From assembly GCF_900188375.1 (NCBI RefSeq), contig NZ_FZOO01000007.1, positions 1 through 64,000 of the forward strand: 64,000 nt of DNA, given 5' to 3'. The position numbers and the translations under genes are program-made. Every line of letters begins with the position of its first letter. The stretch's first letter is position 1. A model generated the notes under the pieces. That model was not told the DNA's origin. It did no database searches and saw only the letters and a list, made by a program, of their open reading frames with translations. Source of the stretch: Geodermatophilus pulveris (lineage in GTDB: Bacteria; Actinomycetota; Actinomycetes; Mycobacteriales; Geodermatophilaceae). Positions 1 through 64,000 of the stretch are shown here, piece after piece.

Positions 1-188
1 GGCTGATCTACCGGGCGATGGGCTTCCCCACCCGCATGTTCACCGTGCTGTTCGCCCTGGGCCGGCTGCCCGGCTGGATCGCCCAGTGGCGGGAGCTGAT
101 GGACGACCCGGCCACCAAGATCGGCCGCCCCCGGCAGGTCTACACCGGCGCCACCGAACGGGCCTACACCCCCCTCGACCAGCGCTGA
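1..188 (+). CDS. gltA: Citrate synthase, C-terminal end (partial)
   Basis: Only the last 61 codons are present; the gene enters from the left edge in frame from base 3. The segment reads through [18 protein letters not shown] and ends with [10 protein letters not shown], the conserved C-terminal stretch of bacterial citrate synthases, which condense acetyl-CoA and oxaloacetate at the entry of the TCA cycle. The catalytic residues lie upstream of the window, so activity cannot be judged. The stop is a TGA at 186-188. A 2-methylcitrate synthase paralogue cannot be excluded from this fragment. Confidence 0.85.
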
Positions 189-296
189 CCGGGAGAGCGG
201 CGCAGCACGTCACCACCCCCGACGACGGGACCCCGGTCCGCCCGGCAGCATGGGGCGGGCCGGATGCGACCGCCGCACCCCCCGGGAGGGAGTCCC

Positions 297-557
297 ATGG
301 CCGAGCCACCCGTCGAGGACGACCTCGTGCTGCCCCCGCTGCCGCTCGCGACGGGCCGGACCGTCCGCCTCGGCGGGACCGGGCACCGGGTGTCCCGGGT
401 GGAGCTGGTCGTCTCCACGGAGGACGGCGAGGAACTGCGCATCCCGCTGGAGCACCACCACGGCGGCTGGTGGCCCCCGCCCGCGCGCACCTCCGCGCCC
501 GCCGGCGTCTCCGCCGATCGGGTGTCACCTGCCGATCACCTCCACCCGGAGGGGTGA
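297..557 (+). CDS. Small hypothetical protein, 86 aa
   Basis: Not recognised. The ATG at 297 follows a good Shine-Dalgarno (GGGAGGGAG at about 284-292), so it is preferred over an in-frame start at 264. The product is acidic at the N-terminus, with a central segment (KW-less, rich in Val, Glu and Arg, about residues 15-50) that could form a small beta-sheet, followed by a His cluster and Trp-Trp around residues 55-62 and a Pro/Ala-rich tail. No membrane segment or signal peptide is visible. It lies alone between citrate synthase and a cell-wall hydrolase. Its stop codon sits in the loop of a hairpin at 548-569. Confidence 0.55.
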   Translation: MAEPPVEDDLVLPPLPLATGRTVRLGGTGHRVSRVELVVSTEDGEELRIPLEHHHGGWWPPPARTSAPAGVSADRVSPADHLHPEG

Positions 558-569
558 GGTCGCCCCTCC
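548..569 (+). terminator. GC-rich hairpin overlapping the stop of the 297-557 gene
   Basis: GGAGGGG (548-554) pairs with CCCCTCC (563-569) around an 8-base loop. The TGA stop of the upstream gene is in the loop. There is no U-tract, as is usual in high-GC actinobacteria, so termination is inferred from the structure and position only. Confidence 0.45.
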
Positions 570-680
570 CCGTCACACCCGCCACTTCAGCAACTCCTGC
601 ACCACGTCGTTAGCAGGTCCTGAGCGCACCGCGGACAGCGCGGAGCCGGCCACGCACGACGACACGCAGGGGGACCCGCA

Positions 681-2723
681 GTGCCCGCACCACGCACGCC
701 GGCCCCCGCCCGGACCGCCGCCCGCGTCCCCGCAGCCCGCACCGCACCGGGCCGCGCGGCCGGCCGCCCCGCCGCTCCGCGTGCCACGGCTGTACGGACG
801 ACGGCCCGGACCTCACCCCGCACCGCCGCACCCCGCCCGGCGCTGACCGCCGAGGAGGCGCGCGCGCTGCGCGCCGCCCTGGCCGCGCGAGCCGCGACCG
901 CCGACGGCGGTGCCGCGGGCACCACCCGCCGCCCCTCCCCCACCGGCCGCCCCGCGGCGCGCCGCACGCCGGCCGCCCGGAGGCGCCGGCGCCGCGCGGC
1001 CCGGGCGGCCGCCCGCCGTGCCGCCCTGCGCCGCTGGCTGCCCGCCGCCGGCGGCCGCCGCTGGCGGGTGCGGCTGTCGCTGGCCGCCCTCGGTCTGGCG
1101 CTGCCGGTCCTCGCCGGCCTGGTGCCCCCCGGCGCGCAGCCGGCCGGGACGGTCACCGGACCCACCGATGCCACCGGCCTGGCCCTGGCGGCCCAGGGCA
1201 CCCTGCTCGACGCCGCGACCCGCTACCGCGGACTGCAGCAGGACCTCGCCGCCCGGGACGCCGAGCTGACGGCGGCGCGCACCGCCCAGCAGGTCGCCGA
1301 GCAGCAGCTCGCCGCCGCCCGCGCGACGGTCGGCACCGGGGCCGCCGCTCTGTACCGGTCGCCCGCCGAGGCACGCACCCCCGCGCTGGGCCTGGACCTG
1401 CGGGCCGCCTCGACCACCCCCGACGTCCTGCACCGGTCCGCGCTGGCCGAGCAGGTGGCGCGGGACCTCGCGGTCGACGTCGTCCGCGCCGAGCGGGCCG
1501 CGGCCGGCGTGGCGCGGGCCGCCCGGCGCGTGGCGGTCGCCGAGGCCGCCGCCGCGACCGTCGCCGAGCGGGCCGCTGCCGTCCTCGACGAGGTGCGCAC
1601 CGAGGTCGGCGGGCTGCGCACCGACGTGGCCGCCCAGCTGGCCGCGCTCGGCACCGGCCGGGCCGCGGCGGCCCAGCAGGAGACCAACCAGCAGGCGCTG
1701 CGCCGCTGGCAGGACCACCTCGGCGCGCTGGCGCTCGCCGGCATCGTGTCACCGCCCGCGGCCGCCCTGGCCGACCCGGCCCGGCTGCCGGCCGGCCTGT
1801 CCCCCGCGCTCGACGGCGCCGGGCAGCCGGTCCCCGGCATCGCCCTGGGCGTCGCCGGCAACCGCCCGGTCACCGTGCTGCCCGCGGAGACGGTGGCCGC
1901 GGTGAGCTCCGCGCTGGCCCAGCTCGGCAAGCCCTACGCCCCGGGCGGGACCGGCCCGGACACCTACGACTGCGGCGGGCTGGCGGCCACCTCGTGGCTG
2001 CTCGCCGGCCACGCGATCCCGGCCACGCCGGGCGACCAGTGGGCGCGCGGCGCCGCCGTCCCCCTGGCCCAGCTGCAGGTCGGCGACCTGGTCTTCACCG
2101 ACGGCGGCAGCGACGTGGGCCTCCACCTCGGCGAGGGGCAGGTGGTCGCCGCCTCGGCAGCGGGCTACCAGGTCGGCGTCCGGCCGCTCACCGGCGCGGC
2201 CGGCGCCGTGCGGGTCACCCTGCCCGCACCGGCGCAGGCCAACGCCGCGCTGCCGGCCGGCACCACCGGCCACGGGCCGTGCGGCGCGCCGCCCGCGCCG
2301 GCGGGCCCGGTCAGCCCCGCGTGGGGCGGCTGGTCCAACGGCGCCATCCCGGCGAGCGCGCTGTGCCCCGTCGCCCGGGGACACGCGCTGCGCTGCGACG
2401 CCGCCGCCGGCTACACGGCGATGGCCGACGCCTACCGGGCCGCGTTCGGCAGCCCGCTGTGCATCACCGACTCCTACCGCTCGCTGGCCGCGCAGGTCAC
2501 CGCGTTCCGGACGAAGCCGCAGCTGGCCGCGGTGCCGGGGACGTCGAACCACGGGTGGGCGCTGGCCGTCGACCTTTGCGGGGGGATCCAGACCGGCGGC
2601 ACCGCGCAGTGGGCCTGGATGGCGGCCAACGCGGGCCGCTTCGGGTTCGTGCAGCCGGACTGGGCCCGACCCGGCGGCGAGAAGCCCGAGCCCTGGCACT
2701 GGGAGTTCGGCCACCTCGCCTGA
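681..2723 (+). CDS. Membrane-anchored NlpC/P60 plus VanY-type (M15) peptidoglycan hydrolase, 680 aa
   Basis: Residues 1-129 are an Arg/Ala/Pro-rich cytoplasmic leader. A single hydrophobic segment follows at about 131-150, then an Ala-rich coiled coil at about 175-330. An NlpC/P60 domain (about 405-515) has its catalytic Cys431 in YDCGG and a candidate His482 in VGLHLG; these cut the D-Glu to meso-DAP bond. The C-terminal domain (about 565-680) is an M15 D-Ala-D-Ala carboxypeptidase, with SNHGWALAVD (zinc His624) and the second motif EPWHWEFG. Two enzyme classes in one secreted chain suggest peptide-stem trimming outside the membrane. Start is GTG 681 after AGGGGGAC. It ends in the convergent gap that carries repeat A1. 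Confidence 0.85.
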   Translation: MPAPRTPAPARTAARVPAARTAPGRAAGRPAAPRATAVRTTARTSPRTAAPRPALTAEEARALRAALAARAATADGGAAGTTRRPSPTGRPAARRTPAARRRRRRAARAAARRAALRRWLPAAGGRRWRVRLSLAALGLALPVLAGLVPPGAQPAGTVTGPTDATGLALAAQGTLLDAATRYRGLQQDLAARDAELTAARTAQQVAEQQLAAARATVGTGAAALYRSPAEARTPALGLDLRAASTTPDVLHRSALAEQVARDLAVDVVRAERAAAGVARAARRVAVAEAAAATVAERAAAVLDEVRTEVGGLRTDVAAQLAALGTGRAAAAQQETNQQALRRWQDHLGALALAGIVSPPAAALADPARLPAGLSPALDGAGQPVPGIALGVAGNRPVTVLPAETVAAVSSALAQLGKPYAPGGTGPDTYDCGGLAATSWLLAGHAIPATPGDQWARGAAVPLAQLQVGDLVFTDGGSDVGLHLGEGQVVAASAAGYQVGVRPLTGAAGAVRVTLPAPAQANAALPAGTTGHGPCGAPPAPAGPVSPAWGGWSNGAIPASALCPVARGHALRCDAAAGYTAMADAYRAAFGSPLCITDSYRSLAAQVTAFRTKPQLAAVPGTSNHGWALAVDLCGGIQTGGTAQWAWMAANAGRFGFVQPDWARPGGEKPEPWHWEFGHLA

Positions 2724-2747
2724 GCGCTTCCGGCTCGATGGCACGGG

Positions 2748-2807
2748 GGCACAGGAGGCTGTGCACCCGCTGGCGCCCCCTGGGACGGGGGCATCGCCTC
2801 CTGTGCC
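2748..2807. repeat. Palindromic repeat A1 (GGCACAGGAGGC family), likely bidirectional terminator
   Basis: Arms GGCACAGGAGGC (2748-2759) and GCCTCCTGTGCC (2796-2807) are perfect inverted repeats, with a nested GCCCCC/GGGGGC hairpin inside. The element fills the gap between two convergent genes. Copies with the same arms lie at 43179-43235 and 56712-56773, also between convergent genes. Confidence 0.75.
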
Positions 2808-2814
2808 GGTGCAG

Positions 2815-3573
2815 CTAGGCCCAGCGCAGGCGGGCGAGCTGACGCCAGGGCATCCGCTGGCAGGCCTCACCGGTCTCCCCGGCGAGGCGGGCGGCCACCG
2901 CGGCGCCGGCGCAGGCCAGGGGCGAGGCGGGCGTCACGACGACGTGCGGGTCGCGCAGGTCCAGCCCAGCCGCGGCGATCCGGTCGAGCAGCACCTGCGG
3001 GGTCCTCAGCACGGCGGTGGCCAGCAGCGGCACCTCGGGGTGGGACCACAGCACCACCGGTCCCTCGACGCGCAGGCAGCCCCCGACGCCGGCGGCCCGG
3101 TCCCCCGCGGCCGACCGCACGCGGTCCACGACCTCGCGGTCCAGCCCGGCCGACGGCGACCAGCGCAGCGCGCGCTCCCCGCGGCGGACGACGACCCGCC
3201 AGCCGACCGAGGTCTCGGTGCGGTCGGTCCAGTCCAGGACCGCGATCCCGTCCTCGGCGGCCACCGCGTCGGGGACCGGCCGGCCGTCCACCCAGACCGC
3301 CAGCGCGGCCGCCAGCTCCTCCGGCGTCGACCCGACGCGGGCGTCGGTCATGTCCTCGGCCAGGTCGCGCAGCGGTGTGCGCACCCGCCGCTCGTCCTCC
3401 TCGAGCAGCACGACGGGACCGTCGGCCCGGTCGTCGACCAGCGAGAGCGCCAGCCGCCCGGCCGCCATCGCCGGCAGCACGTCCTCGGCCACCCGGCGCA
3501 GACCGTCCACCGACACGGGGACCGCGCGCAGCCGCGGCAGCAGTCCGGAGCCGCCGAACAGCCCGCCGCTCAC
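2815..3573 (-). CDS. Hypothetical protein, 252 aa
   Basis: Not recognised. The reading frame stays open upstream to 3723, but the GTG at 3573 overlaps the stop of the next gene upstream (GTGA), so that start is preferred and translational coupling is likely. The protein begins VSGGLFGG and is soluble, mixed alpha/beta, with no membrane segment. It has an acidic patch LLEEDERR around residue 58 and a late segment VVVTPASPLACAGAAVAARL. It may be a partner of the overlapping gene. Both lie downstream of a sigma-factor-like gene on the same strand and may belong to one transcription unit. It ends at repeat A1. Confidence 0.6.
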   Translation of the reverse strand: MSGGLFGGSGLLPRLRAVPVSVDGLRRVAEDVLPAMAAGRLALSLVDDRADGPVVLLEEDERRVRTPLRDLAEDMTDARVGSTPEELAAALAVWVDGRPVPDAVAAEDGIAVLDWTDRTETSVGWRVVVRRGERALRWSPSAGLDREVVDRVRSAAGDRAAGVGGCLRVEGPVVLWSHPEVPLLATAVLRTPQVLLDRIAAAGLDLRDPHVVVTPASPLACAGAAVAARLAGETGEACQRMPWRQLARLRWA

Positions 3574-3914
3574 GGGCGGTCCCGGCCCAGCGCGGCGCGC
3601 AGCGCGGGGGCCAGCCCGGCCAGCACCAACACGCTGCCGAGCTCGCGCACGGACAGCCGCACGGGCAGCACGTCGGCGCCCCAGCCGGTGACCCGGCGCA
3701 CCCGGGCGGCGGAGGCCGGCCACACGGCGTCGCGGGCCGCGGCCACGTGCAGCTCGGTGAGCACGTCGGCCAGGTGGACGGCGGCCACCGGGTGCACCGC
3801 CGGGTCCTGCAGCTCGCGCCGCACCAGGGCCGCCAGCTCCTCCCGCTGGGCCGCGGTCAGCCAGTGCGGCACCAGGACGTCGGGCGCGGGCCCGCCCGCG
3901 GCGAGGGCGCTCAC
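3570..3914 (-). CDS. Hypothetical protein, about 114 aa (start uncertain)
   Basis: Not recognised. The GTG at 3914 (VSALAAGGPAPDV) is chosen because the coding signal upstream looks poor, but the frame is open to GTG 4007 and neither start has a clear Shine-Dalgarno. The product is mostly helical, with TAAQREELAALVRREL and an Arg/Val-rich middle, and no membrane span. Its TGA overlaps the GTG of the 252-aa protein downstream, so the two are probably made together. A short regulatory or adaptor protein is possible, but nothing in the sequence names a function. Confidence 0.5.
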   Translation of the reverse strand: MSALAAGGPAPDVLVPHWLTAAQREELAALVRRELQDPAVHPVAAVHLADVLTELHVAAARDAVWPASAARVRRVTGWGADVLPVRLSVRELGSVLVLAGLAPALRAALGRDRP

Positions 3915-4046
3915 CGCGCGCCGCCCGCTGCCGGGCCGGGCCGGGCAGCGCTGCTGCGGCGGGCTCCCCTGCGCTCTGTCACGGAGGAGGTATCGGCAGG
4001 TCGACACGTCGATGGACCCGGGTTCGACTTGATGGCCGGCTCGCCG

Positions 4047-5144
4047 TCAGTCGGCGAGGTCGGCCAGCCGGGACCGCAGCGCCCGCTCGACGCGGTCGGC
4101 GTGCACGTTCATGTTGCGCACGGAGGTGCCCAGGTCCGCCGACAGCTGCGTCTTGGTCCGGCCGCCCCAGGTGGTCAGGTACCAGGTGGCCCAGCCCAGC
4201 ACGTTGGGCTGACCGGCGCGCTGGTCGGGGCGGGCACCCGACTCGGGCGCGCACGCCGCGGTCAGCGCGTGCGACAGCAGCGTCTGGTCGGCCTCGCCCA
4301 TGATCTCGTCGGGCGCCTCGGCGGTGTCGGGCAGCATGACCTCGGTGGCGTCCGGCCCGCCGTCCAGGGACTGCAGGTTGCGCAGCCCGTTGAGCGTGGC
4401 GACCGTCTGCGAGTTGCGCCGCAGCGTCGCGACGCTCTGCCCCATGTAGGCGGCCAGCTCCTTCTCGCTGGGCCGCCGCTGGTGCTCGACGAGGAAGGCC
4501 GCGACGGCCTTCTGCTGCCGGTGCTCGGTGTCGGCGGCGGTGCGGCCGTGGGCGTTGCGGCCCAGGTCGTGCACCCACTTGGACAGCTGGGTGGCCAGGA
4601 ACGCCCCGAACGGGACGCCCTTGCCCTCGTCGAAGATCCCGACCGCCTTGAGGATCCACTCGCTGACCTGCTGGGTGAGGTCGTCGGGGTCGGGCACGTG
4701 CAGCCGCAGCGTGCTGGCGTTGCGCTGCAGCCGCTTGAGGCTCACCGGGAGGTAGTGCCGGCAGAGCTCGTCGAGGAACGCCGGCGGCAGGTCCCGCGGC
4801 GCGCGGCGGCGGACGTCGGTCTCCGCCCGGAGCCCGACGGTCCCGACGCCGTGCCCGGCGCACCAGGTGCGGACCCACTCGACGAGCACCTGCGCGGTGC
4901 CGGGGACCCCGTCGACGCGGTACAGGCCGTCGCCCTGGTCGTAGCTGACCGTCACGCCGTCGGGCAGGTCGCGGCGCAGCTCGCCGAGCGGCAGCTCGCG
5001 GTCGGTGCGGAAGTGCACCCGGTCCCGCGGCGTGATCGGCGCGAGAGCCCAGCCCTCGGCCTCGGGGATGCCGCCGAAGACCAGCGGGGCGCGGCCGCGC
5101 GGGTCGGTGGTGTCGTCGACAGGGGTGGCGGGACGGTGGTTCAC
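4047..5144 (-). CDS. Divergent sigma-70-family factor, 365 aa
   Basis: The C-terminal two thirds read as a sigma factor. A region-2-like segment lies at about 124-197 (DDLTQQVSEWILKAVGIF, then FGAFLATQLSKWVHDLGRN). A region-3-like segment follows at about 205-245 (RRPSEKELAAYMGQSVATL), close to the RPPTRGELAASLG form of sigma-28. A region-4-like helix-turn-helix is at about 328-362 (TKTQLSADLGTSVRNMN). Residues 1-120 form an extra N-terminal domain not seen in sigma-28, possibly a sensor. The start ATG 5144 follows GAGGAGCC. It sits between unknown genes on the side of the csrA-fliW block, so a role in motility or its timing is inferred only from place. It is distinct from the sigma-28-type factor at 9702. 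Confidence 0.65.
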   Translation of the reverse strand: MNHRPATPVDDTTDPRGRAPLVFGGIPEAEGWALAPITPRDRVHFRTDRELPLGELRRDLPDGVTVSYDQGDGLYRVDGVPGTAQVLVEWVRTWCAGHGVGTVGLRAETDVRRRAPRDLPPAFLDELCRHYLPVSLKRLQRNASTLRLHVPDPDDLTQQVSEWILKAVGIFDEGKGVPFGAFLATQLSKWVHDLGRNAHGRTAADTEHRQQKAVAAFLVEHQRRPSEKELAAYMGQSVATLRRNSQTVATLNGLRNLQSLDGGPDATEVMLPDTAEAPDEIMGEADQTLLSHALTAACAPESGARPDQRAGQPNVLGWATWYLTTWGGRTKTQLSADLGTSVRNMNVHADRVERALRSRLADLAD

Positions 5145-5214
5145 CGGGGCTCCTCGGCGCTGTGGGGAAGACGGCGCGGCACGTGCGGTGGCGCAGTGGG
5201 GAGGGCGGGCGGCC

Positions 5215-5679
5215 TCAGGCGGGGACGGACTGGGTGGGCCGGCGGGGCGCCGGGACGCCGAGGTCGTCGGCCGGGCCGGACGCCAGGCGCGCCACCAGGT
5301 CGGCGGCCGCGGCGCGCTCGGCCGGGCCCGGCTCCACCGTGTAGACCGGCATGTGGTCGTACAGCGAGGTGAACAGCGAGCTGACGAACGCGTAGGCGGC
5401 CTGCGCCTGCGGCGAGAAGCGGGCCACGGCGGTGCGCGGGCCGAGCTCGACGCCGACGGTCACCCGCACGACCCGCTCGTCCTTGCCCAGGCCGGTGAGC
5501 GTGAAGGAGACCTCCGGGTGCGCGCCGCCGAGCTCGGCCAGCGCCGCCAGGCAGCGCCGCGCCGAGCCGCGGCGCGGCCGCAGCTGCACGTGCACGACGA
5601 CGGTGTCGGAGTCCGTGGCGGGACCGACGGTCTCGGCGGCCTGGTTGCCGGACTCGGTGATAGCGGTGTGTTGCATCAT
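5215..5679 (-). CDS. Hypothetical protein, 154 aa
   Basis: Not recognised. Two adjacent ATG codons start it, after a clear AGGGGG. The first 25 residues are polar. Residues 26-95 alternate hydrophobic and charged residues (TVVVHVQLRPRRGSARR, VVRVTVGVELG), suggesting a beta-rich fold. Residues 96-120 are a helix with SSLFTSLYDHMP, and the tail is Ala/Pro-rich. There is no membrane segment or signal peptide. It is upstream of the divergent sigma-factor gene on the same strand with a 70-base gap, so it could be its first cistron. A small ligand-binding or regulatory protein is possible, but no family was recognised. Confidence 0.6.
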   Translation of the reverse strand: MMQHTAITESGNQAAETVGPATDSDTVVVHVQLRPRRGSARRCLAALAELGGAHPEVSFTLTGLGKDERVVRVTVGVELGPRTAVARFSPQAQAAYAFVSSLFTSLYDHMPVYTVEPGPAERAAAADLVARLASGPADDLGVPAPRRPTQSVPA

Positions 5680-5876
5680 GATCGCCCCCTGTTACGTGCT
5701 TGGGGCAACTCTGGCGCATCACCGACCGGGCGGCGGCCACAACTCTCGCTGTGCCATGCGCAACCTCAGGCCATCTCTTCGGCAGTTCTTGCCCGTGTCG
5801 ATGCCCGGGATCGCGCCGGCCGTGCAGTGTTCGGCGGAAGTGCACAAGGGGCCGGGACGGTTCCCGGCCAGTGTGC

Positions 5877-6212
5877 TCACCCGGCGGAGCCGCCCGCGGC
5901 GCGTCGGCGGCCGGGCGGGCTGATGGACGCCGGCGCGGCAGCGGCCGGCGGCGCCGGGTCGGCCGCGGGCGCCGGCTCGCCGGCCGGTGCGGGGGCGAAC
6001 GCCGCGAGCGCGCCCAGCGTGTCGGCGGTGACCTGCGCCGCGAGCAGGTTGGCCTCGGCGATCTGCCGGTAGACCTCCTCGCGGTGGATGGTCACCTCCC
6101 GGGGGGCGGTGAAGCCGAGCCGGACGGTGCCGCCGCGGACCTCGACGACGTGGACCTCGATGTCGTCGCCGATGCGGATGGTCTCGCCGACGTTGCGGGT
6201 GAGAGTGAGCAC
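5877..6212 (-). CDS. csrA: Translational regulator CsrA with long C-terminal tail, 111 aa
   Basis: Residues 1-55 are a complete CsrA: MLTLTRNVGETIRIGDDI, then VRLGFTAPREVTIHREEVY, with the RNA-binding Arg44 present. CsrA dimers bind GGA motifs in mRNA leaders and block ribosomes. CsrA is usually 60-75 residues; here residues 60-111 add an Ala/Pro-rich, probably disordered tail ending in RRR. The gene is last in the flgN-flgK-flgL-fliW-csrA set, downstream of its antagonist fliW. Its Shine-Dalgarno is ACGGAGGGG, which itself contains an ANGGA motif, so autoregulation is possible. The likely key target is the flagellin leader at 10761-10807. Confidence 0.93.
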   Translation of the reverse strand: MLTLTRNVGETIRIGDDIEVHVVEVRGGTVRLGFTAPREVTIHREEVYRQIAEANLLAAQVTADTLGALAAFAPAPAGEPAPAADPAPPAAAAPASISPPGRRRAAGGSAG

Positions 6213-6266
6213 GTGGACCCCTCCGTGGGTGTGGTGTGGCCGTCCATGGCAGGTGGGCGGGGAACG

Positions 6267-6287
6267 GGGACGGCGCGCGGCCGTCCC
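6267..6287 (-). other. Hairpin in the csrA leader
   Basis: GGGACGGC (6267-6274) and GCCGTCCC (6280-6287) pair around a 5-base loop, between fliW and csrA. It could end some of the fliW transcript or fold in the csrA leader. Confidence 0.45.
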
Positions 6288-6294
6288 GAGGGGG

Positions 6295-6322
6295 TTATCG
6301 GCGCAGGGGACGCCGGATCGGA
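6295..6322 (-). promoter_or_regulatory. Possible sigma-28 promoter for csrA
   Basis: On the minus strand the -10 element GCCGATAA (6295-6302) is identical to the Escherichia coli sigma-28 consensus, and its last bases are the fliW stop codon. Twelve bases upstream is TCCGATCC (6315-6322), a partial match to the TCAAGTCC of the fliC promoter. It would give csrA a leader of about 75 bases. The weak -35 keeps confidence low. Confidence 0.4.
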
Positions 6323-6699
6323 TGGGCGCCGTCGGGGAGGACGACCTGGGTGGCCCGCCAGGTGACCGGGTCGACCACCAGCGGGGCCCGCAGGTTCGCC
6401 GTGGCCGCGGCCGGGCCCTCCGCCGGCACCGTCACCAGGCAGTACAGCCGCGCCTGCGCGGGGTCCTCGAGGCCCAGGCCGGCGCACACCGGCGCGGGCA
6501 GCCGCGGGGCGTAGTCCGGGAAGTAGACCCCCGGGTCGACGGCGAGGAAGCGCGGGCCGTCCGGCGCCATCGACTGCAGCCAGAACAGCCGCCCGTCGCC
6601 GTCCGCGGTGACCAGCACGTAGTCGCGGTGGCCGGGGAACCCGGGCAGCGGCTCGGTCATCGACAGCAGGGGCAGGGTCGCCACGGCGGAGAGCGTCAT
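6295..6699 (-). CDS. fliW: Flagellar assembly factor FliW, 134 aa
   Basis: FliW features are PLPGFPGHRDYVLV near residue 18, a central FLAVDPGVYFPDYAPRL and a late segment NLRAPLVVDPVTWRATQVVL, which matches the NLLAPIVIN-type motif of the family. FliW binds CsrA and frees it from flagellin mRNA, and free flagellin binds FliW in turn; this three-way switch is known from Bacillus and Campylobacter. Length is within the usual 130-150 residues. The start overlaps the stop of flgL (ATGA), and csrA follows on the same strand, the arrangement seen in many FliW-carrying bacteria. Confidence 0.92.
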   Translation of the reverse strand: MTLSAVATLPLLSMTEPLPGFPGHRDYVLVTADGDGRLFWLQSMAPDGPRFLAVDPGVYFPDYAPRLPAPVCAGLGLEDPAQARLYCLVTVPAEGPAAATANLRAPLVVDPVTWRATQVVLPDGAHPIRRPLRR

Positions 6700-7598
6700 C
6701 GCAGGAAGTCCACGAGCGTCGGCTGGATGACGTTGGCCGTGGCCTGCAGCGCGGCCTGGTAGCCCACCTGCCGCTGGTTGAGGTCCATGATCGTCTTCGC
6801 CAGGTCGATGTCCTCGACACCGGCGAGCTGGGAGCGCAGCGCCAGCTGCTGGTCGGCGTTGACCTGGCCGGCCGCCTCCAGGCGGGCCGAGCGGGCACCG
6901 ACCGCGGTGCCGGCACCGAGCAGGCGGTCCAGCGCGGCGTCCAGGCCGGCGAGGTCGGCGGAGAGCTGGTCGGGGTCGGCGACCACGTCGTCGGCGATCT
7001 TGGCGACCAGGGCGAACAGGTCCTCGCCGTCCGGGTCCCCGAACGCCTCGGGACCGGTGACGTCGACCCGCGCGACCTCGTCCCGCGAGATCCGCCGGGT
7101 GGTCTCCACGACCTCACCACCGGCACCCCGGGCGCCGACGTAGTCGCCGGTCGCGGCGTCGTACGCCGTGGCGCCGGACGTCGGGCCGCCGAACAGCGGC
7201 CGGCCGTTGATGGACGAGTTGGCCATCGCCAGGAGGCTCTGCCGGAGGGCGCCGACCTCGATGCTGATCGCCTGCCGGGAGGTGGTGGACATGCTCCCGC
7301 TGTTGAGGCCCTGCACGGTGAGGTCGCGGACCCGGCGCACCTGGCCGGCCATGGTGGCCAGCGCGGTGTCGGCCGCGTCGAGCCGGCTCCGCCCGTCGGT
7401 GATGTTGCGGGCGTACTGCTGCGCGGCACTGCGGTCCTGGCGCACCTGCATCGCGCGGTTGGTGTCCGTCGGGGAGTCCGACGGCGCGCTGATCTGCTTG
7501 CCGGAGGTGAGCTGCTGCTGCAGCTTCGCGACGGCCGCGAGGTTGCCGTTGAGCCCGAGCAGCGCCGTCTGCGTCACGGCGCGGTGGGTGATCCGCAT
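6696..7598 (-). CDS. flgL: Hook-filament junction protein FlgL (HAP3), 300 aa
   Basis: The N-terminus MRITHRAVTQTALLGLNGNL and the flagellin-like helix at about 30-70 (SGKQISAPSDSPTDTNRAM) are typical of FlgL. The C-terminus (about 255-300) returns the coiled-coil half with AKTIMDLNQRQVGYQAALQATANVIQPTLVDFLR. Such paired terminal helices build the junction between hook and filament. The middle (about 140-200) is the variable exposed domain. It is exported by the flagellar type III system, and accordingly has no Sec signal. It starts 4 bases after flgK and overlaps fliW by 4 bases, so the genes form one operon. Confidence 0.93.
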   Translation of the reverse strand: MRITHRAVTQTALLGLNGNLAAVAKLQQQLTSGKQISAPSDSPTDTNRAMQVRQDRSAAQQYARNITDGRSRLDAADTALATMAGQVRRVRDLTVQGLNSGSMSTTSRQAISIEVGALRQSLLAMANSSINGRPLFGGPTSGATAYDAATGDYVGARGAGGEVVETTRRISRDEVARVDVTGPEAFGDPDGEDLFALVAKIADDVVADPDQLSADLAGLDAALDRLLGAGTAVGARSARLEAAGQVNADQQLALRSQLAGVEDIDLAKTIMDLNQRQVGYQAALQATANVIQPTLVDFLR

Positions 7599-7602
7599 CA
7601 GG

Positions 7603-9048
7603 TCACCGCCCCACGAGGCCGGTGCGGGTGATCAGCGTGTCGATCGCCTCGTCGATCGCGGTCACCATGCGGGCGGCCGCGCCGTAGGCGTGCTGGAAGG
7701 ACAGCATCGTCGTCATCTCCTCGTCCAGGTTCACACCCGACACGGACTCGCGGGCGGCGTCCACCTGGGTGGAGATCACCGTCTGCACCTCCAGGTCGCG
7801 CGAGGCCACGGCGGACTCCACGCCGAGCGCGACGACCAGCTGGCGGTACCCCGCGTCCACGCCGTCCGGCGCCAGGCTGAGCCGGAAGAAGGCGTCGGCG
7901 TTGTCGCCGTCGGCGGAGGGCTGCCCGCCCACCGCGGCCGGCGACGAGGCCGCGACGGCCAGCAGCGCGGGGTCGCTGACGCGCACCGTGATGTTGCCGG
8001 CGTGCACCGTCGCGGGGTCGACGGGCACGGTGCCCGACCCGTCATCGAGCAGCGGCTGGTCCGCGCCGGACGCCCCGGTGGCGTCGTAGCCCGCGGCCTG
8101 GACGGCGTTGAGCCGACCGACCAGGTCACGGGCCATCTGGTCGAGCCGACCGCGGTAGCCGGGGATGGTGTCCGTCAGGGCGGCCAGCTGCCCGCCGGCG
8201 GTGCCGCCGATCGCGATGGTCGTGCCGCCGGGGTCGGTGCGGACCCGCGGGTCGTCCCCGGTGCCCACCCCGTCGGGGGTGTCCGCGCCGGCGAGCTGCA
8301 GGCCCAGCGTTGCCCCGCCGGAGACCAGGGTGCTCCCGCCGACCAGGACGTCGACCATGCCATCGGCCGCCGGCCGGACCGTCGCACCGACCCGCTCGGC
8401 CAGCGACACCACCAGCAGGTCGCGGCGGTCGGCGAGCTCGTTGACCGGCAGGCCGGCCCGGCTGGCGGCCCCGATGGCCGTGTTGAGCTCGCCGATCGAC
8501 GTCGCGGTGGCGTTGACGTCGGCCACGAGCGCCTGCAGGTCGTCCCGGGTCTGGGTCCACTGCTGGTCCAGCGTCGCCCGGGCGGTGTGCAGGCCGCCGG
8601 CCAGGATGTCCAGCCGCTCCAGCACCAGCCCGCGGGCCGCCGGCTCGGTGGGGTTGTTGGCCACCTCGCTGAAGCCGGTCCACACGTCGGCGAGCATGCT
8701 CTGCAGGCCGGTGTCACCGGGCTCGCGCAGGGCGGCCTCCACCCCGCCCAGCGCCTCGGCGGCGACGGTCAACTCGGCGGTCCGGGAGATCTCCGTGTGC
8801 GCCCGCTGCTCCAGGAAGACGTCCCGGATGCGGGTGACCCGGCCGGCGTCCACGCCCCCGCCCACGGGGCTGGACACCGAGTGCAGCGCCGGGACGGCGG
8901 TCCCGCCCACCGCCTGCAGGTCCACCCGCTGGCGCGAGTAGCCCTCGGTGTTGACGTTGGCGACGTTCTGGCCGGTGAGGTCCAGGCCCCGCTGGGCCGC
9001 CCAGAGCGCCGTCCGGGCCGTGTTGAGCCCGCCGAAGGTGGAGGTCAC
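7603..9048 (-). CDS. flgK: Hook-associated protein FlgK (HAP1), 481 aa
   Basis: The N-terminus from GTG 9048 reads TSTFGGLNTARTALWAAQ, then GQNVANVNTEGYSRQRVDLQ, the flagellar rod/hook signature shared by FlgK, FlgE and the rod proteins. The C-terminus has VSGVNLDEEMTTMLSFQHAY and ends with EAIDTLITRTGLVGR, the FlgK C-terminal motif. It forms the first hook-filament adaptor ring and is secreted by the type III apparatus. The frame is open farther upstream, but GTG 9048 overlaps the flgN stop (GTGA), which fixes the start. At 481 residues it is in the middle of the family range. A middle domain (about 200-380) is variable. Confidence 0.94.
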   Translation of the reverse strand: MTSTFGGLNTARTALWAAQRGLDLTGQNVANVNTEGYSRQRVDLQAVGGTAVPALHSVSSPVGGGVDAGRVTRIRDVFLEQRAHTEISRTAELTVAAEALGGVEAALREPGDTGLQSMLADVWTGFSEVANNPTEPAARGLVLERLDILAGGLHTARATLDQQWTQTRDDLQALVADVNATATSIGELNTAIGAASRAGLPVNELADRRDLLVVSLAERVGATVRPAADGMVDVLVGGSTLVSGGATLGLQLAGADTPDGVGTGDDPRVRTDPGGTTIAIGGTAGGQLAALTDTIPGYRGRLDQMARDLVGRLNAVQAAGYDATGASGADQPLLDDGSGTVPVDPATVHAGNITVRVSDPALLAVAASSPAAVGGQPSADGDNADAFFRLSLAPDGVDAGYRQLVVALGVESAVASRDLEVQTVISTQVDAARESVSGVNLDEEMTTMLSFQHAYGAAARMVTAIDEAIDTLITRTGLVGR

Positions 9049-9539
9049 AGGGCGCCGTCCAGCGTCACGGCGCGGTGCGCGCCCTGGGTGCTGCGGCCGC
9101 TGGCCCCGTAGGTGCCGGCCGAGGGCGCCTGGGCCGACAGCAGCGCGTCGCCGATGGCGGTCAGGCCACCCTCGATCAGCCCGCGGTTGGCGTCGGAGAG
9201 CCCGCGCAGTTCCGTCACGAGCACCAACAGCGCCTCGTGGTGCTTGGCGTACAGGTCGTCCCACGGGGCCGGCGCGGCCTCCGCGAGCGTGCGCAGGGAC
9301 GGGTTGCCCCCGACGCCCAGCCGGGTGGCGAGCACCTCGGTGACCGCCGCGCGTTCCACCTCGAGGCTGCGCAGCTGGTCGAGCACGACCTCGATCTCGT
9401 GCGCGATCCGCGCCAGCCAGCGGGTCTTGCCCGTGACGATCAGGTACTGCTTCTCCTCTGCCTTGAACAGCAGCAGGTCCAGCAGCTCCTGCTCGCGCCA
9501 CAGCAACGTCGACAGGTGCTGGTGGTCCACGGCCCTCAC
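9045..9539 (-). CDS. flgN: FlgN-family export chaperone, 164 aa
   Basis: The protein is almost wholly helical, starting with HQHLSTLLWREQELLDLLLFKAEEKQYLIV, whose pattern is that of the FlgN family, a coiled-coil chaperone that guards FlgK and FlgL before export. Position supports this: it is directly upstream of flgK and flgL and overlaps flgK by 4 bases. Length is near the usual 140-160. A tail of about 30 residues (about 133-164) is low-complexity. It is the first gene of the minus-strand flagellar operon and has a sigma-28-like promoter about 55 bases upstream. Confidence 0.8.
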   Translation of the reverse strand: MRAVDHQHLSTLLWREQELLDLLLFKAEEKQYLIVTGKTRWLARIAHEIEVVLDQLRSLEVERAAVTEVLATRLGVGGNPSLRTLAEAAPAPWDDLYAKHHEALLVLVTELRGLSDANRGLIEGGLTAIGDALLSAQAPSAGTYGASGRSTQGAHRAVTLDGAL

Positions 9540-9596
9540 CGTCCTCCCCTGTTCCCCGCGGCGGACGTCGGTGCTGCCGGCGGGTTCTCACGGGGA

Positions 9597-9623
9597 GCTT
9601 CGGCAGTCCGCAGGAGCCCTTGA
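9597..9623 (-). promoter_or_regulatory. Sigma-28-like promoter for flgN-flgK-flgL-fliW-csrA
   Basis: On the minus strand TCAAGGGC (-35, 9616-9623) and GCCGAAGC (-10, 9597-9604) are 11 bases apart. The bases before the -35, TCGGC, match those of the flbD promoter. The expected start of transcription is near 9590, giving a leader of about 50 bases. Compare 10719, 25099 and 27738. Confidence 0.68.
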
Positions 9624-9701
9624 GCCGAGGGCGCCACTGCGGGCGGCCCGCGGCCGGACCCGGCGGTGCCGTCCGGCCCGCACGCTGCCGAGAAGGAGCA
9701 C

Positions 9702-10685
9702 GTGAGCCCATCGCGTGCCTCGGTGACCGTGCGGTCCGGTGTCCCTGCCCCGCGCTCCGCTCCTCCCGCACAGGGCGGCGCGGACGGCGCGCCCCGGGGG
9801 CAGGCGTCGCGCGACGTCGACGGCCTGGTGACCGACCACCTGCCGCTGGCCACCTTCGCCGTCAACGCGGTGGCCGCCCGCATCTCGCTGCCCTCACACG
9901 TCAGCCGGGAGGACCTGCTGTCCTGCGCGCGGGTGGCGCTGGTCGAGGTCGCGCGGCGGTTCGACCCGTCGGCGGGGGCGTCGTTCGCGACCTACGCCCT
10001 GCCCCGGCTGCAGGGCGCCGTCCTGGACGAGCTGCGCTCCGGCGACTGGGCCAGCCGGTCGGTGCGGGCGGCGGCCCGGCGCTCGGACGCGGCCGCCGAC
10101 GCCCTCGCCATCCAGCTCGGGCGGCCGCCGACGCGGGGTGAGCTCGCCGCCAGCCTCGGCATGGCCACCAGCGACCTGGACTCCCTGCAGGTCGACGTCC
10201 ACCGCGCCGTCATGGTGAGCATCGACGCCGAGACCGGTCCGGACGGCTCCTCCCTCGACCTGCCCGACACCGGGGAGTCGCCGGAGCGGGCGCTGCTGCG
10301 CACCGAGCGGTCCCGGTACCTGCACGAGGCGATCCGCCAGCTGCCCGACCGGCTCGACGAGGTCGTGGAGCGCAACTTCTTCGGGGGCGAGTCGCTGACC
10401 GACATCGCCGCCGACCTCGGCGTCACGCTGTCCCGGGTGTCCCAGATGCGCGCCCGGGCCCTGACGCTGCTGCACGCGGCGATGAGCGAGGTGTGGGAGG
10501 GCCGGGCGGTGCCGGCCGACGGCGGGGTGCGGGCGCGCAACCAGCAGCGCTCCTACGTCGACCGCGTGGCCGGGCGCAACGCGCCGCCGGCGGCGGCCCC
10601 CGCGCTGCCCCGCGCCGTGCCGGCCCAGCACCCCCACTCGGCGTGGGCGGCGGCCCGGCGGTACGGCGTCTCCCGACCCGCCTGA
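9702..10685 (+). CDS. fliA: RNA polymerase sigma-28-type factor (FliA/WhiG class), 327 aa
   Basis: Region 2 (about 40-110) holds LPSHVSREDLLSCARVALVEVARRFD, then FATYALPRLQGAVLDELRSGDW, the form seen in sigma-28. Region 3 (about 115-165) has RPPTRGELAASLGMATSDL, and region 4 (about 215-265) has LTDIAADLGVTLSRVSQMRARAL, a clean helix-turn-helix. The first 35 residues and the last 60 are disordered extensions. GTG 9702 follows AAGGAGCAC and is chosen over an upstream in-frame start at 9666. It is the first plus-strand flagellar gene, directly before flagellin, and probably reads the TCAAG/GCCGA promoters in this window. No anti-sigma FlgM was found. Confidence 0.9.
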   Translation: MSPSRASVTVRSGVPAPRSAPPAQGGADGAPRGQASRDVDGLVTDHLPLATFAVNAVAARISLPSHVSREDLLSCARVALVEVARRFDPSAGASFATYALPRLQGAVLDELRSGDWASRSVRAAARRSDAAADALAIQLGRPPTRGELAASLGMATSDLDSLQVDVHRAVMVSIDAETGPDGSSLDLPDTGESPERALLRTERSRYLHEAIRQLPDRLDEVVERNFFGGESLTDIAADLGVTLSRVSQMRARALTLLHAAMSEVWEGRAVPADGGVRARNQQRSYVDRVAGRNAPPAAAPALPRAVPAQHPHSAWAAARRYGVSRPA

Positions 10686-10718
10686 GTGAGGAATCGTCCA
10701 GAAGCGGTCCCGTTCGCC

Positions 10719-10746
10719 TCAAGTCCCCGGCAGGACCGGCCGAACC
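10719..10746 (+). promoter_or_regulatory. Sigma-28-like promoter for flagellin
   Basis: TCAAGTCC (10719-10726) and GCCGAACC (10739-10746) are 12 bases apart. The preceding bases CCCGTTCGCC are nearly the same as those before the flbD promoter at 25099. Transcription would start near 10753, giving a leader of about 63 bases. Confidence 0.72.
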
Positions 10747-10760
10747 TCTCCACGCACCGC

Positions 10761-10780
10761 CCGCAGCACGGATGCAGCGG
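10761..10780 (+). promoter_or_regulatory. Predicted CsrA-binding hairpin BS1 in the flagellin leader
   Basis: CCGCAGC and GCAGCGG pair (one A-A mismatch) around the loop ACGGAT, showing ANGGA in a six-base loop, the preferred CsrA ligand. A second ACGGA (10803-10807) lies 35 bases downstream on the Shine-Dalgarno GGAGGA. Confidence 0.6.
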
Positions 10781-10802
10781 GAATCCCCCAAGTCCCGATT
10801 CC

Positions 10803-10810
10803 ACGGAGGA
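10803..10810 (+). promoter_or_regulatory. Shine-Dalgarno of flagellin overlapping a CsrA motif (BS2)
   Basis: ACGGAGGA combines a CsrA ANGGA core with the Shine-Dalgarno GGAGGA, 5 bases before ATG 10816. Binding of CsrA here would block ribosome entry. Confidence 0.6.
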
Positions 10811-10815
10811 ACACC

Positions 10816-11955
10816 ATGGGTCTCAGCGTCAACACCAACAGCGCGGCGATGAACGCCTACCGCAACCTGTCGGTGACCAACGACCAGATGAGCAAGTCGC
10901 TCGAGCGGCTCTCCTCCGGTTTCCGCATCAACCGTGCCGCCGACGACGCCGCGGGCCTGGCCATCTCCGAGGGCCTGCGCTCGCAGATCGGCGGCATGAA
11001 GCAGGCCGTCCGCAACACCCAGGACGGCATCAGCGTCGTCCAGGTCGCCGAGGGCGCCCTGGGCACGACCACCTCGATCCTGCAGCGCATGCGCGACCTG
11101 GGCGTCCAGGCGGGCAACGACTCCAACAACACCGAGGCCCGCGCGGCCATCGCCACCGAGGTCGAGGGCCTGCAGGCCGAGCTGGCCCGCATCGCCGAGT
11201 CCACCAACTTCAACGGCACCAAGCTGCTGAACGGCGACACCACGGTCCTGAACTTCCAGGTGGGTGCCAACGGTGACGCGGCCAGCCAGATCTCGGTGGA
11301 CCTGACCGCGGCCAACGTCGAGGCGATCGCCGACGCGCTCGGCGTCAGCGGCGGCAGCCGGACGGCGTTCACGGTCGCCACGCCCACCGCCGTCACCGGG
11401 ACGTACACCTTCAGCGACGGCCAGGGCGCCTCGGCCGCCGTCGACCTGGGCGCCGTCAACGACCACACCACGGTCGACTCGGTCGCGCTGAAGCTGAACC
11501 AGGACAGCAGCTTCGCGGCCAGCTTCCGCGCGACGGTGAACTCGGACAACGAGCTGGTCGTCAGCGCCAAGGACGGGGCGAGCACCGCGGTGACCGTGGC
11601 CGCCGGCGCCGGTGCCGCGGGCATCAACACCACCGGCACGGCGGTCACCGGCGGCATCAGCTTCGACACCGCCGCGGACGCCCAGAACGCCGTCGACGCC
11701 ATCGACACCCAGCTCGCGCAGGTCTCGGAGGCCCGGGCCCAGCTCGGTGCCTACCAGAACCGGTTCGAGTACACGATCAACAACCTGAACGTGGCGATCG
11801 AGAACACGACGGCGTCGGAGTCGCGGATCCGCGACACCGACATGGCCCAGGAGATGACCAACTTCACCCGGACCCAGATCCTGACCCAGGCCGGCACCTC
11901 GATGCTGGCCCAGGCCAACCAGTCCTCGCAGGGCATCCTGCGGCTGCTGGGCTGA
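10816..11955 (+). CDS. fliC: Flagellin, 379 aa
   Basis: Residues 1-140 are the conserved D0/D1 half: MGLSVNTNSAAMNAYRNLS, then LERLSSGFRINRAADDAAGL and ESTNFNGTKLLNG. Residues 290-379 are the returning half, with AQLGAYQNRFEYTINNLN and ending GTSMLAQANQSSQGILRLLG. The centre (about 150-290), Thr/Ala/Val-rich, is a small exposed domain. The protein is secreted by the flagellar type III system and polymerises into the filament. It is a single copy here, with its own sigma-28-like promoter, a leader with two CsrA motifs, and a strong hairpin downstream at 11983-12018, so it is a monocistronic unit. Length is typical for actinobacteria. Confidence 0.97.
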   Translation: MGLSVNTNSAAMNAYRNLSVTNDQMSKSLERLSSGFRINRAADDAAGLAISEGLRSQIGGMKQAVRNTQDGISVVQVAEGALGTTTSILQRMRDLGVQAGNDSNNTEARAAIATEVEGLQAELARIAESTNFNGTKLLNGDTTVLNFQVGANGDAASQISVDLTAANVEAIADALGVSGGSRTAFTVATPTAVTGTYTFSDGQGASAAVDLGAVNDHTTVDSVALKLNQDSSFAASFRATVNSDNELVVSAKDGASTAVTVAAGAGAAGINTTGTAVTGGISFDTAADAQNAVDAIDTQLAQVSEARAQLGAYQNRFEYTINNLNVAIENTTASESRIRDTDMAQEMTNFTRTQILTQAGTSMLAQANQSSQGILRLLG

Positions 11956-11982
11956 CCCGTCCGCACCACCTGAGCACCACCC

Positions 11983-12018
11983 GGTGAGGGGGGAGGCCCG
12001 TCGGCCTCCCCCCTCACC
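11983..12018 (+). terminator. Perfect 16-bp stem hairpin after flagellin
   Basis: GGTGAGGGGGGAGGCC (11983-11998) and GGCCTCCCCCCTCACC (12003-12018) are exact complements around the loop CGTC. There is no U-tract. It lies 27 bases after the flagellin stop and 36 before fliD. Confidence 0.82.
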
Positions 12019-12053
12019 GCTACCCCCCTGCTCCCGCCCCCGGAGGTCCGTCC

Positions 12054-13436
12054 ATGGCAGGCATCAGCACCGGCATCGGCCTGGCTTCAGGCCTCGACTA
12101 CACCTCGCTGGTCGGCCAGCTGATGCAGCTGGAGGCCAAGCCGCAGACGCTGCTGAAGGCACGCCTGTCGGAGACGCAGGTGGACGCCGCCGCCTACCGG
12201 GCCGTGAACACCTCCCTGTCGGCGCTCAAGTCGGCGGCCGACAAGCTGAGCGACACGGCGACGTGGACACCGGTCAAGGCCACCAGCTCCTCGGACGCGG
12301 TCACCGTCACCACGACCACCGGCGCGAAGCCGGGCTCGCTGACCTTCACCGTGGACTCCCTGGTCGCCACCCACTCGGTCGTCGCCAACGGCTCGTACGG
12401 AGCCGCCTCGGACCCCGCCGGCTTCACGCGGATCGATGTCACGGACTCCACCGGGACGGTGGTGGGCACCGTGAGCGTCGGAGGCAGCGGCACGCTCGCC
12501 GACGCGGTGTCGGCCATCACCGCCAGCCCCTACGGGTTGAGCGCCCGGACCGTCGATGTCGGCGGCGAGCTGCGGCTCGAGGTCAGCAGCACGGCTGCCG
12601 GCGCGGACGGGACCTTCTCGCTCACCGCCTACACCCCCTCGACCATCCCCCTGGGCAGCCCCACCCCGGGCCCGGCGTTCGCCGTGGTCACCCAGGGCAC
12701 CGACGCGCAGCTGACCGTGGGCACCGGCCCGGGCAAGTACGCCGTGAGCGGCACCACCAACACCTTCAGCGACCTGCTGCCCGGCCTCACGCTCACCGCC
12801 ACCCGGACCGGTGGACCGGTGACCGTCGACGTGGCCAGTGACCCCTCCGCCGTTGCCGCCGCCGTGCAGTCCCTGGTCACCGCGGCCAACAGTGCGCTGT
12901 CCACCGTCCGCGGCTACGGCTACAACGGCGCGGGCAGCACCGCCGCCCTCCGCGGGGACAGCACGCTGCGCCAGCTCGTGGGCGACGTCCTGGGCGCGGT
13001 GGCCTCGGCGGTCGGCACGGACGACTCACCCGCGGTGGCCGGGCTGCAACTCAACAGCAAGGGTGAGGTCGTCTTCGCGGCTGACGTCTTCACCGCGGCG
13101 CTGGCAGCCGACCCGGCGTCGGTCCGGGCGCTCGTCGACGGGTCCACGGTGGGCGGGTCCACCGTCCCCGGCGTGGCGCAGCGACTCGCGGCGGTGACCG
13201 CTGAGGCGACCGACGCGACCACGGGCACCCTGACCGTGCTGGCCCTCAACAAGGACCGTCAGGCGTCCGACCTGCAGGAGCGGATCGACGAGTGGGACCT
13301 GCGCCTGGAGCTCCGACAGCAGACCCTGACGCGACAGTTCAACGCCATGGAGACCGCTCTCGGCACGCTCAACAGCCAGGCCTCCTGGCTGTCGGCGCAA
13401 CTCGGCCAGCTGCCGAGCTGGTCGTCGAGCAACTGA
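12054..13436 (+). CDS. fliD: Filament cap protein FliD (HAP2), 460 aa
   Basis: The N-terminus GISTGIGLASGLDYTSLVGQ and LMQLEAKPQTLLKARLSETQ is the FliD signature. The C-terminal domain has the helix LNKDRQASDLQERIDEWDLRLELRQQTLTRQFNAMETALGTLNSQASWL split over residues 400-450, the conserved FliD end. The cap sits at the filament tip and folds exported flagellin. The middle (about 60-330) is Thr/Ser-rich beta structure. The ATG at 12054 follows CCGGAGGTCC. fliS and a small chaperone-like gene follow closely, an order known from many bacteria. Confidence 0.92.
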   Translation: MAGISTGIGLASGLDYTSLVGQLMQLEAKPQTLLKARLSETQVDAAAYRAVNTSLSALKSAADKLSDTATWTPVKATSSSDAVTVTTTTGAKPGSLTFTVDSLVATHSVVANGSYGAASDPAGFTRIDVTDSTGTVVGTVSVGGSGTLADAVSAITASPYGLSARTVDVGGELRLEVSSTAAGADGTFSLTAYTPSTIPLGSPTPGPAFAVVTQGTDAQLTVGTGPGKYAVSGTTNTFSDLLPGLTLTATRTGGPVTVDVASDPSAVAAAVQSLVTAANSALSTVRGYGYNGAGSTAALRGDSTLRQLVGDVLGAVASAVGTDDSPAVAGLQLNSKGEVVFAADVFTAALAADPASVRALVDGSTVGGSTVPGVAQRLAAVTAEATDATTGTLTVLALNKDRQASDLQERIDEWDLRLELRQQTLTRQFNAMETALGTLNSQASWLSAQLGQLPSWSSSN

Positions 13437-13462
13437 CCAACCCGTACCCGGAGGAACCCTCG

Positions 13463-13849
13463 ATGAGTGCTGCCACCCTGCGGACCCGATACCTCGGTGA
13501 CACCGTCGCCACCGCCTCACCGCCGCAGCTGCTGGTGATGCTGTACGACCGCCTGGCCCTCGACCTGGACCGCGCGCACAGCGCCCTGACTGCCGGCGAT
13601 CGTCAGGACGCCGGCCGCAACCTGCTGCACGCCCAGGACATCGTGGTCGAGTTGCGGGAGAGCCTCCGGGTGGACATGTGGGACGGCGGCCCTCGGCTGG
13701 CGGCCTTGTACAGCTGGCTGCTCGGCGAGTTGGTGCAGGCCAACGTCAAGGGCGACCGCAATCGTGTGGCGTCGTGCCAGCAGGTCGTCGAGCCGCTGCG
13801 CGATGCGTGGCGGCAGGCGGCCGCCACGCTCGCCGCCACACCCGCATGA
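13463..13849 (+). CDS. fliS: Flagellin chaperone FliS, 128 aa
   Basis: The FliS family match is clear: LRTRYLGDTVATASPPQLL, then VMLYDRLALDLDRAHSAL and the helix DRQDAGRNLLHAQDIVVELRESL (in parts at about 50-72). FliS keeps flagellin monomers from assembling in the cytoplasm and takes them to the export gate through FlhA. Length is standard (about 125-135). ATG 13463 has the Shine-Dalgarno CGGAGGAA. The TGA overlaps the ATG of the next gene (ATGA), so the two are coupled. Some species use FliS as a further FliW/CsrA link, which cannot be tested here. Confidence 0.92.
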   Translation: MSAATLRTRYLGDTVATASPPQLLVMLYDRLALDLDRAHSALTAGDRQDAGRNLLHAQDIVVELRESLRVDMWDGGPRLAALYSWLLGELVQANVKGDRNRVASCQQVVEPLRDAWRQAAATLAATPA

Positions 13850-14199
13850 GCCCCGGCCGGCCCGGGCCCGGGAACGGCGACCCCGCCCGCGAGTGGGCCA
13901 CCGTGCTCGACGAGCTCGAGGGCGAGGTGCTCGCCGCGGAGGCGGTCCTGCGGGCCGACCGCGACGACGAGATCGCCGCCTGGGGCGGCCGCGCCGAGGA
14001 CTGGATCCCGCCGGCCACCCTCGGCCCGGTCCCCGCGGACCTGCGCGAGCGCGCCGCCCACCTGCTGCAGCACCAGCTCGCCGTCGCCGAGGAGCTCGCC
14101 GAGCGGATCATCCGGTCCCGAAGGCAGCGCGACGTGGCCGCCCGGATGTCCTACGGCCCCACCCGGCCAGTTGCCTCGTTCGTCGACCGCAGTCTCTGA
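13846..14199 (+). CDS. Small helical protein after fliS, FliT-like position, 117 aa
   Basis: Not matched to a family by sequence. ATG 13846 overlaps the fliS stop. The product is acidic and mainly helical (WATVLDELEGEVLAAEAVL, DLRERAAHLLQHQLAVAEEL), with an Arg-rich stretch RIIRSRRQRD near residue 95 and the tail VASFVDRSL. In many bacteria the gene after fliD-fliS encodes FliT, the FliD chaperone, also a short helical protein, so that role is inferred from place and shape alone. No signal peptide or membrane span is seen. It is the last gene before a 328-base gap. Confidence 0.6.
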   Translation: MSPGRPGPGNGDPAREWATVLDELEGEVLAAEAVLRADRDDEIAAWGGRAEDWIPPATLGPVPADLRERAAHLLQHQLAVAEELAERIIRSRRQRDVAARMSYGPTRPVASFVDRSL

Positions 14200-14376
14200 C
14201 CCAGCGGCCCCCCGCGCGCGCGAACAGCCACTCCCCCGCCCCCCGTGGCGCCGACCCTCGGCGCTCCGGGGGGCGTCGTCGTCCCCGGGTCCGGCCGGGC
14301 CGGTCACGCACCGTGGGCCACAGCCGGCTCGTCCACCCCATCCGCGGACTCCGGCCACTCCCGTGGGCAGCACCCG

Positions 14377-14404
14377 TCCGGCGCGCACCACGGGGTGCCG
14401 ATGA
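14377..14404 (+). promoter_or_regulatory. Possible weak sigma-28 promoter for the flgB operon
   Basis: GCCGATGA (14397-14404) is the same -10 as at flbD, 12 bases after TCCGGCGC (14377-14384), a poor match to TCAAGGCG. An imperfect hairpin (CACCCGT with ACGGGGTG) abuts the -10. Confidence 0.33.
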
Positions 14405-14451
14405 CTGCAGAGCACGGACAGCGCACCCCTCGCCACGGATCGGCGGACCCC

Positions 14452-14469
14452 GCACTCGCTCGCGAGTGC
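14452..14469 (+). promoter_or_regulatory. Dyad symmetric site upstream of flgB
   Basis: GCACTCGC-TC-GCGAGTGC is a near-perfect palindrome about 58 bases before the flgB start. It is the size of a dimeric regulator operator, or a small hairpin if it lies in the leader. Confidence 0.45.
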
Positions 14470-14527
14470 CTCTCCTGCGTACCCGGAGGCCGATCGTGTC
14501 CCGCTGCCCCGCCCGAGGAACCGCCCC

Positions 14528-14875
14528 GTGATCGGCGACGTCACCTCGTCGGCCCTGCACACCGCGCTCAACGGGCTCGCCCAGCGGCAGCGGGTCACCG
14601 CCGACAACATCGCGAACCTGCAGACCCCGGGCTTCCTGGCCGGCCGGGTCGACTTCGAGGCCGGCCTGCGCGGCGCGCTGGCCGCCGGCGCGACGCCGAC
14701 GGACTCCACCGGCACGGTCCGCCGCTCGGTGGAGCCCACCCGGCTGGACGGCAACAACGTCAACCTCGACGCCGAGACCGTCATCGCCACGGAGACCGGG
14801 CTGCGCTACCAGCTGGCTCTGGGCGCCCTGGACGGCAAGTACACCGTCATGCGCACCGCGCTGCGGACGCAGTGA
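14528..14875 (+). CDS. flgB: Flagellar basal-body rod protein FlgB, 115 aa
   Basis: Residues 1-40 read VTSSALHTALNGLAQRQRV and TADNIANLQTPGFLAGRVDF, the rod-protein motif (NIAN-TPGF). The C-terminal half has LDGNNVNLDAETVIATETGL and RYQLALGALDGKYTVMRTAL, as in FlgB. FlgB is a proximal rod subunit exported through the type III gate. Length is slightly short for the family (usually 110-140). GTG 14528 follows GAGGAACC. It heads the large basal-body operon flgB-flgC-fliE-fliF-fliG, though a 78-base MIRU-like insert separates it from flgC. Confidence 0.92.
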   Translation: MIGDVTSSALHTALNGLAQRQRVTADNIANLQTPGFLAGRVDFEAGLRGALAAGATPTDSTGTVRRSVEPTRLDGNNVNLDAETVIATETGLRYQLALGALDGKYTVMRTALRTQ

Positions 14876-14876
14876 C

Positions 14877-14957
14877 ATGAGCGAGCGCGCGAGCGGATCG
14901 ATGGACGGAGCCACTGTGCGCATGCCTCTGACGAGCGCCGGCGAGGAGGAGGCATGA
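14877..14957 (+). repeat. MIRU-like mini-ORF between flgB and flgC (26 codons)
   Basis: The insert opens one base after the flgB stop with ATG (MSERASGSM) and its TGA overlaps the flgC ATG (ATGA). It therefore bridges two genes by small open reading frames without breaking translation, like the MIRU elements of mycobacteria. Its start resembles the MSERSERIM-type peptide often found in actinobacterial intergenic repeats. It is probably a repeat rather than a functional protein. Confidence 0.6.
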
Positions 14958-15358
14958 GCACGTTCGACTCGCTCGGCATCTCCGGGTCCGGGCTGCTGGT
15001 CCACCGCAGGTGGCTGGACGCCGTCTCGGACAACATCGCCAACATCAACAACGTCACCTCGACCGACGCCGACGCCTTCCAGGAGCGGCTGATCGTGGCG
15101 CAGGCCGTCGACTACGGCTCCGGCGAGGGCGGCGTCCGCGTGGCCAGGGCCGAGTACGGCAGCCCGGAGGGCCGGCTGGTGCACGAGCCGGACCACCCGC
15201 TGGCCGACGCCGACGGCTACGTCCGGTACCCCGACATCGACCTGGGTGACCAGATGACCCAGCTGATCATGGCCCAGCGCGGCTACCAGGCCAACCTGGC
15301 CGTGGTCGAGCGGGCCACCAGCGCGTACCAGGCCGCACTCCAGCTCGGGAAGGGCTGA
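14954..15358 (+). CDS. flgC: Flagellar basal-body rod protein FlgC, 134 aa
   Basis: The protein shows FDSLGISGSGLLVHRRWLDA and SDNIANINNVTSTDADAFQE at the N-terminus and GYVRYPDIDLGDQMTQLIMA, QRGYQANLAVVERATSAYQA at the C-terminus, the paired termini of rod proteins. FlgC packs on FlgB in the proximal rod. Length matches the family (130-150). ATG 14954 overlaps the end of the MIRU-like mini-ORF and has the Shine-Dalgarno GGAGGAGG. fliE follows after 2 bases. Confidence 0.94.
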   Translation: MSTFDSLGISGSGLLVHRRWLDAVSDNIANINNVTSTDADAFQERLIVAQAVDYGSGEGGVRVARAEYGSPEGRLVHEPDHPLADADGYVRYPDIDLGDQMTQLIMAQRGYQANLAVVERATSAYQAALQLGKG

Positions 15359-15360
15359 CC

Positions 15361-15693
15361 ATGACCTCGCCCATCGGCGGCATCTCGTTCCCGTCCGCGG
15401 TCACCGGGCTCGCCGGTGTCACCGGGGCGGCACCGGCCCCCGACGCCGCCGCCGCGACCACCGCGGCCGGCGACGGCGGCTTCGCCTCCGTCCTCGCCTC
15501 GTCCCTGGACCGGCTGCAGGCCACCCAGTCGACGACCGACGGCCTGGCCGTGCAGGCCGCCACCGGCGACCTGCGTGACGTGCACGACTACATGATCGCG
15601 GCGAACGAGGCCAAGCTCGCCACCGAGATGGTCGTGACGCTCAAGAACAAGGCCGTCGAGGCCTTCACCGAGGTCATGAGGATGCCGGTCTGA
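15361..15693 (+). CDS. fliE: Hook-basal body complex protein FliE, 110 aa
   Basis: The C-terminal half is typical FliE: FASVLASSLDRLQATQSTTD, the charged helix GDLRDVHDYMIAANEAKLAT and EMVVTLKNKAVEAFTEVMRM at the end. FliE joins the MS ring to the rod. The first 40 residues are a Gly/Ala-rich linker. Length agrees with the family (95-115). It starts 2 bases after flgC and overlaps fliF (TGATG). Confidence 0.93.
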   Translation: MTSPIGGISFPSAVTGLAGVTGAAPAPDAAAATTAAGDGGFASVLASSLDRLQATQSTTDGLAVQAATGDLRDVHDYMIAANEAKLATEMVVTLKNKAVEAFTEVMRMPV

Positions 15694-17288
15694 TGCCCAC
15701 CGCCCTCGCCGGGCCGCTGGAGCGCGTGCGGTCCACGCTGTCCACGATCAGCCCCGGCCAGAAGGTCGTCATCGGCCTGCTCACCGCGGGGCTGGTCCTG
15801 GGCGGGTTCGTCTTCCTCCGCTGGATCACCGCGCCCACCTACGCGCCGCTGTTCTCGAACCTCGCCTCGGCCGACGCCTCGGCGATCGTCGACGAGCTCA
15901 ACGCGACCGGCGTCGCCTACGAGCTGGCCGACGGCGGCGGCACGATCATGGTGCCGAACGAGCAGGTCTACGACCTGCGCCTGTCGATGAGCGGCAAGGG
16001 CCTGCCCGCCGGCGACGACACCGGCTACGCCCTGCTCGAGGAGCAGGGCATCACCACCAGCGAGTTCCAGCAGCAGAAGACCTACCAGCGGGCGCTGGAG
16101 GGCGAGCTCGCCGCGACGCTGGAGTCGCTGGAGGGCGTCCGGCAGGCCACCGTGCACCTGGCCCTGCCCGAGGAGGAGGTCTTCGCCTCCGACGAGGCCG
16201 AGCCCACCGCCTCGGTGCTGCTGGACCTGGCGGCGGGCACCTCGCTGGACAGCGGGCAGGTGCAGGCCGTCACCAACCTGGTCTCCTCCAGCATCGAGGG
16301 GATGGACGCCGAGCAGGTGACCGTCGCCGACTCCACCGGCGCGGTGCTCTCCGCACCCGGCCAGGGCGTCACGTCGGCCGCCGGCGACGCCCGCTCGCAG
16401 ATGGAGCAGGACTACGAGGGCCGGCTGGCGTCCAACGCCCAGGCGATCCTCGACCGCGTGTTCGGCCCCGGCCGCGCGCAGGTCTCCGTCCGCGCCGACC
16501 TGGACCTCGACCAGCGCAGCACCACCTCGCGGACGCACACCTACGAGGAGGGCACGCCGCCGATCTCGGAGAGCACCACCACCGAGGACTACGCCGGCAC
16601 CGGCGCCGCCGTCGGCGGGGTCCTCGGCCCGGAGAACCAGCCCGACGCGGGGGCCGGTGCCGGGGACTCCACGTACACCAAGGAGTCGACGACGGCGAAC
16701 AACGCCGTCGGCGAGACGCTGGAGACCGTCGAGGCCGCGCCGGGCGCGGTCAACCGGCTGACCGTCTCCGTGGTCATGGACGAGGCCGTGGCCGGCAACG
16801 CCAACCAGGCGCAGATCCAGGACCTCATCGGCAACGCCGTCGGCCTGGACGTCGCCCGCGGCGACGACATCACCGTGGCCGCGATGGCCTTCGACACCAC
16901 CGCCGCCGACCGCGCCGCCGAGGATCTCGCGGCGGCAGAGGAGGCCGAGCGGCAGGCGCAGCTGTGGTCGATGGTGCGCACCGGTGGCATCGCCCTCGGC
17001 ATCGCGCTGCTCGTGCTCGTCGTCTGGCTGCGCAACCGCCGCCGGTCCGACGACGAGGTCGAGGAGGACTACGAGGCGATGGAGCTCACCGACGACGTGA
17101 TGGCCGAGCTGGACCGCATCCGCGTCGCCAGCGCCCGGGCGGTGCCGGCGGTCGACGAGGCCGCCCTGGAGCTGGAGGCCGCCGAGCGGGCCCGGGTCCG
17201 CGGGGAGATCGCCACGATGGTCAGCGACAAGCCCGACGAGGTGGCCGCCATGCTGCGCGGCTGGCTCAACGAGAGTGGTGTGAAGTGA
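15693..17288 (+). CDS. fliF: Flagellar MS-ring protein FliF, 531 aa
   Basis: The first membrane span is at about 25-45 (VVIGLLTAGLVLGGFVFLRW) followed by the conserved ring-building motif (YAPLFSNLASADASAIVDEL). The central domain (about 110-260) contains the YscJ-like fold; a Gly/Thr-rich loop spans about 285-345. The second span is at about 430-450, and the cytoplasmic tail (about 505-531, IATMVSDKPDEVAAMLRGWLN) binds FliG. FliF polymerises in the membrane and is the base of the motor. It overlaps fliE by a base and fliG by 4 bases. Confidence 0.95.
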   Translation: MPTALAGPLERVRSTLSTISPGQKVVIGLLTAGLVLGGFVFLRWITAPTYAPLFSNLASADASAIVDELNATGVAYELADGGGTIMVPNEQVYDLRLSMSGKGLPAGDDTGYALLEEQGITTSEFQQQKTYQRALEGELAATLESLEGVRQATVHLALPEEEVFASDEAEPTASVLLDLAAGTSLDSGQVQAVTNLVSSSIEGMDAEQVTVADSTGAVLSAPGQGVTSAAGDARSQMEQDYEGRLASNAQAILDRVFGPGRAQVSVRADLDLDQRSTTSRTHTYEEGTPPISESTTTEDYAGTGAAVGGVLGPENQPDAGAGAGDSTYTKESTTANNAVGETLETVEAAPGAVNRLTVSVVMDEAVAGNANQAQIQDLIGNAVGLDVARGDDITVAAMAFDTTAADRAAEDLAAAEEAERQAQLWSMVRTGGIALGIALLVLVVWLRNRRRSDDEVEEDYEAMELTDDVMAELDRIRVASARAVPAVDEAALELEAAERARVRGEIATMVSDKPDEVAAMLRGWLNESGVK

Positions 17289-18373
17289 CACTGGCATCCG
17301 TCGAGCAGATGGTCGGCGCGGCGCCGTCGCCCGCCGCACCGACCGCCGTCCTCCCGGTGGTCCGCCAGGGACAGCAGATGCCCGGCCTGCGCAAGGCCGC
17401 GGTCTTCATCGCCCAGCTGTCCAAGGAGGAGGCCGGCGCGCTGCTGTCGAAGATGCGCCCGCGCGAGGTCGAGGCGGTGACCCGCGAGCTGATGAAGCTC
17501 GGGACGGTCGAGTCCGACGACGTCGACGGCGTCCTCGAGGAGTTCCACCACCTCATGACCGCGCAGCGGTTCGTGGGCCGCGGCGGCGTGGAGTTCGCCC
17601 GCGAGATCCTGGCGGCCGGCCTCGGCGAGGACAAGGCCGACGGCATCCTGTCCCGGCTCAACGTCGTCTACACCGAGGTGCCCTTCGCCTCGCTGCGCAA
17701 CGCCGACGTCCGCCAGCTGGTGACCTTCCTCAAGGAGGAGCACCCCCAGGTGATCGCCCTGGTGCTGGCGCACCTGACCGCCGCGCAGTCCGCCGAGGTG
17801 CTCTCCGGCTTCGCCCCCGAGCAGCAGGCCGCCGTCGCGCACCGCATCGCGACCATGGACCGCACCTCCCCGGAGATGGTCCGACTGGTCGAGGAGGAGC
17901 TCGGCCGGCGGATGGGCTCGCTGCTGGCGCACCAGGACATGAGCACCGTCGGCGGCGTGGAGACCCTCGTCGAGATCATCAACCGCTCCCCGCGGCCGAC
18001 CGAGCGCTCCATCCTCGAGTGGCTGGACACCACCGACCCGGAGCTGGCCGACCAGGTGCGCGCCCAGATGTTCGTCTTCGAGGACATCGTCACGATCGAC
18101 GACCGGTCGCTGCAGCTGGTGCTGCGGGAGGTGGAGGCCAACGACCTGGCGACGGCGCTCAAGGGGGTGCGCCCCGACGTCCGCGACAAGGTCGTCCGGA
18201 ACCTGTCCGAGCGTGCCGCGGAGAACCTCGCCGAGGAGATCGAGCTGCTCGGCCCGGTCCGCAGCCGGACGGTCGAGGAGGCCCAGGCCAAGGTCGTCGG
18301 CGTCATCCGCACGCTCGAGGAGCAGGGCGTGCTGACCATCTCGCGGGGCGGTGAGGACGATTTCGTCGCCTGA
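17285..18373 (+). CDS. fliG: Flagellar motor switch protein FliG, 362 aa
   Basis: It begins at GTG 17285, which overlaps the fliF stop (GTGAAGTGA region), then GLRKAAVFIAQLSKEEAGAL, the FliG N-domain. The middle has the EHPQ motif, VTFLKEEHPQVIALVLAHL. The C-domain (about 230-340) has the charged torque helix FVFEDIVTIDDRSLQLVLRE with conserved acidic and basic residues, then VRDKVVRNLSERAAENLAEE. FliG couples the MotAB stator to rotation. A coding frame open upstream of 17285 lies inside fliF and is ignored. About 35 extra N-terminal residues are Ala/Pro-rich. Confidence 0.95.
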   Translation: MTLASVEQMVGAAPSPAAPTAVLPVVRQGQQMPGLRKAAVFIAQLSKEEAGALLSKMRPREVEAVTRELMKLGTVESDDVDGVLEEFHHLMTAQRFVGRGGVEFAREILAAGLGEDKADGILSRLNVVYTEVPFASLRNADVRQLVTFLKEEHPQVIALVLAHLTAAQSAEVLSGFAPEQQAAVAHRIATMDRTSPEMVRLVEEELGRRMGSLLAHQDMSTVGGVETLVEIINRSPRPTERSILEWLDTTDPELADQVRAQMFVFEDIVTIDDRSLQLVLREVEANDLATALKGVRPDVRDKVVRNLSERAAENLAEEIELLGPVRSRTVEEAQAKVVGVIRTLEEQGVLTISRGGEDDFVA

Positions 18374-19145
18374 GCGAGGACCCCTGGAGGGGCCCCCCGC
18401 CCCCCGGGCGCCGCGGGAGTCCGCGCTGCTGCGCGGCGGCACGGCGCAGGCCGCGCCGCGCGCGGCGTACACCCGCACGGTCCCGGTGCCGCCCCAGGCG
18501 ACCGGCGAGCGGCGGACGACGGTGCGCCGCGCGGCCGACGCCCCGGTGCCCGGCGGCCGGCACGCCGTCCGGCTCGGCGACGTCTACGCCGAGGAGCTGG
18601 CCCGGCTGCGCGAGCACGCCCGCCAGGAGGGCTACGCCGCCGGCCACGCCGAGGGGGTGCTCGCCGCCGAGCCCGTGGTCGCGGAGGCCGAGCGGGCCGC
18701 GCAGGCCCGGCTCGCCGAGGTGCAGGCCCGCTGGGAGCGTCGGATGGTCTCGGCCACCGCCGCCCTCGGCGCCGCGGTGGCCCGGCTGGAGGCCGCCGCC
18801 GTGCCGGTCGCCGAGGACGTCCGGGACTCCGTCATCAGCGTCGTGCTGACCCTCGTCGAGGACCTGCTCTGCCGCGAACTCGCGCTCGCCGACGACCCGG
18901 TCATGGACGCCGTCCGCCGGGCGCTGACGCTGTGCCCGGCCGACGAGCCCACCGTCGTCCGGCTGCACCCCGACGACCTCGCCGAGCTGCCGGCCGAGGC
19001 GCTGGCCGAGCTGCCCGCCACGGTGCGGGTCGTCGGCGACCGCGCCGTCGAGCGCGCCGGCGCCGTCGCCGAGACCGGCCCCACCCGGGTCGACGCGCAG
19101 CTCGGCGCGGCGCTGGAGCGGGTCCGGGCGGTGCTCGCACCGTGA
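18351..19145 (+). CDS. fliH: Flagellar assembly protein FliH, 264 aa
   Basis: FliH is the stalk that regulates the FliI ATPase. The N-terminal 80 residues are disordered and basic. A glycine-repeat helix is at about 80-110 (LARLREHARQEGYAAGHAEG), typical of FliH. The C-terminal half (about 130-240) carries the YscL-like helices and VRLHPDDLAELPAEALAELP. GTG 18351 overlaps the end of fliG by 23 bases. It is followed by fliI with a 4-base overlap. The sequence is divergent but place and layout make the call firm. Confidence 0.85.
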   Translation: MRTISSPERGPLEGPPAPRAPRESALLRGGTAQAAPRAAYTRTVPVPPQATGERRTTVRRAADAPVPGGRHAVRLGDVYAEELARLREHARQEGYAAGHAEGVLAAEPVVAEAERAAQARLAEVQARWERRMVSATAALGAAVARLEAAAVPVAEDVRDSVISVVLTLVEDLLCRELALADDPVMDAVRRALTLCPADEPTVVRLHPDDLAELPAEALAELPATVRVVGDRAVERAGAVAETGPTRVDAQLGAALERVRAVLAP

Positions 19146-20449
19146 GCGCCGGCCTGCTCGACCGCGCCCGCGCGGCGGCCCGCCCCCAGCTCACCGGCTC
19201 GGTGGTCGGCGCGATGGGCCTGACCCTCACGGTCGAGGGCGTCGCGGCCGCAGTCGGCGACCTCGTCGAGATCGACCCGGCACCGGACGGCGGCCTGCTC
19301 GCCGAGGTGGTCGCCGTCGCCCGTGAGCGGCTGACCTGCATGCCGCTCGGCGAGCTGTCCGGCGTGCAGGCCGGTGCACGGGTGCGTGCCACCGGCATGC
19401 CGCTGCAGGTGCCGGTCGGCGAGGCGCTGCTCGGCCGGGTGCTCGACGGCCTGGGCCGGCCGGTGGACGGCGGCCCGCCGCTGGACGCCTCCGTGGAGTT
19501 CGTCGACCTGGCCAGCGAGACACCGCACGCCCTCACCCGCACCCGCGTCGAGGAGCCGCTGACCTCCGGCGTCCGGGTGCTGGACACCATGGTCCCGCTG
19601 GGCAGGGGCCAGCGGCTGGGCATCTTCGCCGGCTCCGGCGTCGGCAAGTCCACGCTGCTGGCGCAGATCACCCGCGGCACCGACGCCGACGTCCGCGTCA
19701 TCGGGCTGATCGGCGAGCGTGGCCGCGAGGTGCGCGAGTTCCTCGAGGAGAACCTCGGCGCCGAGGGCATGGCGCGCACCGTCGTCGTCGTCGCCACCTC
19801 CGACGAGCCGCCGCTGGTGCGCCTCAAGGCCGCCTTCGTCGCCACCCGCATCGCCGAGGGCTTCCGCGACCAGGGCCGCGACGTGCTGCTGATGATGGAC
19901 TCGATCACCCGCACCGCCATGGCCCAGCGCGAGGTCGGCCTGTCCGCCGGGGAGCCGCCGGCCACCCGCGGCTACCCGCCGAGCGTCTTCGCGATGATGC
20001 CCCGGCTGCTGGAGAAGGCCGGGACGGCGGCCGTCGGCTCGATCACCGGCCTCTACACCGTGCTGGTGGACGGCGACGACCACAACGAGCCGATCGCCGA
20101 CACCGCCCGTTCCATCCTCGACGGGCACGTGGTGCTCACCCGCGCGCTGGCCACCCAGGGGCACTTCCCGGCCATCGACGTGCTGGAGTCGATCTCCCGG
20201 GTGGCCACCGCGGTCGTCGCGCCGCCGCAGATGGCCGACGCCCGTGAGGTGCGCCGGCTCCTGGGCGCGCTGCGCGACGTCAAGGAGCTCATCGAGATCG
20301 GCGCCTACTCCGCCGGCACGGACGCCCTCGTCGACCGCGCCCGGGCGCTGGCCCCGCAGATCGAGGCGTTCCTGCAGCAGCCGACCGGGGAGCTGACCCC
20401 CGCCGCTGAGTCGTGGGCGTGGCTCAACCGCATCGTGCGGTCGGCGTGA
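19142..20449 (+). CDS. fliI: Flagellum-specific ATPase FliI, 435 aa
   Basis: Walker A is GSGVGKS (164-170), and the FliI/F1-beta-like motif LIGERGREVREFLEE follows at about 190. LMMDSITRTAMAQREVGLSA (about 245-265) is the Walker B and catalytic region, and PPSVFAMMPRLLEKAG is conserved. FliI hydrolyses ATP to load substrates onto the type III export gate. Length is that of the family (about 430-440). GTG 19142 overlaps the fliH stop, and its own stop overlaps the fliJ start. Confidence 0.96.
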   Translation: MSAGLLDRARAAARPQLTGSVVGAMGLTLTVEGVAAAVGDLVEIDPAPDGGLLAEVVAVARERLTCMPLGELSGVQAGARVRATGMPLQVPVGEALLGRVLDGLGRPVDGGPPLDASVEFVDLASETPHALTRTRVEEPLTSGVRVLDTMVPLGRGQRLGIFAGSGVGKSTLLAQITRGTDADVRVIGLIGERGREVREFLEENLGAEGMARTVVVVATSDEPPLVRLKAAFVATRIAEGFRDQGRDVLLMMDSITRTAMAQREVGLSAGEPPATRGYPPSVFAMMPRLLEKAGTAAVGSITGLYTVLVDGDDHNEPIADTARSILDGHVVLTRALATQGHFPAIDVLESISRVATAVVAPPQMADAREVRRLLGALRDVKELIEIGAYSAGTDALVDRARALAPQIEAFLQQPTGELTPAAESWAWLNRIVRSA

Positions 20450-20901
20450 AGCGGGCCGCCTTCCGGCTGCAGTCGGTCCTGGAGGTCCGCCGCACCGAGG
20501 AGCGCGCGGCCGCGCTGGCCGCCGCCGACGCCGCCCGCGCCGCCGCCGAGGCCGACCGCCGCGCCACCGAGGCGGAGGCCGCCGCGTCCTCGGCCCTGCC
20601 CTCCGGCCCGCTCGACCCCGGTGCCTTCCGCGCGCGGATGGCACTGGGGCGGCTGGCCGCCGAGGACGCCGTCGCGGCCCGGTCGCTCGCGACCGCGTCG
20701 GCCGAGCAGGCCGACCTGGTGCGCGCCGCCTGGACCGCGGCCGCCCAGCGGGCCAAGGGGCTGGAGCGGCTGCGCGAACGTCACCTGCAGGCGGTGCGAC
20801 TGGCCGAGCAGACTGCCGAGGAGAGGACCGTGGACGACCTCGTGACCGCCCGCTCCGGCCGCCGCGCCCGCACCGACGGGGAGGCGGCGTGGAGGGACTG
20901 A
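20446..20901 (+). CDS. fliJ: Flagellar export protein FliJ, 151 aa
   Basis: GTG 20446 overlaps the fliI stop. The chain is one long coiled coil: FRLQSVLEVRRTEERAAALA, then RARMALGRLAAEDAVAARSL, which is the FliJ pattern. FliJ is the central stalk of the export ATPase. Length is usual (about 145-150). The C-terminus is basic. It is followed by a muramidase fusion with a 13-base overlap. Confidence 0.87.
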   Translation: MKRAAFRLQSVLEVRRTEERAAALAAADAARAAAEADRRATEAEAAASSALPSGPLDPGAFRARMALGRLAAEDAVAARSLATASAEQADLVRAAWTAAAQRAKGLERLRERHLQAVRLAEQTAEERTVDDLVTARSGRRARTDGEAAWRD

Positions 20902-21842
20902 CCGCGGTGCAGTCCCGGATCAGCGAGATCCAGGCCCGCTTCCTCACCGCGCCCCGCCCGGCCGCCGCCGGCTGGACCGCGGCCGCCGCCGCCGCCGGCC
21001 TCACCGGCACCGGCGCGACGCCCGCGGCCGGCGCCGGGGCGGCGGGCAGCGCGTCCGAGGGCGCCGTCGTCGCCGAGGCGCGCCGGTACCTCGGCGTCCC
21101 CTACCTGTGGGGCGGCACCGACCCGGCCAAGGGGCTGGACTGCTCGGGGTTCACCCAGCTGGTCTACGGCAACCTCGGCGTCGACCTGCCGCGCACCTCC
21201 TCCCAGCAGGCCACGGCCGGCCGGCCGGTGGCGGGCCTGGCCGACGCCCGCCCGGGCGACCTGGTCTTCTTCGACCACTCCTCCGGCCGCCCCGGCATCG
21301 ACCACGTCGGCATCTACGTCGGTGACGGCAAGATGATCGCCGCCCCGCAGGCCGGTGAGGTCGTCGAGGTCCAGGACGTCGGGAGGCCCTCGGTCATCCG
21401 GCGGGTGCTGCCCGCGGAGCCGGCGGCCGCCGCGGCGGCGCCCGCCCCGGCCGCGTCGCTGTCCGGCGTCCCGTACGCCGACCTGTTCACCCGCGCCGCC
21501 GCCCGGCACGGCGTCGACCCCGCGCTGCTGGCCGCCGTCGCGCAGCAGGAGTCCGGCTTCGACGCCTCCGCGGTCTCCCCCGCCGGCGCCCAGGGCCTCA
21601 TGCAGTTCATGCCCGCCACCGCCCGCGGCCTGGGCGTCGACCCGTTCGACCCGGCCTCGGCCGTCGACGGCGCGGCCCGCTACCTGGCCGACCTGACCGA
21701 GCAGTTCGGCTCCACCGAGCTCGGCCTGGCGGCCTACAACGCCGGGCCGGGCACCGTCCGCCGCCACGGCGGCATCCCGCCCTACGCCGAGACCCAGGCC
21801 TACGTCCGCGGCGTGCTGAGCAAGGCAGAGGCCCTCCGATGA
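20889..21842 (+). CDS. NlpC/P60 endopeptidase plus SLT lytic transglycosylase fusion, 317 aa, in the flagellar operon
   Basis: Residues 60-175 are an NlpC/P60 domain, with catalytic Cys85 in LDCSGF and His139 in IDHVGIYVG. Residues 200-317 are a lytic transglycosylase of the SLT type, with catalytic Glu221 in AQQESGFD and the motifs GAQGLMQFMPATARGLGV and AAYNAGPGTVRRHGG. So it can cut both stem peptides and glycan strands. There is no Sec signal or membrane span; residues 1-55 start EGLTAVQSRISEIQARF, rather like rod-type substrates. It lies between fliJ and fliK, so it may be secreted by the flagellar gate and open the wall for the rod, the job of FlgJ elsewhere (inference). Confidence 0.88.
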   Translation: MEGLTAVQSRISEIQARFLTAPRPAAAGWTAAAAAAGLTGTGATPAAGAGAAGSASEGAVVAEARRYLGVPYLWGGTDPAKGLDCSGFTQLVYGNLGVDLPRTSSQQATAGRPVAGLADARPGDLVFFDHSSGRPGIDHVGIYVGDGKMIAAPQAGEVVEVQDVGRPSVIRRVLPAEPAAAAAAPAPAASLSGVPYADLFTRAAARHGVDPALLAAVAQQESGFDASAVSPAGAQGLMQFMPATARGLGVDPFDPASAVDGAARYLADLTEQFGSTELGLAAYNAGPGTVRRHGGIPPYAETQAYVRGVLSKAEALR

Positions 21843-23140
21843 CCGCTCCCCTGGCACCGGCCGCGCCGGCGCCCGCCCCGGCCCTGTCCTCGCCCACCCA
21901 CCCCGCGGCCACGGACTCCCCCGGCGGCGGCGAGCGCTTCGCCAGCGCCCTCGACGACGCCGTCGCCGGTCAGCAGGGTGCCCCCCGCGACGGCGAGCGC
22001 CCCGCCGACGGCGAGGACGCCGCGGCCGGGCCGACCGCCGAGGCCGTGCCCGCCGTCGCCGCACCCCCGGCCGTCCCCGGCGTCTCGCCGGCGGGCATGC
22101 CGCCGGCCCTGTGGGCGCTGCTCACCGGACTCGGGCCGGGCGCGGCCCCCGCCGCCGTGGTCCCGCCCGCCACCGGCGCGGTCCCGCCGTCCGTCCCGGC
22201 CGGTGCCCCCGCCGCCGTCCCCGCCGGCCCCGTCCCTGCCGGCCCCGTCCCGGCCGCGGTGCCGGCCGGCCTCCCCGTGACGGCCGCGGTCCCCGGCGCC
22301 CTCCCCGCCGGCGACGCGGCCACCGCCGTACCCGTGGCCACACCGGCGGCCGCGTCGACCGCGGCCACGCCGCCGGCCGCGCCGGTCCGCCCGGCCGGTG
22401 TCCCCGGCCCCGCCACCGCTGCGGCCGCCGGGCTGACCGTGGTGGTCGCCGGCCCGCAGGCCCCGGCCACCGCGGCCGCCGACGCCGCCCCGGCTGCGGG
22501 CGCACCGGCGCTGCCCCCCGCGGCCGCACCGGCACCCGGCGAGGGCACGGCCGCCGACACCGGCGCCGCCCCCGACCGGGAGCCCCCGGTGCCGGCCACC
22601 CCTGCGACCACCCCTGCGACCACCCCGGCCGCCGGGCCCGCCGCCCCGGCGGCGCCCGCGACGCCGGTGGCCGCCGCGGCGGCCGCGGCCGCTCCGGCCC
22701 CCCCGGTCTCCGGCCAGGTCGCCCAGCAGGTCGCCGTCCTGCGCACCGCCCCGGACGGCACGCACACGATGACCGTGGTGCTCACCCCGGAGACCCTCGG
22801 GCCGGTCGAGGTGCAGGTGACCCTGACCCAGGGCGCGGTCGACCTCAGCCTGCGCAGCGCCACCGAGGCCGGCCGGGCCGCGCTGACCGAGGCGCTGCCC
22901 GACCTGCGCCGCGACCTGGCCGGCGCCGGGCTGACCTGCACCAGCGCCTCGGTCGACCGCGAGACCGGCGGGTCCTGGTCCGCCGGCCAGCAGCAGCACG
23001 CGGCCGGCGACCGCCCCGGCCAGCACGGGCAGCCCGACGGCCGCGGCCGGCCGTGGCTGCGCGGCGGCGACGCCGACCCGGCCCGCACCACCCCGACCAG
23101 CACCGCCACCCCGTCGTCCGGCCTCGACGTCCGAGTCTGA
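21839..23140 (+). CDS. fliK: Flagellar hook-length control protein FliK, 433 aa
   Basis: Residues 1-300 are a long Ala/Pro/Val-rich low-complexity region, as in other FliK proteins, where it acts as a ruler. The conserved C-terminal Flg_hook domain is at about 305-385 (DGTHTMTVVLTPETLGPVEV, then QVTLTQGAVDLSLRSATEAG). FliK ends hook growth and switches the gate to late substrates. ATG 21839 overlaps the stop of the muramidase gene. Because most of the chain is low complexity, length alone should not be over-read; the C-terminal domain is the firm evidence. Confidence 0.87.
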   Translation: MTAPLAPAAPAPAPALSSPTHPAATDSPGGGERFASALDDAVAGQQGAPRDGERPADGEDAAAGPTAEAVPAVAAPPAVPGVSPAGMPPALWALLTGLGPGAAPAAVVPPATGAVPPSVPAGAPAAVPAGPVPAGPVPAAVPAGLPVTAAVPGALPAGDAATAVPVATPAAASTAATPPAAPVRPAGVPGPATAAAAGLTVVVAGPQAPATAAADAAPAAGAPALPPAAAPAPGEGTAADTGAAPDREPPVPATPATTPATTPAAGPAAPAAPATPVAAAAAAAAPAPPVSGQVAQQVAVLRTAPDGTHTMTVVLTPETLGPVEVQVTLTQGAVDLSLRSATEAGRAALTEALPDLRRDLAGAGLTCTSASVDRETGGSWSAGQQQHAAGDRPGQHGQPDGRGRPWLRGGDADPARTTPTSTATPSSGLDVRV

Positions 23141-23170
23141 GACGTCCGGGTCCGAGAGGAGGAACGCCCG

Positions 23171-23593
23171 ATGCCCGATGCCGTCAGCGCCGTGGGGGGT
23201 ACCGCCACCCCACCGGCCACCAGCACGGTCACCCGCAGCGACCAGATGGGCAAGGACGTGTTCCTCCAGCTGCTGGTCGCCCAGATGCGCTACCAGGACC
23301 CGAACAGCCCGACCAGCACCACCGAGTTCATGTCGCAGACCGCGACGTTCACCCAGGTGGAGAAGCTGGAGCAGATCGCCGCGCAGAACGCCTCCATGGT
23401 GGCCCTGCAGCGCTCGCTCGGCGCCGGCGCCCTCGTCGGCCGGACCGTCAGCTACACCGGCGACGACGGCGCGCCGGTCACCGGGACCGTCGGCTCGGTG
23501 AAGATCACCGGCGAGGAGCCCAGCGCCGTCGTGGACGGCGTGGACGTGCCGATCGGCCGGCTCACCGAGGTCTCGCTGCCCGCCTCGCGCTGA
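23171..23593 (+). CDS. flgD: Hook assembly scaffold FlgD, 140 aa
   Basis: The family core is present: QMGKDVFLQLLVAQMRYQDP, then TEFMSQTATFTQVEKLEQIA and the C-terminal GALVGRTVSYTGDDGAPVTG. FlgD caps the growing hook. Length is short (family 130-250) because the tudor-like and Ig-like C-terminal domains are reduced. It follows a good Shine-Dalgarno (AGAGGAGG) 30 bases after fliK and is followed by a hairpin and flgE. Confidence 0.93.
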   Translation: MPDAVSAVGGTATPPATSTVTRSDQMGKDVFLQLLVAQMRYQDPNSPTSTTEFMSQTATFTQVEKLEQIAAQNASMVALQRSLGAGALVGRTVSYTGDDGAPVTGTVGSVKITGEEPSAVVDGVDVPIGRLTEVSLPASR

Positions 23594-23602
23594 AGAAGGA
23601 CC

Positions 23603-23647
23603 CCCTCGCCCCCCGCCGTTCGCACACTCACGGCGGGGCCCTGCGAG
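23603..23647 (+). terminator. Hairpin between flgD and flgE
   Basis: CCCCGCCGT (23611-23619) pairs with ACGGCGGGG (23630-23638); outer bases CCTCGC and GCGAGG extend the stem past a bulge. It may dampen transcription into flgE or stabilise the 3' end of flgD mRNA. Confidence 0.55.
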
Positions 23648-23693
23648 GAGGCCACCCCACCCACCCCGCACCCGATCCCGAGGAGCCCTCCCC

Positions 23694-24923
23694 GTGCTGC
23701 GTTCCATGAACTCCGCGATCTCCGGCCTGCGCGCCCACCAGACCAAGCTCGACGTCACCGGCAACAACATCGCCAACGTCAACACCGTCGGCTACAAGAG
23801 CAGCCAGACCGTCTTCCAGGACACGCTGTCCCAGATCGTCCGCAACGGCTCCGCCCCGCGGGCCGAGGCCGGTGGCACCAACCCGGCCCAGGTGGGCCTG
23901 GGCGTCAAGGTCGCCGGCATCACCACGAACTTCGAGCAGGGCTCGACCCAGAACACCGGCCGGGCGACCGACTTCATGATCAGCGGCGACGGGTTCTTCG
24001 TCACCCGCGCCGGCAACGAGCAGGTCTACACCCGCGCCGGCTCCTTCAGCTACGACGCCGTGGGCAACCTGGTGACCCCGGACGGCGCGCTGCTGCAGGG
24101 CTGGATGGCCGAGGACGGCGCCGTCGACACCAACGGCGCCATCGGCACGCTCACCGTGCCCTTCGGCTCGGTCATGCAGCCCACCGAGACCGACAACGGC
24201 GCGGTGGCCGGCAACCTGTCCAGCGCGTCGGCCGCCGGCGCCGGCGTGCAGACCCAGATGACCATGTACGACGCCCTCGGCGCGCCGCACCAGATCAGCC
24301 TGTCGTTCACGAAGTCGGCGACGGCGAACGAGTGGTCGGTCGTCGCCCGGGACGAGAACGGCACCACCCTGGCCAGCACCGCCGGCCCCCTGGCGTTCGA
24401 CCCGGTGACCGGCGAGCTGCCGCCCGCGTCGCAGACCTTCCAGATCACGCCGGACGCCGCCATGTCCGGCAGCTGGCCGGGGCAGATCACCATCGACCTG
24501 GCCGAGCTGCGCCAGTTCGGCGGCCCGTCGTCGCTGGCACCCGCGCGGGTCGACGGCAACGCCATGGGCTCCCTGCAGTCGATCTCGCTCAGCGGCGACG
24601 GCACGGTCATGGGCGTCTACTCCAACAACCTGCGCGAGCCGATCGGCAAGCTGGCGCTGGCCACCTTCGCCAACCCCGGCGGCCTGGCCAAGGCCGGCAA
24701 CAGCTCCTACCGGGTGGGCGACAACTCCGGCCAGCCGGCCATCGGCGAGCCCGGCGCGGGTGGGCGCGGCAGCCTCATCGCCGGCGCGCTGGAGATGTCC
24801 AACGTCGACCTGGCCGAGGAGTTCACCGGGCTGATCATCGCCCAGCGCGGGTTCCAGGCCAACAGCCGCGTCATCACCAGCTCCGACGAGGTGCTGCAGG
24901 ACCTGGTCAACCTGAAGCGCTAG
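23694..24923 (+). CDS. flgE: Flagellar hook protein FlgE, 409 aa
   Basis: It starts LRSMNSAISGLRAHQTKLDV, TGNNIANVNTVGYKSSQTVF, the hook/rod signature. Middle motifs include DFMISGDGFFVT and YTRAGSFSYDAVGNLVTPDG. The C-terminus is SNVDLAEEFTGLIIAQRGFQ, ANSRVITSSDEVLQDLVNLK, as in FlgE. It builds the universal joint between rod and filament. GTG 23694 follows GAGGAGCC. At 409 residues it is a plain hook protein. The distal rod genes flgF and flgG are not present in this window. Confidence 0.95.
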   Translation: MLRSMNSAISGLRAHQTKLDVTGNNIANVNTVGYKSSQTVFQDTLSQIVRNGSAPRAEAGGTNPAQVGLGVKVAGITTNFEQGSTQNTGRATDFMISGDGFFVTRAGNEQVYTRAGSFSYDAVGNLVTPDGALLQGWMAEDGAVDTNGAIGTLTVPFGSVMQPTETDNGAVAGNLSSASAAGAGVQTQMTMYDALGAPHQISLSFTKSATANEWSVVARDENGTTLASTAGPLAFDPVTGELPPASQTFQITPDAAMSGSWPGQITIDLAELRQFGGPSSLAPARVDGNAMGSLQSISLSGDGTVMGVYSNNLREPIGKLALATFANPGGLAKAGNSSYRVGDNSGQPAIGEPGAGGRGSLIAGALEMSNVDLAEEFTGLIIAQRGFQANSRVITSSDEVLQDLVNLKR

Positions 24924-24946
24924 TCGACCCCCCGCCCCCAGGTCAT

Positions 24947-24998
24947 CGCTCTTGCGGTCCTCCATGCGCTCTCGCGGTGCTGCGGGACCGCAAGAGCG
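24947..24998 (+). repeat. Palindromic repeat B1 (CTCTTGCGGT family)
   Basis: CGCTCTTGCGGTCC (24947-24960) and GGACCGCAAGAGCG (24985-24998) are exact inverted arms of 14 bp around 24 bases. It lies 24 bases after flgE. Related elements are at 37332-37403 and 38387-38454. Confidence 0.7.
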
Positions 24999-25098
24999 CG
25001 GGAACGACCGCAGGAGCGCAGACGTCCGCGGGGCCGCCACGCCGGCGTCCGCGCAGGTCACGGGGCTTCCCCCGCACGGGTGAGGCGGCCCGTTCGGC

Positions 25099-25126
25099 TC
25101 AAGGCGCGCCCGCGCGGGGCCGATGA
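25099..25126 (+). promoter_or_regulatory. Sigma-28-like promoter for flbD-motA-motB-fliL
   Basis: TCAAGGCG (25099-25106) and GCCGATGA (25119-25126), 12 bases apart, are the best promoter pair in the window. The upstream bases CCCGTTCGGC match those before the fliC promoter. Transcription would start near 25133. Confidence 0.72.
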
Positions 25127-25154
25127 CAACCGCAGACCGGCGGCCCCGCGCGGG
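25109..25154 (+). terminator. Inverted repeat overlapping the flbD promoter
   Basis: CCCGCGCGGGGCCG (25109-25122) and CGGCCCCGCGCGGG (25141-25154) are exact 14-bp arms with an 18-base loop. A transcript read through from flgE would form this hairpin, while the -10 of the next promoter lies in it. Confidence 0.6.
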
Positions 25155-25190
25155 TGCTGCCCCCCTCCCCGAGCGAGCGGAAGGACCGCC

Positions 25191-25475
25191 GTGATCCGTG
25201 TGACGCGCCTGAACGGAGAACGGTTCGCGCTGAACCCCGACCTCGTGGAACGCGTGGAGGGCCACCCCGACACCGTCGTGTTCCTCGTCGACGGCACCCG
25301 CTACATCGTCTCGGAGAGCGTGGAGGACGTGCTCGTGGAGATCCGCGAGTACCGCGCCAGCATCCTCGCCACCGCCTACGAGATGGACCGCGGCACCTAC
25401 CGCTCGCCGTCCCGTGCCGACGGGGCCGACGCGAGCGCCTCCGTCGTCCCCTTCCCCGCTCGCGAGGAGCGCTGA
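25191..25475 (+). CDS. flbD: Flagellar protein FlbD, 94 aa
   Basis: The small FlbD family match is clear: VIRVTRLNGERFALNPDLVE, then VEGHPDTVVFLVDGTRYIVS, and SVEDVLVEIREYRASILATA. The role of this protein in Gram-positive bacteria is not well defined. GTG 25191 has a weak Shine-Dalgarno (GGAAGG, 11 to 6 bases upstream). The C-terminal 20 residues are a disordered tail. It is 3 bases before motA and the pair is a common order in Firmicutes and actinobacteria. It is the first gene after the promoter at 25099. Confidence 0.88.
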   Translation: MIRVTRLNGERFALNPDLVERVEGHPDTVVFLVDGTRYIVSESVEDVLVEIREYRASILATAYEMDRGTYRSPSRADGADASASVVPFPAREER

Positions 25476-25478
25476 CCC

Positions 25479-26249
25479 GTGGACCCCGCCACCCTGATCG
25501 GCTTCGTCGTCTCGATGGTCGCCCTCCTGATCTTCATGGTCATGGAAGGGGCGGACCCGATGTCGCTGCTGTTCCTCCCGGCGATCATCCTCGTCCTCGT
25601 CGCCACCTTCGGCGCGGCCATGGCGCACCAGACCATGGACGACCTCAAGAAGATGCCCGGCTGGTTCACGATGGCCCTGATGCCGGCCAAGGTGCCGCCG
25701 GCCACCCAGCAGATCCAGACCCTGGTCAGCCTGGCGGAGAAGGCCCGCAAGGAGGGCCTGCTGGCGCTGGAGGCGCAGGTCAAGCAGATCGAGGACCCGT
25801 TCCTCAAGCGCGGCCTGCAGATGGGCATCGACGGCACCGACCCCGAGGAGCTGCGGGCGGTCCTGGAGAGCGAGATCGCCGCCCGCAAGGCCGAGGACAA
25901 GGTCGCCGCCAAGTTCATGACCGCGATGGGCGGCTACGCGCCCACCATCGGCATCGTCGGCTGCATCGTCGGCCTGATGAACGTGATGGCCAACCTCAGC
26001 AACCCCGAGTCGCTGGGCCCGATGATCGCCGCGGCGTTCGTCGCCACGCTGTGGGGCGTCATGGCCGCCAACTTCTGGTTCCTGCCCATGGGCGCCAAGA
26101 TCCTGCGGGTCAGCGAGCTGCGGGCCGCCACCATGGAGCTGCTGGTCGAGGGCATCGCCGAGATCCAGGCCGGCACCAGCCCGCGCGCCGTCCGGCTGAA
26201 GCTGACCTCCCTCATCCCGCCCAGCGAGCTGGCCCGGGAGGCGGCGTGA
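25479..26249 (+). CDS. motA: Flagellar stator protein MotA, 256 aa
   Basis: Four membrane spans are visible: about 4-22, 30-48, 148-168 and 180-200. The cytoplasmic loop (about 55-145) has the charged torque segment ARKEGLLALEAQVKQIEDPF with Arg and Glu residues that meet FliG. The conserved GGYAPTIGIVGCIVGLMNVM and IAAAFVATLWGVMAANFWFLP lie in the last two spans, with the proline before the ion path. Together with MotB it forms the proton (or sodium) channel that drives rotation. GTG 25479 follows 3 bases after flbD. Confidence 0.95.
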   Translation: MDPATLIGFVVSMVALLIFMVMEGADPMSLLFLPAIILVLVATFGAAMAHQTMDDLKKMPGWFTMALMPAKVPPATQQIQTLVSLAEKARKEGLLALEAQVKQIEDPFLKRGLQMGIDGTDPEELRAVLESEIAARKAEDKVAAKFMTAMGGYAPTIGIVGCIVGLMNVMANLSNPESLGPMIAAAFVATLWGVMAANFWFLPMGAKILRVSELRAATMELLVEGIAEIQAGTSPRAVRLKLTSLIPPSELAREAA

Positions 26250-26280
26250 GCCGGCCCGCCCGTCCACCCCGGGCGCAGCG

Positions 26281-27189
26281 GTGAGCGCCGGCCACGGCGG
26301 CCGGCGGCGCGGGAAGAAGCACGAGGAGGAGGAGCACGAGAACCACGAGCGGTGGCTGGTCTCCTACGCCGACATGGTGACCCTGCTGCTGGTGACCTTC
26401 GTGGTGCTCTACGCGATGAGCCAGGTGGACCAGTCGAAGTTCGCCGCGCTGGCCAAGGGCCTGTCCGCGAGCCTCGGCGGGCCGATCGCCGTGCAACCCG
26501 GCCCGGCGCCGGAGGGCTCGGTGCTCGACGGCCTGCCCGGCGCGATCGACATCGCCTCGGCCATCGCCCCGGAGGAGACCGTCGCCCAGGCGGAGGTGGA
26601 CGCCGCCGCCGCGGCCGCTGCGCTCGCCGAGGCCCGGCAGGTCGCCGTCGAGGCCCAGGCCCAGTACGAGGACCTGGCCGCGATCCGCGACCGGATCGAG
26701 GCGTCGCTCGCCGCAGCCGGGTACGCCGGCGCCGCGCGCTACGAGATCGACGAGCGCGGCCTGGTGATGCACATCGTCGCCGACCAGGTGCTCTTCGACG
26801 CCGAGCAGGCCGTGCTGCGCCCCGAGGGCCGGGCCATCCTCGACGCCGTCGCCCCCATCCTGGGCGGGTTGCCCAACGCCCTGGGCGTCGAGGGCCACGC
26901 CAACCACCTGCCGGTCACCCCGGGCGGGATGTGGCCGTCCAACTGGGAGCTGTCGGCCTACCGGGCCACCACCGTCGTCCGCCACCTGACCGGGGTCGGC
27001 GTCGCCGGGACCCGGATGGTCGCCAACGGCTACTCCGACACCCGCCCGCTGGTGCCGGTCACCGACCCCGCGGCCGTCGGCACCAACCGCCGCGTCGACG
27101 TCGTCGTCCTGTCCACCGCCTCCGCCGAGGCCAACGAACTGCTCCCCGGCCTGGACGCCGGCCGAACCCAGGAAGGCACCGATGGCTGA
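26281..27189 (+). CDS. motB: Flagellar stator protein MotB, 302 aa
   Basis: A Lys/Glu-rich cytoplasmic start (GRRRGKKHEEEEHENHERWL) is followed by one span at about 30-50, SYADMVTLLLVTFVVLYAMS, which has the conserved ion-binding Asp (YADM). The OmpA-like peptidoglycan-binding domain is at about 155-290 (NWELSAYRATTVVRHLTGVG, and SDTRPLVP). MotB anchors the stator to the cell wall. Start GTG 26281 comes 31 bases after motA and the stop overlaps fliL. Confidence 0.94.
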   Translation: MSAGHGGRRRGKKHEEEEHENHERWLVSYADMVTLLLVTFVVLYAMSQVDQSKFAALAKGLSASLGGPIAVQPGPAPEGSVLDGLPGAIDIASAIAPEETVAQAEVDAAAAAAALAEARQVAVEAQAQYEDLAAIRDRIEASLAAAGYAGAARYEIDERGLVMHIVADQVLFDAEQAVLRPEGRAILDAVAPILGGLPNALGVEGHANHLPVTPGGMWPSNWELSAYRATTVVRHLTGVGVAGTRMVANGYSDTRPLVPVTDPAAVGTNRRVDVVVLSTASAEANELLPGLDAGRTQEGTDG

Positions 27190-27655
27190 CAAGTCGCCCA
27201 CCAAGGACGAGACCCCCGAGGACGGCGAGCCGACCGGCGGGAGGAAGAAGCTGCTGCTGATCGGCGTCGTGGCGCTGCTCGTGGTGGCCGGTGCGGCGTA
27301 CTTCTTCCTGTTCGCCGGCAGCGGCGAGGCCGAGGCCGCCGAGCCCGAGCACGGCGGGTACGCCGCCCTCGAGCCGATCGCGGTCAACCTGGCCGGGGGC
27401 GGCTACCTCAAGATCGGCATCACCCTGGACTACACCGTCGCCGCCGCCGGCGACGGACACGGGGGTGGCGGCGTCGACGGCGCCAAGGCCCTCGACCTGG
27501 TGATCTCCACGTACTCCCAGGCCCAGCCCGCCGACGTGGTCGGCGCCCGGGACGCCCTCAAGGAGTCCCTGGAGAAGAAGATCGTCGAGGCCTACACCGA
27601 GGACGGCGTCCCTCACGTGAAGGGCATCTACCTCACCGAGTACGTCACCCAGTGA
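27182..27655 (+). CDS. fliL: Basal-body-associated protein FliL, 157 aa
   Basis: Residues 1-24 are charged and cytoplasmic, one span is at about 23-43 (KLLLIGVVALLVVAGAAYFF), and the outer domain has LEPIAVNLAGGGYLKIGITL, then VISTYSQAQPADVVGARDAL and PHVKGIYLTEYVTQ, the FliL pattern. FliL rings the stator and aids torque. Length is near the family norm. ATG 27182 overlaps motB. The transcript probably ends in the inverted repeat at 27706-27746, with fliM restarted from a new promoter. Confidence 0.9.
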   Translation: MADKSPTKDETPEDGEPTGGRKKLLLIGVVALLVVAGAAYFFLFAGSGEAEAAEPEHGGYAALEPIAVNLAGGGYLKIGITLDYTVAAAGDGHGGGGVDGAKALDLVISTYSQAQPADVVGARDALKESLEKKIVEAYTEDGVPHVKGIYLTEYVTQ

Positions 27656-27705
27656 GCCGCCGGGGCGCCCCAGCGGCGCTCCCCCGCACCACCCGTCACA
27701 CCCGC

Positions 27706-27746
27706 CCGCCCTGACCGGCAGCGCCCCGCGCGGCCGGTCAGGGCGG
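27706..27746 (+). terminator. Inverted repeat after fliL, overlapping the fliM promoter
   Basis: CCGCCCTGACCGGC (27706-27719) and GCCGGTCAGGGCGG (27733-27746) are exact 14-bp arms around 13 bases. The right arm contains the -35 element of the fliM promoter. Confidence 0.68.
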
Positions 27747-27765
27747 TCGCGTCCCCGGCCGATGT
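27738..27765 (+). promoter_or_regulatory. Sigma-28-like promoter for fliM, giving a leaderless transcript
   Basis: TCAGGGCG (27738-27745) and GCCGATGT (27758-27765), 12 bases apart, fit the fliC and flbD promoters. The GTG start of fliM lies 8 bases after the -10, at the expected start of transcription, and no Shine-Dalgarno precedes it. Confidence 0.65.
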
Positions 27766-27772
27766 ACCGCTC

Positions 27773-28738
27773 GTGACCCGCCCCGACAACGGACCCGCCC
27801 CCAGCGGGCGCAGCCGCCGCGGCGAACCCCGCACCTACGACTTCCGCCGCCCCACCAAGCTCTCCCGCGAGCACGTCCGGGTGCTGCAGATCGCCCAGGA
27901 GGCCTTCGCCCGGCAGGCGACGACGGTGCTGACGTCGATGCTGCGCGCCGGCGCGCGGCTGGAGCTGCTGGGCATCGAGCAGCACTCCTACGACGACTAC
28001 GTCGCCGCCCTGCCCGACCCGTGCTTCATCGTGACCTTCACGATCGAGCCGCTGGCCGGCAAGGGCGTGCTGGCCTACCCGCTGGACGTGGCGATGGCCG
28101 CCGTCGACCACATGCTCGGCGGCTCCGGCGCCGCCGAGCAGCCCAGCCGGCCGATGACGGTGATGGAGACGTCGATCACCCGGCACCTGATCGGCCGGCT
28201 GCTGCAGGAGTTCACCGCCTCCTTCGCGCACATCCTCGAGCTGCAGCCCGAGCTCAGCGCGGTCGAGTACAACCCGCAGCTGGCCCAGGCCGCCTCCGGC
28301 TCGGACACCGTGATGGTGGCCTCGTTCACGATCGGCATCGGCCCCCGCAGCGGCGAGGCCACGCTGGTGCTGCCGTTCTCCTCCTTGCAGACCCCGCTGA
28401 ACAACGCCGCCTCCCCGCAGCTGTCGGAGTCCGCGCAGGCCAAGCGGCGGCGTGCCCTCGAGGCGCTCACCGAGCGGCTCACCGCCGTGCCGGTGGACGT
28501 CGGCGTGCGGTTCGCCCCGCTGGAGGTGTCCTCGGAGGACCTGCTGTCCCTCGACGTGGGCGACGTGCTGCTGCTGCGTCACCCGCAGGACGCCCCGCTG
28601 GAGGTCACCACCAACGACGTGACCTTCGCCCACGCGATCGCCAGCAACCACCGCCGCCGGCTCGCCGCGGCCATCGTCCCCACGCCGGCCTCCGGCCAGC
28701 ACCCTGCCCACGCCCCTGCCCAGAAGGACACCGCATGA
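27773..28738 (+). CDS. fliM: Flagellar motor switch protein FliM, 321 aa
   Basis: FliM motifs include EPRTYDFRRPTKLSREHVRV near the start, VLQIAQEAFARQATTVLTSM, then the middle domain with CheC-like folds (VDHMLGGSGAAEQPSRPMTV) and GEATLVLPFSSLQTPLNNA. The C-terminal SpoA domain is at about 235-295 (EVSSEDLLSLDVGDVLLLRH). FliM forms the C ring and carries the switch signal, although the classic EIDALL CheY-binding peptide is not present at the N-terminus. GTG 27773 is probably translated from a leaderless transcript. It overlaps fliN. Confidence 0.93.
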   Translation: MTRPDNGPAPSGRSRRGEPRTYDFRRPTKLSREHVRVLQIAQEAFARQATTVLTSMLRAGARLELLGIEQHSYDDYVAALPDPCFIVTFTIEPLAGKGVLAYPLDVAMAAVDHMLGGSGAAEQPSRPMTVMETSITRHLIGRLLQEFTASFAHILELQPELSAVEYNPQLAQAASGSDTVMVASFTIGIGPRSGEATLVLPFSSLQTPLNNAASPQLSESAQAKRRRALEALTERLTAVPVDVGVRFAPLEVSSEDLLSLDVGDVLLLRHPQDAPLEVTTNDVTFAHAIASNHRRRLAAAIVPTPASGQHPAHAPAQKDTA

Positions 28739-29478
28739 CCTCCGTGGAGCACTCGCAGGCCTCCGAGACCGTGATCGCCGTCGTGGCGTCGGCGGCCCGC
28801 GCCGCGGCCGCGCTGGTGCCGGCGCTGTCCGAGCTCGTCCCCGGCGCGCCGGTCAGCGACCCCGACGCCGTCCTCGCCCCCGCCACGGCCGCCACCGCGG
28901 TCGCGGCCCGGCTGTCCGGGGAGGTCAGCGGGGACGTCGTCCTGGTGGTGTCCGCAGAGGTCGTCGAGGCCCTGGCCAACTCCCCCGTCGGCCCGATGGA
29001 CGTCGCCGCCGCGCTGCGCCCCGCCCTGGAGGCGGCCGCCGCCACGCTCGGCCGGGTCCGGGTGGACGCCGAGCGCACCGAGGAGCCCGACGCCGCGCTG
29101 GACGGCCTGCGGGACAAGGGCATGTTCGTCGCCGTCCCCCTGCTGGCCGGGGGGGCGACCGTCGAGGCGGTCCTCGCGCTGCAGGTGACGTTGCCCCGGC
29201 CGCGCGAGCAGCGCGGCAGCCTGGACCTGCTGCGGCACGTGGCCATGGAGGTCACCGTCGAGATCGGCCGCACCCGGATGACCGTCGGCGAGCTGCTGTC
29301 CCTCGCCCCCGGCGAGGTGGTCGAGCTGGACCGGGCCGCCAGCGCCCCGGCCGACCTGCTGGTCAACGGCACGCTCATCGCCCGCGGCGAGGTGGTCGTC
29401 GTCGACGAGGACTTCGGCCTGCGGATCAGCGAGATCGTCACCGACGCCGCCGCCTCCGAGATCGGGTCCCGGTCATGA
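28735..29478 (+). CDS. fliN: Flagellar motor switch protein FliN, long form, 247 aa
   Basis: The C-terminal 80 residues are the FliN/SpoA domain: LDLLRHVAMEVTVEIGRTRM, TVGELLSLAPGEVVELDRAA, NGTLIARGEVVVVDEDFGLR. Residues 40-150 resemble the CheC/FliY type N-domain (ATAVAARLSGEVSGDVVLVV, and PVGPMDVAAALRPALEAAAA). Plain FliN is 80-140 residues, so this is a FliY-like fusion. It may couple the C ring to CheY dephosphorylation, but the CheC active-site helices (Glu-Asn) were not confirmed. ATG 28735 overlaps fliM and the stop overlaps fliO. Confidence 0.9.
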   Translation: MTSVEHSQASETVIAVVASAARAAAALVPALSELVPGAPVSDPDAVLAPATAATAVAARLSGEVSGDVVLVVSAEVVEALANSPVGPMDVAAALRPALEAAAATLGRVRVDAERTEEPDAALDGLRDKGMFVAVPLLAGGATVEAVLALQVTLPRPREQRGSLDLLRHVAMEVTVEIGRTRMTVGELLSLAPGEVVELDRAASAPADLLVNGTLIARGEVVVVDEDFGLRISEIVTDAAASEIGSRS

Positions 29479-29858
29479 CGTGGATGGTGATCCGGCTGGT
29501 GCTCTCGCTGGCCCTCATCGCCGGCGTGCTGTGGTTCGCGGCCGGGATGGCGCGCAAGCGCGGCCTGGGCCAGGGCAACGGCCTGATCGAGGTGGTCGCC
29601 CGGCAGCGGATGGGCCGGGCCAGCACGGTCAGCGTCGTCCGCATCGCCGACCGCGTGCTGGTGGTCGGCGCCACCGAGGAGCAGGTCACCCTGCTGGCCG
29701 AGGTGGACGGCGACGTGGTGGCCGAGGCCGTCGCCGAGCGGCGGGCCGCGCTGCCGGCCGCGGCCGGGACGCCCGGCCCGCTGGCCGGCTCGGTGTTCGA
29801 CCGCGACGGCTGGACGACGTTCGTCTCGCAGCTGCGGGAGCGGACGGTCCGCCGCTGA
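29475..29858 (+). CDS. fliO: Flagellar biosynthesis protein FliO, 127 aa
   Basis: One membrane span is at about 5-24 (IRLVLSLALIAGVLWFAAGM), followed by a basic stretch and a small cytoplasmic domain with LIEVVARQRMGRASTVSVVR and DRVLVVGATEEQVTLLAEVD, the FliO pattern. FliO aids assembly of FliP in the export gate. Length is standard. It overlaps fliN (ATGA) and fliP (TGATG), which places it in the usual fliNOPQR order. Sequence conservation of FliO is low, so the call rests on topology and place. Confidence 0.85.
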   Translation: MTWMVIRLVLSLALIAGVLWFAAGMARKRGLGQGNGLIEVVARQRMGRASTVSVVRIADRVLVVGATEEQVTLLAEVDGDVVAEAVAERRAALPAAAGTPGPLAGSVFDRDGWTTFVSQLRERTVRR

Positions 29859-30694
29859 TGGCCTCCTCCCCCGCCCCGGTCCGGGGCGTCCCGGTGGCCC
29901 GGCGCGTCGGGCTGGTCCTGCTGCTCGCGGCGCTGCTCGGCACCGTGCTCGCGCTGCTGGCCGGGCCGGCGTCCGCGGCCCCCACCGCGCCGGTCGCGCC
30001 GACGGCCCCGACCGCGCCCGTGGTCCCCGGCGTCGACGGCGGCGTGGACATCTCCATCGGCGGCGGCAGCCCCAGCACCTCGATCACGCTGATCCTGGCG
30101 ATCACGGTGCTGTCGGTCGCCCCGGCGGTGCTGCTGCTCGCCACCTCGTTCACCAAGATCATCGTGGTGCTGTCGCTGACCCGGAACGCGCTGGGCATGC
30201 AGATGTCCCCGCCGAACACCGTGCTCACCGGCATCGCGCTGTTCCTGACCCTGTTCGTCATGGGCCCGGTGCTCACCGAGGTCAACGACACCGCCGTCCA
30301 GCCGTACCTCAACGGGCTGATGACGGTGTCGCAGGCCTACGACGTCGGCGTCGTCCCGCTGCGGGCCTTCCTGCTGGACAACACCCGCGAGGACGAGCTG
30401 GCTCTGATGGTCGGGCTGTCCGGCGAGGAGGCCCCGGCCGACGCCGCCGCGGTCAGCATGACCACCCTGGTGCCGGCGTTCGTGCTGTCGGAGCTCAAGA
30501 GCGCCTTCATCATCGGGCTGGTCGTGTTCATCCCGTTCCTGGTGCTGGACATGCTGGTCAGCGCCGCGCTGATGTCGATGGGCATGATGATGGTGCCGCC
30601 GGTGATCGTCTCCCTGCCGTTCAAGCTGCTGCTGTTCGTGGTGGTCGACGGCTGGGCGCTGATCACCACGGCGCTGGTGGGGAGCTACGGGTGA
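29858..30694 (+). CDS. fliP: Export gate protein FliP, 278 aa
   Basis: A signal peptide is evident (residues 1-40, VGLVLLLAALLGTVLALLAG, then ASAA). The FliP core (about 70-275) has SFTKIIVVLSLTRNALGMQM, then PPNTVLTGIALFLTLFVMGP, TTLVPAFVLSELKSAFIIGL and MVPPVIVSLPFKLLLFVVVDGW, with four membrane spans. Five FliP subunits with FliQ and FliR make the export pore. Length is slightly longer than E. coli FliP (245) because of the Ala/Pro/Thr linker after the signal. It overlaps fliO, and a MIRU-like insert follows. Confidence 0.96.
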   Translation: MASSPAPVRGVPVARRVGLVLLLAALLGTVLALLAGPASAAPTAPVAPTAPTAPVVPGVDGGVDISIGGGSPSTSITLILAITVLSVAPAVLLLATSFTKIIVVLSLTRNALGMQMSPPNTVLTGIALFLTLFVMGPVLTEVNDTAVQPYLNGLMTVSQAYDVGVVPLRAFLLDNTREDELALMVGLSGEEAPADAAAVSMTTLVPAFVLSELKSAFIIGLVVFIPFLVLDMLVSAALMSMGMMMVPPVIVSLPFKLLLFVVVDGWALITTALVGSYG

Positions 30695-30801
30695 GCGCCA
30701 CGAGGACGACGCGCGAGCGAGCATCGCTGCGTGCTGGGGGCACCTCCCGCGTGCGGGGGACAGCGATCGAGGAGCGGGACGAGCGCGGAGTCGAGTCATG
30801 A
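30691..30801 (+). repeat. MIRU-like mini-ORF between fliP and fliQ (36 codons)
   Basis: GTG 30691 overlaps the fliP stop (GTGA) and the TGA at 30799 overlaps the fliQ start (ATGA), so a continuous frame of 36 codons bridges the two. It reads TRTTRERASLRAGG and EERDERGVES, a peptide style common in actinobacterial intergenic repeats. A GC-rich core with CGTGC motifs could fold. It is a repeat rather than a known gene. Confidence 0.65.
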
Positions 30802-31073
30802 GCGACGCGGACGTCACCGAGATCGCCGTCGCGACGATGCTGGTGGGGGCCAAGGTCGCCGCCCCCGTGCTGCTGACCGCCCTGCTGGTCGGGTTCCTCA
30901 TCTCGCTGTTCCAGGCGGCGACGCAGATCCAGGAGCCGACGCTGTCGTTCGTGCCGAAGATGATCGCGGTCGCCATCGCGCTGCTGGTCACGGGCAACTG
31001 GGTGCTCGCCGAGCTGGTCAGCTTCACCCAGAGCCTGTTCGACTCGCTGCCGCGCCTGCTCGACCGGACGTAG
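30798..31073 (+). CDS. fliQ: Export gate protein FliQ, 91 aa
   Basis: FliQ signature: VTEIAVATMLVGAKVAAPVL, LVGFLISLFQAATQIQEPTL, SFVPKMIAVAIALLVTGNWV, with two membrane helices. Four copies join FliP5-FliR in the gate. Length 91 is the family norm (about 89). ATG 30798 overlaps the end of the MIRU-like insert. fliR starts 6 bases after its stop. Confidence 0.95.
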   Translation: MSDADVTEIAVATMLVGAKVAAPVLLTALLVGFLISLFQAATQIQEPTLSFVPKMIAVAIALLVTGNWVLAELVSFTQSLFDSLPRLLDRT

Positions 31074-31078
31074 CGGCC

Positions 31079-31843
31079 GTGGACCTCGAGGTCCCCGCGG
31101 GCACCCTGGCGGCACTGCTGCTGGGGACCGCCCGCGCCACCGGCTTCGTGCTGCTGGCCCCGCCGTTCAACTCCAGGAGCATCCCGGCCCCGGTGAAGGG
31201 CGCGCTGGCGCTGGCCCTCTCGGTCGCGCTGATGACCCGCATCGCCACGGACCTGCCGGAGCCGACCACCGGCTTCCTGGTCGTCGGCGCGGTCACCGAG
31301 GTCGCCATCGGTGCGGCCCTGGGCCTCGTGGTGCACGTGCTGTTCGCCGCCGTCCAGTACGCCGGCGACCTCATCGACCTCACCGGCGGCTTCTCGCTGC
31401 AGCCGGCCTACGACCCGCTGTCGATGACGACCGCCTCCTCGGTCGGCCGGCTGCACCACATGCTGGCGACCACGCTGCTGTTCACCAGCGGCGGCCACCT
31501 GCTCGTCGTGCGCGGGTTCGCCACCTCCTACGAGGGGATGCCGGTCGGGGGGTCGGTGCCCACCGAGCAGCTGGCCCCGGTGCTCATCACCGCGCTGTCG
31601 CTGATGTTCCTCGCGGCCCTGCAGATCGCCGGGCCGATGGTGGCGGTGCTGCTGCTCGCCGACGTCGCGCTGGCGCTGCTGTCCCGCGCCGCGCCCGCGC
31701 TCAACATCTTCGCCTTCGGGTTCCCGGTCAAGATCATGCTGACGCTGACCCTGCTGGGTCTGACCTTCCCGCTGCTGCCCCCGGCCCTCGACGCGCTGCT
31801 CGAGCACGCGGTCCGGGCCATGGTCTCCCTGCGGAGCGGGTGA
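31079..31843 (+). CDS. fliR: Export gate protein FliR, 254 aa
   Basis: Six hydrophobic spans are seen across the chain, with LLGTARATGFVLLAPPFNSR near the start, GALALALSVALMTRI, QYAGDLIDLTGGFSLQPAYD and FLAALQIAGPMVAVLLLADV, then ALNIFAFGFPVKIMLTLTLL. These are FliR motifs (R in the first loop, GF and FGFPVK). One FliR sits in the FliPQR pore. Length is standard (about 255). GTG 31079 follows TAGC after fliQ; no good Shine-Dalgarno is visible, so translation may depend on fliQ. Confidence 0.95.
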   Translation: MDLEVPAGTLAALLLGTARATGFVLLAPPFNSRSIPAPVKGALALALSVALMTRIATDLPEPTTGFLVVGAVTEVAIGAALGLVVHVLFAAVQYAGDLIDLTGGFSLQPAYDPLSMTTASSVGRLHHMLATTLLFTSGGHLLVVRGFATSYEGMPVGGSVPTEQLAPVLITALSLMFLAALQIAGPMVAVLLLADVALALLSRAAPALNIFAFGFPVKIMLTLTLLGLTFPLLPPALDALLEHAVRAMVSLRSG

Positions 31844-31846
31844 GCC

Positions 31847-32980
31847 GTGGCCAAGGACGGGCCGGGCGGGGAGAAGACCGAGGACCCGACTCCGCAGCGC
31901 CTCAAGAAGGCGCGCAGGGAAGGGCAGATCCCGCGGACGCAGGAGCTCGGCACCTGGGCCGGCGCGGCGGCGGCCAGCTACCTGCTGCCGATGCTGGTCC
32001 GGAACGCCTACGACGAGGTCGGCCGGATGTTCGTGGCGATCGACGTGGTGGTCGACGAGCCCGAGGTCGAGACGGTCACGGCCCTGCTGGGTCAGGCCCT
32101 GAGCGCCTTCGTCACCGTCATGCTGCCGATGGCGGTGGCCCTCGTGGTCGTGGGCGTCGTCGCCTCCGCCGCCCAGGGCGGCGTGTCGGTCAGCGGCACG
32201 CCGCTCAAGCCGACGCTGCAGAAGCTCAACCCCTTCCCTGGCATCAAGCGGATGTTCGGCGGCCACGGGCTGTGGGAGGCCACCAAGGCGATCATCAAGA
32301 CCGCCGCGCTGGCCACCGTCGTCGTCGTGACCAGCGATCGGGCCCAGGAGCTGGTGTCGGCGGCCGGGTCGCTGCCGCTGTCGGCGGTGGTCGCCACCTT
32401 CACCGACTCCGCCGTCCTCATGTTCCGCGTCGTGGCGGTCACCGGCCTGGCCATCGCGATCGCCGACTACGTCATCGTGCGCCGGCAGACCATGGCCAAG
32501 CTGAAGATGAGCAGGTACGAGATCCAGCAGGAGCACAAGCAGTCCGAGGGCGACCCGCACGTCAAGGCCCAGCGCCGGGCCACCCAGCTGGCGATGTCCC
32601 GCAACCGGATGATGGCCGAGGTCGCCGACGCCGACGTGCTGCTGGTCAACCCCACCCACGTCGCCGTCGCACTGCGCTACCAGGCCGACCGCGGCGCCCC
32701 CCGGGTCGTGGCCAAGGGCGCCGACGAGGTCGCCGCCCGGCTGCGCGAGCGGGCGGCCGAGGCGCGGGTGCCGATGGTCCAGGACATCCCGCTGGCCCGC
32801 GCGCTGCACGCCTCCTGCGACATCGGCCAGGAGGTGCCGGCCCAGCTGTTCACCGCGGTGGCCCGGGTGCTGGCGTTCGTCATGCAGCTGTCGGCCAAGG
32901 GCGTGCGCGGCGGGGTGCACCGGCCCGGCTTCGCCGCCCCGGACGTCGAGGGGCTGCCGCGCGCCGGGCGCCGACGCTGA
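31847..32980 (+). CDS. flhB: Export switch protein FlhB, 377 aa
   Basis: The start KTEDPTPQRLKKARREGQIP is the FlhB N-terminus. Four membrane spans are at about 35-55, 85-110, 145-165 and 180-200. The cytoplasmic domain holds the self-cleaving NPTH (residues 268-271) in LLVNPTHVAVALRYQADRGA, then VVAKGADEVAARLRERAAEA. Self-cleavage there flips export from hook to filament substrates. Length is typical. GTG 31847 begins 3 bases after fliR. Confidence 0.96.
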   Translation: MAKDGPGGEKTEDPTPQRLKKARREGQIPRTQELGTWAGAAAASYLLPMLVRNAYDEVGRMFVAIDVVVDEPEVETVTALLGQALSAFVTVMLPMAVALVVVGVVASAAQGGVSVSGTPLKPTLQKLNPFPGIKRMFGGHGLWEATKAIIKTAALATVVVVTSDRAQELVSAAGSLPLSAVVATFTDSAVLMFRVVAVTGLAIAIADYVIVRRQTMAKLKMSRYEIQQEHKQSEGDPHVKAQRRATQLAMSRNRMMAEVADADVLLVNPTHVAVALRYQADRGAPRVVAKGADEVAARLRERAAEARVPMVQDIPLARALHASCDIGQEVPAQLFTAVARVLAFVMQLSAKGVRGGVHRPGFAAPDVEGLPRAGRRR

Positions 32981-33023
32981 CGGGACGGGTGGGGCGGGCG
33001 GGACGGCCGGGGCGGACTGCGGT

Positions 33024-33050
33024 GCCCCGCCCCCGGGGTGCTGCCGATGA
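33024..33050 (+). promoter_or_regulatory. Hairpin and -10-like element before flhA
   Basis: CCCCG and CGGGG (33025-33029, 33034-33038) form a 5-bp tetraloop hairpin. GCCGATGA (33043-33050) lies exactly 8 bases before GTG 33058, the same spacing as at fliM, but no -35 element matches. If real, flhA mRNA would be leaderless. Confidence 0.33.
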
Positions 33051-33057
33051 GTCCCCC

Positions 33058-35100
33058 GTGCGAGGGATCTCGAAGGCCGCCGTCCCGATCGGCGTGGTGG
33101 CCATCGTCCTCATGCTGGTCGTGCCCCTGCCCGCCGCGGTGCTGGACCTGCTGCTGGGCCTGAACATCACCGCGTCGCTGCTGGTCCTGCTGGTCGCCAT
33201 GCAGATCCGGCGGCCGCTGGACTTCGCCGTCTTCCCGTCGCTGATCCTCATCGCGACGCTGTTCCGGCTGGCCCTCAACGTCTCCTCGACGCGGCTGGTG
33301 CTGACCGACGGCTACGCCGGCAAGGTGATCGAGGCGTTCGGGCACTTCGTCATCGGCGGCTCGCTGATCGTCGGCCTGGTGATCTTCGTGATCCTCACGA
33401 TCATCCAGTTCGTCGTCATCACCAACGGCGCCGGCCGCGTCGCCGAGGTCGGCGCCCGCTTCACCCTCGACGCGATGCCCGGCAAGCAGATGGCCATCGA
33501 CGCCGACCTGAACGCCGGGCTGATCAACGAGAAGCAGGCCCGCCGGCGGCGCACCGAGGTCACCGCCGAGGCCGACTTCTACGGCTCGATGGACGGCGCC
33601 TCGAAGTTCGTCAAGGGCGACGCCATCGCGGCCATCATCATCACGTTGATCAACCTGATCGGCGGCATGGCGATCGGCGTCATGCAGCTGGGCATGGCCC
33701 CCGGCGACGCCGTCTCCACCTACTCGCTGCTGACCGTCGGCGACGGCCTGGTCTCCCAGATCCCCGCGCTGCTGCTGTCCACCGCGACCGGCATCATCGT
33801 CACCCGCTCGGCCTCCGACGGGGACATGGGCAGCGACCTGCTGGCCCAGCTCGGCCGGTTCAAGTCCCCGGTGCGGATCGCCGGCGGCGCGTCCCTGGCG
33901 CTGTGCCTCATCCCCGGCCTGCCCAAGCTGCCGTTCCTGCTCATCGGTGGCCTCTTCCTGCTCGCCGCCTCCCGCATGCAGGAGACGGCGGACGACGACG
34001 AGGACGCCGGCCTGCAGGCCGCCGCGGACGAGGAGCCCACGCCGGACTCCCCCGAGTCGATCGCCGAGAAGATGCGGGTCGACCCGCTGGAGCTCGAGGT
34101 GGCCTACGACCTGGTGGACCTGGTCGACGCCGCCCGCGGCGGTGACCTGCTGGACCGGGTCAAGGCGCTGCGCCGGAAGGTCGCCATGGAGACGGGCCTG
34201 GTCATCCCGCTGGTGCGCACCCGCGACAACCTGGACCTGCCCTCGTCGCAGTACGTCATCTGGCTCAACGGCGTCCCCGCGGCCAAGGGCACCTCGCCGG
34301 CCGGCACCGTGCTGGCCATCGGCGACATGCTCGACGGGCTGCCCGGCCGGGCCACCCGCGAGCCGGTGTTCGGGCTGCCCGCCAAGTGGGTGCCGGTCGA
34401 GCTGCAGCGGCAGGCGGAGATGGCCGGCGCCACCGTCGTCGACCGCTCCTCGGTCATCACCACGCACCTGGCCGAGGTCGTCCGGCAGAACGCCGCCGAC
34501 CTGCTCGGCCGGGAGGACGTGCGGCTGCTGGTCGAGATGGTCAAGCGCACCCACCCGGTCGTCGTCGACGAGCTCACCCCGGCGCTGCTCACGCTGGGCG
34601 AGGTGCAGCGGGTGCTGCACGGGCTGCTCGCGGAGAGCGTGTCCATCCGCGACCTGGTGCGCATCTTCGAGGCGCTCTCGGTGCGGGCGAAGACGTCCAC
34701 CGACGTCGACGGCCTGGTCGAGGCCGCCCGGACCGCGCTCGGCGCCGCGATCAGCCACCCCTACGTCACGCCCGACGAGCGGCTGCACGTGCTGACCCTC
34801 GACCCGGCCTTCGAGCAGCGCCTGCTGGAGGCCGTGCGGCAGAGCGAGGCCGGGCAGGTCCTGGCCCTGGACGCCGGCACGGTCGACGCGCTGGTCAACG
34901 GCTGCACCGGCCTGCTGACCGAGGCCGAGCGGCTGGGCCAGGCCCCGGTGCTCGTGTGCTCGCCGCAGGTCCGCGCCGCGCTGTCCCGCCTGATGCGTCA
35001 GATCCTCCCCCGCCTGCCGGTGATCTCCTACACGGAGGTCTCCCGCACGGCCCAGATCGAGTCCCTGGGAGTGGTGAACGGTGCCTTTGCCGTCCGTTGA
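33058..35100 (+). CDS. flhA: Export gate protein FlhA, 680 aa
   Basis: Eight membrane spans lie in residues 1-310, with the family motif LNITASLLVLLVAMQIRRPL, then FPSLILIATLFRLALNVSST, RVAEVGARFTLDAMPGKQMA, and the charged FHIPEP-type loop (YGSMDGASKFVKGDAIA). The cytoplasmic ring domain is at about 340-680, with VIWLNGVPAAKGTSPAGTVL and EVVRQNAADLLGREDVRLLV. FlhA docks chaperone-substrate pairs and uses the proton motive force. GTG 33058 is preferred; GTG 33022 is also in frame. The 3' end overlaps the next gene by 20 bases. Confidence 0.96.
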   Translation: MRGISKAAVPIGVVAIVLMLVVPLPAAVLDLLLGLNITASLLVLLVAMQIRRPLDFAVFPSLILIATLFRLALNVSSTRLVLTDGYAGKVIEAFGHFVIGGSLIVGLVIFVILTIIQFVVITNGAGRVAEVGARFTLDAMPGKQMAIDADLNAGLINEKQARRRRTEVTAEADFYGSMDGASKFVKGDAIAAIIITLINLIGGMAIGVMQLGMAPGDAVSTYSLLTVGDGLVSQIPALLLSTATGIIVTRSASDGDMGSDLLAQLGRFKSPVRIAGGASLALCLIPGLPKLPFLLIGGLFLLAASRMQETADDDEDAGLQAAADEEPTPDSPESIAEKMRVDPLELEVAYDLVDLVDAARGGDLLDRVKALRRKVAMETGLVIPLVRTRDNLDLPSSQYVIWLNGVPAAKGTSPAGTVLAIGDMLDGLPGRATREPVFGLPAKWVPVELQRQAEMAGATVVDRSSVITTHLAEVVRQNAADLLGREDVRLLVEMVKRTHPVVVDELTPALLTLGEVQRVLHGLLAESVSIRDLVRIFEALSVRAKTSTDVDGLVEAARTALGAAISHPYVTPDERLHVLTLDPAFEQRLLEAVRQSEAGQVLALDAGTVDALVNGCTGLLTEAERLGQAPVLVCSPQVRAALSRLMRQILPRLPVISYTEVSRTAQIESLGVVNGAFAVR

Positions 35101-37090
35101 GGCCGCCTCGCGCGAGGGCGCCATCGCCGCCGCGCGGGAGCGGTACGGGTCCTCCGTCCGCATCGTGGGCATCCGCCGGGTGCGCACCGGCGGGGTCATG
35201 GGCTTCTTCAGCACCGAGCGCTTCGTCGCCGAGGTGGAGGAGCCCCCGCCGGCCCCCGTCGAGCGGCGCCCGGCGTCCCGCGCGGAGTCGATGGCCCGCA
35301 TCGAGGCCGCGCTGCGCCGCGACCCGGTGCTGCCCGACCCGGTCGACGAGGTCGCCGACCTGCTCGGCGGCGGCGCCGGGCGGCCCGCGGCCGGGTTGTA
35401 CTCGCGCGCGTCCGCCGCGCGGTCCCCGCGCCCGGCCGCCGGCCGGGGCCACCGCCCCGCGGCGCAGCCGGCCGCGGCGCCCGCCCCGGCCCCCGCGCCG
35501 GTCGCCGTCGCCGACCCGGCCCCGGCGGCCGCCCCGGCGCCGGAGGCCCCGCTGCCGCCGTCGCCGTTCACCGCCGCGCTGGCCCAGATGGTCGCCGGGG
35601 ACGTCGACGTGCGCGAGGCCGTGGACGAGGCGATCGCCGCCGTCGCGGCGTCCACCCCGGCGCCGGTCGCCGCCGTCGTCCCGCCCGCCCCGGCCCCCGT
35701 CGTCGAGGAGCCGGCACCCGCCGCCCCGGCGCCGGCGCCGGTCGCTGCCGTCGCCCCGCCCGCGCCGGCCCCCCGCCCGGCCACCGCGCCGCCGGCTCCC
35801 CCGGGGGAACCGGTGCCGGTGCCCGAGTGGGTGCACGAGCCGGACTTCGCCACCGGGCCGATCACCTCCCGGGAGGAGGCGATCGCCGAGGTGCTGCGCG
35901 CGGCCCTGGCCCACGACACGTCCGAGGCGGCGCTCACCCAGCTGCTGCGCGGCGTGCTCGCCGGCTCCCCGCCGGCCGCGGACACCGACGACGCGTGGGA
36001 CGACGCGCACACCGCCGAGATCCCGGTGTGGGTCGACGCGACCGCGGAGGCCGACGAGTGGGAGGTGGCCGCCGAGGTGCTGGCCCCGACCGCGAGCGAC
36101 CCCGCACCGCTGCCCGCCGACGCCACCACGGTCCTGCCGCCGCTGTCGCTGCTGCCGCCGCCGGCGCCGGGCACCGCCCTGGCCGTGCCGCCGCTGCTGG
36201 GCCGCCCGCCGGTGCCGCCGTCGACCGGCCACGCCCCGGGGCAGTCGGTCGCCCGGCTGGCCCCGCCGACCGCGCAGGGCCGGCTGGCCACCGTGACCCG
36301 GCTGCCGGTGGACAAGCGCGCCGCCGCCTCCCGCCGCTCGGCGCCGATGGTGGTGCCCTCGGTGCGCGGGCGGTCGACCTCCGGCGGCGGCTCCGGCCCG
36401 CTGCCCGGCGCCGCCGAGGAGTCGCTGATCGGCCGGCTGCTCGAGCTCGGCGTCCCCGAGGCGCTGCTCGGCGAGGAGTTCGCCGTCGAGGTCGCCCGCC
36501 GGGGCGCCTACGCCGCGCTGACCCGTGCCCTGGCCGCCGGCCTCCCGGCCGCCCCCGCGGTGCCCACCGGCGCCGGCGAGGTGCTGCTCGTCGTCGGGCC
36601 CGGAGTGGAGACCCTCGCCGCCGCCCGCGCGCTGGCCGCCTCGCTGCGGCTGGACGGCGAGCAGCTGCAGTGGGCCTCCCGCGGCGACCTGGCCGCCCTG
36701 GCCCCGCGCGGGAACCGGATCACCAGCATCGACACCGCGCTGGAGCGCCGGCAGGAGGCCGACCGGTCCAGCGCGCTGACCATCGTCGCCGTCGACGTCC
36801 CGCTGCGCGCCGGTGGCGGGGCCTGGCTGGAGCAGATGGTCGCGGTGTTCGCGCCGGTCGGGGTGTGGGCGGTCGTCGAGGCCACCCGCAAGCCGGAGGA
36901 CGTCGGCCCGTGGCTGGACGCGCTGCCCCGCGTGGACGCGCTGATGGTCCAGGACACCGACCTGACCGCCGACCCGGCCGCCGTCCTCGGCCGCACCACC
37001 ACCCCCGTGGCCCTCCTCGACGGCGCGCGGGCCACCGCGCACCGCTGGGCCTCGCTGCTGTGCGAGCGGCTGGAGGGCGCCGGGGCATGA
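35081..37090 (+). CDS. FlhF-like protein with degenerate GTPase domain, 669 aa
   Basis: Residues 1-55 match the FlhF N-terminal region, an SRP-type GTPase that places flagella: AASREGAIAAARERYGSSVR, RIVGIRRVRTGGVMGFFSTE. Residues 60-440 are a very long Ala/Pro-rich linker. Residues 445-669 look like an SRP NG domain (LIGRLLELGVPEALLGEEFA, then about 495-510 LLVVGPGVETLAAARAL), but the P-loop GxxxxGKT/S is replaced by GPGVETLA, and the Asp and Lys specificity motifs are not evident. So it is probably unable to bind GTP. GTG 35081 overlaps flhA. No FlhG was found. This may be a scaffold version. Confidence 0.72.
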   Translation: MPLPSVEAASREGAIAAARERYGSSVRIVGIRRVRTGGVMGFFSTERFVAEVEEPPPAPVERRPASRAESMARIEAALRRDPVLPDPVDEVADLLGGGAGRPAAGLYSRASAARSPRPAAGRGHRPAAQPAAAPAPAPAPVAVADPAPAAAPAPEAPLPPSPFTAALAQMVAGDVDVREAVDEAIAAVAASTPAPVAAVVPPAPAPVVEEPAPAAPAPAPVAAVAPPAPAPRPATAPPAPPGEPVPVPEWVHEPDFATGPITSREEAIAEVLRAALAHDTSEAALTQLLRGVLAGSPPAADTDDAWDDAHTAEIPVWVDATAEADEWEVAAEVLAPTASDPAPLPADATTVLPPLSLLPPPAPGTALAVPPLLGRPPVPPSTGHAPGQSVARLAPPTAQGRLATVTRLPVDKRAAASRRSAPMVVPSVRGRSTSGGGSGPLPGAAEESLIGRLLELGVPEALLGEEFAVEVARRGAYAALTRALAAGLPAAPAVPTGAGEVLLVVGPGVETLAAARALAASLRLDGEQLQWASRGDLAALAPRGNRITSIDTALERRQEADRSSALTIVAVDVPLRAGGGAWLEQMVAVFAPVGVWAVVEATRKPEDVGPWLDALPRVDALMVQDTDLTADPAAVLGRTTTPVALLDGARATAHRWASLLCERLEGAGA

Positions 37091-37311
37091 GCCCGCTGCG
37101 CTGGGACGTGCTGGCGGTGTCGCTGCTCCTGGCGCTGCCCGTGCTCGTCCTGGGCCTGCGCGGCGACCTCGGCACCGCGGACGTCGTCGCCCGGATGCCG
37201 TGGTGCCTGGCCGCCGGCTGGGGTGCGGTGGCGCTGCTGCGCTGGGCCGCCACCCCGCCGCCGCCGGCCCGCCGCAGGTCGCCGGAGGACCCGCCCCCAC
37301 CCGCCCCCTGA
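37087..37311 (+). CDS. Small membrane protein after the FlhF-like gene, 74 aa
   Basis: Not recognised. ATG 37087 overlaps the stop of the FlhF-like gene (ATGA), so it is coupled to it. Two hydrophobic stretches are at about 8-23 (VLAVSLLLALPVLVLG) and 38-55 (CLAAGWGAVALLRWAA), followed by a Pro/Arg-rich tail PPPPARRRSPEDPPPPAP. It may be a membrane adaptor for the FlhF-like protein or an unrelated last gene of the operon. It is the right end of the flagellar block. Repeat B2 follows 21 bases later. Confidence 0.65.
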   Translation: MSPLRWDVLAVSLLLALPVLVLGLRGDLGTADVVARMPWCLAAGWGAVALLRWAATPPPPARRRSPEDPPPPAP

Positions 37312-37331
37312 CCGCCGCAGGGCCCCCGACG

Positions 37332-37403
37332 GTTCTTGCGGTGCTGCTTCCGCTCCTGCGCCACTGCAGGACCGCCGGAACGCGTGGTGCACAGCAAGAG
37401 CGG
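37332..37403 (+). repeat. Palindromic repeat B2 (CTCTTGCGGT family)
   Basis: It starts TTCTTGCGGTG and ends CAAGAGCGG, with imperfect inverted arms. The middle TGCAGGACCGCCGGA (37365-37379) is shared exactly with repeat B3 (38419-38433). Aligned over about 70 bases the two are clearly related. Confidence 0.65.
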
Positions 37404-37463
37404 CTGTCCACAGATCCGCCGGGAGCGTCGTCGAGGCCGTTCTGCGCCCCCACGCTCGCGGGC

Positions 37464-38383
37464 ATGAGCACCCGACCGTGGCCCGAGTACGTGCTCCGTC
37501 GCGCCGACGCCCTCGCCGACGGCGTGTCCGACGACGAACTGGCGCGCATGGTGCGGCGGGGAGAGCTCACCCGACTGCAACGGGGCACCTACCTGCAGGA
37601 CGCCTCGACACTCTCGGGCGCGGTGCGGCACGCGGCAGTGGTGGCCGCGACGGTCGCCGATCTCCGCGTGCCCGCTGTCGTCAGCCACGTCTCCGCGGCC
37701 GTCCTGCACGGCCTACCGCTCTGGAACGTCCGCCTCGACCGGGTACACGTCCTCCGCCGTCCCCCGGCGAACGGCAGCGGCACCAGACGGGTACACCTGC
37801 ACGTGGCCCGACTGGCCGACGCCGAGGTGGCCGCGGTGGCCGGGGTCGCGGTCACCGACCTCACCCGCACCCTGGTGGACGTGGCACGCACCCTGCCGTT
37901 CGAGCCGGCCGTGGTCATCGCGGACGCCGCCCTGGCCACCCGCAAGACGACCCGAGGCCGGCTGACCGAGTGCCTGGCCGGCATGGGTGGTGTCCCCGGT
38001 GTCCGCCGCGCCGCTCGCGTCATCACGTTCGCGGACGGGCGCAGCGAGAGCGTCGGGGAGAGCCGGAGCCGCGTGCTGCTCAAGCGGCTGGGCCTGCCGA
38101 CACCCGAGCTGCAGCTCCGCCTGCGTCGCCCGGACGGCACCGAGATCGCACGGTGCGACTTCGGCTGGCGCCAGCACCGCACCGTCGCGGAGTTCGACGG
38201 GCGCATCGAGTACGGGCGACTGCTGCGCCCGGGACAGGCGCCGGGGACGCCGTCTTCGATGAGAAGGTGCGCGAGGATGCCATCCGCGACGGTGCCTGGC
38301 AGGTGGCGCGGTGGACGTGGCGAGACATCGACACGCCGCGGGTCGTCGGCGACCGACTGCGGCGGGCCTTCGCCCGGTCCTGA
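37464..38383 (+). pseudogene. AbiEi/DUF559-like protein, frameshifted near 38238
   Basis: Frame one from ATG 37464 gives a plain DUF559-type product: an N-terminal winged-helix-like part (VLRRADALADGVSDDELARM, VRRGELTRLQRGTYLQ), then SHVSAAVLHGLPLW and the nuclease-like domain with IARCDFGWRQHRTVAEFDGRIEYGRL (in parts). After LLRPGQ the frame breaks; the next frame continues with GDAVFDEKVREDAIRDGAW and QVARWTWRDI up to the stop at 38383. Restoring one base after CAG 38235-38237 would rejoin it, so a one-base deletion or a sequencing error is likely. AbiEi-like proteins are antitoxins or nuclease-related; the true role is unknown. Repeats B2 and B3 flank the gene. Confidence 0.7.
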
Positions 38384-38386
38384 GCA

Positions 38387-38454
38387 CTCTTGCGGTGTTT
38401 CCCCGGCTCTTGCGGCGGTGCAGGACCGCCGGAGCAGGAGGAACACCGCAAGAG
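38387..38454 (+). repeat. Palindromic repeat B3 (CTCTTGCGGT family)
   Basis: CTCTTGCGGTGTT (38387-38399) and AACACCGCAAGAG (38442-38454) are perfect 13-bp arms, with an inner GGCGGT/ACCGCC hairpin. It begins 4 bases after the stop of the AbiEi-like gene, between convergent genes. Confidence 0.72.
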
Positions 38455-38457
38455 CGG

Positions 38458-38481
38458 CCCGCCCCCGGCAACGTGGGCGGG
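38458..38481 (-). terminator. Hairpin at the 3' end of phoH2
   Basis: CCCGCCC (38458-38464) and GGGCGGG (38475-38481) pair just 2 bases from the phoH2 stop. It probably helps end the minus-strand transcript, together with repeat B3. Confidence 0.5.
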
Positions 38482-38483
38482 GG

Positions 38484-39779
38484 TCAGCGCGGCAGGTCCT
38501 CCAGCATCTCGGTGACCAGCGCGGCGATCGGCGAGCGCTCCGAGCGGGTCAGGGTCACGTGCGCGAACAGCGGGTGCCCTTTCAGCTGCTCGACCACCGC
38601 CGCGACGCCGTCGTGCCGGCCGACCCGCAGGTTGTCCCGCTGGGCGACGTCGTGGGTGAGCACCACCCGCGACCCCGAGCCCAGCCGGGACAGCACGGTC
38701 AGCAGCACCCCGCGCTCCAGCGACTGCGCCTCGTCGACGATCACGAACGAGTCGTGCAGCGACCGCCCGCGGATGTGGGTCAGCGGCAGCACCTCGATCA
38801 GGTCGCGGCCGGCGACCTCGTCGAGCACGTCCTTGGACACCAGCGCGCCCAGGGTGTCGTAGACCGCCTGCGCCCAGGGCGACATCTTCTCGCCCTCGCT
38901 GCCCGGCAGGTACCCGAGCTCCTGGCCGCCGACGGCGTACAGCGGCCGGAAGACGACGACCTTCGCGTGCGCCCGCCGCTCCATCACCGACTCCAGCCCC
39001 GCGCACAGCGCCAGCGCCGACTTGCCGGTGCCGGCCCGCCCGCCGAGCGACACGATGCCGATGTCGGGGTCCAGCAGCAGGTCCAGGGCGATGCGCTGCT
39101 CGGCGGAGCGGCCGTGCAGCCCGAAGGCCTCCCGGTCGCCGCGCACCAGCCGCACCTGCTTGTCCGGCGTCACCCGCCCCAGCGCCGACCCGCGCGAGGA
39201 GTGCAGCACCAGGCCGGTGTGCGCGGGCAGCTCGGCGGCGGCCGGCGCATAGGCCTCCCCCGTCTCGTAGAGGGCGGCCAGCTCGGCGTCGTCGAGGGCG
39301 ACCTCGGCCATCCCGGTCCAGCCGGCGTCGACGGCGTCCAGGGCCCGGTAGTCGTCGGTGTCCAGGCCCACGGCCGCGGCCTTGACCCGCAGCGGCACGT
39401 CCTTGGTGATCAGCGCGACGTCGGCGCCCTCGGCGCGCAGGTTGAGCGCGACCACCATGATCCGGCTGTCGTTGCTGTCGTTGCGGAAGCCGGCCGGCAG
39501 CACCGACGGGTCGCTGTGGTTGAGCTCCACGTGCAGCGTGCCGCCGTCCTCGCCCACCGGCACCGGGGCGTCCAGCCGGCCGTGCTGCACCCGCAGGTCG
39601 TCGAGCAGCCGCAGCGCCTGGCGGGCGAACCAGCCCAGCTCCGGGTGGTTGCGCTTGTCCTCGAGCTCCCCGATCACGACCAGCGGGAGGACCACGTCGT
39701 GGGCACCCATGCGCACCAGCGCGCCGGGGTCGGAGAGCAGGACGGAGGTGTCGAGGACGAACGTGCGGCGAGGGTTCAC
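38484..39779 (-). CDS. phoH2: PIN-PhoH fusion protein PhoH2, 431 aa
   Basis: Residues 1-150 are a PIN RNase domain with the first acidic residue Asp10 in [12 protein letters not shown], and [17 protein letters not shown] and [12 protein letters not shown]. Residues 190-431 are PhoH, with Walker A GRAGTGKS (247-254), [20 protein letters not shown] and [15 protein letters not shown] (Walker B). Such proteins act as unwinding RNases in mycobacteria (Rv1095 family). GTG 39779 is chosen; no strong Shine-Dalgarno is visible. A perfect GC hairpin lies about 72-94 bases upstream on the leader side. Neighbouring prenyl synthase and hemolysin III genes match the order known in mycobacteria. Confidence 0.93.
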
Positions 39780-39850
39780 GAGTCGACTCCCGTGGGGCGC
39801 GACCCTGCTGGCAGGGCGCACCCCGGCTCGAAGGTGGCCGGGCCCCGGCC

Positions 39851-39873
39851 GGGGGGCCGGGCGCCGGCCCCCC
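39851..39873 (-). promoter_or_regulatory. Perfect hairpin upstream of phoH2
   Basis: GGGGGGCCGG (39851-39860) and CCGGCCCCCC (39864-39873) are complementary with a 3-base loop, 72 bases before the start codon of phoH2. It may be a leader attenuator or a terminator of upstream transcription. Confidence 0.5.
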
Positions 39874-39987
39874 TGGTCGACGAGATCGTCTGACACCTTC
39901 CGGGCCTCCCGTGGACGACGGGGTGAGCCCGGCGTCCACCGCGGACGGTAGGCCCGGGAGGTGACGGGAGGGTGTCGGTGGGGCAGC

Positions 39988-40007
39988 GTGTCCCCCCTTC
40001 GGGGCAC
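39988..40007 (-). terminator. Probable terminator after the 57-aa membrane protein
   Basis: CCCC-TTC-GGGG (39994-40004), flanked by complementary GTG and CAC bases, lies 18 bases downstream of the stop at 40025 when read on the minus strand. Confidence 0.5.
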
Positions 40008-40024
40008 CAGCCGCACCAGCGGTC

Positions 40025-40198
40025 TCAGCGGCGCCGGGGCCGGACGGCGACCAGCACCCACACCAGCGGCACGAGCAGCACCGGCCACTGCAGCCTCAGG
40101 TCGCCGAGCCACCACAGCCCGCCGACCAGCAGCACGGCCAGCCAACCCGCCGTCCACAGGCCGAGGTCGCGCGCCTCCTCGGGACTGCGCCGCCCCAT
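40025..40198 (-). CDS. Small membrane protein, 57 aa
   Basis: Not recognised. ATG 40198 opens a 58-codon frame: [18 protein letters not shown], then two hydrophobic stretches (about 16-30, [13 protein letters not shown]; and about 38-52, [15 protein letters not shown]) and a basic end RPRRR. It starts 3 bases after the stop of the DUF885 gene on the same strand, so it may be coupled with it. The two-span topology and the good spacing make it credible. A short terminator-like hairpin follows. Confidence 0.55.
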
Positions 40199-40201
40199 GC
40201 C

Positions 40202-41416
40202 TCAGGCGGTCCGCAGCTCGCCGGCGACCGCCGCCGGGGTGAGGGGCTCGTCGAGCAGCCGCACGAAGCGGTCGGCGACGCCCTGGCCGGCCGGGCGGGC
40301 GTCCAGCCACCGCGCCAGCAACGCGTACCCCTCGACGTAGGTGGTGGTGTAGGCGCGCCACAACGGGTGGGTGAGGAACCGCAGCTGCTGGCGGGCCCGG
40401 TCGGGGTTGACCAGCGACCACTGCTGGATGAACGCGGCCACCTCGTCGTCCGCGGCTCCCCGGTCGTGCAGCAGGACGGCGGCGTCCTGGCGCACCCGGT
40501 TCAGCGGCGCGGCCGCCGCGGCGACCCGCTCGGCCAGGTGCCCGTCCAGGTGCAGCCCGAGGTCGCCGAGCACCTCGGCCGCCCACGGGCCCCAGCCGTC
40601 GCCGATCGCGGCGTGCACGCCGAGGTCGGCCAGCCCCTCGGCCACGAGGCACTCGGGGGTGTTGACCAGGAAGACGGTGTGCTCCAGCCGGGAGCCCCGC
40701 TCCACCAGGCCGAGCTCCTTGCGGCAGTGCTCGGTGTGGTGCCCGGGGTAGGACTCGTGGGCGACCAGGTGCGGCAGCTGGCCCAGCCGGTGCGGCAGGT
40801 CGGCGTTGATGGCGACGCGCGAGCGGTAGTCGCCCTCGTAGTAGTTGAACCCCGACCACGGCTGGTCGGTGACCACCTCGTAGCGGACCATCTCCACGTC
40901 CGGCAGCCCGTACTCGGTGCGCACCCGGTCGCGCAGCGCGCTGGACAGCGCCTGCACGGCCTCGGCCAGCCGCTGCGGCGGGCACTCCTCGCGCCGCCGG
41001 TGCGCGGCGTACCGCTCGGCGAGCGGCCCGCTGCCCGGCAGCAGCGCGTCCAGCTCGGCGTGCGCGGCGGCGTAGGCGGCCGGGTCGCCGAGGGCGAGGT
41101 CGACCTGGAAGTAGCTGCGCACCTCGTCGAGGAAGGGCACCGGCTCGCCGGCCATCTTCCGGGCGCTGCACTCCAGCGCGGTCAGCTGGCCGCCGATGAA
41201 GTCGGCCCGGTCGGCCGGCAGGTCGGACGCGGCCAGCTCGCCGAGCAGCGCCCGGGCCTGGTCGCGCAGCCCCCGCGGGGTGGGTGCCGGCTCGTCGGTC
41301 ACCGCGGCCCGGATGCGCCGGTCACCGGTGTAGGCGTCGACGAAGCCCGGCTCCAGCCGGTCGAAGCGCAACCCGAGGCGCACGTACTCCAGGGGGACGT
41401 CGGGTGAGCGGGCCAT
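40202..41416 (-). CDS. DUF885 family predicted metallopeptidase, 404 aa
   Basis: The DUF885 signature HESYPGHH lies in the middle, a zinc-binding HExxxGHH motif, preceded by [22 protein letters not shown] context and followed by [17 protein letters not shown]. The first 110 residues are helical. The start ATG 41416 ([15 protein letters not shown]) is preferred to longer frames. No signal peptide is present, so it is probably cytoplasmic. It lies 13 bases downstream of the prenyl synthase gene; the substrate is unknown. Confidence 0.85.
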
Positions 41417-41429
41417 GGACCGGAGTTTC

Positions 41430-42218
41430 TCAGCCCCCGAAGCGACGGTGGCGGGCGGCGTAGGCACGCAGCGCCCGGAGGAAGTCGACCCGGCGGAACT
41501 CGGGCCAGTAGACGTCGGTGAAGTGGAACTCCGAGTGGGCGGTCTGCCACAGGAGGAAACCGGAGAGCCGCTGCTCGCCGCTGGTGCGGATGACCAGGTC
41601 CGGGTCGGGCTGCCCGCGGGTGTAGAGGTGCTCGGAGATGTGCTCGATCTCCAGCACGGCGGCCAGCTCGTCGAGCGTCGTCCCGCGCTCGGCGTGCTCG
41701 GCCAGCAGCGACCGGACGGCGTCCGCGATCTCCCGCCGCCCGCCGTAGCCGACGGCCAGGTTGACCTGCGCCCCCGGCCGGCCCCGGGTGGTCTCCGCGG
41801 CCTCCTTGAGGACGGCGACCGTCTCCGCCGGCAGCAGCTCCAGGGCGCCCATCGGGCGCAGCTGCCAGCGCCGGCCCGGGGCGGCGAGGTCCTCGGCGAC
41901 GCCCTCGATGATGCGCAGCAGCGGCACCAGCTCCGGCTCCGGGCGGGACAGGTTGTCGGTGGAGAGCAGGAACAGGGTGACCACCTCGACGCCGGCCTCG
42001 TCGCACCAGCCGAGGAAGTCCGCGATCTTGTCCGCACCGTGCCGGTGGCCGGCGTTGGGGTCCTCCAGGCCGATGGCGCGGGCCCACCGGCGGTTGCCGT
42101 CGACGATCACCCCGACGTGCCGGGGGATGTCCGCGCCGTCCAGCGCGCGGGCGAGCCGGCGCTCGTACACCTGGGTGAGGACGCCACGCAACCAGTGCCG
42201 CACCCCCACGGGGGTCAC
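41430..42218 (-). CDS. Short-chain Z-prenyl diphosphate synthase (UppS family), 262 aa
   Basis: The cis-prenyltransferase signature is HVGVIVDGNRRWARAIGL near residue 35, with the catalytic Asp40 in VDGNRRW, then HRHGADKIADFLGWCDEAGV and later DLVIRTSGEQRLSGFLLWQT, SEFHFTDVYWPEF. These enzymes add isopentenyl units in Z geometry; the mycobacterial homologue Rv1086 makes Z,E-farnesyl diphosphate for decaprenyl phosphate. Neighbours (phoH2, hemolysin III) match the mycobacterial order, so a similar short product is inferred. It is divergent from the hemolysin III gene. Confidence 0.92.
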   Translation of the reverse strand: MTPVGVRHWLRGVLTQVYERRLARALDGADIPRHVGVIVDGNRRWARAIGLEDPNAGHRHGADKIADFLGWCDEAGVEVVTLFLLSTDNLSRPEPELVPLLRIIEGVAEDLAAPGRRWQLRPMGALELLPAETVAVLKEAAETTRGRPGAQVNLAVGYGGRREIADAVRSLLAEHAERGTTLDELAAVLEIEHISEHLYTRGQPDPDLVIRTSGEQRLSGFLLWQTAHSEFHFTDVYWPEFRRVDFLRALRAYAARHRRFGG

Positions 42219-42345
42219 CCTAGAAGGACCCCCCGCGCCCCGCCCCTCGCGGGCCCGCAGCCCGGCGCGGCGGGGCCCGCCGCGCCGCCGGAGTCACACC
42301 CGGCTCCCGTCGCTGCCGCTCCTGCTCCTGCGTAGCCTCGCGGTC

Positions 42346-43170
42346 ATGACCGTCCCCCCGGCAGAGGGCCACGGCCAGGGCGACGCCGTCCGCGTCGAGG
42401 CCGACGGTGCCCAGATCGAGGCGCCGTCCGGGCCCGCGGTGGCCGCCGTCCTCGAGGAGGGCGAGCAGGTCGAGCGGACCTGGACCGCCGCGGACTTCAA
42501 CGACCGCGACTGGGACCACCCCGACACCCGGCCGCGGATGCGCGGCTGGCTGCACCTGTTCTCCTTCTTCGGCGCGATCGTCGCCGGTGCCGTGCTCGTC
42601 CCGCTCGGGTCGGTGCTCGGCGCGCGCGCCGGCTGGTCGGTCGCCGTCTACTGCGTGACGATCTGCGGCCTGTTCGGCGTCAGCGCGCTGTACCACCGGC
42701 GCCGCTGGTCACCGCGCGCCTGGAAGACCATGAAGCGACTCGACCACTCGATGATCTTCCTGTTCATCGCCGGCACGTACACGCCGTTCACCCTGCTGGC
42801 CGTCGAGGAGCCCACCGGGTACTGGGTGCTGCTCGGCGTCTGGGCCGGCGCGCTGGCCGGCGTCACGCTCAAGCTCACCTGGCCCACCGCGCCCCGCTGG
42901 GTGGGCGTCCCGCTCTACATCGGGCTCGGCTGGGTCGCGGTGTTCCTGCTCACCGACATCCTGTCCATCGCCGGCGTGACCGCGCTGGTGCTGCTGGCCG
43001 TGGGCGGCCTGCTGTACACCCTCGGCGGCGTGGCGTACGCGCTGAAGTGGCCCAACCCGTGGCCGGGCACCTTCGGTTACCACGAGGTGTTCCACGCGAT
43101 GACCGTCGTGGCCGCCGTCTGCCACTACATCGCGGTGTACTTCGCGATGTACTCGAGCCCCTTCGTGTGA
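42346..43170 (+). CDS. Hemolysin III / TrhA family membrane protein, 274 aa
   Basis: A soluble N-terminus of about 65 residues is followed by seven predicted spans: MRGWLHLFSFFGAIVAGAVL and so on to the end. The PAQR/hemolysin III motif FGVSALYHRRRW in the second loop and RLDHSMIFLFIAGTYTPFTL, then GYHEVFHAMTVVAAVCHYIA, hold the conserved Asp and His residues (metal site of the PAQR fold). The likely role is in membrane lipid or energy control; haemolysis is not established for the family in general. ATG 42346 comes after TCGCGGTC; repeat A2 lies after the stop. Confidence 0.88.
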   Translation: MTVPPAEGHGQGDAVRVEADGAQIEAPSGPAVAAVLEEGEQVERTWTAADFNDRDWDHPDTRPRMRGWLHLFSFFGAIVAGAVLVPLGSVLGARAGWSVAVYCVTICGLFGVSALYHRRRWSPRAWKTMKRLDHSMIFLFIAGTYTPFTLLAVEEPTGYWVLLGVWAGALAGVTLKLTWPTAPRWVGVPLYIGLGWVAVFLLTDILSIAGVTALVLLAVGGLLYTLGGVAYALKWPNPWPGTFGYHEVFHAMTVVAAVCHYIAVYFAMYSSPFV

Positions 43171-43178
43171 GCCCCCAG

Positions 43179-43235
43179 GCACAGGAGGCACTGCACACGT
43201 CCGGAGCCGTCGGGCGAATGCACTGCCTCCTGTGC
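43179..43235. repeat. Palindromic repeat A2 (GGCACAGGAGGC family), likely bidirectional terminator
   Basis: GCACAGGAGGCA (43179-43190) and TGCCTCCTGTGC (43224-43235) are perfect 12-bp arms, extended by CTGCA/TGCA with one mismatch. It lies between the convergent hemolysin III and oxidoreductase genes. Confidence 0.75.
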
Positions 43236-43260
43236 ACCCGGTGTCGAGGGTGCCCAGCGG

Positions 43261-44514
43261 TCAGCCGAAGGGCGCGCGGTCGTCGAACCTCGTCGACAGG
43301 CGGCCGGCGGTGCGCCAGGCGCGGGCGACGAGGTCGCGGTCCTCGTCGGTGACCAGGTTGCCCATCACCCGGAGCGCGACGGTCATCAGCGGGCGCGAGC
43401 GCATGCCGACCGGGCCGGCGGCGGGCAGGAAGCGCGGCACGGTGAGCAGCCCGGCCAGCCGGCGGGCGATGGAGAACGCCTCGCCGTAGTGCCGGCGCAG
43501 GGTCGCGGGCCAGGCCGACGTCCAGTCGTCGTCGGCCAGGAGCCCCACGACCTCCCGGCCGGTCTCCAGCCCGTAGTCGATGCCCTCGCCGTTGAGCGGG
43601 TTGACGCAGCCGGCCGCGTCGCCGACCAGCGCCCAGTTGCGGCCGGCCACGCCGGACACCGCCCCGCCCATCGGCAGCAGCGCCGACGCCGGGGCCTCCA
43701 CCGGCCCGTGCAGCCGCCAGTCCTCCCGGCGCGCGTCGGCGTAGAGCTCGATCAGCGCCTTGAGCTGCACCCCGGCCGGACGGCGGGCGGTGGCCAGGGT
43801 CCCGACGCCGACGTTGACCTGCCCGGACGCCGCGCCCAGCGGGAACACCCAGCCGTAGCCGGACAGCAGCTCGCCCTCGGCGCCGCGCAGCTCCAGGTGC
43901 GAGGAGATCCACTCGTCGTCCGCCCGCCCGGAGCGCACGTAGCCGCGGGCGGCGACGCCGTAGGCGGTGTCCCGGTGCCACTCGCGGCCGAGCACCCGGC
44001 CCAGCGGGGAGCGCACGCCGTCGGCCACGACCAGCCGCCGGCAGCCGACGGTGACGGTCTCCTCGCCGGCCAGCTCGAACACCACGCCGGTCACCCGGTC
44101 GCCGTCCCGCTCGACGTCGACCGCGCGGGCCCCCTCCACCGGGGCGGCGCCTGCGCCGAGCGCCACGTCGCGGATCCGGGCGTCCAGCTCGGTGCGCGGC
44201 ACCGCGCTGCCGTGGTCGGGGAACGCGCCGCCCGGCCAGGGCAGCTCCCACGTGCGCCCGAAGCCCGCGGCGCGCAGACCGCGGTTGCGGGCCCGCGAGC
44301 GGGCCCACCCGCCCAGGCCGAGGAGGTCCAGCTCGGCGATCGCCCGCGGGGTCAGCCCGTCGCCGCAGGCCTTGTCCCGGGGGAAGACCGCGGCGTCGGC
44401 GAGGACGACGTCGTGCCCCGCCCGGGCCGCCCACGCGGCGGCGGCTGCACCCGCCGGGCCGGCGCCCACCACGAGGACGTCGGTGGCGGCGGGGACGGCG
44501 GCGCTGGCTGGCAC
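43261..44514 (-). CDS. Geranylgeranyl reductase family oxidoreductase (MenJ-like), 417 aa
   Basis: The FAD-binding GxGxxG is at about 15-22 (VVGAGPAGAAAAAWAARAGH), then DKACGDGLTPRAI, the GGR-family motif, and GWVFPLGAASGQVNVGVGTL and WALVGDAAGCVNPLNGEGID near the end. In mycobacteria the homologue MenJ saturates the isoprene chain of menaquinone. GTG 44514 is chosen because the domain starts there; the frame continues open upstream but lacks conservation. A menaquinone role is inferred from family and phylum only. Confidence 0.88.
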   Translation of the reverse strand: MPASAAVPAATDVLVVGAGPAGAAAAAWAARAGHDVVLADAAVFPRDKACGDGLTPRAIAELDLLGLGGWARSRARNRGLRAAGFGRTWELPWPGGAFPDHGSAVPRTELDARIRDVALGAGAAPVEGARAVDVERDGDRVTGVVFELAGEETVTVGCRRLVVADGVRSPLGRVLGREWHRDTAYGVAARGYVRSGRADDEWISSHLELRGAEGELLSGYGWVFPLGAASGQVNVGVGTLATARRPAGVQLKALIELYADARREDWRLHGPVEAPASALLPMGGAVSGVAGRNWALVGDAAGCVNPLNGEGIDYGLETGREVVGLLADDDWTSAWPATLRRHYGEAFSIARRLAGLLTVPRFLPAAGPVGMRSRPLMTVALRVMGNLVTDEDRDLVARAWRTAGRLSTRFDDRAPFG

Positions 44515-44681
44515 GACTCCAGTGTCCCCGTCCTCAGCCGAACGGCGGGAACCGCCCGGCGGCCGGCCCCAGAGCGACGCTGGCGCGGACGCGCATGGGC
44601 CAGGCGACGTCCTCGTCCTGCGCCGCGGCCGGCTGCCAGGCCCGCCGGTGGGCGTCGGCACCCGGCCGACCTGGCAGAGGC

Positions 44682-45308
44682 TCAGTCGACCTGGGGGCCG
44701 CGCGTCCGGACCTCCTCGACCGACGCCATCGCCGCGCGCAGCTCCCCGAGCCAGTCCTCGGTGTGCTGGGCGACCAGCCGGACGGCCCAGGCCAGCGCCT
44801 CGGACCGGGACCGGGCGACGCCGGCGTCCACGAGGGTGTCCAGGACCAGCCGCTCGCCCTGGCGCAGCCGGGTCATCACCGGCACGGAGAGGTTGGTGAA
44901 CACCTCCCGGACGTCGCCGCAGGCCGCGCCCCACGCGACCGAGCGGCCGTAGCGGGCCTGCGCGGCGTCGGCGACGGCCATGCGCTGCTCGCGGGTCTCC
45001 TCGCGGAACCGCGCGATCCGGCCGGCCCGCGCGGCCGCCGGGTCCCCCTCGCCGACCTCGGGCTCGGCCAGGGTGCCGACGACGGTGATCTCGTCGCGGT
45101 CGACGACCAGCTCGGCCGGGCCGGTGAACCAGCCGTCGGGCAGCCGCCCGGCGAACCAGCCGGCGACCTCGGCGCGGTCGACCGGCGGCGGCGCGTCGGC
45201 GCCCCGGCCGCGGCCGCCCGGACCGCGACCGCGGCCCCCCGGGCCGCGCCACCCGCCGCGCATGCCGCCGAACGGGGTGTCAGAGGAACGATGGTGGTGT
45301 GCGTGCAC
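44682..45308 (-). CDS. Predicted ribbon-helix-helix protein with His-rich N-terminus, 208 aa
   Basis: The C-terminal 70 residues read as a ribbon-helix-helix fold: PVMTRLRQGERLVLDTLVDA, GVARSRSEALAWAVRLVAQH. Residues 1-40 are His- and Arg/Gly-rich (MHAHHHRSSDTP, GGRGRGPGGRGRG), a possible metal or RNA contact. A middle alpha/beta part (about 43-110) is WFTGPAELVVDRDEITVVGT and FREETREQRMAVADAAQA. GTG 45308 has the Shine-Dalgarno AGGAGG. Direct repeats of GTGTAA stand 22-35 bases upstream, likely its operator. Autoregulation is inferred. Confidence 0.7.
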   Translation of the reverse strand: MHAHHHRSSDTPFGGMRGGWRGPGGRGRGPGGRGRGADAPPPVDRAEVAGWFAGRLPDGWFTGPAELVVDRDEITVVGTLAEPEVGEGDPAAARAGRIARFREETREQRMAVADAAQARYGRSVAWGAACGDVREVFTNLSVPVMTRLRQGERLVLDTLVDAGVARSRSEALAWAVRLVAQHTEDWLGELRAAMASVEEVRTRGPQVD

Positions 45309-45329
45309 GACGACCTCCTGGGTAGGTGA

Positions 45330-45348
45330 TTACACGCTTACACAGTAA
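45330..45348 (-). promoter_or_regulatory. GTGTAA direct-repeat operator upstream of the ribbon-helix-helix gene
   Basis: On the minus strand GTGTAAGCGTGTAA gives two GTGTAA units 8 bases apart, flanked by TTACT. This is AT-rich in a region that is otherwise GC-rich, so it is probably both promoter and binding site. Confidence 0.6.
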
Positions 45349-45568
45349 GTCGCGGCAGCGCCGTCTGACAGGGGCGGCGTTGCGCCGGCAGCGGACGGCG
45401 GCCGCCTGGCGAGGGCTGCCTCGACGGGGCCGCTGACCTGGCGTGCGGTGAGCAACTCCTGCCACGGCGTGCGGTTCAGGTTCGTCAGGTGCACACGTCG
45501 ACACCCCTGGCTACGCCAGGCGTGTCGGGCAGATCCTGCCGTCGTCACCGCACCCTGGGAGGTCTGCC

Positions 45569-46129
45569 GTGAACCGCACCCGCGTCCTCGTCGTCTCCGT
45601 CCTCGCCGCGCTGGGGGTGGTCGTGCCCGCTCCGGCGGGTGCGGCACCCGCCTGCGCCACCGCCTGGGGGTCGCTCCCCGAGGTCGTCGGGCAGGCCGGA
45701 CCCGGGGACGACCGGGTCTACGACGTCCGGGCGGGGCAGCACGCCTGCTTCGACCGGGTGGTGGTCGACGTCGCCGAGGTGTCCGGCCTGGACTCCTGGT
45801 CGGTCCGCTACGTGCCGGTGGCCCGTGAGGACGGCAGCGGGGCGGCCGTGCCGCTGCGCGGCGGTGCCGTGCTGCAGGTGACCCTGGGCGCGGTCGCCCA
45901 CGACGCCGAGGGCCGGGCCACCTACGCGCCGGCGGACCGGCGGGAGGTCGTCGACGTGCGCGGGTGGTCCACGCTGCGCCAGGTGGCCTGGCTCGGCTCC
46001 TTCGAGGGCCGGTCGGACATCGGGATCGGCACCCGCGCGCGGCTGCCGTTCCGGGTCTGGGTGCTCGAGGGCCGCTCCGGCTCCGGCCACGACGTCCGCC
46101 TGGTCATCGACGTGGCGCACCGCTGGTGA
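45569..46129 (+). CDS. Secreted protein with AMIN-like domain, 186 aa
   Basis: A Sec signal peptide is evident: MNRTRVLVVSVLAALGVVVP, with cleavage after PAGAA (about residue 26). The mature part is beta-rich: VGQAGPGDDRVYDVRAGQHA, CFDRVVVDVAEVSGLDSWSV, RLPFRVWVLEGRSGSGHDVR, LVIDVAHRW, with two Cys residues that may pair. This layout matches the AMIN-like family of actinobacteria. It lies alone, convergent with the small membrane gene, with a shared hairpin between them. Confidence 0.8.
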   Translation: MNRTRVLVVSVLAALGVVVPAPAGAAPACATAWGSLPEVVGQAGPGDDRVYDVRAGQHACFDRVVVDVAEVSGLDSWSVRYVPVAREDGSGAAVPLRGGAVLQVTLGAVAHDAEGRATYAPADRREVVDVRGWSTLRQVAWLGSFEGRSDIGIGTRARLPFRVWVLEGRSGSGHDVRLVIDVAHRW

Positions 46130-46155
46130 CCGGCACCGGCGGGGGCCGGCCGGTC
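46128..46155. terminator. Shared hairpin between convergent genes at 46129 and 46154
   Basis: GACCGGC (46128-46134) and GCCGGTC (46149-46155) pair around 14 bases and overlap both stop codons, so it can serve both strands. Confidence 0.55.
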
Positions 46156-46483
46156 AGCCGCGCGCGGCGTCCGGCCGGCCGTCGTCGGGACGGGGCCCCT
46201 CGATGGCGCGGGGGGCCCGCCGGAGGGTGTCCAGCAGGTCCTGCCCGGGCCGGGGTGGGCCGTCGATCAGCTCGGCGGGCGTGTCGGGCACGACGACCAC
46301 CGGCCCGTCGTCGGGGTCGTCGAAGCTGCGCGGCACCCGCTTGAGGTGCGTGGTCATCGACCGCACCAGCAGCAGGATGGCGATGAAGATCAGCACGGTC
46401 AGCAGCGCGCCGATGGGGCCGGCCTTGCCGACGTCCTCGGGGAGCTGCTGCTGTTCCGCGGCGAGCAGCACCAGACCGGTCAT
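46154..46483 (-). CDS. Small membrane protein downstream of mca, 109 aa
   Basis: One membrane span is at about 27-43 (LLTVLIFIAILLLVRSM); the N-terminus TGLVLLAAEQQQLPEDVGKA is outside and the C-terminal half is acidic (RSFDDPDDGPVVVVPDTPAE). ATG 46483 overlaps the mca stop. In mycobacteria a similar small membrane gene follows mca (Rv1083), so this is probably its orthologue. Function is not known; the order suggests a link with mycothiol use at the membrane. Confidence 0.75.
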   Translation of the reverse strand: MTGLVLLAAEQQQLPEDVGKAGPIGALLTVLIFIAILLLVRSMTTHLKRVPRSFDDPDDGPVVVVPDTPAELIDGPPRPGQDLLDTLRRAPRAIEGPRPDDGRPDAARG

Positions 46484-47367
46484 CGCACCCCCACCTCGCT
46501 CCGGACGCCGGTGAACAGGTCGTCCTCCGGGACGGCCGAGTCGACGACCGACCGGGCCAGCTCGTAGTCCTCGGTCGGCCAGACCCGCTGCTGGACCTCC
46601 AGCGGGCAGGCGAACCACCGGCCGGTCGGGTCGATCTGGGTGGCGTGCGCGATCAGCGCGGCGTCCCGGACGGCGAAGTACTCCGCGCAGGGCACCTTCG
46701 TGGTGACCCGGTGGGACATGTCCCGCTCCGGGTCCCAGCTCTCCAGCCACTCGGTGTAGGGCGACTCCGCGCCGGAGGCGAGGATCGCCCCGTGCAGCGC
46801 CTGCAACCGGGGCAGCGAGAAGCTCATGTGGTAGTAGAGCTTCAGCGGCTGCCACGGCTGCCCCAGCCCGGGGTAGCGGTCGGGGTCGCCGGCGGCGTCG
46901 AAGGCGTGCACCGACACCTCGTGGGTCTTGATGTGGTCCGGGTGCGGGTAGCCGCCGCGCTCGTCGTAGGTCGTGATCACGTGCGGCCGGAACCGGCGGA
47001 TCAGCTCGACCAGCGGCGCAGCCGCCTCCTCGGTCGGGACCAGCGCGAAGCAGCCCTCGGGCAGCGGCGGCAGCGGGTCGCCCTCGGGCAGCCCGGAGTC
47101 GACGAAGCCGAGGAACTCCTGCTCGACGCCGAGGATCTCCCGGGCCCGGGCCATCTCGTCACGGCGGATCTCCGGCAGCCGCTCCCAGACCTCGGGCCGG
47201 TCCAGCGCCGGGTTGAGCACCGAGCCGCGCTCCCCGCCGGTGCAGGTCGCCACCAGGACGCGGACACCCTCGGCGACGTACTTGGCCATGGTCGCGGCGC
47301 CCTTGCTCGACTCGTCGTCGGGGTGGGCGTGCACGGCGAGCAGGCGCAGCGGGTCCGCTTCGGTCAC
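46480..47367 (-). CDS. mca: Mycothiol S-conjugate amidase Mca, 295 aa
   Basis: The zinc motif AHPDDE is at residues 14-19, followed by CTGGERGSVLNPALD, and TTYDERGGYPHPDHIKTHEV in the middle; YYHMSFSLPRLQALH separates Mca from MshB. It cleaves mycothiol S-conjugates to a mercapturic acid and GlcN-Ins, a detoxification step unique to actinobacteria. GTG 47367 (VTEADPLRLL) fits the usual length better than GTG 47406. It is divergent from greA, and followed by the small membrane gene, as in mycobacteria. Confidence 0.93.
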   Translation of the reverse strand: MTEADPLRLLAVHAHPDDESSKGAATMAKYVAEGVRVLVATCTGGERGSVLNPALDRPEVWERLPEIRRDEMARAREILGVEQEFLGFVDSGLPEGDPLPPLPEGCFALVPTEEAAAPLVELIRRFRPHVITTYDERGGYPHPDHIKTHEVSVHAFDAAGDPDRYPGLGQPWQPLKLYYHMSFSLPRLQALHGAILASGAESPYTEWLESWDPERDMSHRVTTKVPCAEYFAVRDAALIAHATQIDPTGRWFACPLEVQQRVWPTEDYELARSVVDSAVPEDDLFTGVRSEVGVR

Positions 47368-47575
47368 CGGCCCATCATCCACCGGCGGTGCGGGGTGCCG
47401 CTGCACCCGCCGGCCACGGGTCCGTGGCGCTCGTCACGTGACCCCGGCCGGGGCGCACGCCGCCCCGGCCGGGTGAGGACGGGGCCCCTGACCGGCCGGC
47501 GGTGTTACGTTAGGCCTTCTGAACGCGGCCGTCCCCCACCCGGGGGGCGGCCACCGACTTTTCAGGAGCACTGCC

Positions 47576-48079
47576 GTGTCCACCCCGACCGACGAGCAGC
47601 AGCAGGGCGTCTGGCTGACCCAGGAGGCCCACGACCGGCTGAGGGCCGAGCTCGACCAGCTGGTGGCCGGCCGCCCGGCCATGGCCGCGGAGATCAACGC
47701 CCGCCGCGAGGAGGGCGACCTCCGCGAGAACGGCGGCTACCACGCCGCCAAGGACGAGCAGGGCAAGCAGGAGGCGCGCATCCGCCAGCTGGAGGACCTG
47801 CTGCGCAAGGCCCGGGTCGGCAACGCGCCCACCACGGCGACGCACGCCGCCACCGGCACCGTGATCACCATCCGCTTCCAGGGCGAGGAGGAGACCGAGA
47901 AGTTCCTCCTCGGCTCCCGGGAGATCGCCGGGACGACGGGGCTGCAGGTGTACTCGCCGGAGTCGGCGCTGGGCTCGGCCATCCTCGGTGCCGCGCCGGG
48001 CTCCACGGTCACCTACCAGGCGCCGAACGGCCGCGACATCACCGTCGACGTCGTCGCCGTCGAGCCGTTCGTCCCCTGA
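47576..48079 (+). CDS. greA: Transcription elongation factor GreA, 167 aa
   Basis: The N-terminal coiled coil starts WLTQEAHDRLRAELDQLVAG, with the conserved ARREEGDLRENGGYHAAKDE, whose tip residues Asp and Glu enter the RNA polymerase channel and cut backtracked RNA. The C-terminal FKBP-like domain ends GSTVTYQAPNGRDITVDVVA. GTG 47576 has Shine-Dalgarno AGGAG. Length is standard (158-167). It is followed by an RNHCP gene and opposite to mca. Confidence 0.96.
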   Translation: MSTPTDEQQQGVWLTQEAHDRLRAELDQLVAGRPAMAAEINARREEGDLRENGGYHAAKDEQGKQEARIRQLEDLLRKARVGNAPTTATHAATGTVITIRFQGEEETEKFLLGSREIAGTTGLQVYSPESALGSAILGAAPGSTVTYQAPNGRDITVDVVAVEPFVP

Positions 48080-48083
48080 GCCG

Positions 48084-48413
48084 GTGATCCGCGCCGCGCG
48101 CTCCCGGCGGGCGGAGAACACCGGGTTCGCCTGCGTGCACTGCGGGTCGGCGGTGCCGGCGAACACCGACGGGCACTACCGCAACCACTGCCCGGTGTGT
48201 CTGTGGTCGCTGCACGTCGACGACCTGCCCGGCGACCGCGCCAGCGACTGCCGCGCGCCGATGCAGCCGGTCGGGCTGGTGGAGAAGTCCGGCAAGGGCT
48301 GGCAGGTGGTGCACCGCTGCACGGCGTGCGGCCACCGCCAGCCCAACCGGCTGGTCCGCGACGGCGACGCCCCCGACGACCTCGACGTCGTGCTGGGCCT
48401 GCCCTGGCTCTGA
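48084..48413 (+). CDS. RNHCP domain protein, 109 aa
   Basis: Cysteines are placed in zinc-ribbon fashion: FACVHCGSAVPANTDGHYRN, HCPVCLWSLHVDD, and HRCTACGHRQPNRLV. The RNHCP-type motif YRNHCPVCL names the family, whose role is unknown, perhaps nucleic acid binding. GTG 48084 comes 4 bases after greA, so the two are probably cotranscribed. A hairpin follows the stop directly. Confidence 0.85.
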   Translation: MIRAARSRRAENTGFACVHCGSAVPANTDGHYRNHCPVCLWSLHVDDLPGDRASDCRAPMQPVGLVEKSGKGWQVVHRCTACGHRQPNRLVRDGDAPDDLDVVLGLPWL

Positions 48414-48417
48414 CATC

Positions 48418-48435
48418 GTCGGCGTACCGGCCGAC
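48418..48435 (+). terminator. Hairpin after the RNHCP gene
   Basis: GTCGGC (48418-48423) and GCCGAC (48430-48435) pair around 6 bases, 5 bases after the stop. A dyad CCGGAGGCCTCCGG lies farther downstream in the same convergent gap. Confidence 0.48.
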
Positions 48436-48522
48436 ACCGCGGCCACGTGCCGTCCCCCTGTCACACCGAGCCCACCCGCGGCTCACCGTCCGGAGGCCTC
48501 CGGCCGCCACCCGGTGACCGCA

Positions 48523-50592
48523 TCAGCTGACTCTGATCAACCCGCGGCGCTTGAGCAGGGGCGTCGGGTCGGCGTCGCGGCCGCGGACGGCGCGGAAGGC
48601 GGCCAGCGGGTCCACCGAGCCGCCGACGGCGAGCAGCCGCTCCCGGAAGACGTCGCCGTTCTCCCGCCGCAGGCCCCCGTTCTCCCGGAACCACTCCACG
48701 GTGTCGGCGTCGAGCACCTCCGACCAGATGTAGGAGTAGTAGCCGGCCGCGTAGCCCCCGGCGAAGACGTGCTGGAAGTACGTCGTCCGGTAGCGCGGCG
48801 GCACCAGGTCGTGGGCGACGCCGGCGGCCTCGAGCGCGGCCCGCTCGAACTCCTGCGGGTCCCCGACCTCGGTCTCCGGCGTGATCCGGTGCCAGGCCTG
48901 GTCGAGCAGGGTGGCCGCCAGGTACTCCAGCGTGGCGAACCCCTCGCCCCACAGCTGCGCGCCCTCGATCGCCTCGACCACGGACGCCGGCAGCGGCTCG
49001 CCGGTGTCGACGTGCCGCGCGTAGCCGGACAGCACCTCCGGCCACAGCGCCCACATCTCGTTGACCTGGCTGGGGAACTCCACGAAGTCCCGCGGCACGC
49101 TGGTGCCGGCGAACCGCGGGTAGGTGACCGCGGAGCTCAGCCCGTGCAGGGTGTGGCCGAACTCGTGGAACAGCGTGTTGACCTCGTCGAGGGTCAGCAG
49201 CGTCGGCTGCCCGTCGGCGCCGCGGGTGACGTTGAGGTTGTTGACCACCACCGGCCGGGTGTCCAGCAGCCGCGACTGGGTGACGAACGAGCTCATCCAC
49301 GCCCCGCCGCGCTTGCCCTCCCGGGCGTAGAAGTCGCCGAGGTAGAGGCCGACCGTCGCGCCGGCGGCGTCGGTGACCTCCCAGACGCGGACGTCGGGGT
49401 GGTAGCCGGCCAGGTCCGGGCGCGCCGCGAACCGGTAGCCGTAGAGCCGCTCGGCGGCGGCGAAGACGCCGTCGACGAGGACCCGGTCCAGCTCGAACCA
49501 CGGCCGCAGCGCCGCGGTGTCGACGGAGTACCGCTCGGCACGCACCCGCTCGCTGTAGAAGGCCCAGTCCCAGGGGGCGAGCTCGTCGACGCCGTCCCGC
49601 GCGGCGACCTCGCCGAGCGCCACGGCCTCGGCCTGCGCGTTGGCCACCGACGGCCCCACCATCCGGGCCAGCATCGCGTCGACGGCCTGCGTGCTGCCGG
49701 CGGTCTGGTCGGCGAGCACCAGGTCGGCGTGGGTGGCGAAGCCCAGCAGCCGAGCGCGCTCGGCGCGGACCCGGGCGATGCGCACCGCGACCGGGCCGTT
49801 GTCGTGCGCGCCGCCGGACGCCCGGCCCACCGAGGCCTCGAACACCCGCCGGCGCAGCTGCCGGTCGCGCAGCTTGGCCAGCACCGGCTGCCCGGTGGGC
49901 AGCAGCAGCGGGAGCAGGAGACCGTCCACGCCGCGGTCGGCAGCGGCGCGGGCCGCCGCGGCGACCTCCGCCCCGCCGAGGCCGTCGAGCGCGGCGGCGT
50001 CGTCGACCACCACGGCCGCGGCCTCGGTGGCCAGCTGCAGGTTCTGCCCGAACGTCGTCGACAGCTCCGACAGCTCCCGGTTCAGCGCGGTGAGCCGGGC
50101 GCGCCCGTCGGCGTCCAGCCGCGCACCGGAGAGCACGAAGTCCAGGTGGTAGCGCTCCACCAGCCGGACGGCCTCGGCGTCCAGGCCGAGATCGTGCCGC
50201 CGGGCGTGGACGGCGTCGATGCGGGCGAACAGCTCCGGGTCCAGGCGCAGCGCGTCCGCGTGCGCCGACTCCAGCGGCGCGAGCTCGCGCTCGATCTCCC
50301 GGAGCCGGTCGGTGGCCACCGACGAGGCCAGGTTGTGGAACACCGCGCCGGCGCGGCGGTACAGCCGGCCGGAGAGCTCCAGCGCCACGACGGTGTTCTC
50401 GAACGTGGGCAGCTCGGGTGCGGCGACGATCGCCGCGACCTCGGCCCGCTGCTCGGCCATCCCGGCCAGCACGGCCTCGCGGCAGTGCTCGAGGGTCAGG
50501 TCGGCGAACGGCGGTAGCTGCAGCGGCAGCGGGGACGGCGCGGACAGCGGGTTGTCGGCGGACAGGGCGGCGGAGGCGGGGACGGCGCTCAT
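48523..50592 (-). CDS. Peptidase M3 family oligopeptidase, 689 aa
   Basis: The zinc motif HEFGHTLH is clear at about residue 470, with the third ligand Glu in the next helix, and the flanks TLDEVNTLF and GLSSAVTYPRFAGTSVPRDF typical of the M3A subfamily (PrlC/Dcp). The first 350 residues form the helical lid. It lacks a signal peptide, so it is cytoplasmic and probably degrades short peptides. ATG 50592 (MSAVPASAALSADNPL) is preferred over an earlier start. The gene stands alone on the minus strand. Confidence 0.92.
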   Translation of the reverse strand: MSAVPASAALSADNPLSAPSPLPLQLPPFADLTLEHCREAVLAGMAEQRAEVAAIVAAPELPTFENTVVALELSGRLYRRAGAVFHNLASSVATDRLREIERELAPLESAHADALRLDPELFARIDAVHARRHDLGLDAEAVRLVERYHLDFVLSGARLDADGRARLTALNRELSELSTTFGQNLQLATEAAAVVVDDAAALDGLGGAEVAAAARAAADRGVDGLLLPLLLPTGQPVLAKLRDRQLRRRVFEASVGRASGGAHDNGPVAVRIARVRAERARLLGFATHADLVLADQTAGSTQAVDAMLARMVGPSVANAQAEAVALGEVAARDGVDELAPWDWAFYSERVRAERYSVDTAALRPWFELDRVLVDGVFAAAERLYGYRFAARPDLAGYHPDVRVWEVTDAAGATVGLYLGDFYAREGKRGGAWMSSFVTQSRLLDTRPVVVNNLNVTRGADGQPTLLTLDEVNTLFHEFGHTLHGLSSAVTYPRFAGTSVPRDFVEFPSQVNEMWALWPEVLSGYARHVDTGEPLPASVVEAIEGAQLWGEGFATLEYLAATLLDQAWHRITPETEVGDPQEFERAALEAAGVAHDLVPPRYRTTYFQHVFAGGYAAGYYSYIWSEVLDADTVEWFRENGGLRRENGDVFRERLLAVGGSVDPLAAFRAVRGRDADPTPLLKRRGLIRVS

Positions 50593-50688
50593 CGCCGCCC
50601 ATCCTGCGCCCGCTCGCAAGCGTGCACCCTGGTGGCCCGGGACTCGTCCGGTTCCGGGCCACCCGCGTTCAGGCGTCCGACCCCGCGG

Positions 50689-51443
50689 TCACCGCGTCGA
50701 GGTCCGCTGGTGGAGGCGCACCGACAGCGGCACGAACGTGTGGGCCACGAAGCCGAGCGGGAGGATCACGATGAAGCCGGCGTCGTCGACCACCTCCGGC
50801 GTCCGGACGAGCAGCCCGACCACCGCCATCGGCCAGGACACCGCGCAGGCGAACACCGGGAGCACCAGGAACCCGCCGACCGCCTCGCCGAACGACAGCT
50901 CCCGCCGCTGGCCGCCCACCTGGTCCTCGAGCTCGTCGGCGGTGCCGCGGGCGGTCACCCGACCCCGGTCGAGGACGACCATCCGGTCGGCCTCCTCCAG
51001 GTACTGGGTGGTGAGCAGGATCGTCGTCACATGCCCAGCCGGCTGCGCGGGTCCAGGCCGGTCGTCGGCTCGTCGAGGAAGAGGACGCGCGGCCGGGCGA
51101 CCAGCGACGCGGCGATGTCCGGCCGCCGGCGCATGCCGCCGGAGTAGGTCTGGGCCGGCCGGTCGGCCGCCCCGGTGAGGTCGGAGCGCTCCAGCAGCTC
51201 ACCGGCCCGCGTCCGGGCCTCGCGCCGGCCCAGCCGGTGGAGGCGGCCCACCATCTCCAGGTCCTCGAACCCGGCGAGGTACTCGTCGACCGCGGCGTAC
51301 TGGCCGGTCAGCCCGAGGACGGAGCCCTCGGCCACGGTCAGGTCCACCCCGTCGAGGGCCGTGGTCGCACCGAGGCGCTCCGCCAGGCCCTCGACGGCTG
51401 TCGCGTCGTCCATGCGCGGCGGACCACGTGCGGCGGCCGACAC
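50689..51443 (-). pseudogene. Decayed ABC transporter (DrrA/DrrB type), two pieces
   Basis: The first piece (51443 to 51027) starts VEGLAERLGATTALDGVDLT and VAEGSVLGLTGQYAAVDEYL, then AQTYSGGMRRRPDIAASLVA, RPRVLFLDEPTTGLDPRS. The Walker A segment is missing, deleted between VLGL and TGQYAAV; signature and Walker B remain. The second piece (51030 to 50689) restarts MTTILLTTQYLEEADRMVVL in another frame and then jumps straight into a permease end (GFLVLPVFACAVSWPMAVVG, and IVILPLGFVAHTFVPLS). Several deletions and one frameshift thus fuse ATPase and permease remnants. It no longer can act as a transporter. Confidence 0.8.
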
Positions 51444-51480
51444 CTCCCGCCCACCCGCCGCAAGCGGGGAGGGTCCTCCG

Positions 51481-52719
51481 TCAGCCGGCGCTGACCGCGT
51501 AGCCGGCGCGGTCCAGCCGGGCGAGCAGCTCCTCGGCGTGCTGCGGCCCGCGGGTCTCCAGGACGACGAAGACCTCCACCTCGCCCAGGCCCAGGCGGGT
51601 CCCGGTGCGCTCGTGCTCGACCTCCAGCACGTTGGCCCCCGCCGCGGCCAGCTCGGCCAGCACCGCGGCCAGCGACCCGGGCCGGTCGGGCACCCGCAGC
51701 CGCAGCGACAGGTAGCGCCCGGCGGCGGCCATGCCGTGCTGGACCACCTTGAGCAGCAGCACCGGGTCGATGTTGCCGCCGGACACCACCGCCACCACGG
51801 GCGGCGCGAAGGCGGCGGGGTCGGCGAGCACGGCGGCGACCGCCGCCACCCCGGCCGGCTCGACCACCAGCTTGGCCCGCTCCAGGCAGAACAGCAGCGC
51901 CCGGGAGAGGTCCTCCTCGCTCACCGTGCGCACCTCGTCGACCAGGTCGCGGACGTGGCTGAGGGTCAGCTCCCCCGGCGCCCCGACGGCGATCCCGTCG
52001 GCCATCGTCGTCATCCCCGACAGCGGCACGGGCCGCCCGGCGGCCAGCGACCCGGGGAAGGCCGCGGCCGCGGCGGCCTGCACGGCGACCACCCGGGCGT
52101 GCGGACGGCGGGCCTTGACCGCCGCCGCGACTCCGGACACCAGCCCGCCGCCGCCGGTGCACACGACCACGGTGGCCAGGTCGGGGCACTGGTCGACGAC
52201 CTCCAGCCCGACCGTCCCCTGCCCGGCGATGACGTCCGGGTGCTCGAACGGGTGGATGAACACCGCGCCGGTGCGCTGCGCGTGCTCGGCGGCCGAGGCG
52301 AGTGCGTCGGTGAGCGAGTCGCCGCCGAGCAGGGCCTCCGCGCCGTAGCCGCGGGTGGCGGCCACCTTGGGCAGCGGCGCGTTCTCCGGCATGAACACCG
52401 TCGCCCGGATGCCCAACAGCTGCGCGGCCAGGGCGACCCCCTGCGCGTGGTTGCCGGCGCTGGCCGCGACCACGCCCCGCGCCCGCTCGTCGGCCGACAG
52501 CCGCGCCAGCCGGGTGTAGGCGCCGCGGATCTTGAACGAGCCGGTGCGCTGCAGGTTCTCGCACTTGAGCCACACCGGGCCGCCGACCCGGTCGGCCAGC
52601 GCGCGGGAGTGCTCCAGCGGCGTGCGGCGGACGACGCCGTCCAGCAGCGCCGCCGCGGCCTCGACGTCGCGACCGCCCACCAGCCCGACGCCGTCGCGCT
52701 GCACCTCGCCAGCCACCAT
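51481..52719 (-). CDS. ilvA: Threonine ammonia-lyase (IlvA), 412 aa
   Basis: The PLP lysine is in GSFKIRGAYTRLARL, and the glycine-rich loop VVVCTGGGGLVSGVAAAVKA, with AASAGNHAQGVALAAQLLGI between. These belong to the fold-II family that deaminates threonine to 2-oxobutanoate for isoleucine. The C-terminal 75 residues are one ACT-like domain (LSLRLRVPDRPGSLAAVLAE), likely the feedback site. ATG 52719 fits the family length (about 400). It is divergent from the MoxR-type ATPase gene. Confidence 0.92.
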   Translation of the reverse strand: MVAGEVQRDGVGLVGGRDVEAAAALLDGVVRRTPLEHSRALADRVGGPVWLKCENLQRTGSFKIRGAYTRLARLSADERARGVVAASAGNHAQGVALAAQLLGIRATVFMPENAPLPKVAATRGYGAEALLGGDSLTDALASAAEHAQRTGAVFIHPFEHPDVIAGQGTVGLEVVDQCPDLATVVVCTGGGGLVSGVAAAVKARRPHARVVAVQAAAAAAFPGSLAAGRPVPLSGMTTMADGIAVGAPGELTLSHVRDLVDEVRTVSEEDLSRALLFCLERAKLVVEPAGVAAVAAVLADPAAFAPPVVAVVSGGNIDPVLLLKVVQHGMAAAGRYLSLRLRVPDRPGSLAAVLAELAAAGANVLEVEHERTGTRLGLGEVEVFVVLETRGPQHAEELLARLDRAGYAVSAG

Positions 52720-52801
52720 GCGCCGATCCTCCCAGCACCCGGCCCGGGTGGCAGCGACGGACGGGTGCCCGCGCGGCCGGTGGCGTCGTACCGTGGCGGG
52801 G

Positions 52802-54256
52802 GTGACGGACCCCGGCGTTCCCGCCTCCGCTCCCCCCGCACCCACGACACTGGGCGCGCTCCGCGACAGCGGGGCCACTCCCCGGCCGGTCAAGGCCGAG
52901 ATCCGCGCCAACCTGCTCGCCCGCCTGGCCGCCGGCGAGCCCACCCTCCCCGGCATCGTCGGCTTCGAGGACACCGTCGTCCCGGAGGTCGAGCGGGCCC
53001 TCATCGCCGGGCACGACCTGGTCCTGCTCGGCGAGCGCGGCCAGGGCAAGACCCGGCTGATCCGCACCCTGGTCGGCCTGCTCGACGAGTGGACCCCGGT
53101 CCTGGTCGGCAGCGAGCTCAACGAGCACCCGCTGGCCCCGATCAGCGTGTGGGCGCACCGGCAGATCGCCGAGCACGGCGACGCCACCCCGGTCGGCTGG
53201 CTGCACCGCAGCGAGCGCTTCGGCGAGAAGCTGGCCACCCCGGACACCAGCGTCGGCGACCTGATCGGTGACGTCGACCCGATCAAGGTCGCCGAGGGCC
53301 GCACCCTCGGCGACCCGGAGACGGTGCACTACGGCCTGGTGCCGCGCACCAACCGCGGCATCTTCAGCGTCAACGAGCTGCCCGACCTCGCCGAGCGCAT
53401 CCAGGTGGCGCTGCTCAACGTGCTCGAGGAGCGGGACATCCAGATCCGCGGCTACCGGGTACGGCTGCCCCTGGACCTGCTGCTGGTCGCCAGCGCCAAC
53501 CCCGAGGACTACACCAACCGCGGCCGGATCATCACCCCGCTCAAGGACCGCTTCGGCGCCGAGGTGCGCACCCACTACCCGATCGAGCTCGTCGACGAGG
53601 TGCGCCTGCTCAACCAGGAGGCCGACACGAGCTGGCTCGGTGACGGGATGGTGGAGCAGCCGCTGGTCCCCGAGCACCTGGTGGAGATCGTCGCCCGGTT
53701 CACCCGGCTGGTCCGCGACTCCAGCCAGGTCGACCAGCGCTCCGGCGTCAGCGCCCGGTTCGCCATCGCCGGGCTGGAGACGGTGGCCGCCTCCGCCGTC
53801 CGCCGGGCCGCCGTGGCCGGGGAGACCCGCCCGGTCGCCCGCGTCGTCGACCTGCCCGGCATCGTCCCGGCCAGCCGCGGCAAGGTGGAGTTCGCCGACT
53901 CCGGCTCCGACCCGGACGACGAGCGCGAGACCGAGGTGCTGGAGCACCTGCTCCGCCAGGCGACCGCGCAGACCTTCCGCGCCCGCTGCGCCGGGCTGGA
54001 CCTGACCGGCCTGCAGGAGCACTTCACCGGCGGGGAGACCGTCGAGTCCGGCGAGCTGGTGCCCGCCGCCGCGCTGCTCGGCCAGCTGGGCACCATCCCG
54101 AAGCTGGCCGAGCTGCTGGGCCGCCTGGGCGTGCCCGAGGGCGAGCAGTCGGCCGAGCAGGCCGCCGCCGCGGTGGAGTTCGCCCTCGAGGGGCTCTACC
54201 TCACCCGCCGGCTGGCCAAGGACACCGACGGCCCGCGCACCGTGTACGGGGCCTGA
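52802..54256 (+). CDS. MoxR-type AAA+ ATPase, 484 aa
   Basis: The AAA+ domain is at about 50-310: Walker A is GERGQGKT, in LVLLGERGQGKTRLIRTLVG; Walker B is FSVNELPDLAERIQVALLNV; and the helix LLVASANPEDYTNRGRIITPL is sensor 1-like. The family is close to the magnesium-chelatase BchI/D and MoxR groups that act with VWA proteins. Such pairs mature or remodel partner complexes; the partner is not evident here. GTG 52802 begins the gene; the VWA gene follows after 1 base. Confidence 0.88.
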   Translation: MTDPGVPASAPPAPTTLGALRDSGATPRPVKAEIRANLLARLAAGEPTLPGIVGFEDTVVPEVERALIAGHDLVLLGERGQGKTRLIRTLVGLLDEWTPVLVGSELNEHPLAPISVWAHRQIAEHGDATPVGWLHRSERFGEKLATPDTSVGDLIGDVDPIKVAEGRTLGDPETVHYGLVPRTNRGIFSVNELPDLAERIQVALLNVLEERDIQIRGYRVRLPLDLLLVASANPEDYTNRGRIITPLKDRFGAEVRTHYPIELVDEVRLLNQEADTSWLGDGMVEQPLVPEHLVEIVARFTRLVRDSSQVDQRSGVSARFAIAGLETVAASAVRRAAVAGETRPVARVVDLPGIVPASRGKVEFADSGSDPDDERETEVLEHLLRQATAQTFRARCAGLDLTGLQEHFTGGETVESGELVPAAALLGQLGTIPKLAELLGRLGVPEGEQSAEQAAAAVEFALEGLYLTRRLAKDTDGPRTVYGA

Positions 54257-54257
54257 C

Positions 54258-56270
54258 GTGGTGAGGCGGCCGGGCAGGGGCCACCGGTACGGGCGCTGGC
54301 GGGGCGGGCCGGACCCGCTCGCCCCGCCCTACGACCTGGGCAGCGCCGTCGACGAGATCGGCGACTCGGTGCTGGGCGGCAGCGGCGTGCGCGAGGCGCT
54401 GCGCGAGCTGCTGCGCCGCGGCATGGACGGCCGCCGCGGCCTGGACGAGCTGCGCCGCTCGGTGCGCGAGCGGCTGCGCCAGGCGCGCAACGCCGGGCGG
54501 ATGGACGGCACGCTGGAGGAGGTCCGCGAGCTGCTCGACCGGGCCGTGGAGGCCGAGCGGCGGGCGCTGTTCCCCGACCCGGATGACATGGCCCGGCTCA
54601 AGGAGGCCGAGCTCGACGCGCTGCCCGAGGACACCGCGGGCGCCGTCCGGGCCCTGAAGGAGTACGACTGGCGGTCGCCCGAGGCCCGCCAGGCCTACGA
54701 GCAGATCCAGGACCTGCTGCGCCGGGAGGTGCTCGACAGCTCCTTCGCCTCGATGAAGCAGGCACTGCAGAACGCCGGTGCCGGCGACATGCAGGCCGTC
54801 AAGGACATGGTCGCCGACCTGTCCGCGCTCGTGGACGCGCACAACCGCGGCGAGGACACCGACGAGCGGTTCCGCGACTTCATGGACGAGCACGGGCAGT
54901 TCTTCCCGGACGACCCGCAGTCGGTCGAGGAGCTGATCGACTCCCTCGCCCGCCGGGCCGCCGCGCAGGAGCGGATGATGGCCGGCCTGTCGCCCGACCA
55001 GCGGGCCGAGCTGGCCGACCTGATGGCCCAGACCATGCAGGACATGGGGCTGGCCAGCGAGATGGCGCACCTGCAGGACGCCCTGCGCCAGGCCCGCCCG
55101 GACCTGCCCTGGGGCCAGCGCGGGCAGGTGCCCGACGGCGAGCAGTCCCTCGGGCTGGGCGACGCCACGAGCGCGGTCGCGGAGCTGGCCGACCTGGAGG
55201 CGCTGTCCAACCAGCTCTCCCAGGGCTACGCCGGCGCCTCGCTGGCCGACGTCGACGAGGAGCTGCTGGAGCGGGCGCTGGGCCGGCCGGCGGTCGACGA
55301 CCTGGCCGCGCTGCGCCAGATGGAGCGCGAGCTGGAGCGGCAGGGCTACCTCAACCGCTCCGACGGCCGGCTGGAGCTCTCCCCCAAGGCGGTCCGCCGG
55401 CTGGGGGCGACCGCGCTGCGCCGGGTGTTCGCCCAGCTGGACGCCACCGGCCGCGGCGAGCACGACGTCGCCGACGCCGGCGCGGCCGGAGAGCTCACCG
55501 GCAGCTCGCGGGAATGGCGGTTCGGCGACGAGCAGCCGCTGGACGTCGTCCGGACGGTGAAGAACGCCGTCCTGCGCACCGCGCACGAGCCGAGTCGTCG
55601 GGCCCACCCCACCACCCCGGGCACGACCGCCGCCCGCCGGGTGCGCATCGCCGTCGAGGACTTCGAGGTCGTGGAGACCGAGCGGCGCACCGGCGCCGCC
55701 GTCGCGCTGCTGGTCGACCTGTCCTACTCGATGGCGCTGCGCGGCACGTGGGGCGCGGCCAAGTCGACGGCGATGGCGCTGCACTCCCTGGTCACCACCC
55801 GCTTCCCGCAGGACGCCATCCAGATCATCGGCTTCTCCTCCACCGCCCAGGTGCTGCGCCCGGAGACCCTCGCGGAGCTCTCCGTGGACACGCTGCAGGG
55901 CACCAACCTGCAGCACGGGCTGATCCTGGCCCGCCGGTTCCTCGCCCGACACCACGACGCCGAGCCGGTGGTGCTGGTGGTCACCGACGGCGAGCCGACC
56001 GCCCACCTGGAGGACGACGGGACGCCGTTCTTCTGCTGGCCGCCGATGCCGGAGACCATCGCCCGCACCGTCGCCGAGGTGGAGCGCGTGGCGCGGACCG
56101 GCGCGACGGTGAACGTCTTCGCCCTCGACCCGGAGCCCGGGCTGGTGCACTTCGTCCACGACCTCACCCAGCGGGCCGGCGGGCGGGTGTTCACCCCGGA
56201 CAGCGAGCGGCTCGGCGAGTACGTGGTGGCCGACTACCTGCGCACCCGCCGGGGTCGCCGGGCCCGGTGA
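54258..56270 (+). CDS. VWA domain protein, partner of the MoxR ATPase, 670 aa
   Basis: The C-terminal VWA domain (about 460-665) has the MIDAS motif DLSYS, then GTNLQHGLILARRFL and VVTDGEPTAHLEDDG, so it probably binds a metal and a partner. Residues 1-440 are helical and charged, with LKEYDWRSPEARQAYEQIQD and FRDFMDEHGQFFPDDPQSVE. Start GTG 54258 (GTG 54261 is also possible). MoxR-VWA pairs are widespread, acting as chaperone-like complexes, but the cargo is unknown. The gene overlaps the GNAT gene by 4 bases. Confidence 0.88.
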   Translation: MVRRPGRGHRYGRWRGGPDPLAPPYDLGSAVDEIGDSVLGGSGVREALRELLRRGMDGRRGLDELRRSVRERLRQARNAGRMDGTLEEVRELLDRAVEAERRALFPDPDDMARLKEAELDALPEDTAGAVRALKEYDWRSPEARQAYEQIQDLLRREVLDSSFASMKQALQNAGAGDMQAVKDMVADLSALVDAHNRGEDTDERFRDFMDEHGQFFPDDPQSVEELIDSLARRAAAQERMMAGLSPDQRAELADLMAQTMQDMGLASEMAHLQDALRQARPDLPWGQRGQVPDGEQSLGLGDATSAVAELADLEALSNQLSQGYAGASLADVDEELLERALGRPAVDDLAALRQMERELERQGYLNRSDGRLELSPKAVRRLGATALRRVFAQLDATGRGEHDVADAGAAGELTGSSREWRFGDEQPLDVVRTVKNAVLRTAHEPSRRAHPTTPGTTAARRVRIAVEDFEVVETERRTGAAVALLVDLSYSMALRGTWGAAKSTAMALHSLVTTRFPQDAIQIIGFSSTAQVLRPETLAELSVDTLQGTNLQHGLILARRFLARHHDAEPVVLVVTDGEPTAHLEDDGTPFFCWPPMPETIARTVAEVERVARTGATVNVFALDPEPGLVHFVHDLTQRAGGRVFTPDSERLGEYVVADYLRTRRGRRAR

Positions 56271-56740
56271 GCGTGCAGGTCACCGTCGAGGAGGTCGGCG
56301 TCGAGGTCGTGCTGCCGCTGCGCAGCGCGGTGCTGCGGGGCGGCGGCCCGGCCGGCATGCCCGGGGACGACGACCCGGCCACCGTGCACCTCGCCGCCCG
56401 GGAGCCCGACGGCCGGGTGGTCGGGGTGGCCCGTCTGTCCCCCGCCGCCTGCCCGTGGCGCGACGCCCGCTCCCCGTGGCAGCTGCGCGGGATGGCGACC
56501 GAGCCGGCGGTGCGCGGCGCCGGCACCGGCCGGGTGCTGCTCGAGGCGTGCCTGGCGACGGTCGCCGGGCGCGGCGGGGACCTGCTGTGGTGCGACGCCC
56601 GGACCACCGCCGCGGGCTTCTACGAGCGGTTCGGCCTCACCGTGGTCGCGGGCCCCTACGACAAGCCCGGCATCGGCCCGCACGTCGGCATGCTCACCGC
56701 CGTCCCCCTGGAGGCACAGGAGGCCTCACCCACGCCCTGA
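56267..56740 (+). CDS. GNAT family acetyltransferase, 157 aa
   Basis: The acetyl-CoA motif A is WQLRGMATEPAVRGAGTGRV, LLEACLATVAGRGGDLLWCD, followed by ARTTAAGFYERFGLTVVAGP, the beta-7 segment. The N-terminal part is VLPLRSAVLRGGGPA, typical of small ElaA-like GNAT proteins. The substrate is unknown. GTG 56267 overlaps the VWA stop. Its last 10 codons lie in the left arm of repeat A3, so the C-terminal residues (EAQEASPTP) come from the repeat. Confidence 0.85.
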   Translation: MSVQVTVEEVGVEVVLPLRSAVLRGGGPAGMPGDDDPATVHLAAREPDGRVVGVARLSPAACPWRDARSPWQLRGMATEPAVRGAGTGRVLLEACLATVAGRGGDLLWCDARTTAAGFYERFGLTVVAGPYDKPGIGPHVGMLTAVPLEAQEASPTP

Positions 56741-56773
56741 CGCCTCGGGACGTGGGGAGAGCCTCCTGTGCCT
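56712..56773. repeat. Palindromic repeat A3 (GGCACAGGAGGC family), likely bidirectional terminator
   Basis: AGGCACAGGAGGC (56712-56724) and GCCTCCTGTGCCT (56761-56773) are perfect arms and pairing extends inward with a few mismatches (CCACG/CGTGG). The left arm lies inside the GNAT coding end, the right arm ends just 2 bases from the stop of the convergent DUF2252 gene. Confidence 0.78.
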
Positions 56774-56774
56774 G

Positions 56775-58124
56775 TCACCGCACCGGGTGGGAGCCGCTCG
56801 AGCTGATCCCGGGGATGGCCCCGGCCCGGAAGGCGTCCACGAACAGCCGGAAGTCGGCCTGGGTGCGGTGGGCGTAGGAGTGCGCGAAGTCGACGAGGTC
56901 GGCGACGAACTCCTCCTGGCGGTCGCCGACCATCTCCACGACCGCCTCCTCGGTCTGGAAGGGCACCAGCGTGTGGTCGCTGTCGGCGTCCCCGACGCAG
57001 TGCACCTTCGCCGTCGCCCGGCCCAGCTGGGCCATCACCGGCGCGATGTCCTCGGGCTCGGTCAGGTCGTCCCAGCGCAGGTCCACCTCGTAGGGCGAGA
57101 GCTCCTGGACGACGAACCCGACGCCGTCGACCTCGGTGTGGCCCAGGAACTGCGAGGCGTTGGCCTGCAGCGCCCGCTGGGACACCGCCGTCCGGTGCCC
57201 CTCGTGCTCGAAGGACGCCCGGATCGCCGGGTCGCGGACCACCCGGCTGGGGGCGGCCACGTTGCCCTGCTTGAGCGAGAGGACGACGTCGTTCTCCAGC
57301 GCCTGGTCGTAGCCCTCGATCAGCACGGTGTAGGCGGGCAGCCCGGCGCTGCCGATGCCGAAGCCGCCGGTGGCCACCACGTCCTTCACGTCGTAGGCGA
57401 CGTCGCGGCGGCGGCGCGGGGGGTGCACGGTCTCCCGCCAGCGGTCGAGGGCGGCCAGCACCCGCTCGCGCTCCGCGCCGTCCAGCCGGCGGGTGCGCGG
57501 GCCGTCGGCGAAGCGCCGCTGGTAGCCCTCGACGACGGTCAGCCGGTCCAGCAGCCCCGACCGGCTGCGGGCGCTGGTGCGCAGCACCGCGTCGTGCACC
57601 GCGCCCTCGGTGTTCTCCCGGACGAGGGCGAAGGAGCGGTCGTCGTCCACGCGGGTGAACGCGCGGACCTGGTCGAGGTAGGCGGTGAGGTAGCCGCGCA
57701 GCAGGTCGCTGATGACCTCGTCGCCGAACGCCTTGCGCCAGGACAGCAGCGCGAAGCTGGCGCAGAACCGGCGCAGGTCCCAGCTGACGTGCCCGACGTA
57801 GGCCTCGTCGAAGTCGTTGACGTCGAACACGATCCGCCCGGCGCCGTCCATGTAGGTGCCGAAGTTCTCGGCGTGCAGGTCGCCCTGGATCCACACCCGG
57901 CCGGTCCGCTCGTCGGACCACCGGTCCTCCAGCTGCGCCATGTCCGCGTAGAACAGGCAGGCCGTGCCCCGGTAGAAGGCGAAGGGGTCGGCGGCCATCT
58001 TGCGGAACTTCGTCCGGAAGGCGTCCGCGTCGGCGGTCATCAGCTCGGAGAAGGCGTCGACCAACACGTCGACGATCTGCTGGGTGCGGTCACCGTCCGT
58101 GACCCCTGGGGGGGATGCAGCCAC
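56775..58124 (-). CDS. DUF2252 family protein (kinase-like fold), 449 aa
   Basis: The DUF2252 core is seen in RKMAADPFAFYRGTACLFYA, then WIQGDLHAENFGTYMDGAGR, the kinase-like catalytic HAEN motif, IVFDVNDFDEAYVGHVSWDL with the metal Asp, and SLKQGNVAAPSRVV. The family resembles aminoglycoside phosphotransferases, but its substrate is not known. GTG 58124 (VAASPPGVTDGDRTQQIV) fits better than the upstream start at 58214, which would overlap the divergent SGNH gene. Repeat A3 is downstream. Confidence 0.88.
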   Translation of the reverse strand: MAASPPGVTDGDRTQQIVDVLVDAFSELMTADADAFRTKFRKMAADPFAFYRGTACLFYADMAQLEDRWSDERTGRVWIQGDLHAENFGTYMDGAGRIVFDVNDFDEAYVGHVSWDLRRFCASFALLSWRKAFGDEVISDLLRGYLTAYLDQVRAFTRVDDDRSFALVRENTEGAVHDAVLRTSARSRSGLLDRLTVVEGYQRRFADGPRTRRLDGAERERVLAALDRWRETVHPPRRRRDVAYDVKDVVATGGFGIGSAGLPAYTVLIEGYDQALENDVVLSLKQGNVAAPSRVVRDPAIRASFEHEGHRTAVSQRALQANASQFLGHTEVDGVGFVVQELSPYEVDLRWDDLTEPEDIAPVMAQLGRATAKVHCVGDADSDHTLVPFQTEEAVVEMVGDRQEEFVADLVDFAHSYAHRTQADFRLFVDAFRAGAIPGISSSGSHPVR

Positions 58125-58197
58125 GGGGCGACCGTAAACGCCGGTTAGCCTGCGAGGACAGGTCCACCACACGACCGACGGACGGGACGGGGCGGCG

Positions 58198-59232
58198 GTG
58201 ACTCGAGCGACCACGGCGTGGCGGCTGGCGACGGGGGCCGCCTACGGCGGCGGCGGGCTCGGCCTGGCCGGCGCCGGCGTGCTGGCCGTGCTCCGGCAGC
58301 AGGCGCGCTCCGCGCGGCGGCACGTGGAGTCGCGCACCGTCCGGATCCCCCCGCCGGGGGGCGCCGGGGTGTACGGCCGGTCCGGGCAGCGCGGCCGCGC
58401 GCGGCCGATCGTGTTCGCCGTCCTCGGGGACTCCACGGCGGCCGGGCTCGGCGTGGAGCGGGCCGCCCAGACCCCGGGTGTGCTGCTGGCCGCCGCGCTG
58501 GCCGAGCTGGCCGAGCGCCCGGTGCGGCTGGTGCCGCTGGCCGTCTCCGGCGCCCGGTCCAGCCAGCTGCAGGGGCAGGTCGAGGCGGCCCTGGCCGAGC
58601 GGCCCGCCGTCGCGCTGGTCATGATCGGCGCGAACGACGTGGTCAGCCGCACCTCGCCGGCCGTCTCGGTGCGCGACCTGCGCGACGCCGTCGCCCGGCT
58701 CACCGACGCCGGCACGCAGGTCGTCGTGGGCACCTGCCCGGACCTGGGCACCGTGCGCCCGATCGGGCGGCCGCTGCGCTGGCTGGCCCGCCGCTGGAGC
58801 CGGCAGCTGGCCGCCGCGCAGACCATCGCCGTCGTCGAGGCCGGCGGGCGCACCGTGTCCCTGGGGTCGGTGCTCGGCCCGTCGTTCGCCGAGGACACCG
58901 ACCTGTTCAGCGCCGACGAGTTCCACCCCAGCGCGGCCGGGTACGCCGCCGCGGCCGCCGTCCTGCTGCCGTCGATCGCCGACGCCCTCGGCGTCTGGCC
59001 GGCCGCCGCCGACCGGGGGCTGCGCAACCTGCGCCGCGACACCGTCCGCCCGGTCGCCCGGGCCGCGGCCCGCGCCGCCGGCCGGACCGGCACCGAGGTC
59101 CAGGCGACCGAGGTGCGCGGCCGGGACACCGGGCCGCGCGGCCCGTGGGCCCGGCTGCGCCGCCGCCGCCCGCCGGACCTCCCGACGGCCGACCAGGCCG
59201 AGCGCGCGGCGGCGGGCACGCCGCTCGGGTGA
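58198..59232 (+). CDS. SGNH-hydrolase family lipase/esterase, 344 aa
   Basis: A short hydrophobic stretch at about 9-33 (LATGAAYGGGGLGLAGAGVL) may anchor the protein in the membrane. The GDSL block is VFAVLGDSTAAGLGVERA (catalytic Ser), block III is MIGANDVVSRTS and the catalytic Asp/His pair is in DEFHPSAAGYAAAAAVLLP. So all catalytic residues are in place. Residues 260-344 are a basic, disordered tail. The substrate, probably an acyl ester of lipid or wall polymer, is unknown. It is divergent from DUF2252. Confidence 0.88.
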   Translation: MTRATTAWRLATGAAYGGGGLGLAGAGVLAVLRQQARSARRHVESRTVRIPPPGGAGVYGRSGQRGRARPIVFAVLGDSTAAGLGVERAAQTPGVLLAAALAELAERPVRLVPLAVSGARSSQLQGQVEAALAERPAVALVMIGANDVVSRTSPAVSVRDLRDAVARLTDAGTQVVVGTCPDLGTVRPIGRPLRWLARRWSRQLAAAQTIAVVEAGGRTVSLGSVLGPSFAEDTDLFSADEFHPSAAGYAAAAAVLLPSIADALGVWPAAADRGLRNLRRDTVRPVARAAARAAGRTGTEVQATEVRGRDTGPRGPWARLRRRRPPDLPTADQAERAAAGTPLG

Positions 59233-59322
59233 GGGCGGGGCCGGGACCTACCGGGGAGTAGGTTGCCTGGTGCCCCGACGTCCGCCGATCCGTCGTCGGA
59301 TCCCCCTCATCGTGGAGGACCC

Positions 59323-60543
59323 ATGCCCGAAGCCGTCATCGTCGCGACCGCGCGTTCTCCCATCGGTCGCGCGTTCAAGGGCTCGCTCAAGGAGCTGCGG
59401 CCCGACGACCTGACCGCCACCATCGTCCGCGCCGCCCTGGACCAGGTGCCCGCCCTGGACCCGACCGACATCGACGACCTGATGCTCGGCTGCGGCCTGC
59501 CCGGCGGGGAGCAGGGCTTCAACATGGCCCGCGTCGTCGCCGTCCTGCTCGGCATGGACCACCTGCCCGGGACGACGATCACCCGCTACTGCTCCTCCTC
59601 GCTGCAGACCACCCGCATGGCGATGCACGCGATCCGGGCCGGCGAGGGCGACGTGTTCGTCTCCGCCGGCGTGGAGATGGTCTCCCGCTTCGTCAAGGGC
59701 AACAGCGACTCGCTGCCGGAGACGAAGAACCCGGTCTTCGACGACGCCGAGGCCCGGGTGGCCAAGGTCGCCGAGAGCGGCGCGGACTCCTGGGCCGACC
59801 CGCGGGCGCACGGCGACGTGCCCGACGTGTACATCGCCATGGGCCAGACGGCGGAGAACCTGGCGCTGCTCAAGGACGTCTCCCGGCAGGAGATGGACGA
59901 GTTCGCCGTCCGCAGCCAGAACCTGGCCGAGAAGGCGATCGCCGAGGGCTTCTGGGAGCGGGAGATCACCCCGGTCACCACCCCCGACGGCACCGTGGTC
60001 ACCAAGGACGACACCCCGCGGGCCGGCACCACGCTGGAGGGCGTCTCCGGTCTCCAGCCGGTCTTCCGCCCCGACGGGCGGGTGACCGCGGGCAACGCCT
60101 GCCCGCTCAACGACGGCGCCGCCGCGGTGGTCGTCATGAGCGACACCAAGGCCCGCGACCTGGGCCTGACCCCGCTGGCCCGCATCGTGTCCACCGCGGT
60201 CACCGGGCTGTCGCCGGAGATCATGGGCTACGGCCCGGTGGACGCCTCCCGGCTCGCCCTCACGCGGGCCGGCATGGCCATCGGCGACATGGACCTGGTG
60301 GAGATCAACGAGGCGTTCGCCGCGCAGGTCATCCCCAGCTACCGCGACCTGGGCATCGACATCGACCGGCTCAACGTGCACGGCGGGGCGATCGCCGTCG
60401 GCCACCCGTTCGGCATGACCGGCGCCCGCATCACCGGCACGCTGCTCAACGGCCTGCGCACCACCGACGGCACGTTCGGCCTGGAGACCATGTGCGTCGG
60501 CGGCGGCATGGGCATGGCGATGGTGCTGGAGCGGCTCTCCTGA
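59323..60543 (+). CDS. Acetyl-CoA acyltransferase (thiolase), 406 aa
   Basis: The nucleophile Cys90 is in TRYCSSSLQTTRMAMH, His361 is in HGGAIAVGHPFGMTGARI and Cys391 in ETMCVGGGMGMAMVLERL, the complete thiolase triad. The N-terminus AVIVATARSPIGRAFKGSLK is usual. Whether it cleaves long-chain 3-ketoacyl-CoA (FadA) or forms acetoacetyl-CoA cannot be told from these motifs. The ATG 59323 follows GTGGAGGACC. It is monocistronic, with a strong hairpin in the gap downstream. Confidence 0.93.
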   Translation: MPEAVIVATARSPIGRAFKGSLKELRPDDLTATIVRAALDQVPALDPTDIDDLMLGCGLPGGEQGFNMARVVAVLLGMDHLPGTTITRYCSSSLQTTRMAMHAIRAGEGDVFVSAGVEMVSRFVKGNSDSLPETKNPVFDDAEARVAKVAESGADSWADPRAHGDVPDVYIAMGQTAENLALLKDVSRQEMDEFAVRSQNLAEKAIAEGFWEREITPVTTPDGTVVTKDDTPRAGTTLEGVSGLQPVFRPDGRVTAGNACPLNDGAAAVVVMSDTKARDLGLTPLARIVSTAVTGLSPEIMGYGPVDASRLALTRAGMAIGDMDLVEINEAFAAQVIPSYRDLGIDIDRLNVHGGAIAVGHPFGMTGARITGTLLNGLRTTDGTFGLETMCVGGGMGMAMVLERLS

Positions 60544-60647
60544 GCCCGTCCCGAGACGATCATGCGCTCCGGGAGACGCCACGCCGGCGATCCCCGGTGC
60601 GCCGCTTCCGCGAGGTCGTGATCGCCGGGACATGAGGTGCCGACAGG

Positions 60648-60685
60648 CCAGTGGCCCGGCCCCCTCGCGGGGACCGGGCCACTGG
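60648..60685. terminator. Strong bidirectional hairpin between thiolase and the Bax-inhibitor-like gene
   Basis: CCAGTGGCCCGG (60648-60659) and CCGGGCCACTGG (60674-60685) are exact 12-bp arms with an inner CCCC/GGGG stem. It lies 26 bases from the stop of the minus-strand gene and 105 from that of thiolase. Confidence 0.75.
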
Positions 60686-60710
60686 TGTGTGGTGCCGTGG
60701 CGCTGCGCGC

Positions 60711-61550
60711 TCACTCGTCCTGGAAGTAGGACAGCAGCCGCAGGATCTCCAGGTACAGCCAGACGACCGTGACCAGCAGGCCGAAGGCGATGTACCAGGC
60801 GAACTTCGCCGGGGCGCCGCGGCGGATCGCCTCGTCGGCCATGTCGAAGTCGAGCAGCAGCGAGAACGCCGCCACACCGATCACGACCAGGCTGAAGATG
60901 ATCGCCAGCGGGCCGCCGTCACGCAGGCCCAGGCCGCCGGGGGTGAAGAAGCTCGCCACCAGGTTGACCAGGACCAGCGCCAGGACCCCGAACATCGCGC
61001 CGACGATCCAGCGGGTCAGCTTGGGGGTGACCCGGATGGCGCCGGTCTTGTAGATGACCAGCATGCCGGCGAAGACGCCGAACGTGCCGACCAGGGCCTG
61101 GGCGACGATGCCGGGATAGACGGCGTTGAACGCCTCGCTGATCGCACCGAGCGCGACGCCGTACAGGGCGCCGTAGCTCAGCGTGGCCACCGGGTTGGCG
61201 ATCTGCTTGAACGCGATGACCAGGCCGAGCACCAGGGCGACGAGCACCGCGGGCAGGACCAGGCCCATCGCCAGCGTCTGCGGGAGCACCGCCCAGGTGA
61301 CGGCGGCCGAGAGGACGGTGACCAGGAAGGACAGGCCCGTCTTCTGGACGACGTCGTCCATCGTCATGTAGCGGGTGGTGGCCGGCGCGTACGGCGACTG
61401 CGCGTACGGCGACGGCGCGGCGGCGTACGGGTCCTGGGTCCCGTAGCCGTACTGGGGGGCGCCGTACTGCGGCGCGCCGCCCCAGCCGGGCTGCTGGCCG
61501 GAGCCCGCGTTGGGGATACCCCGGCCGAATACCGGGTTGGAGCTGGGCAT
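60711..61550 (-). CDS. Bax inhibitor-1/YccA-like membrane protein, 279 aa
   Basis: The N-terminal 65 residues are Gly/Pro/Tyr/Gln-rich (GSGQQPGWGGAPQYGAPQYG). Seven spans follow from about residue 75, with GLSFLVTVLSAAVTWAVLPQ, YGALYGVALGAISEAFNAVY and IFSLVVIGVAAFSLLLDFDM, the BI-1 motif with acidic residues in the last loops. Such proteins may leak calcium or guard membranes. The second ATG (61550) lies 6 bases after GGAG and is better spaced than the first (61556). A longer frame to 61604 is unlikely. Confidence 0.88.
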   Translation of the reverse strand: MPSSNPVFGRGIPNAGSGQQPGWGGAPQYGAPQYGYGTQDPYAAAPSPYAQSPYAPATTRYMTMDDVVQKTGLSFLVTVLSAAVTWAVLPQTLAMGLVLPAVLVALVLGLVIAFKQIANPVATLSYGALYGVALGAISEAFNAVYPGIVAQALVGTFGVFAGMLVIYKTGAIRVTPKLTRWIVGAMFGVLALVLVNLVASFFTPGGLGLRDGGPLAIIFSLVVIGVAAFSLLLDFDMADEAIRRGAPAKFAWYIAFGLLVTVVWLYLEILRLLSYFQDE

Positions 61551-61700
61551 CGTCATCTCCTCGAGGTGACCGGCTGTCGTGGGGCTAACGGTCCTGCACC
61601 CCACTCGTCTGAGTCAACGCCGCAGGTGGCCTGCGCGTTCCTGGACGCCGCCCGCACACCCGGACGGGGGGTGTGACGGCGCGCACGGGCGCCGGACGGG

Positions 61701-61774
61701 TGCCCCCGGTCGGGTTCGAACCGACACTGGGACCCTTTTAAGGGGCCTGCCTCTGCCAGTTGGGCCACGGGGGC
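61701..61774 (-). tRNA. tRNA with anticodon UAA but short variable arm
   Basis: Read on the minus strand: acceptor GCCCCCG pairs with CGGGGGC, D-arm GCCC...AGGC, anticodon stem GGCCC/GGGTC with loop CTTAAAA (anticodon TAA), variable loop CCAGT (5 bases), T-arm GTCGG-TTCGAAC-CCGAC, discriminator A. CCA is not encoded. UAA reads the Leu codon UUA, yet all canonical tRNA-Leu have a long variable arm. It could be charged with another amino acid, or be a degenerate copy. It lies between the Bax-inhibitor-like gene and NDH-2. Confidence 0.8.
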
Positions 61775-61781
61775 GGGGAGG

Positions 61782-63164
61782 TCAGCTCGCCCGCATCGAG
61801 CCCGACTGGGCCTTGTCCGCCGCCGAGGGCGGGGGCAGCGAGCCGGTCCGGCCGGTGTTCGCCGCCTCGACGAACTCCCGGCGCGGGTCCTGCAGCTGGC
61901 CCAGCGAGATGACCTCGCGGCGGAACACCGCGGCGAGGGTCCAGTCCGCGACCACCCGCGCCTTGCGGTTGAAGGTGGGCACCCGGCTGACGTGGTAGGT
62001 GCGGTGCATGAACCAGGCCGGCCAGCCCTTGAGCTTGACGCCGTAGACCTGCGCCACGCCCTTGTGCAGCCCGAGGCTGGCCACCGACCCGGCGTAGGCG
62101 TGCTTGTAGGGCACCGGCTCCTGGCCCCCGAGCACCGCCACGATGTTGTCGGCCAGGCGCTTGGCCTGCCGGACGGCGTGCTGCGCGTTGGGCGCGGTGG
62201 TCGCGCCCTCGGTCTCCTTGGTGAGGTCCGGGACGGCGGCCAGGTCGCCGGCCGACCACGCGTCGGGCAGCCCGCGCACCTGCAGGGTGGCCTCGCAGAC
62301 CACCCGCCCGCGCTCGTCGACCGGCAGGTCGGTCTCCTTGAGCATCGGGTTGGGCTTGGTGCCCGCCGTCCACACCAGGGTGTCGCTGGCGAACTCGTCG
62401 CCGTCGGACAGCTTCACCACGCACCCCTCGGACACCGACTCCAGGCGGGTGTTGAGCCGCACGTCCATCCCCCGCGCGGTCAGCTCCCGGACCGTCCAGG
62501 CGGCCATGTCCAGGTCGACCTCGGGCAGGATCCGGCCCATCGCCTCGACCAGCACCCAGCGCATGTCGGCGGTCGACAGCCGCGGGTAGTAGTGCGTGAT
62601 CGCGTAGCGGGCCATGTCCTCGAGCTCGGCGAAGGCCTCCACGCCGGCGTAGCCGCCGCCGACGAAGGTGAAGGTCAGCGCCCGGCGGCGGACCTCCGGG
62701 TCGTCGGTGGAGCTGGCCGCGTCCAGCCGGGCCAGCACGTGGTTGCGCAGGTAGATGGCCTCGCCGACGTTCTTGAACCCGATGCCGTGCTCGGCCAGCC
62801 CGGGGATCGGCAGGGTGCGGGCGATCGAGCCCGCGGCCATGACCAGCACGTCGTAGGTCAGCTCGTAGGGCTGGCCCTCGATGGGTGCGATGCGGGCCCG
62901 CTTGGTGGCGTGGTCCACGCCGGTGACCGCGCCGGTGACCACCCGGCAGCGCGGCAACGTCCGGCGCAGCGGCACCACGACGTGCCGGGGCTCCACCGAC
63001 CCGGCCGCGGCCTCGGGGAGGAACGGCTGGTAGGTCATGTGCGGCTGCGGGTCGACGATGACGACCTCCGCCCGGCCGTGCGAGAGGCGCTTCTGCAGCC
63101 TCAGCGCGGTGTAGAGGCCGACGTAGCCGCCGCCGACGATGAGGACCACGGGTCGCTCTGCCAT
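61782..63164 (-). CDS. ndh: Type II NADH dehydrogenase (NDH-2), 460 aa
   Basis: Two Rossmann motifs are present: VVLIVGGGYVGLYTALRLQK (FAD) and FTFVGGGYAGVEAFAELEDM (NADH), and between them VLVMAAGSIARTLPIPGLAE. The quinone-side motif is AYAGSVASLGLHKGVAQVYG, and the C-terminus WTLAAVFRREVISLGQLQDP is amphipathic and likely meets the membrane. NDH-2 passes electrons from NADH to menaquinone without pumping protons. Length matches mycobacterial Ndh (about 460). Confidence 0.92.
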   Translation of the reverse strand: MAERPVVLIVGGGYVGLYTALRLQKRLSHGRAEVVIVDPQPHMTYQPFLPEAAAGSVEPRHVVVPLRRTLPRCRVVTGAVTGVDHATKRARIAPIEGQPYELTYDVLVMAAGSIARTLPIPGLAEHGIGFKNVGEAIYLRNHVLARLDAASSTDDPEVRRRALTFTFVGGGYAGVEAFAELEDMARYAITHYYPRLSTADMRWVLVEAMGRILPEVDLDMAAWTVRELTARGMDVRLNTRLESVSEGCVVKLSDGDEFASDTLVWTAGTKPNPMLKETDLPVDERGRVVCEATLQVRGLPDAWSAGDLAAVPDLTKETEGATTAPNAQHAVRQAKRLADNIVAVLGGQEPVPYKHAYAGSVASLGLHKGVAQVYGVKLKGWPAWFMHRTYHVSRVPTFNRKARVVADWTLAAVFRREVISLGQLQDPRREFVEAANTGRTGSLPPPSAADKAQSGSMRAS

Positions 63165-63173
63165 GGGGTGAGC

Positions 63174-63959
63174 CTAGGGCCGGGGGCCCGGTCCCGGCAC
63201 GGTCGCGGCCAGGGCGGTGGCCCGCGCGAGGACGGCGTCGAGCATCGGCTCGGTCAGCCGGCCGGTGAAGGTGTTCTGCTGGCTGACGTGGTAGCTGCCC
63301 AGCAGGGTGAGCGGGCCGCGTGGCCCGGCCAGGGTCACCTCCACGCCGTGCCCGAAGGCCGGTCGCGGCCGGGGCAGCGGGTACCCGGCCTCGGCGAGCA
63401 CCGGCCACAGCGCCGTCCAGCCGAAGCCGCCCAGCACGACGGCCACCCGCAGCCGGGGCAGCAGCGCCAGCTCGCGGGCCAGCCACGGCGAGCAGGTGTC
63501 CCGCTCCTCCGGCGTGGGCGCGTTCGCCGGCGGCGCGCAGCGGACGGCGGCGGCGATCCGCACGTCGTCGAGCTCCAGCCCGTCGCCGACGTGGGTGGAC
63601 GTCGGCTGGCTGGCCAGCCCGGCCCGCCACAGCGCCGCGATGATCCAGTCGGCGCTGCGGTCGCCGGTGAACACCCTGCCGGTGCGGTTCCCGCCGTGCG
63701 CGGCCGGGGCCAGACCGACGACGGCGATGCGGGCGTCGGCCGGACCGAGCCCGGGCACCGGCCGGCCCCAGTAGTCCTGGTCGCGGAAGGAGGCCCGCTT
63801 CACCCGGGCCACCTCCTCCCGCCAGGCGACCAGCCGCGGGCAGGCGCGGCAGCCGGAGACCCGCGCGTCCAGGGCCGCCAGGTCGCGGGCGCCGCGGGCG
63901 GAGCGCACCACCCCGGCCGGGCTGCGGGTGACGGGGAAGCCGTCGGCGTCGGTCGCCAC
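63174..63959 (-). CDS. udgB: Uracil-DNA glycosylase family 5 (UdgB), 261 aa
   Basis: The motif GLAPAAHGGNRTGRVFTGD (active site motif A of family 5, in which Ala replaces the catalytic Asp/Asn) is at about 82-100, and GSYHVSQQNTFTGRL (motif B His) is near the end. Four Cys (Cys37, Cys40, then in AVRCAPP and RDTCSPW) suit the 4Fe-4S cluster. It excises uracil and other deaminated bases from DNA. The ATG 63959 begins the gene; the frame upstream holds nothing clear to 64000. Confidence 0.9.
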   Translation of the reverse strand: MATDADGFPVTRSPAGVVRSARGARDLAALDARVSGCRACPRLVAWREEVARVKRASFRDQDYWGRPVPGLGPADARIAVVGLAPAAHGGNRTGRVFTGDRSADWIIAALWRAGLASQPTSTHVGDGLELDDVRIAAAVRCAPPANAPTPEERDTCSPWLARELALLPRLRVAVVLGGFGWTALWPVLAEAGYPLPRPRPAFGHGVEVTLAGPRGPLTLLGSYHVSQQNTFTGRLTEPMLDAVLARATALAATVPGPGPRP

Positions 63960-64000
63960 GCCCCCAGCAGACCATCCGGCGCGCGCGGCCCGGCCACGGG

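Follow-up and report, generated by a model that had tools for sequence, protein, structure and literature searches.

The window analysed here, meaning the whole stretch of 64,000 nucleotides, corresponds to positions 1-64000 of one contig in the 4.38 Mb genome of Geodermatophilus pulveris. On its plus strand, the flagellin gene fliC stands between a sigma factor gene, which would be of the FliA type judging from its position, and fliD. The minus strand carries flgN, flgK, flgL, fliW and csrA, and from about 14.5 kb onward there are more flagellar genes (Table 1). The encoded FliW is related in sequence to 2aj7 and to the FliW chains of 5dmb.

Table 1. Genes and predicted regulatory elements of the csrA-fliW-fliC region (window coordinates)
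Feature	Position	Strand	Basis
csrA, 111 aa, GTG start	5877..6212	-	PF02599 3.4e-24; R44 and N55 in translation
csrA leader, candidate site 2, CCC-[ACGGAG]-GGG, overlapping Shine-Dalgarno GGAGGGG	6218..6229	-	sequence; family comparison
csrA leader, candidate site 1, GCC-[ATGGAC]-GGC	6239..6250	-	sequence; family comparison
GCCGATAA, sigma-28 -10-like, overlapping fliW stop	6295..6302	-	GCCGA count in leaders
fliW, 134 aa	6295..6699	-	PF02623 1.1e-29
flgL, 5' of fliW	6696..7598	-	PF00669 1.8e-19
Sigma factor gene directly 5' of fliC	9666..10685	+	Sigma70 regions 2, 3, 4
Sigma-28-like promoter TCAAG-N15-GCCGAAC	10719..10745	+	motif count in leaders
fliC leader hairpin CCCGC-A-GC-[ACGGAT]-GC-A-GCGGG	10760..10781	+	sequence; local fold; comparison with relatives
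fliC Shine-Dalgarno ACGGAGG (10803-10809), potential mini-hairpin TTCC-[ACGGA]-GGAA	10799..10811	+	sequence
fliC, flagellin, 379 aa	10816..11955	+	PF00669 7.6e-46, PF00700 1.5e-28

The fliC leader contains ACGGA twice. The first copy lies in the hexaloop ACGGAT (10768-10773), flanked by GC/GC, then by an A.A mismatch and then by CCCGC/GCGGG; the second is inside the Shine-Dalgarno ACGGAGG (10803-10809), shortly before the ATG at 10816, and 35 nt separate the two. Both copies and their spacing had been described in a sequence-only reading of this DNA, which had also placed csrA and fliW about 4 kb away; we find them on the opposite strand, 4.6 and 4.1 kb from the leader. The hairpin it had drawn at 10761-10780 is present and extends in fact from 10760 to 10781. 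We propose the loop as candidate CsrA site 1. Together with its closing pair, it matches the CANGGANG rule for CsrA loops (PMC4894983) as well as the ANGGAN loop (PMC7652899), as far as the available parts of both papers describe them.

A folding program gave the isolated hairpin -12.8 kcal/mol, its shuffles averaging -7.33 (z -2.26), and additionally paired the first A of the ACGGAT loop with the last U to leave a CGGA loop. The whole fliC leader was no stabler than its shuffles in two folds (z +1.00 and z -0.15). Two of the five folds, those of loci L124 and L050, rested on guessed coordinates and were left out. Upstream of the hairpin, the motif TCAR-N14..17-SCGWW, which we take to be a sigma-28-type promoter, was found in 84 of 159 flagellin leaders against 1.9 in shuffles; fliC transcription would then start near 10752. 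Scanning for sigma-70 promoters gave none at fliC. An Rfam search of window positions 5800-11000 at E <= 1 returned no match for the fliC or csrA leader regions. Its sole match, P10 at 6617-6665 (E 0.64), lies inside fliW under the gathering score and was rejected.

The flagellin leaders that we compared came from three sources: the genus (flagellin in 26 of 26 genomes), an order sample (59 of 200) and a class sample (45 of 394), the samples of 200 and 394 genomes being tool-drawn. After removal of six of the 165 matches (four FlgL-like by E-value, two duplicates), 159 leaders from 121 genomes were left; five of them were kept although their gene starts are misplaced, as a non-start codon stands at that position. 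A strict hairpin with an ANGGAN hexaloop is present in 135 of the 159 leaders. When hairpins with A-N-xxx-N hexaloops were counted for all 64 centre triplets, GGA came first with these 135, GGC followed with 13 and no other triplet exceeded 4. Among the 153 distinct leaders, 130 have the strict hairpin, against a mean of 1.3 and a maximum of 8 after base shuffling. With a looser stem rule, the ANGGAN hairpin is found in 142 of the 159 leaders and in 25 of 26 families. The sequence-only reading had tied its case to the survival of the ACGGA motifs in relatives that keep csrA, fliW and fliC. The hairpin does survive, in 117 of the 121 flagellin-bearing genomes under the looser rule, but the exact ACGGA at the Shine-Dalgarno does not, as ACGGAGG occurs in only 23 of the 142 hairpin-bearing leaders. 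In a named genome set that overlaps the other samples, 78 of 80 leaders have the hairpin, the misses being Mobiluncus mulieris and one Acidimicrobiales MAG.

The same reading had called for a search for covariation among the leaders of relatives, and such a search reveals stem compensation. With the loop picked blind to pairing, 139 of the 159 leaders qualified, representing 99 distinct sequences. Stem positions 1-7 are paired in 74-95 of these 99, where shuffle means are 37-67, and each position beats the highest of 300 shuffles. The excess holds with one sequence per genus (43 genera). Sliding the register cuts the pairing at most positions, a slide of -1 still giving 65-72 of 99 at three of them. 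Thus the stems vary with compensation, from GC/GC to CCC/GGG, GGCC/GGCC and GGCCC/GGGCC, around a constant A-Y-GGA loop. Altogether, this leader comparison strongly supports a predicted control of flagellin translation by CsrA.

The hairpin is missing from 17 of the 159 leaders under the looser rule: five paralogues with a GGC or GGT loop, seven other extra copies and five leaders of four genomes (G048, G293, G463 and G563). By eye, the flagellin leader of G048 has a five-base AGGAA loop. G463 and G563, both larger than 7 Mb, have neither a csrA match nor a leader hairpin; they are the only two complete controls that lack both, and their flagellin-like genes are distant. These genes (L140 in G463, L153 in G563) show about 40% identity across the N-terminal 140 residues. 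Extra flagellins of the Modestobacter group (L034, L035, L039, L086 and L088) have a strong hairpin with the loop ACGGCT or ACGGTT, as if these copies had escaped from CsrA. L034, L035 and L039 are on the minus strand, with flagellin starts at 5291, 5309 and 5240 of the reverse strand.

We also considered the fliC Shine-Dalgarno as candidate CsrA site 2, for which the evidence is weak, since GGA is to be expected in any good Shine-Dalgarno. In the window, an A stands two bases 5' of GGAGG in 27 of the 271 GGAGG of both strands. In the relatives, where the first GGA no more than 22 nt from the start was taken as Shine-Dalgarno, a rule that does not always pick a genuine one, ANGGA is found in 93 of the 142 hairpin-bearing leaders, a count inseparable from plain Shine-Dalgarno sequence. 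The forms seen in these 142 leaders are AAGGAGG (59), CAGGAGG (29), ACGGAGG (the 23 mentioned above), TGGGAGG (7) and others, of which CAGGAGG and TGGGAGG do not match ANGGA. It is possible, if rather unlikely, that CsrA binds the upstream hairpin only, that the Shine-Dalgarno is an ordinary one and that repression would proceed through tethered CsrA or mRNA decay. Such single-site binding would suit the 49 of 142 leaders without ANGGA at the Shine-Dalgarno and the most frequent form, AAGGAGG, which is also a near-perfect complement of the anti-Shine-Dalgarno. Against it, the Shine-Dalgarno GGA can form part of a mini-hairpin of four pairs in 41 of the 55 hairpin-bearing leaders of Geodermatophilaceae (outside the family, 12 of 87 leaders have one of at least four pairs), and in the parts available of two papers a second site is reported to be bound in C. 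jejuni and B. subtilis (PMC4894983, PMC7652899). The distance between the hairpin GGA and the Shine-Dalgarno GGA ranges from 22 to 72 nt, with a median of 33, over the 142 leaders; one CsrA dimer is reported to bridge 10-63 nt (PMC7652899).

The csrA gene has a leader of its own with two CsrA-type sites, which the sequence-only reading had not mentioned; they are conserved within the family and uncommon elsewhere. Indeed, CCCAYGGAGGGG is found in 60 of 62 csrA leaders of Geodermatophilaceae against 1 of 75 outside. The strict upstream hexaloop is present in 41 of the 62 and in three of the 75, namely L116 (f27), L124 (f43) and L264 (f23), the last having both sites in the Geodermatophilaceae form. 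Counting any hairpin with at least three G-C pairs and GGA in a loop of 4-7, we found 58 of 59 distinct leaders in the family (shuffle mean 10.2, maximum 18) and 10 of 73 outside (shuffle mean 7.1). In the triplet control GGA came top with 58, the triplets ACG and CGG, which overlap GGA, reaching 49. In Klenkia (g5), none of nine leaders has the strict hexaloop; their stems are built differently and still present GGA in the loop. The hairpins 5' of csrA are short, and the csrA leader of the window folds worse than its shuffles (z +1.77). Taken together, the two predicted sites make it probable that csrA represses its own translation.

Further upstream, GCCGA occurs 50-130 nt 5' of csrA in 30 of 31 FliW-positive and 31 of 31 FliW-negative distinct family leaders, against 5.2 and 5.8 in shuffles; a -35-like match for this element was found in only one of 62 csrA leaders. 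In three loci of the Modestobacter group (L034, L035 and L048), a long G+C-rich inverted repeat, seen by eye, is located between the GCCGA element and the CsrA-type sites. In f41 and f2, at csrA loci such as L138, L129 and L069, a -10-like sequence, also seen by eye, lies a few bases 5' of the start, and such closeness suggests a leaderless csrA mRNA in these two families.

The presence of csrA follows that of flagellin closely. Of the 59 flagellin-bearing genomes in the order sample, 57 have csrA; the completeness of the remaining two is 93% and 57%. FliW accompanies csrA in 45 of the 57, and those that lack it, 12 in number, all belong to g3, g4 and g5. In the class sample, csrA was found in 41 of 45 flagellin-bearing genomes, all 41 with FliW; the four without csrA comprise G463, G563 and two genomes of 80% and 63% completeness. 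Conversely, a flagellin match was missing from 9 of 66 csrA genomes in the order sample, and from 15 of 56 in the class sample. In six genomes with csrA and neither FliW nor a flagellin match (L251 and L252 of f31.g159, L253-L256 of f52.g125), CsrA residue 55 is G, R or P.

Two CsrA residues were followed across the loci. R44, described as an RNA-binding residue in the part available of PMC7652899, is found at index 44 in 99 of 100 FliW-positive loci (an insertion displaces it in the remaining one) and in 37 of 37 FliW-negative loci. According to the text available of PMC6529632, CsrA of B. subtilis needs N55 to bind FliW and the N55D variant is deficient. N55 is present in 98 of the 100 FliW-positive loci; the other two have an index-shifting insertion and a diverged second csrA copy. 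A second, diverged csrA lies next to the normal one at L257 in G480.

FliW itself is not present throughout the family. With a profile built from 17 sequences and a cut-off of E below 1e-6, we detected FliW in 70 of the 112 Geodermatophilaceae genomes searched, including 26 of 26 Geodermatophilus genomes. It was undetectable in all 33 genomes of g3, Modestobacter (g4) and Klenkia (g5), where the best E was 0.52; 21 of the 33 were placed in g4 by subtraction and csrA search, and PF02623 agrees on the absence for the 12 that belong to the order sample. The nine further FliW-less genomes belong to g190-g192, five of them being less than 85% complete. In the 10 FliW-less loci read, out of 12, flgL ends 133-144 nt 5' of csrA and no fliW match lies between. 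Nonetheless, 31 of the 33 genomes have csrA (the 12 of the order sample and 19 of the other 21), the two without it being 70% and 72% complete, and the flagellin hairpin is present in 12 of the 12 FliW-less genomes whose leader was fetched. In the 31 genomes, R44 is retained and residue 55 is N (14), R (10) or Q (7). The idea that N55 is lost along with FliW, which 11 changed residues out of 12 had at first suggested, was dropped with the 14 that keep N.

A five-protein tree, weak in its branches at the base of the family, places the FliW-less genera close to that base and requires two changes of the FliW label. Loss of FliW, in one or more events, appears likelier than gain because the outgroups have FliW. 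That FliW goes undetected in 33 genomes, spread over three genera of Geodermatophilaceae, indicates that the FliW arm is not general. The homeostatic FliW-CsrA-flagellin switch that the sequence-only reading had expected in an actinobacterium thus gains support for Geodermatophilus, in which every genome searched has FliW and N55 is kept. These occurrence data make a FliW-relieved switch likely in Geodermatophilus, though not as a rule for the family.

The FliW-less genera raise the question of an antagonist: either another one would be needed there, or the flagellin mRNA itself may serve. If CsrA were antagonised mainly by RNA, be it the flagellin leader or an unseen small RNA, FliW would be dispensable. 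The 33 genomes with undetectable FliW, 31 of them with csrA, would be in line with this, as would the titration of CsrA by C. jejuni flaA mRNA described in the available text of PMC4894983. We nevertheless regard it as quite improbable here, given that FliW occurs in all 26 Geodermatophilus genomes and that N55 is kept in FliW-positive loci and drifts in FliW-negative genomes, a pattern that speaks for a functional FliW contact in Geodermatophilus. For Modestobacter, Klenkia and g3 alone, we put forward, speculatively and as an unlikely case, that CsrA control of flagellin may have outlived FliW: csrA would repress itself through its two leader sites, the abundantly made flagellin mRNA would act as a CsrA sink, and the flagellin and csrA leaders would compete for a single protein with no protein antagonist. 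Finally, it is very improbable that the hairpin is kept for mRNA 5'-end stability or early sigma-28 transcription with CsrA incidental, a role that would agree with its position near the presumed 5' end (median distance from the -10-like element to the loop 22 nt, n = 79) and with the strong stems of the five GGC or GGT paralogues, but not with stems that vary by compensation where the loop does not, with the preference for GGA over the next triplet, or with the same kind of loop in the csrA leader of the family.

We therefore favour, with a probability of about 85%, the reading in which CsrA uses the fliC leader as an operator with two sites, FliW relieves the block and csrA probably represses itself; CsrA binding, repression, FliW relief and autorepression are what we infer from the comparisons above. 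One pocket of a CsrA dimer would hold the ACGGAT loop and the other the Shine-Dalgarno ACGGA 35 nt downstream, and the bridging dimer would keep ribosomes off and block flagellin translation. Unexported flagellin would hold FliW, and flagellin export would free it; free FliW would then bind the CsrA tail around N55, so that the mRNA would be released. The block by CsrA and its relief by FliW are modelled on Bacillus and Campylobacter. CsrA would also limit its own synthesis through the csrA leader sites, and this self-repression could set the CsrA level where the coupling of fliW and csrA differs from that of Bacillus.

The predicted switch resembles the Hag-FliW-CsrA system of B. subtilis in having two candidate CsrA sites in the flagellin leader, one of them on the Shine-Dalgarno, adjacent csrA and fliW genes, and a CsrA with R44 and N55. 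The likeness to hag is one of two-site layout. The predicted switch differs in that csrA has its own two-site leader and that related genera have no FliW. In B. subtilis, the csrA Shine-Dalgarno is described as lying inside fliW, with translational coupling (PMC6529632, text available in part). Such coupling was not found here, where 82 nt separate the fliW stop from the csrA start and csrA has a separate Shine-Dalgarno; it is the Bacillus form, and not a feature shown for every member of the switch. The flaA leader of C. jejuni is also similar: the part of the paper available to us describes two hairpins with ANGGA loops, the second over the ribosome-binding site, compensatory changes and a CANGGANG loop (PMC4894983). 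The GGA spacing is 21 nt in flaA and 35 nt in fliC here. The word stem 'autoregul' is absent from that paper (PMC4894983).

The probable autorepression has a counterpart in a system that works in other respects with different antagonists, that of E. coli. Yakhnin reportedly described in 2011 that E. coli CsrA represses its own translation; the likeness proposed here lies in CsrA acting on its own translation. The antagonists of CsrA in E. coli are small RNAs, in place of FliW.

The csrA and fliC leaders may not be the only targets. Two patterns, each combining the hairpin core, a Shine-Dalgarno and a start, were run on the 26 Geodermatophilus genomes and gave 58 and 91 matches, where their reversed versions gave 28 and 27. 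Fourteen of the 58 fall in the csrA leader, and with the second pattern a fliC-type match was found in 26 of 26 genomes, that of G021 at a place on the contig without a flagellin match. The excess left after removal of csrA, fliC and the extra flagellins makes further CsrA targets possible; by eye, the remaining matches recur in at most five of the 26 genomes. A CsrA-site-like pattern is also seen 5' of a small protein gene in four of the 26 (L178; G010, G012 and G015), and the gene that precedes it resembles by eye the NlpC/P60-VanY gene of the window (681-2723).

CsrA control of an actinobacterial flagellin was proposed in 2008 for Kineococcus radiotolerans from a Shine-Dalgarno-overlapping site alone (PMC2587704); the available text of that paper mentions neither FliW nor BS1, and no upstream hairpin and no leader comparison across relatives were found in it. 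Zere et al. named Actinobacteria, in the part available, as one of the groups in which FliW may counteract CsrA (PMC4682653), and a survey of actinobacterial flagella counts CsrA and FliW among the proteins it searched for, each word appearing once in the text at hand (PMC10746217). Among the papers found, what was earlier in print thus amounts to a general suggestion (PMC4682653) and, for a single species, a Shine-Dalgarno match (PMC2587704). No title or abstract opening among the matches listed concerned the actinobacterial leader hairpin, the csrA-leader sites of the family or the absence of FliW; subscription journals lay mostly outside this search, which is no proof of novelty.

Our results would extend the Bacillus and Campylobacter switch across a bacterial class, and the flagellin leader hairpin appears as a widely conserved RNA element that has no Rfam match in the window. 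In Modestobacter, Klenkia and g3, where FliW is undetectable and residue 55 drifts while the RNA sites are kept, the family offers a natural experiment on CsrA control without FliW, a question that is directly testable in cultivable soil bacteria.
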